A stretch of 20,248 nucleotides of DNA. Source: a virus. The DNA is taken from positions 1 to 20,248 of the IMG/VR virus record IMGVR_UViG_3300037070_003705, one strand, 5' to 3'. The translations under genes were made by a program, and so were the position numbers. Below are positions 1-20,248 of this stretch, piece by piece; positions within the stretch are counted from its first letter, which is position 1, and each line of letters opens with the position of its first letter. The notes beneath the pieces are model-generated. The model was not told where the DNA came from, ran no database searches, and saw only the letters and a list, made by a program, of their open reading frames with translations.

Positions 1-1265
1 GGATCCTTGCTGATGAAATTCATCTGAGCTGTGCCACCGGTTACCGCGCGGTGCTCGACCACTACGGCGTTCCGACCGCAGGCTTCACCGCCACGATGAT
101 GCGCGCCGACAAGAAGAAGCTCGGCGACATCTGGGACGAGATCGTCTACACCCGATCGACGCGGTGGGCGATCGAGAACGGCTTCCTCGTGGACGTGCGC
201 GGCAAGTCGGTCGTCGTGGACGGGCTCGACCTCGGCTCGGTGAAGGTGTCGCACGGCGACTTTCAGGACCAGGCGCTCGCCACCGCGCTCGAGCTGAGCA
301 ATGCGGCCGAGGCGACCGCCGAGTCCTACATACAGCACGCCAAGGATCGACAGGGCATCATCTTCGCGCCGACCGTGGCCAGTGCGTTCGACTTCTCGCG
401 GGCGTTCAACGCCGCGGGGATCGTGACCGCCGTCATCACCGGCGACACGCCGAGCGCCGACCGTGCCGCCGTCTATCGGATGTTCGAGGCGGGCAGCGTC
501 CAGTGCCTCAGTTCCGTCGGCGTGCTCACGACCGGCTTCGACGCGCCGTGGGCGAGCTGCGCGGTCATCGCCCGACCGACCCACTCGGCCGGGCTGTTCA
601 TCCAGATGGCCGGCAGGATCCTGCGACCGTGGGCGGCCGGCGGCAAGAAGGACGCGCTCATCCTCGACGTCGTGGGCGCGGCGGCCAAGCACTCGCTCGC
701 GCACGTCGGATCGCTCACCACGAGCAGCGACGAGGACGAGAAGCCGATCGAGCTCCGCGAGGACGAGACGCTGCTGGAGGCGATCCAGCGCCGTGAGAAG
801 ACGCTCGTTCACGGCAAGCTCGTACTCGGCGACATCGACCTGTTCCGCGACCGCTCGACCAACTGGCTGCGGACAGTGGGCGGGGTCTGGTTCATCAGTA
901 CGACCCTTCTGACCTACTTCTTGTGGCAGGATGCGACGGGCGCTTACACGGTCGGCGTGCAGCCGAAGCAGGGCGGCAAGGCCGAGCGGTTGTACGACGG
1001 GCTCACGCTCGAGGCCGCCATGCAATGGGCGGAAGTCGAGGCGACGGAGGAGGACCCGTCACTGGCCCTGCGTGCGGCGTCCTGGCGCAAGGGCAACAAG
1101 GCACCGTCCGACGGTCAGGTGTCGTTCGCTCGAGGGCTCGGGATCGCCGACCCGGAGACGATGACGAAGAGAGATCTCAGCGACGCGATCAGCGTTCGCA
1201 TTGCAAGCCGGTCACTCGATCGCAGGTTCGCACCACGGAACCAGACCGAGACGGCGAGCGTCTAA
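1..1265 (+). CDS. SF2 DEAD/DEAH-type helicase, 5' partial
   Basis: This is the C-terminal part of an ATP-dependent superfamily 2 helicase, probably acting in phage DNA replication or recombination. The reading frame is open to the left edge (first full codon at 3), so the Walker A part and the true start lie outside the window. An in-frame GTG at 51 is not the start, because the motif II box DEIH lies before it at 12-23. Motif III appears as GFTAT (81-95). The second RecA-like lobe shows GIIFAPT, a motif V TTGFDAP (about 528-548) and a motif VI QMAGRILRP (603-629). The order and spacing match type III restriction/UvrB-like phage helicases. The last ~100 residues are an unassigned tail. The gene ends 5 bases before the next ATG, which suggests co-transcription with the exonuclease. 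The helicase assignment is firm; the exact role is inferred. Confidence 0.93.
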   Translation, partial: ILADEIHLSCATGYRAVLDHYGVPTAGFTATMMRADKKKLGDIWDEIVYTRSTRWAIENGFLVDVRGKSVVVDGLDLGSVKVSHGDFQDQALATALELSNAAEATAESYIQHAKDRQGIIFAPTVASAFDFSRAFNAAGIVTAVITGDTPSADRAAVYRMFEAGSVQCLSSVGVLTTGFDAPWASCAVIARPTHSAGLFIQMAGRILRPWAAGGKKDALILDVVGAAAKHSLAHVGSLTTSSDEDEKPIELREDETLLEAIQRREKTLVHGKLVLGDIDLFRDRSTNWLRTVGGVWFISTTLLTYFLWQDATGAYTVGVQPKQGGKAERLYDGLTLEAAMQWAEVEATEEDPSLALRAASWRKGNKAPSDGQVSFARGLGIADPETMTKRDLSDAISVRIASRSLDRRFAPRNQTETASV

Positions 1266-1270
1266 CCGTC

Positions 1271-3274
1271 ATGGCGCCCATCATCCCGATCGAGATCCGC
1301 ATCAAGAGAAACATTCGAGTTGACCCTGTCAACGGGTGCTGGTTGTGGACGGGCGCAGTGGACCGCGAGGGATACGGACGTATGGGCGTCCAAGGTACGC
1401 CACGAAAATCTCACAGGGTCTCATATCAGACCTTCAAAGGGCCGATCCCCGAGGGCCTAGTCATAGACCACCTGTGCAGGATTCCGAGCTGCGTTAACCC
1501 GGAGCATCTGGAGCCCGTCACCCCTGGCGAGAACACCCTGAGGATGGTAGCCGCAGGTGCGCACGGAGGGTCTAAGAAGACTCACTGCCCGCGAGGTCAC
1601 GCCTACAGTTCCAAAAATACGTACATCCATCCGACAAGCGGTAGCCGAATCTGCATTGCGTGCCGAGAAGTACACCGCGCAACGTACCTACAGAAAAACG
1701 AGGTCAAGATGACAGACGAGTTCGAAGATCCCGACAGTGCAGACGATCCGAGCCGCATACCCCGTGACCGATGGGGGCGTCCGCTGCTTCCTCCCGTGAA
1801 CTTGGCACTCGCACGTGCCGAAGGCGAGTTGTCGCCGTCTACTCGCGTCACCACATTCGCCTCGGCGTTAGGCGATGAGTCGAACCTGACCGCATGGAAA
1901 ATGCGCATGGTCGCCAAGGGTATGGCCGAGCGTGAAGACCTGAGAATCCTCGCCCGGTCTGCCGACGCGTCTGACAAGACGACCCTGAACGAGGTGGCCG
2001 ATGCCGCATTCGAGATCGCGGGTGGCAACGTCGGCCGGCGGCTCGGCACGGCGTTTCACAAGTTCTCCGAGATCCGTGACCGCGGCGGTGAGGACAGCCT
2101 GATCGACCCCGAGTTCCTGCCTCACGTGAACGCGTACAGCGCGGCGTTGCTGGCGCATGGCATCGAGATCATGCCGGACTACATCGAGCGAATGGTTCGG
2201 TGGCAAAAGTTCTCAGTCGCGGGTAGCTTCGACAACGTCGTCATGTGGCAGGGCAAGCCGACCATCCTCGACAAGAAGGGCGGCGCCGACCTCGCCTACT
2301 CGTGGCTGAAGATCGCCGTGCAGCTCCTGTGCTACGCGTCGGCCGATGGGATCTGGTCGCAGGAGGACTACCGGTGGCTGCCAATGCCCGAGGGTCTGCG
2401 GCAGGACAAGGCGCTCGTCGCGCACGTGCCGACTGGCAAGCGTGGCGAGGCGGCGGTCTGCGACATCTACGTTGTGGACCTTGCCGAGGCCGCTGAGGCC
2501 ATCCGGATCAGCTACGAGGCGCGCGAGTGGCTCAAGATGCGCAACCTCGCCACGAAGCTGAAGCCCGCACCGATCAGCGACGCCGTGTTCGTCAGGATCC
2601 CCGAGGGGCAGGAGGACCCAACTCCTCGGATGACGGACGAGCAGCGTGTCGAGATCCAAGCACTCCGAGATGCTCTCACTGAGAGTAAGCCGCTATCCGC
2701 GCAGATCACCGAGAAGGTGCTCGCGGGCAATGTCAGCGCGCAGGAGGCGCGCCAGGCGGCCGGCTTCACTGAGGAGGACGCGCCGAAGCCCGAGCCGAAG
2801 AAGCGCGGTCGTCCGCGCAAGCTCGCATCGGTCCCGCCGCCCGTCGAGCCGTTGGCGTTCGACGAGCCCGAGGTCGAGACGATCGAAGGCGTCGAGCTCG
2901 ACGAGACGATCAAGGCTGCTGAAGCCGAGAGCATCCCGCCGATCGCCGGACCGCCTGGACGGTGCACGTTCTGCGGTCAGGAGCACTCCGAGGCGGTATG
3001 CCCCGAGTCGCTGAAGGAAGAGGAGCCGGCCGACCCGTTCGCCGCGCTCGATGCCGAGGAAGCGGATCCGTTCGCGGGAGGTGTCGGTCTCCCATACGAC
3101 GAGATCGACGAACCGGAGCATCTCCCTAGTCCGCAGGAGATCATCATCGCCCGGATCAACGAGGCGACGGGGCACGCCGACCTCTCGCAGATCCGCAAGG
3201 ATGCGCTCGCCGATGGCCTCTGGACTGACCAGATGCTGAAGCTCGGCATGGCTCGTCTGGAGTCGCTGAAGTAG
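1271..3274 (+). CDS. HNH endonuclease fused in frame to Cas4/RecB-like PD-(D/E)XK exonuclease
   Basis: From ATG 1271 the frame encodes 667 aa without a stop. Residues 1-146 are an HNH nuclease: CWLWTGA near 23-29, D66-H67, N76 and H79 in IDHLCRIPSCVNPEHLEP, and a Cys/His zinc site (C106, H110, C128, C131). Met147 (ATG 1709), preceded by GAGG five bases upstream, begins what looks like a complete 521-aa exonuclease. Its own numbering gives H117 (GTAFHKF), E160, D175 (GSFDNV), D188-x-K190 (ILDKK) and Q205-xxx-Y209, the Cas4/RecB pattern. The C-terminal region has an AT-hook-like KRGRPRK, a CCHC knuckle (CTFCGQEHSEAVC) and acidic DPF-containing segments. The exonuclease probably makes 3' or 5' ssDNA for recombination or replication. 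Either one fusion protein or two products from nested starts is possible; the sequence alone does not decide. Confidence 0.87.
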   Translation: MAPIIPIEIRIKRNIRVDPVNGCWLWTGAVDREGYGRMGVQGTPRKSHRVSYQTFKGPIPEGLVIDHLCRIPSCVNPEHLEPVTPGENTLRMVAAGAHGGSKKTHCPRGHAYSSKNTYIHPTSGSRICIACREVHRATYLQKNEVKMTDEFEDPDSADDPSRIPRDRWGRPLLPPVNLALARAEGELSPSTRVTTFASALGDESNLTAWKMRMVAKGMAEREDLRILARSADASDKTTLNEVADAAFEIAGGNVGRRLGTAFHKFSEIRDRGGEDSLIDPEFLPHVNAYSAALLAHGIEIMPDYIERMVRWQKFSVAGSFDNVVMWQGKPTILDKKGGADLAYSWLKIAVQLLCYASADGIWSQEDYRWLPMPEGLRQDKALVAHVPTGKRGEAAVCDIYVVDLAEAAEAIRISYEAREWLKMRNLATKLKPAPISDAVFVRIPEGQEDPTPRMTDEQRVEIQALRDALTESKPLSAQITEKVLAGNVSAQEARQAAGFTEEDAPKPEPKKRGRPRKLASVPPPVEPLAFDEPEVETIEGVELDETIKAAEAESIPPIAGPPGRCTFCGQEHSEAVCPESLKEEEPADPFAALDAEEADPFAGGVGLPYDEIDEPEHLPSPQEIIIARINEATGHADLSQIRKDALADGLWTDQMLKLGMARLESLK

Positions 3275-3300
3275 TCGGTCCGGCCTGTTAGGCTGACCGA
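3275..3300 (+). terminator. Imperfect hairpin after the exonuclease stop
   Basis: TCGGTC (3275-3280) pairs with GACCGA (3295-3300), and an inner GCC/GGC pair closes a TGTTA loop. The hairpin starts right after the exonuclease stop codon. It has an internal mismatch and no T tract, so it may be a weak terminator or an RNA processing site. The same bases contain TAGGCT (3289-3294), which could instead be a -10 hexamer for the next gene. Confidence 0.3.
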
Positions 3301-3339
3301 GTTCATCAATCATCACTCTCAAAAAGGGAGACATCGAAC

Positions 3340-3843
3340 ATGACGACCACCGACCCATTCTCGGAGCCGGGACCCCGCGGGGCTGGGAAATTTCCCGCCA
3401 TGAAGCAGCTCAAGGGCCGACTGCTTCTCGTCACGCCGACCGCGCTGACGAAGAACGCCACGTCCCCCCTGAAGAAGGACGCGTCCGGCAACCTCATCCC
3501 TCACGACAGGATGACTGCTGACGTGACCTTCCTCGACGGCGACCCGATCAAGGGCGTACTCGACAAGGACGGGGAGGTCACGCACGTTTACGACGAGCCG
3601 CTGAACGCTCCGCACAAGCTCGAGTCCATGTGGATCAGCCAGACGGTGCTGGTCAACCAGCTCCGGAAGGCCGAGAAGAACGGCGGCATGGTCCTCGGTC
3701 GGCTCGTGCAGCTTCCGCCGACTCAGGCGGGCAACGCGAAGGCGTGGTCCCTCGACGCGGCCAGCGACGAGGACAAGAAGATCGCACGGGCGTGGATCGA
3801 GAAGCAGAAGGTGGACGAGGACGACCCGTTCGCGTCCGCCTGA
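3340..3843 (+). CDS. Unknown acidic-tailed protein, candidate ssDNA-binding protein
   Basis: This 167-aa protein has a strong Shine-Dalgarno AAAAAGGGAG (3321-3330) that fixes the ATG start. I do not recognise the family. It lies between a recombination exonuclease and DNA polymerase, a common place for an ssDNA-binding or annealing protein. The middle contains beta-rich stretches (KGRLLLVTPT, MTADVTFLDG, MVLGRLVQLP) compatible with an OB-like fold. The C-terminus is acidic and ends DEDDPFASA, reminiscent of the bacterial SSB tip (DDIPF), which recruits partner proteins, although three residues follow the Phe here. The N-terminus also carries TDPF. There are no membrane segments and no cysteines. 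The SSB assignment is inference from position and tail only; a polymerase accessory factor is equally possible. Confidence 0.85.
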   Translation: MTTTDPFSEPGPRGAGKFPAMKQLKGRLLLVTPTALTKNATSPLKKDASGNLIPHDRMTADVTFLDGDPIKGVLDKDGEVTHVYDEPLNAPHKLESMWISQTVLVNQLRKAEKNGGMVLGRLVQLPPTQAGNAKAWSLDAASDEDKKIARAWIEKQKVDEDDPFASA

Positions 3844-3859
3844 TCCGTCCCACCCATCT

Positions 3860-3882
3860 CGGCTAGTCGGTGTCGTTAGCCG
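3860..3882 (+). repeat. Small hairpin with CGGTGTCG loop
   Basis: CGGCTA (3860-3865) and TAGCCG (3877-3882) form a 6-bp stem around an 11-base loop. The loop contains CGGTGTCG (3868-3875). The same octamer occupies the loop of the longer hairpin just downstream. Confidence 0.5.
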
Positions 3883-3887
3883 AAACC

Positions 3888-3924
3888 CTGAGCGCGTCCG
3901 TGCGGTGTCGGCGGACGCGCTCAG
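3888..3924 (+). terminator. 13-bp perfect hairpin before DNA polymerase
   Basis: CTGAGCGCGTCCG (3888-3900) and CGGACGCGCTCAG (3912-3924) are perfect inverted repeats around an 11-base loop holding CGGTGTCG (3903-3910). No T run follows, so it is either a U-less actinobacterial-type terminator/attenuator or an RNA stability or regulatory element. It sits in the 104-base gap before the polymerase, and its presence argues against the upstream GTG (3870) as the polymerase start. Confidence 0.6.
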
Positions 3925-3947
3925 TCATCTCACGAGGAGCACCGCGC

Positions 3948-5765
3948 ATGGCCGATCCGCCCGTCACACCGGCCGCTGAGGGCACGTTCGACGCCGGACC
4001 GGGGGTGAAGTACACCGTCGGCCGCGAGCACGTCACCGAGGCGCTCGTGGGCATGATGCGCCGTGACCGGCGGTTCGCCTGCGACATAGAGACCTTCGGG
4101 CTCGGGACGGATGCGCTGCGGATCAAGTGCGTCACGCTCGCGCACACCGATCACGCGGTCGTGCTCGACCCGCGCGATCCGATGCAGGCTCACGTGCTGC
4201 GCAAGGCGTTCGACCACGCCACCGAACTGGTCATGCACAACTCGACGTATGACGCGCCTGTCCTCGTTCGCACGGGCCTGATGGATCCCGAGAACATCGC
4301 CAAGGTGGTCGACACCCTCATCTTCGCTCGGCTCGCCGACCCCGATGAGCGGTCGCGGAAGAGCCTTGACGTGTGCGCGGAGAAGATGCTCGGCGCCAAG
4401 GGTCAGAACCTCATCGTCCAGGTGTTCAGGTCTCAGGGCATGACCAAGAAGCAAGGCTTCTACGAGTTCGACATCGACCGGTGGGAATACCTGCTCGGCG
4501 CGGTCACCGACGGACTCGTCACGGCCGCGCTGCGACCGGTCGTCGAGGCGGCGGCGCTGCGGCAGCTCACGACCGACCACCCGTTCAGCAAGTGGGGTGT
4601 GACCGGCGACGAGGCACACCGTCTTGTCTGGCGTGAGCAGCGAATCAACCGGATGATGCTGCGGCGAGCATGCAAAGGTCTGCGGGTCGACTTCGAGTTC
4701 CTCGACAAGTACCGCGAGGCCAACGCCATCACGGTCCGAGAGGCCGAGGAGGCGCTCACCGAAGCCGGGATCCGTCCGGGTGTCGGCACGGACCTGGCGG
4801 CCGTGCTCGAGGCCGCAGGAGCCATGCCGGACGACCATCCCCGTACCGCCAAGACCGGTCAGTATCAGATGACCGCCAAGCTGGTCGAGCAGATCGGACA
4901 CCCGCTGGCTAAGCAGTTCATCGAGCACAAGCGGATCCTGAAGATTCAGAACGACTACCTCGTCAAGATCCAAGACCTCGCCGATGCCGAGGGCAGGATC
5001 CACCCGACAACCTCGATGCTCGCCGCCGTGACCGGTCGGTCTAGCATGAGCGACCCGCCGCTGCAGCAGTTCCCACAACCGGCTCGAGGGATCATCCTCG
5101 CCGATGAGGGCGACACCTTGACCTCGATCGACTGGTCGCAGATCGAGCCGGTCGTGATCTCGAACATCGCGGGTGAGCTCGGCGCGGTCGAGCACTACGA
5201 ATCCGGTGGCGACTTCTACGACGGCGTCGCCGCGATGGCCGGCGGGATCAGCCGCACGTCCGCCAAGGTGACCCTGCTCGCGCAGCTCTACGGGGAAGGC
5301 ATCAAGAAGCTCGCGGCCGACCTCGGTATGAGCGTGGACGATGCGCGCGAGCTTAAGAATCAGATCTTCGGGTCGCTGCCGCGGGTGCGGGATATGGCGC
5401 AGCGGATGCGCAACATCAGCACCGAGCACAAGAAGGTGTTCACGTTGAGCGGCCGGATCATCCCCATCCCGATGGGACTCTGGGACGGAGAATGGTCCAT
5501 CCAGTCGCACAAGGGCACGAACTTCCTGGTCCAAGGATCCGCTTACGATGTGCTGGCCGAGGCGCTGATCGCGATCGAGGATGCCGGGCTTGGTGACGCG
5601 GTCTACCTGTCGATCCACGACGAGCTGGTCACGTCCTCGTGTGCCGCCCACGACGTTCAGAAGATCATGGAGACGCCTCCCGCGAGGTTGTGCGAGATCT
5701 CCGGTCGAGTTCCGATCCTGCGCACGGACCGCGCCGAGCTCGGCGAGCGGTGGAGCAAGGGATGA
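3948..5765 (+). CDS. DNA polymerase I-like (family A) with 3'-5' exonuclease
   Basis: This 605-aa replicative polymerase carries an N-terminal proofreading domain and no 5'-3' nuclease domain, as is usual for phage Pol A proteins. The exonuclease motifs are D46-I-E48 (ACDIETFG), HNSTYD with D102, and GAVTDGLVTA with D188. The polymerase motifs are A = D395-WSQIE400, B = R436 to K440 and Y448-G (SRTSAKVTLLAQLYGEG), and C = H557-D558-E559 (SIHDELV). ATG 3948 is chosen because CGAGGAG (3933-3939) lies eight bases upstream. The frame is open back to a GTG at 3870, but that would translate the hairpin region. The stop overlaps the next start as ATGA. Motif A has Trp where Tyr is common and Pro after the Glu (DWSQIEP, versus DYSQIEL), small deviations that leave the catalytic Asp intact. 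Confidence 0.97.
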   Translation: MADPPVTPAAEGTFDAGPGVKYTVGREHVTEALVGMMRRDRRFACDIETFGLGTDALRIKCVTLAHTDHAVVLDPRDPMQAHVLRKAFDHATELVMHNSTYDAPVLVRTGLMDPENIAKVVDTLIFARLADPDERSRKSLDVCAEKMLGAKGQNLIVQVFRSQGMTKKQGFYEFDIDRWEYLLGAVTDGLVTAALRPVVEAAALRQLTTDHPFSKWGVTGDEAHRLVWREQRINRMMLRRACKGLRVDFEFLDKYREANAITVREAEEALTEAGIRPGVGTDLAAVLEAAGAMPDDHPRTAKTGQYQMTAKLVEQIGHPLAKQFIEHKRILKIQNDYLVKIQDLADAEGRIHPTTSMLAAVTGRSSMSDPPLQQFPQPARGIILADEGDTLTSIDWSQIEPVVISNIAGELGAVEHYESGGDFYDGVAAMAGGISRTSAKVTLLAQLYGEGIKKLAADLGMSVDDARELKNQIFGSLPRVRDMAQRMRNISTEHKKVFTLSGRIIPIPMGLWDGEWSIQSHKGTNFLVQGSAYDVLAEALIAIEDAGLGDAVYLSIHDELVTSSCAAHDVQKIMETPPARLCEISGRVPILRTDRAELGERWSKG

Positions 5766-6313
5766 TCAACTCGGATCCGTTCGGCGCGGTGTTCGGCTCG
5801 AGCAGGTCGGATGGCACCGGACTCGAGCACCTGCCGCGCATCGCCTCGTTCGCCGTCAAGCAGGGGTTCGCGATCCTCCCGTGTGCGCCCGACACCGGTG
5901 ATCTGATCTGTCCGCTGCCCGGCAAGCTGAAGCCTCACGACTGCGGGCTCGCGCACGTCATCCGCGGCGAGGAGAACTCGACGCACGCGATGGGGGTGTT
6001 CCGTCGGCTCGCACGGGTGCACGGCTCGGTCAACATCGCCGTGGTCCCGCACCTGTCCGGCATGCTCCACATCGAGGTGCGCGGAGCTGCTCGAGCGGCG
6101 TGGCTGGCCGAGCGGTGGGACGGCTCACCAACAGTCATGCACGGCACGGTGGCGCACTACTGGTTCCGCCTGCCGCCCGGGGCCAGAGCTCGTCCTGGCG
6201 GCGCTGTGCCGGTCCCCCCGTCCGTCATCGCGGGCGTACCGTTGCGGATGGTCAGCCCGCCCCGCGAGGCTCCCGAATGGCTGCTGAAGGCGGCACGCCT
6301 GATCTCCTGCTAA
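5762..6313 (+). CDS. Stand-alone prim-pol N-terminal-like domain, active site apparently degenerate
   Basis: This 183-aa protein starts at ATG 5762, overlapping the polymerase stop (ATGA). It resembles the bifunctional primase/polymerase N-terminal domain: GFAILPCAP near 35-43, HDCGLAHV (59-66), NIAVVPH, AHYWFRLP (131-138), VPVPPS (149-154) and APEWLLKAAR near the end. The same landmarks occur in the same order in the full primase-helicase at 6753 (GFAVVLV, HACGWAHA, NLGIELK, GHYWFYLP, ILVPPS, APTWLLDAVR), so the two are probably paralogues. The metal-binding D-x-D of the larger protein (VDAD) is replaced here by HIEVRG, with Glu105 and Arg107, so catalysis is unlikely. It may be a regulatory or structural partner of the primase or polymerase. 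The N-terminus carries an SDPF motif. The fold assignment is moderate; inactivity is inferred. Confidence 0.85.
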   Translation: MINSDPFGAVFGSSRSDGTGLEHLPRIASFAVKQGFAILPCAPDTGDLICPLPGKLKPHDCGLAHVIRGEENSTHAMGVFRRLARVHGSVNIAVVPHLSGMLHIEVRGAARAAWLAERWDGSPTVMHGTVAHYWFRLPPGARARPGGAVPVPPSVIAGVPLRMVSPPREAPEWLLKAARLISC

Positions 6314-6353
6314 GATAAGCTTTCCGCATACGTACGCGAAAGGAACCGTAAGC

Positions 6354-6533
6354 ATGGAGGATAGATGGACGGCCGAAGAGGTCGCCCAAAAACTGCACAT
6401 CACACTGCGGACGCTGTATCAGTGGAGGGTGGAAGGCAAAGGCCCTAAGGGGGCCAAGGTGGGACGACAACTGCTGTTCAAGCCTTCAGACGTCGAGTCG
6501 TGGATCGACCAGCGGAACGAGGTGTCCGAATGA
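6354..6533 (+). CDS. Excisionase/MerR-type helix-turn-helix DNA-binding protein
   Basis: A 59-aa basic protein begins at ATG 6354 with AAAGGA about nine bases upstream (6339-6344). The sequence WTAEEVAQKLHITLRTLYQW is a winged HTH of the excisionase/helix_17 type, followed by GAKVGRQLLFKPSDVESWID, the typical wing and terminal helix. Such proteins bend DNA as recombination directionality factors or act as small repressors or activators. Its stop overlaps the next start as ATGA. No integrase is visible in the window, so a transcriptional or replication-control role in this operon is as likely as excision. Confidence 0.85.
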   Translation: MEDRWTAEEVAQKLHITLRTLYQWRVEGKGPKGAKVGRQLLFKPSDVESWIDQRNEVSE

Positions 6534-6760
6534 ACGAGCGAGCTTATCTGGAGACCATGCTCAACACTGTTCAGACACTTCTACACGACGAGATGTGCCG
6601 TAAGCGCGAGGAATCCTTGCGCTATTTCGTGTACATGGTCGGATCGATCACCGAAACGACTGCGTATCTCGATTCTCAACGCGCAACGGATGGGTACCTG
6701 GAATCAGCGTTCAACCGGATCCAAGAAGTCATCCGCGAGATGTACAAGACCGATGACTGA
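6530..6760 (+). CDS. Small helical protein of unknown function
   Basis: A 76-aa protein whose ATG overlaps the HTH gene stop (ATGA) and whose end overlaps the primase-helicase start by eight bases. The sequence is nearly all predicted helix, rich in Glu, Arg and Met (LNTVQTLLHDEMCRKREESL, NRIQEVIREMYKTDD), with no motif I recognise. The tight coupling to both neighbours suggests a role in the same replication module. A longer GTG-initiated form from about 6500 is possible but would overlap the HTH gene more. Confidence 0.75.
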   Translation: MNERAYLETMLNTVQTLLHDEMCRKREESLRYFVYMVGSITETTAYLDSQRATDGYLESAFNRIQEVIREMYKTDD

Positions 6761-9089
6761 CGGCGCGGCCGACAGGTTCGTGGAGTCCTTCGGCGGCGTG
6801 CCCCAAGGAGAGAACGGAACCGAGCGACTGGCCAACCTAGCGGCTCGAGCGGTCGGCAATGGGTTCGCCGTCGTGCTCGTGACCGCGTCGGGTAAGGCTC
6901 CGATATGCACCCTAACGTCCCGCGAGACCAACGAGGCGGATCGCGCCGCGCGGGAGCGGGCATTCCAACACGGTGACCGTCGGTGGGAGAAGGCGCAACA
7001 TGCGTGCGGATGGGCCCACGCCTTCTCGGATCCTGTGAAGGCGTCGGCAGCCGTTACCCGACTCTCGCGGCAAGGCCGGCTCAACCTCGGCATCGAGCTC
7101 AAGGGCTCTCGGATGATCTGCGTGGACGCCGATACCGCGGCGCAGGTGGCTGCGTTCGCATCCGATATGGAGTCGCACGGCCACGCGCCGATGGATCCCA
7201 CCGTGATGACCCCAGGGTTCCTCAACGAGCAAGGCGAGTGGACTCACAAGGATGGTGGGCACTACTGGTTCTATCTTCCGGACGGCGAGGATGTGCCCTC
7301 GGATCCGTACAACATGAAGATGGGCCCGGAGGGTGCGCAGTATTCGATCTACTGGGCGAACCAGCAGATCCTAGTTCCACCGTCCGTTCGCAAGGAAGGA
7401 CCGTACCGACTCACCGGTGCCAGTCAGGCTGCCCCCACGTGGCTTCTCGACGCCGTACGTCGTCGGGGGGAGGAGCAGGCGGCCAACCGCGAGACGGCCC
7501 GCGAGCGGGCGCTTGCGAGAGCTGCGGCCGGCGAGACGGACAGCGGCATCGACGTCTGGTCGGCAACGACCACATGGGCTGACCTGCTGACCCCCGATGG
7601 TTGGACCATGCGCGGGGAGGACGACGACACATGTGGGTGCCCTATCTGGACGAGGCCTGGTGACTGGTCGAACTGGAAATCGGCCACCGCCCACGAGCTC
7701 GGGTGTGTCAAGTTCCCATGCGAGCGAGGGCACGGACCGCTTCACATTTGGACGGACAGTCCGCCCGAATACCTGATCGGCCAGCCTCGCACCCTTACGA
7801 AAATCATGTATGAGGCGGCCAAGCACGGAGGGATCGCGGAGGCGTGCTCGGACTGGGGGATCGTCCGTGACGGTCAGGCGGGCATATGGGACCCTACGAC
7901 GGCTCCTGAGGCCATCACCGCTCAGGAGCCGTCTTCGGACCCGTTCATGGCGCCTGGGCCGTCTGATGAGTCGTTCGATGACGCCGTGGCCGTCGAGCAG
8001 GCGCGCCAAGATGCCGACGATGACGTGCCCCGCGATGGGCAGGAGACGATCGATGCAGAACGCCGAGCGAAGATCGATGAGATGTTCCCCGACGTCGATT
8101 GGCACACATCGTGGGACGGCGCGAAAGGTGAGGTGTGGATCGTCTATCCGATGCTGTCTGAGGGTCGACTGATCACGATCTACTCCGAGCCGAAGATGGG
8201 CAAGAGCCTTCTCATGCTCGAGCTGGCCGCCGGGATCGCCGCGGGGGTTGAGGTGCTCGGTTTCACTCCCGATCGTCCTCGGAAGGTGCTCTACGTCGAC
8301 TTCGAGAACACGATCGACGGTGACGTGGTCCCGCGTCTGAAAGATATGGGTTGGACTCCTGACGGGCTTCAGAACCTGCATTACCAGTCGTTCCCCAGCC
8401 TCGCCGCCCTCGACTCAGAGAGGGGGGGCGAGCAGCTCCTGCAGATCGCTCTGTCCAAGGGTTGCGAAGTCGTGATCATCGACACCGTCAGCCGCGCGGT
8501 GGACGGCGGCGAGAACGACAACGACACATGGCTCAACTTCTACCGGAAGACAGGACTCAAGCTGAAGTCGGCGGGCCTCACCACGGCCAGGCTCGACCAC
8601 ACGGGCAAGAACACAACAGCCGGGCCCCGCGGCGGCTCGGCGAAGCTAGGCGACGTCGATGCCACGTGGCACCTCACCGAGGTCGAGGCGGACACAAGAT
8701 ACCGTCTATGGTGCGATGGCAGCCGCATGGTGATCGCGGACAAAGAGGTGATCATCCGACGGGACACATCGCCACTTCGACACGTCGTCGAGGCGGGAGG
8801 TCTGGATCCCTTCGACGGGCCCGTCAGACCTCCCCAGGGCCGGCCCAAGGGTTCACCGAACATGGATCTGATGCGCGCCACGGTTCGGGAGTTCGGGCCC
8901 GTCGGATGCATCAGGGCCACGGCCGTGATGAAGAGCGGCATCCCCAAGTCCTCGGCCTACGACGTGTGGGCGGCTCTCGTGAACACACGTGAGATCATCC
9001 CGGCTGTCGAAGCCGAGATCGATCGGCACGGTTCGGTGATGCCGACCAAGGACCGGTATTGCTGTTCCGAGTTCGACCCCGAGGCGTGA
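6753..9089 (+). CDS. Bifunctional prim-pol primase and RecA-like (RepA-type) helicase
   Basis: This 778-aa protein likely unwinds and primes the phage chromosome. Residues ~25-235 are a prim-pol domain: GFAVVLV (38-43), metal-binding V124-DAD127, GGHYWF with H170, and ILVPPS (206-211). Residues ~268-375 form a linker domain with Cys/His residues (CGCP at 294-297, C318, C323, H327) that may bind zinc. An acidic linker with SSDPF follows. Residues ~445-670 are a RecA/RepA-like ATPase: Walker A SEPKMGKS (478-485), FEN (517-519), Walker B VVIIDT (573-578), RLDHTGKN and a PRGGSAKLGD segment. The C-terminus contains a small helical region that may be an HTH. ATG 6753 is chosen because it overlaps the previous stop; upstream in-frame sequence overlaps the 6530 gene. 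The repeat-rich region follows directly. Confidence 0.93.
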   Translation: MTDGAADRFVESFGGVPQGENGTERLANLAARAVGNGFAVVLVTASGKAPICTLTSRETNEADRAARERAFQHGDRRWEKAQHACGWAHAFSDPVKASAAVTRLSRQGRLNLGIELKGSRMICVDADTAAQVAAFASDMESHGHAPMDPTVMTPGFLNEQGEWTHKDGGHYWFYLPDGEDVPSDPYNMKMGPEGAQYSIYWANQQILVPPSVRKEGPYRLTGASQAAPTWLLDAVRRRGEEQAANRETARERALARAAAGETDSGIDVWSATTTWADLLTPDGWTMRGEDDDTCGCPIWTRPGDWSNWKSATAHELGCVKFPCERGHGPLHIWTDSPPEYLIGQPRTLTKIMYEAAKHGGIAEACSDWGIVRDGQAGIWDPTTAPEAITAQEPSSDPFMAPGPSDESFDDAVAVEQARQDADDDVPRDGQETIDAERRAKIDEMFPDVDWHTSWDGAKGEVWIVYPMLSEGRLITIYSEPKMGKSLLMLELAAGIAAGVEVLGFTPDRPRKVLYVDFENTIDGDVVPRLKDMGWTPDGLQNLHYQSFPSLAALDSERGGEQLLQIALSKGCEVVIIDTVSRAVDGGENDNDTWLNFYRKTGLKLKSAGLTTARLDHTGKNTTAGPRGGSAKLGDVDATWHLTEVEADTRYRLWCDGSRMVIADKEVIIRRDTSPLRHVVEAGGLDPFDGPVRPPQGRPKGSPNMDLMRATVREFGPVGCIRATAVMKSGIPKSSAYDVWAALVNTREIIPAVEAEIDRHGSVMPTKDRYCCSEFDPEA

Positions 9090-9093
9090 ACGT

Positions 9094-9291
9094 GCAGGTC
9101 AGAGCGTTTTCCGGAAAAACATTTCATACGGAAACGGGCAGTACGGAAAATGCGGACAGAAGATGATCATGGGTTCCGGAAAACCGCAGGTCAGAGCGTT
9201 TTGAGTTTTCCGGAAAAAGGGTACCCTAAGTTGATCACTGAAGATCATCTTCCGGAAAAACATTTAAAGATCAACAAGGCCTCTGACCTGC
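9094..9291. repeat. 17-bp direct repeat with an inverted partial copy
   Basis: GCAGGTCAGAGCGTTTT occurs at 9094-9110 and again at 9186-9202. The reverse complement of its first 11 bases, CTCTGACCTGC, is at 9281-9291. In the first copy the repeat runs directly into a TTCCGGAA palindrome; in the second, GAG intervenes before the palindrome. Confidence 0.85.
9109..9265. repeat. 16-bp direct repeat TTCCGGAAAAACATTT
   Basis: The sequence TTCCGGAAAAACATTT is found at 9109-9124 and 9250-9265. Each copy joins a palindrome to an A/T-rich arm, the arrangement expected if a protein binds the palindrome next to a melting-prone stretch. Confidence 0.85.
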
Positions 9292-9353
9292 AACTTTCCG
9301 AGATTCCGGAAAACTATTCCGGTCCGGAATCCGAACCCGGAAAATTCCGGGTT

Positions 9354-9379
9354 CCGGCAGCAGTACGAAGTACTGCCGG
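9354..9379. repeat. Hairpin with GAA triloop
   Basis: CCGGCAGCAGTAC (9354-9366) and GTACTGCCGG (9370-9379) form a 10-bp stem with a 3-base CAG bulge in the left arm and a GAA loop. No T tract follows on either side, so it is not a standard terminator. It may be a single-strand initiation structure or part of the operator/origin array. Confidence 0.6.
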
Positions 9380-9410
9380 ATACCCGGAATCCATCGGTAT
9401 CCGGAACCGC

Positions 9411-9440
9411 CTGACAGGCCGCCAGACACCCGACTAGGGT
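9411..9440 (+). promoter_or_regulatory. Promoter candidate CTGACA-18-TAGGGT
   Basis: CTGACA (9411-9416) matches the -35 consensus TTGACA at five of six positions, and TAGGGT (9435-9440) fits the actinobacterial -10 pattern TANNNT, with an 18-base spacer. It lies at the downstream edge of the repeat region and points into the endonuclease VII-WhiB-terminase gene chain, so the repeats could control it. Transcription would start at about 9447. Confidence 0.5.
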
Positions 9441-9446
9441 CACCCC

Positions 9447-9500
9447 ATGCGACGACTTCGATGGCTCCTGATGTGCCTGCGGAACGAGGCCGAGGAGTAA
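9447..9500 (+). CDS. Possible 17-aa leader peptide
   Basis: ATG 9447 opens a short frame encoding MRRLRWLLMCLRNEAEE before a TAA. The ATG sits six bases after the TAGGGT hexamer, so a transcript from that promoter would be leaderless. There is no Shine-Dalgarno. It may be a leader peptide or a chance ORF; only the promoter geometry supports it. Confidence 0.25.
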   Translation: MRRLRWLLMCLRNEAEE

Positions 9501-9526
9501 GGGTGGCCTTAGCGCAGACGGACGGC

Positions 9527-9579
9527 TAGTGTTCATCATCGCTCAATCAGCACTCGTACTCTCAATGAGAGGAAGTCAG
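9527..9579 (+). promoter_or_regulatory. Leader and ribosome binding site for endonuclease VII
   Basis: TAGTGT (9527-9532) could be a -10 hexamer, though no clear -35 precedes it. The following leader ends in GAGAGGA (9567-9573), six bases before TTG 9580. This Shine-Dalgarno decides the start in favour of the TTG over the in-frame ATG at 9565, which has no ribosome binding site. Parts of the leader (GTTCATCA, ACTCTCAA) recur in the leader at 3300-3321. Confidence 0.45.
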
Positions 9580-10020
9580 TTGACCGACAAGACCTGCATC
9601 GACTGCGCGGCGGCAGGTCGTCCGCTGAGCCGAGTCGCCGACAACCCCGGGCCGCGGTGTGCGACCGACTGGCGGATCGAGCTCAAGCGCCGTAGCCGGG
9701 CAGCGCACGCCCGACGGGTCGCATCGGTGTACGGACTGCCGGTCGGCATGTACGAGGCGCTGTACGAGGCGCAGGGCGGGCGTTGCGCCATCTGCCGGTG
9801 GGCGACTGGCAAGACCAAGCGGCTCGCCGTGGACCACGACCACGCGGCCATGTGCTGCCCGCCCGGTCCGACGAGCTGCGGCAGGTGCGTTCGTGGCCTT
9901 CTGTGCGGACCTTGCAACCAGACGATCGGACGCCTAGGATCCGAGGCATTGTCGCGGGCCGTCGAGTACCTGGCCGATCCCCCCGCCCGTTACATTCTCG
10001 ATCGGAAGGTCGGACATTGA
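9580..10020 (+). CDS. Recombination endonuclease VII (His-Me finger)
   Basis: This 146-aa nuclease resolves branched DNA such as Holliday junctions or packaging intermediates in the T4 gp49 family. The diagnostic core is clear: CAIC (C69, C72), VDHDH (D85, H86, D87, H88), VRGLLCGPCN (C109, C112, N113) and IGRLG. Two extra cysteines in TCIDC at the N-terminus and further Cys in MCCPPGPTSCGRC may form another zinc site within an insertion between the catalytic and zinc segments. TTG 9580 is preferred because AGAGGA lies six bases upstream. The last codons contain the Shine-Dalgarno GGAAGG (10004-10009) of the next gene, whose TTG overlaps this stop. Confidence 0.92.
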   Translation: MTDKTCIDCAAAGRPLSRVADNPGPRCATDWRIELKRRSRAAHARRVASVYGLPVGMYEALYEAQGGRCAICRWATGKTKRLAVDHDHAAMCCPPGPTSCGRCVRGLLCGPCNQTIGRLGSEALSRAVEYLADPPARYILDRKVGH

Positions 10021-10277
10021 TCCTCCCCCTGACCGACACGGTGTTCCGCGACCTCGACGCGCTGCCCCTTTGCGACCCGAACAGCGCGGTCTTGTTCCAC
10101 GGGCACGCCGAGGGTCGGCACGAGGCGATCCGGATGTGCCGCCGCTGCCCCCTCGGCCCGTACGGCAAGAACGGCAACCTGTGCCTGGAGTTCTACGAGA
10201 CGCATCCGGAGCTGCACGGCGGCGGCGGGGTCTGGGGCGGGAAAAATCACGGCGGTCCGGGTCAAGACGATGACTGA
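10017..10277 (+). CDS. WhiB-family Fe-S transcription regulator
   Basis: An 86-aa protein read from TTG 10017 (TTGA overlap with endonuclease VII, GGAAGG seven bases upstream). It has the WhiB layout: C19 (LPLCDP), C41-RR-C44-P, C56 (NLCLEF) and the GVWGG turn (71-75) followed by a short basic/polar tail. The four cysteines bind a 4Fe-4S cluster, and the family works by binding the host primary sigma factor. In actinophages such proteins can alter host or phage transcription. C44 and C56 are separated by 11 residues rather than the usual five, an insertion (GPYGKNG) worth noting. The family call is firm; the regulatory targets are unknown. Confidence 0.9.
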   Translation: MILPLTDTVFRDLDALPLCDPNSAVLFHGHAEGRHEAIRMCRRCPLGPYGKNGNLCLEFYETHPELHGGGGVWGGKNHGGPGQDDD

Positions 10278-10473
10278 ACGCCCGCACGCGGTGTTCTGCG
10301 CCGACAACTTCGGCCTCGGCTATTGCGACTGCAACAACCCGACCCTGGAACTCCCCACATTCGTCCGCCAGTACCGCCGCAACAACCCGCTGCGCGAGAT
10401 GCCGGCGTGGAACGGGAAGCGCCAACTGCACCGCGGCGTGGACGACGTGACGCTCAGAACGGACGTGTTGTGA
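10270..10473 (+). CDS. Unknown 67-aa protein
   Basis: Starts at ATG 10270, eight bases inside the WhiB gene, and its stop overlaps the next GTG start. It has a short Cys cluster (FCADNFGLGYCDCNNP) followed by a basic segment (FVRQYRRNNPLREMPAWNGKRQ). I do not recognise a family. Coupling to WhiB and the absence of other uses for this DNA support it as a real gene. Confidence 0.65.
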   Translation: MTERPHAVFCADNFGLGYCDCNNPTLELPTFVRQYRRNNPLREMPAWNGKRQLHRGVDDVTLRTDVL

Positions 10474-10805
10474 AAGGCGCATGGCCGGATGACTCGGTCT
10501 TCCCCGACAACTGGGGGAGCGCGGCCGACAAGCAGAAGAAGATCTCACGCAAGCGGGCACGGACCGACCAGAGCCTCGATCTCGACCCGATCGTCCCGCC
10601 CACCGACGAGAAGGCTCGAGCCTGCGCCGAGACGGTGTGCGCCAACGCGCTCGACGCGGCCGACGCCTCCACCATCCTCGACCAGCTCGGCATCCTGCGG
10701 CAGGTGCGCGGCGAGCCCGATCCGGACCGGTACCTCGCGCACTGCTTCAACGACCTACGCCGACCGCGCATGGCGGACGGCAGCATGGGCGGCGAACCGC
10801 GTTGA
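10470..10805 (+). CDS. Unknown 111-aa protein
   Basis: Read from GTG 10470, which overlaps the previous stop as GTGA. The N-terminal half is polar and charged (DKQKKISRKRARTDQ), and the C-terminal half is predicted helical (ACAETVCANALDAADASTIL). No known domain is seen. It lies within the unbroken overlap chain between WhiB and the terminase genes, so it is probably expressed with them. Confidence 0.7.
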   Translation: MKGAWPDDSVFPDNWGSAADKQKKISRKRARTDQSLDLDPIVPPTDEKARACAETVCANALDAADASTILDQLGILRQVRGEPDPDRYLAHCFNDLRRPRMADGSMGGEPR

Positions 10806-10921
10806 TCTTCACGTGCACGGTCTGCTTCCGCACGTTCCCCGTCGCGTCCGTGGCCGAGTCGCATTGCGCCGAGTGGAAGGATCAGGGAACCGATGAGCCC
10901 GCCGGTGCGTCCGATGAGTAA
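10802..10921 (+). CDS. Tiny zinc-finger-like protein, 39 aa
   Basis: A TTG at 10802 overlaps the previous stop as TTGA. The product contains CTVCFRTFPVASVAESHC, a C-x2-C ... H-C pattern like a single treble-clef or C2H2-type finger, and a short acidic tail. The start codon is weak and the ribosome binding site is poor (GGGCGG), but the position in the overlap chain and the Cys/His pattern support it. Confidence 0.5.
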   Translation: MIFTCTVCFRTFPVASVAESHCAEWKDQGTDEPAGASDE

Positions 10922-10940
10922 CCGAGGACTGGAGACGCAC

Positions 10941-11360
10941 ATGACGGACAAGCCCGCTGCGGGTGACCTGGACCGCGAGGTCCGCGCCGCACTAGAGGCG
11001 GTCCTGGTCAAGGGTTGGTTCCTAAACGTCAAGGTGGCCGTGCCTGTCGTGGTGCGGTTGATCGAGGCCCACCGCGCCCCGCTGATCGCGGAAATCGAGC
11101 GCCGCCACCAGGTCGGACTATCCCTCGTCCAGCGCGTCAACTCGACGGCCGCGGAGGCTGCCGCTGCGTTCCTGCGCGCCGAGCGGGCCGGGGCGGCGGT
11201 CGAGCGCGTCCGGGCGCTGTGCGGCGAGCGGGACGACAAGGTGCGCGATACCGGCGTGCCTGGTTCGAAGGCCATCGAATCGCTGATCGCTGCGGGTGGA
11301 TCGGCCGTGTCTACGACTGATGTTCGCGCCGCACTGGACGGAGCGGAGGAGACCCGATGA
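10941..11360 (+). CDS. Unknown helical protein, 139 aa
   Basis: ATG 10941 is chosen because GGAG (10931-10934) lies six bases upstream; in-frame ATGs at 10893 and 10914 are alternatives. The protein is mostly helical and Ala/Arg-rich (AAEAAAAFLRAERAGAAVER), with a coiled-coil-like middle and a hydrophobic N-terminal segment (VKVAVPVVVRLIEAH). No family is recognised. Its stop overlaps the next ATG. Confidence 0.7.
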   Translation: MTDKPAAGDLDREVRAALEAVLVKGWFLNVKVAVPVVVRLIEAHRAPLIAEIERRHQVGLSLVQRVNSTAAEAAAAFLRAERAGAAVERVRALCGERDDKVRDTGVPGSKAIESLIAAGGSAVSTTDVRAALDGAEETR

Positions 11361-11851
11361 CCCCCGAGGAGTTCCAGGCCGCGCGGGCCCTCGCGGACGC
11401 AGCGACACCCGGCGAGTGGGGGGCGCTCTACGTACAGGGCGACGCACAGCGGAGGACGCACCCGAACGGCGGGCTGAACGTCAACTCGCCCGCTGCGTGG
11501 TCGGTCGGCCCCGAGGCCCGAACGATGATGCAGGCCAAGCGGGACGCCGAGTTCATCGCTGCCGCCCGGACGCTCGTGCCGCGACTCCTGGACGCGCTGG
11601 AACAGGCCCAGGCCGAGGCGGAGATGTTCAAGGACGTCCGGTACCCGCACAACGTGGCTGCGGCACTAACAGAACGAGCGGAGCGGGCCGAGGCGGCGGT
11701 CTTGGAGGCGCGGAAGCTGCTCGCCGAGGCGCTCGATCTGGCCGCGGAGTCGATTCCCTACGCCGGGCCCTACTTCGATGAGAAGTGGAACCTGACCGGG
11801 GAGTTGGCCGCACTCCGCGCTCGCGCTGGCGCCCAGGGAGCGACCCCGTGA
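11357..11851 (+). CDS. Ea22-like phage protein, 164 aa
   Basis: ATG 11357 overlaps the preceding stop (ATGA). The pattern ADAATPGEWG near residues 13-22, DAEFIAAARTLVPRLLDALE (about 63-82) and a following coiled coil is what actinophage and enteric phage Ea22-like (ead) proteins show. Their function is unknown. The C-terminal region continues as helix with a YFDEKW segment. The gene joins directly to the terminase small subunit gene by a GTGA overlap. Confidence 0.75.
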   Translation: MTPEEFQAARALADAATPGEWGALYVQGDAQRRTHPNGGLNVNSPAAWSVGPEARTMMQAKRDAEFIAAARTLVPRLLDALEQAQAEAEMFKDVRYPHNVAAALTERAERAEAAVLEARKLLAEALDLAAESIPYAGPYFDEKWNLTGELAALRARAGAQGATP

Positions 11852-12459
11852 CCACCGATCGACGCGAGAGGGGCATCACCGTGGCGCCGACGGGCAACTC
11901 CCCGATGGTCGTGCCGGTGTTCGGCCTCCAGCCTTGGGAGACCGATGCCGAGTACGCGGCGTTCCTCGCGTGGCTGGGTCTGCCGGCCGGTGAGCGCACG
12001 CTGAAGCGCACCGCGGAGATGCTCGGACGTGACCGCAGCTCCGTGGCGCGGATGTCGTCCACGTGCCGGTGGGAGGAGCGCACCCGGGCGTACCAGGCCG
12101 AGGAGGACCGACGCATGCTGATCGGCCTTCAGGCGCGTCAACTGGTCGCGCGGGTGGATCAGGCCGACCTCGGGCGTTCGATGCGGGAGATGGCCGCTGC
12201 GGGCCTTGAGCACCTCATGGCCGAGGACAAGGTGCCGACCGACGTGAAGGACATCGCGACGCTCGCCACCGCCGGCGTCAAGATCGAACGTGACGCGCTC
12301 CAGTTGGTCAACAAGACCGAGGCCGAGGTGACAGTGAACGTGCAGGCGTCCGAGCTCGACGACAACGCCCGTGCGGCGCTGCGTGCCGAGCTCGCCTCGA
12401 GGTTGGCACAGCTCGGGGGAACCGAACCGGAGCCCGACGATGAGACGATCGACTCATGA
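11848..12459 (+). CDS. Terminase small subunit
   Basis: A 203-aa protein from GTG 11848 (GTGA overlap; GGGAG nine bases upstream). Residues ~50-75 form a helix-turn-helix (ERTLKRTAEMLGRDRSSVAR) followed by a CRWEERTRAYQ segment, the typical DNA-binding end of actinophage small terminases. The middle is long helices suited to ring oligomerisation (MREMAAAGLEHLMAEDKVPT, TLATAGVKIERDALQ), and the C-terminus is acidic. It should recognise the packaging site and load the large subunit encoded just downstream, with two tiny genes between. Confidence 0.85.
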   Translation: MTTDRRERGITVAPTGNSPMVVPVFGLQPWETDAEYAAFLAWLGLPAGERTLKRTAEMLGRDRSSVARMSSTCRWEERTRAYQAEEDRRMLIGLQARQLVARVDQADLGRSMREMAAAGLEHLMAEDKVPTDVKDIATLATAGVKIERDALQLVNKTEAEVTVNVQASELDDNARAALRAELASRLAQLGGTEPEPDDETIDS

Positions 12460-12572
12460 GCTGGAAGTCGTTCAAGCCGCCGACGGACGTCGAGCTGGCC
12501 GCTGAGGAGCGCCTGCGCGGTCTGTGCTGCGTGCAGCAGGTCTTGCGCGAGCTCTCGAAATGGGCGGCGTAG
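12456..12572 (+). CDS. Tiny 38-aa protein between the terminase genes
   Basis: ATG 12456 overlaps the terminase small subunit stop (ATGA), and the TAG end touches the next GTG. The product starts MSWKSFKPPTDVELAAEERL and has a CC pair before an amphipathic C-terminal helix. It has no known family. Its existence rests on the precise overlap chain. Confidence 0.5.
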   Translation: MSWKSFKPPTDVELAAEERLRGLCCVQQVLRELSKWAA

Positions 12573-12718
12573 TGACCTGCCCGCAGCCCGACTCTCACGA
12601 CTGCCTCCAATGCGATCAGACCGGCGCCGTCCACCCGGTCACCGGCAATGCGCACCGGCCGTTCAATGCTCATTGGACCGAGTGCCCGTGTTGCGGCGGG
12701 CTCGGGGTGCATCCGTGA
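12572..12718 (+). CDS. Small DnaJ-type zinc-ribbon protein, 48 aa
   Basis: Two CxxC units (CLQCDQTG and CPCCGGLG) resemble the CxxCxGxG repeats of DnaJ zinc fingers and probably bind one zinc. GTG 12572 keeps the chain of minimal overlaps; ATG 12560 would add four residues and is a fair alternative. The stop overlaps the terminase large subunit start (GTGA). The function is unknown. Confidence 0.6.
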   Translation: MTCPQPDSHDCLQCDQTGAVHPVTGNAHRPFNAHWTECPCCGGLGVHP

Positions 12719-14112
12719 CCGCGCCCGACTTCGCATCCATGAGCACCGAGGAACTCATGCGGCTGGCCGACGAGATCGCCGAGGCTGAGCGGTACAACTG
12801 GGCCAAGGTCGGTAGGCCCGAGCAGCAGGAGCCCGAGGACTACGCGACGTGGGTGATTCAGGCAGGCCGCGGATTCGGGAAGGGACGCGCCGCGTCGGAG
12901 ACCGTGCGCAAGTGGTGCGAGAAGCCGAATCAGCACATCGCCGTGATCGGGCAGAAGTTCGCCGACGTTCGCGATATCAACTTCGGCGGGCCGTCCGGCC
13001 TGGTCAAGGTGATCCCGTCGCACCTTCAGGCGCCGAACGGCTTCCACCGATCGCTCGGTGACACCCACCTTGTGCTGACGAACGGCTCGATCATCAGGGG
13101 CTTCAGTTCGGAAAACCCTGATTCACTCCGAGGTCATGCCTTCGACGGCGCCGTGCTCGACGAGTGGGCCGCGTACAGCCCGGCCGTTGCGCAAGCTGTG
13201 CTCGATCAGGTCTGGTTCTGTCTACGCGAGGCCGCAACACCGCGCGTCATCATCCCGACCACCCCGCGGCGGGTGACGCACGTGCGCGAACTACTCAAGC
13301 GCGCGGAGACCGATCCGAGCATCGTCATCACGCGCGGCCGGACGAGTGACAACACCGCGTTGTCCGCCGTCGCGCTCGCCGAGCTGAACCGTCGATACGC
13401 GGGCACGAAGCTCGGCCGACAGGAGCTTGACGGCGAGCTGCTCGACGAGGTGGAAGGCGCTCTGTTCGGTGGCGACCTGGTCAGCCGGGCGCGCGCACTC
13501 TGGCCGGCGCAACCGCCGACGAGGTATGACCGGATCGTGGTCGGGTTCGACCCGTCCGGCAGTCAAGGCGGTGACGCCTGCGGAATCATGGTGGTCGGCC
13601 TGCTAGACGACATCGTCTACGTGATCGCCGACTACACCGTCAACGGGACGCCCGAGACGCGCTTTGAGGCCGGCTGCCGGGCGGCCTACGACCACGGCGC
13701 CAGCCAGGTGTGGTGCGAGTACAACTACGGCGGCGATATGAACCTAGCGGGTCTGCGTAGCGCGTGGCGCCACCTCACCGAGCGCAGCACCGTGGACGGA
13801 GACCCGCCGAAGTTCCTTCTCTCGACGTTGCGAGGCGACAAGGCGCGGCGTGCCGAGCCGGTGGTCGCGATTTACGAGCAGGCACGCGCCCGTCACGCCC
13901 CCGACCTCGACGAGCTCGAAGCCGAGCTTCAGGAGTGGACGCCGAATGAAGGCGGCGCCAGCCCGAACCGACTGGACTCGCTCACCATAGCCGTGCGCGC
14001 ATTGACTGATAAGCACCGGAACCCAAAGGCGCCAGCGGTACCTCGAGGTACGCGAGAGGGCGGCGCACGCCGCGGGCTCGCGATCACTCAGAGAACAATC
14101 GTCCGAGGATAA
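12715..14112 (+). CDS. Terminase large subunit
   Basis: This 465-aa protein is the ATP-driven DNA packaging motor and nuclease. The ATPase shows Walker A AGRGFGKGR (50-58), Walker B VLDE (147-150) and coupling motif PTTP (181-184). The RNase H-like nuclease begins at VVGFDPSGS with D279 and continues with IADYTV and a C-terminal NRLDSLTIAVRAL segment. Walker A has Gly57 where Thr or Ser is usual. GTG 12715 overlaps the preceding stop; ATG 12739 would remove eight residues and is possible. An HNH endonuclease gene follows after 36 bases. Confidence 0.95.
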   Translation: MTAPDFASMSTEELMRLADEIAEAERYNWAKVGRPEQQEPEDYATWVIQAGRGFGKGRAASETVRKWCEKPNQHIAVIGQKFADVRDINFGGPSGLVKVIPSHLQAPNGFHRSLGDTHLVLTNGSIIRGFSSENPDSLRGHAFDGAVLDEWAAYSPAVAQAVLDQVWFCLREAATPRVIIPTTPRRVTHVRELLKRAETDPSIVITRGRTSDNTALSAVALAELNRRYAGTKLGRQELDGELLDEVEGALFGGDLVSRARALWPAQPPTRYDRIVVGFDPSGSQGGDACGIMVVGLLDDIVYVIADYTVNGTPETRFEAGCRAAYDHGASQVWCEYNYGGDMNLAGLRSAWRHLTERSTVDGDPPKFLLSTLRGDKARRAEPVVAIYEQARARHAPDLDELEAELQEWTPNEGGASPNRLDSLTIAVRALTDKHRNPKAPAVPRGTREGGARRGLAITQRTIVRG

Positions 14113-14136
14113 CCGATAAGACGCATCGTTATGGGA

Positions 14137-14142
14137 TAGACT
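14137..14142 (+). promoter_or_regulatory. Candidate -10 hexamer TAGACT, leaderless geometry
   Basis: TAGACT matches the actinobacterial -10 pattern and lies exactly six bases before ATG 14149, which has no Shine-Dalgarno. Transcription would start at or next to the ATG. No convincing -35 is seen. Confidence 0.35.
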
Positions 14143-14148
14143 GAGCCC

Positions 14149-14790
14149 ATGACAACATCATTTGACCCCGCGGGCAGGGTCTACGGGGAATGGACAGTGC
14201 TCGCAAAGGTGGTCGAACGCGGCGTCAAGAACTCCCGGTGGACGTGCCGGTGCTCGTGCGGAACAGTGCGAGACGTGTTCGCGACGTCCTTGCGGCAGGG
14301 CAGCAGCACTTCGTGCGGGCACTCCAAGCGAGTGCCGGGCCAGGTGTTCGGGATGCTGACGCTCATGGAGAAGGCACCTGCGGAAGGCGCCAAGACCAAG
14401 TGGCGCTGCCGATGCGAGTGCGGCACGGAGACCGTCGTCTTCGACGTGAACATCTACCGTGGCCACACGACGTCATGCGGATGTGCGCGTATCAGTCCGA
14501 CCGGGCAGGGCGGCTGGGGGCACGAGCTGTACACGACATGGCGGAACATGCTCAACCGGTGTTATCGCGAAAAGGATCAATGCTGGCATCTGTACGGCGG
14601 ACGCGGGATCAAGGTCTGCGATCGGTGGCGGCAGTCGTTCTGGGCGTTCATCGAGGATATGGGCGAGAGGCCGGAAGGGTGCAGCATCGACCGGATCGAC
14701 AACGACGGGAACTACGAGCCGGGCAACTGTCGATGGGCGACCGCCAAGGAACAGGCCGCCAACACCCGCCGGTGGCCGAAACGCGGTTGA
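14149..14790 (+). CDS. Free-standing HNH-type homing endonuclease with duplicated Cys-rich module
   Basis: A 213-aa protein. Residues ~10-59 and ~65-112 are two copies of one module: G-x-V-[YF]-G, W-x-C-R-C-x-C-G, then a loop ending SCG (C33, C35, C37, C56; C87, C89, C91, C110), probably zinc-binding DNA-recognition units. The C-terminal part, from [15 protein letters not shown] through [12 protein letters not shown] to [18 protein letters not shown] and the final EQ-N-R, is the HNH/AP2-associated homing nuclease core. It sits between the terminase and the head genes, a common insertion place for mobile endonucleases in phages. It probably cuts unoccupied relatives of this locus. Its base composition is slightly less GC-rich than the neighbours. 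Confidence 0.85.
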
Positions 14791-14806
14791 GCAAAGTTTC
14801 AGCAAA

Positions 14807-14841
14807 GAGCATTGAGTCGGCGCGTCCGACGTCCGATGCTC
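14807..14841 (+). repeat. Imperfect nested hairpin after the HNH gene
   Basis: GAGCAT (14807-14812) pairs with ATGCTC (14836-14841), and inside it GTCGG (14816-14820) pairs with CCGAC (14826-14830). Asymmetric internal loops and the lack of a T tract make it a weak terminator candidate. Confidence 0.3.
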
Positions 14842-14846
14842 AGTGC

Positions 14847-14975
14847 ATGACGCAGACGCCGAACTACGAGATGGACACCAAAACCACCGCCGAGCTTCGC
14901 AAGCTTGAAGCGCAGATCGGCATCTGCCCTGAGGGTGAGCCGCACTGCTGGTGTAACGGCACTCTTACCGGCTAG
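14847..14975 (+). CDS. Possible 42-aa protein
   Basis: From ATG 14847 the frame gives MTQTPNYEMDTKTTAELRKL and ends with a Cys-rich tail (CPEGEPHCWC). There is no clear Shine-Dalgarno, and the gene stands alone between the HNH gene and a terminator. The Cys spacing and charged helix look protein-like, so it is kept as a hypothetical gene; a second in-frame ATG lies at 14871. Confidence 0.4.
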   Translation: MTQTPNYEMDTKTTAELRKLEAQIGICPEGEPHCWCNGTLTG

Positions 14976-15014
14976 ACTGAACGCACCCCACTCGCTCCCT
15001 CGTGGATCGAGTAC

Positions 15015-15055
15015 GACGCCCGGCGCAATCGGAAGACGCGCCGGGCGTCCTTTGT
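15015..15055 (+). terminator. Strong intrinsic terminator
   Basis: GACGCCCGGCGC (15015-15026) and GCGCCGGGCGTC (15038-15049) form a perfect 12-bp GC-rich stem with an 11-base loop, followed by CTTTGTG. It should stop transcription arriving from the terminase/HNH side before the head genes. Confidence 0.75.
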
Positions 15056-15062
15056 GCCCGGG

Positions 15063-15068
15063 TACGCT
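15063..15068 (+). promoter_or_regulatory. Candidate -10 hexamer TACGCT, leaderless geometry
   Basis: TACGCT lies seven bases before ATG 15076, immediately after the terminator, and there is no Shine-Dalgarno. A promoter here would restart transcription for the head genes. The -35 position falls in the terminator stem and shows no consensus. Confidence 0.35.
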
Positions 15069-15075
15069 GTCCCAC

Positions 15076-15402
15076 ATGACTCCGCTCGATCTCCCCGCGT
15101 GGCTCGTGCTGGTCGTCGTGACCCTGGCGGCAGCTCGGCTGTTCCGGTTGATCGCCACCGACTCGATCACCGACCCGCTGCGTCGCAGGCTTCGCGTGGA
15201 GATCGCCGAAGCTCCGAAGCAATGGCGGGACACGATCTCGTACTTCGTCCAATGCCCGTGGTGCTGCGGGTTCTGGATCGCGGTCCTGCTGACCCTGACC
15301 GCGCTCGCATGGGCCGACACTCTGCTCTGGCAGATCATCGTCATCCCGCTCGCCGTGAACTACGCAGCGGCCAGCGCCAACGGCAGGCAGGACGTCGAGT
15401 GA
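15076..15402 (+). CDS. DUF1360-like membrane protein
   Basis: A 108-aa protein with a hydrophobic N-terminal segment (6-25), a cytoplasmic-like charged stretch (DPLRRRLRVEIAEAPKQWRD), the signature CPWCCGFWIA (60-69) and two more hydrophobic segments (about 66-82 and 83-100). CPxCxGFW is the hallmark of the DUF1360 family, small membrane proteins of unknown function found in bacteria and actinophages. ATG 15076 is the first gene start after the terminator. The stop overlaps the next GTG. Confidence 0.8.
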   Translation: MTPLDLPAWLVLVVVTLAAARLFRLIATDSITDPLRRRLRVEIAEAPKQWRDTISYFVQCPWCCGFWIAVLLTLTALAWADTLLWQIIVIPLAVNYAAASANGRQDVE

Positions 15403-15545
15403 GCAAGCATCACCGCAGGTGGAAGGGCTGCTGCATGATGTGCGCAGCGTGGATCCGAGGCGACGGGAAGGCCACGCGCATGAAGTCGAGCGATCTGCGC
15501 CGATCGGGCGGCAAGCGCGCCGTGCGTCGAGGTGATTGGGCATGA
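15399..15545 (+). CDS. Small basic Cys-containing protein, 48 aa
   Basis: GTG 15399 overlaps the DUF1360 stop and the end overlaps the portal ATG. The product, rich in Arg/Lys with KGCCMMCAAW near the N-terminus and LRRSGGKRAVRRGDW at the end, resembles the small proteins often found just before portal genes in actinophages. The function is unknown; the CxxC may bind metal. Confidence 0.65.
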   Translation: MSKHHRRWKGCCMMCAAWIRGDGKATRMKSSDLRRSGGKRAVRRGDWA

Positions 15546-17068
15546 CCTCTCCACGCAAGCCTCGCAAGGCCGTCACCAAGAGCCTCACCGCCGCGGCCAA
15601 GCGCATCACCGGTCGCAAGATCAAGCGCCCGACGTCCGGCCTCACATGGGACAACGAGGCGTGGTACCACTTCAGCGTCTGCGGCGAGCTGCACTTCGTC
15701 ACGACCACCGTGGCCAACGCGCTCAGTCAGATCGAGCTCTACCCCGCCAAGCGCACCGCTGATGGCTGGGAGCGGATCGACGACGACAACGATCCAGCCG
15801 TCATCGCGCTCGACGCGCTGGCCGGCGACTCCCCGACCGGCATGACCGAGATGCTGCGCCGGTTCGCACAGAACCTCTTCGTTGCGGGTGACAGCTACCT
15901 GATCGGCCACCCGCACGACGATGAGCGGGACGGCGAGATTGCGGCGCCCACCGTGCAGTACATCGACCGCACGACCGCCGGCGTCCCGCCTGAGATCGAC
16001 CTGGAGGCGCTGTGCTGGAAGGTCTACAGCGCCCGCGAGATCATGCAGAAGGACAGCGTGCTGAAAGTCGCCGGACGTGAGTTCGACGAGAGCCAGTGCG
16101 TGATCGTCCGTGTGTGGCGTCCGCACCCCGCCGACATCCACCTGTCCGACTCACCGGTACGCGCCGCGCTGCCGTTGCTCCGCGAGCTCGAGGCGCTCAC
16201 CAAGCTCATATCGGCACAGGCCGACTCGACGCTCGCCGGTAACGGTGTGTTCATCGTGCCGGAAGGTGTGAGCGTGCTTGGCGGTACCGCGCCCGAGGAC
16301 AGCCCGGACGTGGATCCGTTCATCGTGGACCTGATGGACGCGATGATGACGCCGATCTCCAACCGCGACGCGGCGTCGAGCCTCGTGCCGCTGATCGTCA
16401 CGCTGCCGGACGACATCCCGTGGCAGCCGCATCACATGACGTTCGCCCGTCCCCTCGACGCCGCGGCGATGGATATGCGCACCGAGCTGATCCGCCGGCT
16501 TGCGCTCAGTCTGGACGCACCTCCCGAGGTCATGCTCGGCAACGGCGCATCGAACCATTGGGCGGCGTGGCAGATCGCCGAGGACTTCGTCAAATTGCAC
16601 GTGCTCCCCGTCGTCGGTCTCATCCGCGACGCGCTCGTGCGCGAGTACCTGCGGCCGGTGCTCGAGGCGAACGGCATCGCCAACCCGCAGGACTACACGA
16701 TCGAGGCGGATGCCAGCGCGCTCACTCTGCGCCCGAACCGATCCACCGAGGCGATGTCGCTGTTCGACAAGGGTCTGATCACCGACATCGCCACACGTGA
16801 GGCGATGGGCTTCGGCGAGGAGGACGCGCCCGACGTCATTGCCGTGGACGAGGCGGTAACCAGGGCGTTGGAGATGGTCACGCAGGCGCCGTCGCTGCTG
16901 CAGTCGTTCACGCTGCCGGACTTGGTCGCGCAGATCCGCGAGGTGCTCGGTGGTCCAAAGGCACCGGAGCCGACGCCGATCGAGGATGTGCCGGCTGACG
17001 AGAACCCCCCGCCCGCGGTCGAGCCGGGCCCGCCGAGCACCGAGCAGCCCGGCGAGGCGGCGGCATGA
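15542..17068 (+). CDS. Portal protein
   Basis: This 508-aa protein forms the dodecameric portal ring at one capsid vertex, through which the terminase packages DNA. Recognisable portal features are the N-terminal ANALSQIELYP region, LRRFAQNLFVAGDSYLIGHP, the RVWRPHPADIHLSDSPVRAA segment, the long helix with RELEALTKLISAQADSTLAG, and ALSLDAPPEVMLGNGASNHWAAWQ, where the PPE-L-G-x-x-NHW signature is typical of actinophage portals. The C-terminus is Pro/Glu-rich and probably disordered. ATG 15542 overlaps the previous stop; a TTG two codons earlier is possible but unnecessary. The next gene overlaps by four bases. Confidence 0.93.
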   Translation: MTSPRKPRKAVTKSLTAAAKRITGRKIKRPTSGLTWDNEAWYHFSVCGELHFVTTTVANALSQIELYPAKRTADGWERIDDDNDPAVIALDALAGDSPTGMTEMLRRFAQNLFVAGDSYLIGHPHDDERDGEIAAPTVQYIDRTTAGVPPEIDLEALCWKVYSAREIMQKDSVLKVAGREFDESQCVIVRVWRPHPADIHLSDSPVRAALPLLRELEALTKLISAQADSTLAGNGVFIVPEGVSVLGGTAPEDSPDVDPFIVDLMDAMMTPISNRDAASSLVPLIVTLPDDIPWQPHHMTFARPLDAAAMDMRTELIRRLALSLDAPPEVMLGNGASNHWAAWQIAEDFVKLHVLPVVGLIRDALVREYLRPVLEANGIANPQDYTIEADASALTLRPNRSTEAMSLFDKGLITDIATREAMGFGEEDAPDVIAVDEAVTRALEMVTQAPSLLQSFTLPDLVAQIREVLGGPKAPEPTPIEDVPADENPPPAVEPGPPSTEQPGEAAA

Positions 17069-17379
17069 GGACCATGACGACGATGCGCCTGGCCGTGATG
17101 ATGGTCGGGCTCATCACGATGGTCACGGTGTTGTCGACGGCGATCCTGCTCGGCGCAGGGCGCGAGACGCCCGAAGGCCTGATCGCCGTGGCCGCGGGCG
17201 GGGTCGGCGCGCTCGCCACGCTGCTCACCGGATCCACGCACGCCGACCGGGCCGAGCTGCAGATCCAGTCGTCGGCGAACACCACGCAGGCGCTCGTGAC
17301 TGCGGCGACACCCGAGGCGGCGTCGCAGGCGTTGACCGCGATGACCCTGCCGGAGAGCGCACCCGAGGGCCCGGCGTGA
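17065..17379 (+). CDS. Two-TM membrane protein, holin-like
   Basis: A 104-aa protein with an ATGA overlap to the portal gene. Hydrophobic segments at about 8-31 and 37-56 are joined by a short turn (GAGRETPEG), and the remaining 45 residues are polar. The layout resembles a small class II holin or a membrane anchor, but no lysin is present in the window and holins rarely sit inside a head operon. A simple membrane protein of unknown role is the safest call. Its stop overlaps the MuF GTG. Confidence 0.75.
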   Translation: MRTMTTMRLAVMMVGLITMVTVLSTAILLGAGRETPEGLIAVAAGGVGALATLLTGSTHADRAELQIQSSANTTQALVTAATPEAASQALTAMTLPESAPEGPA

Positions 17380-18311
17380 CCCTGCGCAGGCATCCGCCGA
17401 ACGCCGCCGAGCGTCGCGACGAGATGATGCGACTCGCCCACGGCAAGGCAGAGAAGGCCGCCGACCGGGCGATGCGGCGTTTCCTGCGGCAGGTCATGGC
17501 GGCGATCCGAGGTGCGGGCCTGACGGCGTCCATCGACCCCGTGGATCCGTTCACCGTCGAGCAGGCACGGCAATGGTGGGCCGAGGCCAGCGAGCAGGAC
17601 CTGCTGCCCGCGCTGCGGGCCATCTGGCGTGCGGGGTACTCGGACACGTCCACCGTCGCGAGCAGCTCGGACGACGTCGCACGGTACTTCGCGACCGTCA
17701 GCGACCGACTCAGCCCGACCACCTCGCCGAGCCTGCCGCACGACGCGTTCGATCTCGCACGCCGCGCGCTCACCGAGGAACTGGCGGCCGGCTCGAGCAT
17801 CCCGGAGATCGGCAGGCGCCTCGCCGCTGAGTTCTCGTGGGAGCAGGACGCGCCGTACTGGGAGTCCCGCAAGCTCGACGCGCAGAACGAGATCGACGCC
17901 ATCCTCGATCCGCTCGGCGAGCCGGGCAGCTACGCACGCGAGGCCGCCAAGCGAAGTGATCCCCGCGTCGTCGCGCTGCGCCAGATCAGCAACGAGGCGA
18001 CGCTGAAACTGGACAGCCTCGAAGGTCCGTGGCGAGCTCGCGCGACCCTGATCGCACGCACGGAATCTACGGGGGCGTTCAACCACGCCGGGCTGTCCGC
18101 GCTGAATGACGAAGGCGCCGAGCGCAAGGTGTGGCTAGCGACGCTAGGACCGCGGACACGGCCAGAACACGCAGCGGCCAGCGGGCAGGAAGTACCGCTC
18201 GATCAGCCGTTTGACGTCGGCGGTGAAGAGTTGATGTACCCGGGCGATCCGGCGGGGTCTGCGGCTAACTGCTGCAACTGCAGGTGCACAATGATCGGCG
18301 GCGGACTCTAG
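17376..18311 (+). CDS. MuF-like minor head protein
   Basis: A 311-aa protein from GTG 17376 (GTGA overlap). The C-terminal part has the SPP1 gp7/Mu F pattern: RATLIARTESTGAFNHAGL, then KVWLATLGPRTRPEHAAASG and the final YPGDPAGSAANCCNCRC. The N-terminal two thirds are helical (AHGKAEKAADRAMRRFLRQV; LTEELAAGSSIPEIGRRLAA). MuF proteins attach near the portal and take part in head assembly or are injected with DNA. The gene order portal-MuF-protease is standard. The stop TAG shares the CTAG at 18308-18311 with the stop of the convergent minus-strand gene. Confidence 0.92.
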   Translation: MTLRRHPPNAAERRDEMMRLAHGKAEKAADRAMRRFLRQVMAAIRGAGLTASIDPVDPFTVEQARQWWAEASEQDLLPALRAIWRAGYSDTSTVASSSDDVARYFATVSDRLSPTTSPSLPHDAFDLARRALTEELAAGSSIPEIGRRLAAEFSWEQDAPYWESRKLDAQNEIDAILDPLGEPGSYAREAAKRSDPRVVALRQISNEATLKLDSLEGPWRARATLIARTESTGAFNHAGLSALNDEGAERKVWLATLGPRTRPEHAAASGQEVPLDQPFDVGGEELMYPGDPAGSAANCCNCRCTMIGGGL

Positions 18312-18637
18312 TCCGGGTCAAGCACTTTCGGGCACGACTGACCGAGCGCGCTTGCGTGCTCCCACGATCGGTTCTCGCCGAGCGGTCTAGTCAGCTTGCC
18401 GCCGCAGTTGAGGCACTTCGACACCAACATCGTCGCGTTCGGGTCCGGGCGCGCGGTGCGCTTATTGGCAGCCTTCTCGCGCCAAGCCTCGACCCACTCG
18501 GGGACGTGCTCGGGACACCAGGACTCGCCGCTGTTCTGGAAGAACCATCCAGCCTTGCTCGCGTTGATCCGGCCCCATTTGTGATCGGCGTACGTCGACT
18601 CGCACTCGTCCACGACGCAGGGGAGCATCTCGGTCAT
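18308..18637 (-). CDS. Cys-rich phage protein of unknown function
   Basis: A 109-aa protein on the minus strand with a clear GAGGAG (18644-18649) eight bases before its ATG. It has a first Cys cluster (LPCVVDEC), a GRINASKAGWFFQNSGESWC-PEHVPEW block and a C-terminal zinc ribbon (CLNCGG ... CP). The WFF-x-n-W-C-PEH-x-P-W block resembles small conserved actinophage proteins of unknown role. It is the last gene of a minus-strand operon and ends tail to tail with the MuF gene. Confidence 0.8.
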   Translation of the reverse strand: MTEMLPCVVDECESTYADHKWGRINASKAGWFFQNSGESWCPEHVPEWVEAWREKAANKRTARPDPNATMLVSKCLNCGGKLTRPLGENRSWEHASALGQSCPKVLDPD

Positions 18638-18664
18638 CGGAATCTCCTCGCATGTGGGGGGGGT

Positions 18665-18946
18665 CTAGATGCAGTTGAGGCACTTAGCCCATGACGGGCT
18701 GATGGTGGCTTTCCCGCACGAGCACATCCGCTCGGGCTCGTCGAATTCGCTCTCCTCGTGCGTGCACGGACGGTGCTGCACGTCGTGGATCATTCCCGGA
18801 ACGCGAGCGAGACGGTACGCCGCGCGGGCAGGCGGGCACGGCCAGAAGTCGTCGCAGCCGTGACAGGTGCCGGCCTGGCTGATCCCGTAGTGCGACGCGT
18901 CGAGCGCAGCGATCAGCTCCACGAGCGTCTCGTCTTCGGCGCTCAC
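18665..18946 (-). CDS. Cys-rich zinc-binding-like protein, 93 aa
   Basis: The minus-strand GTG at 18946 overlaps the upstream gene stop (GTGA). Helical N-terminus (ETLVELIAALDASHYG), then CHGCDDFWPCPPARAAYRLA, and a C-terminal ribbon formed by PCTHEE, CSCG and CLNC, so up to two metal sites. The function is unknown. A longer form to 18985 is open but would overlap the neighbouring gene more. Confidence 0.7.
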   Translation of the reverse strand: MSAEDETLVELIAALDASHYGISQAGTCHGCDDFWPCPPARAAYRLARVPGMIHDVQHRPCTHEESEFDEPERMCSCGKATISPSWAKCLNCI

Positions 18947-19197
18947 TGGTCCGCCTCGTAGTTGCGCTCGATGCAGTCGCCGCACAGCGATCCCCGGTCG
19001 TCGTCCATCGCCTCGCGTTCATCACATTGCGCGCACGCTCGGTCCAGCTCGGCGGCGTGCCAGTGCGGGACGACGATGGGGAACTTCGGAAACAGGCAGT
19101 CCAGGATCACCCAGACGCCGGCCTCGACGATCGAGTCAACGGTGCCGATGAGCCCGTCATCAACGAATCGATCGCCGACCTCCCACGCCGGGCTCAC
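18943..19197 (-). CDS. Small protein with C-terminal zinc ribbon, 84 aa
   Basis: The minus-strand GTG at 19197 overlaps the preceding gene stop. The N-terminal half looks like a beta-rich barrel (WEVGDRFVDDGLIGTVDSIV, GVWVILDCL), and the C-terminal half has CAQC ... LCGDC. No family is recognised. The start choice rests on the overlap. Confidence 0.65.
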   Translation of the reverse strand: MSPAWEVGDRFVDDGLIGTVDSIVEAGVWVILDCLFPKFPIVVPHWHAAELDRACAQCDEREAMDDDRGSLCGDCIERNYEADQ

Positions 19198-19430
19198 GCC
19201 GACACCTTCCACTCGCCGTACGCGACGAAGTGCCACTCCATATCGACGGTGGCGAAGCGGTACTCACGCTCGGCGTACCACGTCGCGTACGCCTCGGCCT
19301 CGTCGCGCGGCAGCTTCTCGCGCAGGACCGCCCACGCGTAGGCGTGAGCGTGCGCAAAGGTGTGATGCTCGCGCTCGCCCACGCTCGCCTCGTCGAAGCA
19401 GAACCCCTCGCGCCCGTGCTCGCACGCCAT
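19194..19430 (-). CDS. Unknown 78-aa protein
   Basis: Minus-strand ATG at 19430 with GGAAGG upstream (complement of 19438-19443). The sequence is His- and aromatic-rich (REHHTFAHAHAYAWAVLREK, WYAEREYRFATVDMEWHF), with no recognised motif. It is the first gene of a four-gene minus-strand operon joined by GTGA overlaps and short gaps. Confidence 0.7.
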   Translation of the reverse strand: MACEHGREGFCFDEASVGEREHHTFAHAHAYAWAVLREKLPRDEAEAYATWYAEREYRFATVDMEWHFVAYGEWKVSA

Positions 19431-19449
19431 GATCGAACCTTCCCGTAAG

Positions 19450-19480
19450 CAGAAAGCCCTCGGCCGAATTGCCGAGGGCT
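19450..19480 (-). terminator. Minus-strand intrinsic terminator
   Basis: AGCCCTCGGC (19455-19464) and GCCGAGGGCT (19471-19480) form a perfect 10-bp stem with a 6-base loop. Read on the minus strand it is followed by TTCTGCTT, a T-rich tail. It ends transcription of the 54-aa gene at 19493-19657 and separates it from the four-gene operon. Confidence 0.75.
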
Positions 19481-19492
19481 GAGCGGATCCGA

Positions 19493-19657
19493 CTAGCGGA
19501 CCGGCACGCAGTTGGTGATGACGTAGGCGCCGCCGCCGATCGCCTTCTTGACGACGAACCCGATCGGGAAGTCGCAGGAGGTGATCTCCGTGGTCACGGA
19601 GCCCGCCAGCAGCCCGGCCGTGTGGGACTTGGTGACGGCGTAGCGGGTGCGGATCAT
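19493..19657 (-). CDS. Small conserved-looking phage protein, 54 aa
   Basis: Minus-strand ATG at 19657 follows an excellent Shine-Dalgarno CCGGAGGT (complement of 19662-19669). The product begins MIRTRYAVTKSHTAGLLAG and ends GGGAYVITNCVPVR, a beta-rich layout similar to short proteins seen in many actinophages. The role is unknown. It has its own terminator just downstream. A longer frame to 20089 exists but only mirrors the protease gene on the other strand. Confidence 0.75.
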   Translation of the reverse strand: MIRTRYAVTKSHTAGLLAGSVTTEITSCDFPIGFVVKKAIGGGAYVITNCVPVR

Positions 19658-19691
19658 GGTGACCTCCGGGGTAGGGGAGAAGGTGGCGGGC

Positions 19692-19720
19692 ATGCTACTT
19701 GGACGCACCGCCCCGTCGAT
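19692..19720 (-). promoter_or_regulatory. Weak minus-strand promoter candidate
   Basis: On the minus strand ATCGAC (complement of 19715-19720), a 17-base spacer and TAGCAT (complement of 19692-19697) precede the 54-aa gene by a suitable distance. The -35 is poor. It would be divergent from the protease start. Confidence 0.3.
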
Positions 19721-19739
19721 CGGTTCCATCGGTCTCCGG

Positions 19740-19745
19740 TAACCT
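19740..19745 (+). promoter_or_regulatory. Candidate -10 hexamer TAACCT, leaderless geometry
   Basis: TAACCT lies six bases before ATG 19752, and no Shine-Dalgarno precedes that ATG. The head operon must be restarted or read through here because five minus-strand genes intervene. No clear -35 is seen. Confidence 0.35.
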
Positions 19746-19751
19746 TGCGCC

Positions 19752-20248
19752 ATGAAGACTCGACGGTTCAAGTTCGGGACCCGCACGCTGACGACCGGCG
19801 CCCCCTTCTGCGCGCCGTGCGTCGCGGAAGAGATGCAGGCGCAGACGGCAGCGGTCACGCGCTCGCAGTTCGGGCCGAGCGGCGTCACCGTGCCCGAGGT
19901 TCCGGCCGAGCAGTCTGCCGACCCGACCGTCGCGCGATGGTCCGGTGTGATCGCCGTCGAGGGTGTGATGACCGGCGACGGGCGCATGATCGAGGTCGGC
20001 GCGCTGCGTTGGGACGACCTGCCGCTGCCACTGCGATGGGACATCGAGGACGACGGCGCGCACGCTGGCGCGGTGGTCGTCGGCCTCATTGAGACCGTGA
20101 CCCGTCAGGATGGCGGCAACATCTTCGCCACCGGGTTCATCGACCTCGTGTCGGACAACGGCTGGCAGGCCGCCACGCTCGCCGACAAGGGCATGCTGCG
20201 CGGCGTGAGCATCGACCCCGACGAGTTCGACTTCGAGATCCGCGTGAA
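19752..20248 (+). CDS. Capsid maturation protease, 3' partial
   Basis: The frame from ATG 19752 is open to the window end (165 residues visible). The segment WSGVIAVEGVMTGDGRMIEV, then ALRWDDLPLPLRWD, GAHAGAVVVGLIETVTR and FATGFIDLVS is the N-terminal part of actinophage prohead proteases, which cleave scaffold and capsid subunits during head maturation. The His in GAHAGA is a likely catalytic-site residue by analogy. A Cys pair (FCAPC) lies near the N-terminus. The gene belongs after portal and MuF in the usual order and is separated from them here by the inverted cassette. Confidence 0.85.
   Translation, partial: MKTRRFKFGTRTLTTGAPFCAPCVAEEMQAQTAAVTRSQFGPSGVTVPEVPAEQSADPTVARWSGVIAVEGVMTGDGRMIEVGALRWDDLPLPLRWDIEDDGAHAGAVVVGLIETVTRQDGGNIFATGFIDLVSDNGWQAATLADKGMLRGVSIDPDEFDFEIRV

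Follow-up and report, generated by a model that had tools for sequence, protein, structure and literature searches.

Known repeat-based origins and comparison with the present locus

The replication of pWTY27, a Streptomyces theta plasmid, requires repAB, and RepB is a predicted primase/polymerase (PMC3583192). It also requires a 300-bp non-coding sequence that contains five 8-bp direct repeats together with inverted repeats; RepA specifically binds this 300-bp sequence, and its deletion abolishes replication (PMC3583192). For another Streptomyces plasmid, pFP11, the Rep protein (RepA) is reported in the same article to bind its own iterons (PMC3583192). In phages, the parS loci of RedRock consist of eight directly repeated 8-bp motifs (PMC7157519).

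We analyzed a 20,248-b IMG/VR virus record in its entirety (hereafter, the window), which represents a partial genome. Similar to pWTY27, the window contains a Prim-Pol type Rep gene adjoined by a non-coding segment of about 300 bp, in which five direct repeats, inverted repeats, and AT-rich parts are found. This likeness to pWTY27 (GU226194) concerns the published layout only. On the other hand, pWTY27 is a plasmid, its repeat is GTGGGAAC/TTCCCAC, the repeats are bound by the partner protein RepA, and its origin was proven by deletion.

Gene content of the virus record

All genes of the record are on the + strand, and their closest protein relatives, with 26–41% identity, belong to actinobacteriophages of Gordonia, Mycobacterium, and Skermania. 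The genes encode an SF2 helicase, an HNH protein, an exonuclease, a DNA polymerase A, a primase-helicase, an endonuclease VII, and a large terminase (12610–14112). The primase-helicase gene (6690–9089, + strand) matched PF09250 (E 8e-10), PF13481 (E 8e-22), and phrog_906, DNA polymerase/primase (E 1.7e-97), and its product was found to contain a Prim-Pol domain at about residues 52–251 and an AAA_25 ATPase domain at about residues 483–642. The start codon may actually be located further in than 6690. The protein is presumed to be an initiator or a replisome protein; the structure predicted for its C-terminus was mainly helical and, with a pLDDT of 58, unusable. A gene at 6354–6533 (+ strand) encodes a MerR/excisionase-like DNA-binding protein of 59 amino acid residues (Pfam HTH_17, E 5.6e-12), which is a possible binder of the repeat array. 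The first gene past the repeat block encodes endonuclease VII (9580–10020, + strand; PF02945, E 6e-22; phrog_307, E 1.4e-52). An HNH gene was located at 1325–1597, and the ORF at 14149–14790 had an HNH-like appearance, as judged by eye only; these two and the endonuclease VII gene are possibly homing-type genes lying between modules.

Queries of IMG/VR with the primase-helicase or the DNA polymerase yielded no relatives of the window. The terminase query yielded one near-identical 10-kb contig (L035), which does not contain the block, and one distant contig, and the same array was not found in a relative by any of these three queries.

Palindrome array in the non-coding block

The non-coding block at 9090–9410, a candidate iteron-type replication origin, begins directly after the primase-helicase gene, and its repeats start within 20 bp of the gene end. 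It was the most repetitive 400-bp segment of the record, with a z of 17.7, and the second-best segment had a z of 4.6. The five perfect TTCCGGAA palindromes that had been described for this block in an earlier note were confirmed by position, with starts at 9109, 9174, 9208, 9250, and 9304, and these sites, lying within 203 bp, were the only ones among the 20,248 b. By chance, 0.16 sites would be expected for the whole record, and five or more sites appeared in 0 of 100 dinucleotide shuffles; shuffles of the region only gave a mean of 0.03 and reached five sites in 0 of 3000. All five palindromes are contained in TTCCGGAAAA in the same direction, with AAAA always on one side, and therefore they also constitute a set of direct repeats. 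Sites 2, 4, and 5 of this set are at 9174–9183, 9250–9259, and 9304–9313, respectively, and sites 1 (9109–9118) and 3 (9208–9217) are extended to TTTTCCGGAAAA at 9107–9118 and 9206–9217, respectively, as had also been stated; all are on the + strand. CCGGAA was present in nine copies in the 321-bp block versus six in the other 19.9 kb. The spacings between the sites were 65, 34, 42, and 54 bp, corresponding to 6.19, 3.24, 4.0, and 5.14 turns, respectively, and did not show helical phasing.

Elsewhere in IMG/VR, the majority of TTCCGGAA triplets were within coding repeats. Non-coding TTTCCGGAAA clusters were observed on two other viral contigs (L053:8506–8609 and L055:7270–7390); both contigs share TTCCGGAAACAC...TTCCGGAAAGAAAAA, and no recognized replication gene was found near them.

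The other structural features reported for the block were also present. By direct reading of the sequence, the 16-bp repeat TTCCGGAAAAACATTT was located at 9109 and 9250, and the GATC-containing inverted repeat GTTGATC ... GATCAAC (9230–9275, with arms at 9230 and 9269) was found around site 4. The block is indeed AT-richer than the rest, with a GC content of 50% across 9090–9410 versus about 65% around it, and the stretch at 9225–9274, with a computed GC content of 34%, is a possible unwinding element. The sole ORF within the block (9150–9437, 95 amino acid residues) had a near-zero codon-position signal (0.06 versus 0.26 for the primase-helicase gene) and no Pfam match; the block was therefore called non-coding, in agreement with the previous view that it lacks a convincing gene. 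A strong hairpin, CCGGCAGCAGTACGAAGTACTGCCGG (9354–9379), which has perfect arms and one bulge according to its sequence and fold and is not followed by a T run, stands between the array and the endonuclease VII gene.

A box shared by actinobacterial phages and plasmids

The block also carries a 17-bp direct repeat, GCAGGTCAGAGCGTTTT, which is exact at 9094–9110 and 9186–9202, and the longest exact repeat obtained in shuffles was 13 bp. This repeat and its inverted partial copy had been treated as local features. The exact match at both positions was verified, but the motif proved to be widespread: the 17-mer was found in 27 IMG/VR contigs, and a reversed-letter control was found in none. BLAST with a 31-mer containing the motif matched hundreds of phage records, chiefly actinobacteriophages, with hosts including Mycobacterium, Streptomyces, Gordonia, Rhodococcus, and Corynebacterium. 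From 72 non-redundant copies at about 40 loci, a consensus of about 24 bp, cRWWnCC-GCAGGTCAGAG-CGTTTT, was drawn, with the conservation ending at about −8 and about +17. Upstream positions, which were not selected by the searches, were also conserved: R at −6 in 66, W at −5 in 63, and Y at −1 in 68 of the 72 copies. The box GCAGGTCAGAG(CGTTTT) is a motif common to unrelated actinobacterial phages and plasmids. In the open-access text searched, no description of the motif was found, and the only occurrence was a phiJoe int-attP primer containing CCGCAGGTCAGAGC.

In the window, the first copy of the box (9094–9110, + strand) lacks the upstream part of the consensus, the second, AAAACC-GCAGGTCAGAG-CGTTTT (GGAAAACCGCAGGTCAGAGCGTTTT; 9186–9202, + strand), fits the whole consensus, and the third, which is inverted, has the GCAGGTCAGAG core only (9281–9291, − strand), within an inverted 12-bp partial copy of the repeat (9281–9292). 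Five matches with the box within 30 bp of TTCCGGAA were found elsewhere, none in a repeat array and mostly in ORF-like sequence. This number did not exceed a rough chance estimate, and therefore the pair is specific to this record.

The box beside replication genes and locus-specific repeats

Prim-Pol was encoded in 4 of the 25 IMG/VR records carrying the exact 17-mer. The distances from the box to the Prim-Pol ORF in L030, L018, and L005 were 109, 243, and 285 bp, respectively, and the distance to the Prim-Pol gene in L090, a Streptomyces contig, was 451 bp. G018 was an exception, with boxes at 34.6 and 58.2 kb located about 6 and 17 kb off Prim-Pol (40.6 kb). In L007 and L028, the box was just 3′ of an AAA_25 helicase gene. 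In L030, L018, L090, and L007, no other 400 bp of the locus was as repetitive as the segment with the box, which adjoined the Prim-Pol or AAA_25 gene, and the repeats differed by locus (ATGGAGC, TTGTTACA, AGGGACT, and CGGGACGA, respectively). The 8 kb of L090:1–8000 (Streptomyces sp. S3) contain two Prim-Pol genes, and a separate repeat-rich segment flanks each of them. In one of these segments, two boxes in inverted orientation surround a palindromic center.

Among complete Streptomyces plasmids, the box was found to precede a P4-family primase gene by about 105 bp, where Prim-Pol comes next and ParA is on the opposite side, or to lie 210 bp upstream of a gene annotated as 'replication protein'. 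In pRL2, two boxes are located amid at least nine ACTGAACG repeats. In pFP11 (NC_006911), at least ten AGGGACGC repeats are present at 27,631–28,298 between the Prim-Pol/rep genes and the ParA operon, and a box with one mismatch lies amid them at 27,758; about 0.7 kb separates it from Prim-Pol and the rep-type gene. In total, the box and other short-repeat arrays flank Prim-Pol/P4-primase genes in the phages L030, L018, and L005, in the Streptomyces sequences L090, NZ_CP108658, and NZ_CP134615, and in pFP11. Repeated 8-mers were enriched (z > 3) around the box at 14 of 33 loci (42%) versus 9 of 77 control windows (12%), which were taken from the same loci and are mostly coding, so that the comparison is only indicative. 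No box was present in 10-kb stretches surrounding the Prim-Pol/DNA polymerase genes of six related phages (Evaa, NHagos, Widow, SPI1, Gadjet, and Morrissey).

The window, with its TTCCGGAAAA repeats, fits this pattern of a box plus locus-specific repeats. A Prim-Pol gene, an adjacent repeat block, and the shared box are present in both the window and pFP11, which likewise has Prim-Pol and rep-type genes and a non-coding array of 8-bp repeats with the single-mismatch box inside. However, pFP11 is a plasmid with a different repeat, and its AGGGACGC array is the candidate for the iterons reportedly bound by Rep. L030, L018, L005, L090, and NZ_CP108658 resemble the window in having the box inside a repeat array at most about 450 bp from a Prim-Pol/P4-primase gene, but each has its own repeat sequence, and they are putative origins known from sequence.

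Assignment of the block as a probable replication origin and alternative explanations

The occurrence of the box and repeat array beside Prim-Pol/P4-primase genes in independent elements, together with the layout of pWTY27, supports an iteron-type origin, and the block at 9090–9410 is probably such an origin of an actinobacterial phage. The block contains five clustered copies of one short motif in non-coding DNA and an AT-rich region, and its neighbor is a putative initiator gene. DnaA boxes are common in iteron origins but not universal, and helically phased spacing is also common. Both features are missing here: no DnaA box with one or fewer mismatches was found in the block, where a single site with two mismatches is present at 9151, and the sites are not phased. 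Cumulative GC skew across the record, which had been proposed as a check, showed no clear reversal at the block. The earlier proposal of a candidate origin thus gained comparative support from independent phages, Streptomyces replicons, and pFP11, but not from the box taken by itself, since integrase/attP regions and phage ends carry it as well.

The origin would be of the type found in those Streptomyces theta plasmids whose Rep is a primase/polymerase, and we infer the following course of initiation. The TTCCGGAAAA repeats would be element-specific sites bound by the phage initiator, which may be the Prim-Pol/AAA_25 primase-helicase or a partner, for example, the HTH_17 protein. The interspersed GCAGGTCAGAG box would be a second, shared site for a factor common to actinobacteria that helps to give the complex its shape. 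Opening would occur in the stretch of 34% GC (9225–9274), which would also be the place where the primase-helicase is loaded. If this is true, the block provides a concrete origin for a Prim-Pol actinophage and ties phage origins to a characterized class of Streptomyces plasmid origins.

The main rival to the origin is that the replication/late junction holds a regulatory region, in which a repressor or late activator of the phage would bind TTCCGGAA and control endonuclease VII, terminase, and downstream genes. The location of the block at the junction of the replication and late operons, with all genes on the + strand, is consistent with such a switch, as are the perfect palindromy of TTCCGGAA, which fits a dimeric HTH protein, and the box on NZ_CP107769, which adjoins TCGGGAAACG palindromes upstream of regulator genes. 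However, no sigma-70-like promoter was found in 8900–9700 by a scan that other promoter types escape, and none of the genes of the record was identified as encoding a repressor. Moreover, the stoperators of cluster A phages are dispersed genome-wide in short intergenic gaps, whereas all sites here are in one block with 20 kb available, and the recurring neighbor at other loci is a primase, not a repressor. We therefore consider an operator/promoter switch unlikely.

A centromere (parS), whose direct repeats of 8–10 bp would be bound by ParB to partition an extrachromosomal prophage, is improbable. The five TTCCGGAAAA repeats, all in one direction, are clustered as direct repeats in phage non-coding DNA, as are the eight 8-bp motifs of parS in RedRock, a cluster A mycobacteriophage, and ParA is located across the box region on three plasmids. 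On the other hand, RedRock parS lies within a parABS cassette, as in RedRock-type phages, with no Prim-Pol neighbor described (PMC7157519), whereas neither ParA nor ParB was recognized among the scanned proteins of this partial record.

A structured RNA or RNA-based origin, in which the transcript of 9090–9450 would fold and act as a regulatory or priming RNA, is very improbable. The fold energy was −145 kcal/mol (z −7.6 versus shuffles), and RNA-based origins occur in non-RepA mycobacteriophage prophages (PMC7157519); however, the palindromes and inverted repeats of any iteron block inflate such a score, and the Rfam search gave no significant match. That the block instead serves for attachment (attP) or marks the boundary of a recombination exchange is also highly doubtful, since, despite the integrase genes and tRNA 3′ ends near the box in other elements and the excisionase-like type of the HTH_17 protein, no integrase was recognized among the scanned proteins, the record has no tRNA gene or tRNA-like core, and five identical palindromes would be unusual as a core.

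Occurrence of the box away from origins

The box adjoins integrase/attP regions in Lolly9, Squirty, and Phrappuccino and is near tRNA 3′ ends in L083, L089, and L093. In these three loci and L151, the box was within about 10–30 bp of apparent tRNA 3′ ends, which suggests that integrated elements have their attachment sites there. Many mycobacteriophages of unrelated types (such as Che8, Marvin, Brujita, Phineas, and Raela) carry the box about 50–100 bp from the right end of the genome, mostly but not uniformly on the minus strand. Of 60 rows taken at intervals along the BLAST ranking, 36 had a right-end location (100 bp or less); the sample leans to over-sequenced clusters and includes the Che8, Brujita, Phineas, and Raela types. 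A cos-linked role of the right-end box is possible. A Chi-like protection of linear ends was also considered and dropped, because the right-end orientation is not uniform and circular plasmids carry the box. The box was further considered as one half of an intrinsic terminator; inverted pairs are present in Moab, but most boxes have no partner arm, and this candidate was rejected.

In Corynebacterium jeikeium (G001, L168–L185), the box is in the middle of intergenic elements that are about 110 bp long and bounded by inverted repeats. Three different terminal repeats of this kind were observed, TGTCGCTAGAACGGGAAT, TGTCGGAAAAGTTGCAA, and TGTCCCAAATCTTCCACT, and the elements are MITE-like or BIME-like. 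The 11-mer was found 20 times in the 2.4 Mb versus about one expected by a rough estimate. Its presence at attP/integrase regions, phage ends, Corynebacterium elements, and regulator genes indicates that the box is not origin-specific, and the box alone is no marker of an origin.

E. coli IHF acts at a set of places like those of the box: the origin, attP, near cos, and chromosomal inverted-repeat elements. This resemblance motivates the hypothesis of a shared architectural factor. We tentatively suggest, as a possibility that falls short of being probable, that cRWWnCC-GCAGGTCAGAG-CGTTTT, which also lies in the middle of the Corynebacterium inverted-repeat elements, is bound by a host factor that occurs throughout actinobacteria and is as yet undescribed. 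This factor would have an IHF-like architectural role and be recruited by mobile elements at origins, at attP, and near cos ends. If this is true, the block in the window is one of the clearest examples of the site of the factor. For MtrA, the resemblance is only partial. Because no consensus has been reported for mIHF sites (PMC6155035), mIHF is neither supported nor excluded as the protein that binds the box. The shared box is the larger prize: its roughly 24 bp are strongly conserved, hundreds of records of actinobacteriophages and plasmids contain it, and it provides a handle toward a host protein on which many actinobacterial mobile elements may depend and toward the origins of uncharacterized plasmids and phages.

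In the plasmid NZ_CP107769 of Streptomyces griseorubiginosus (L211:2700–3600), the genes downstream of the box and its neighboring palindromes were those for two HTH regulators and a Pycsar effector.
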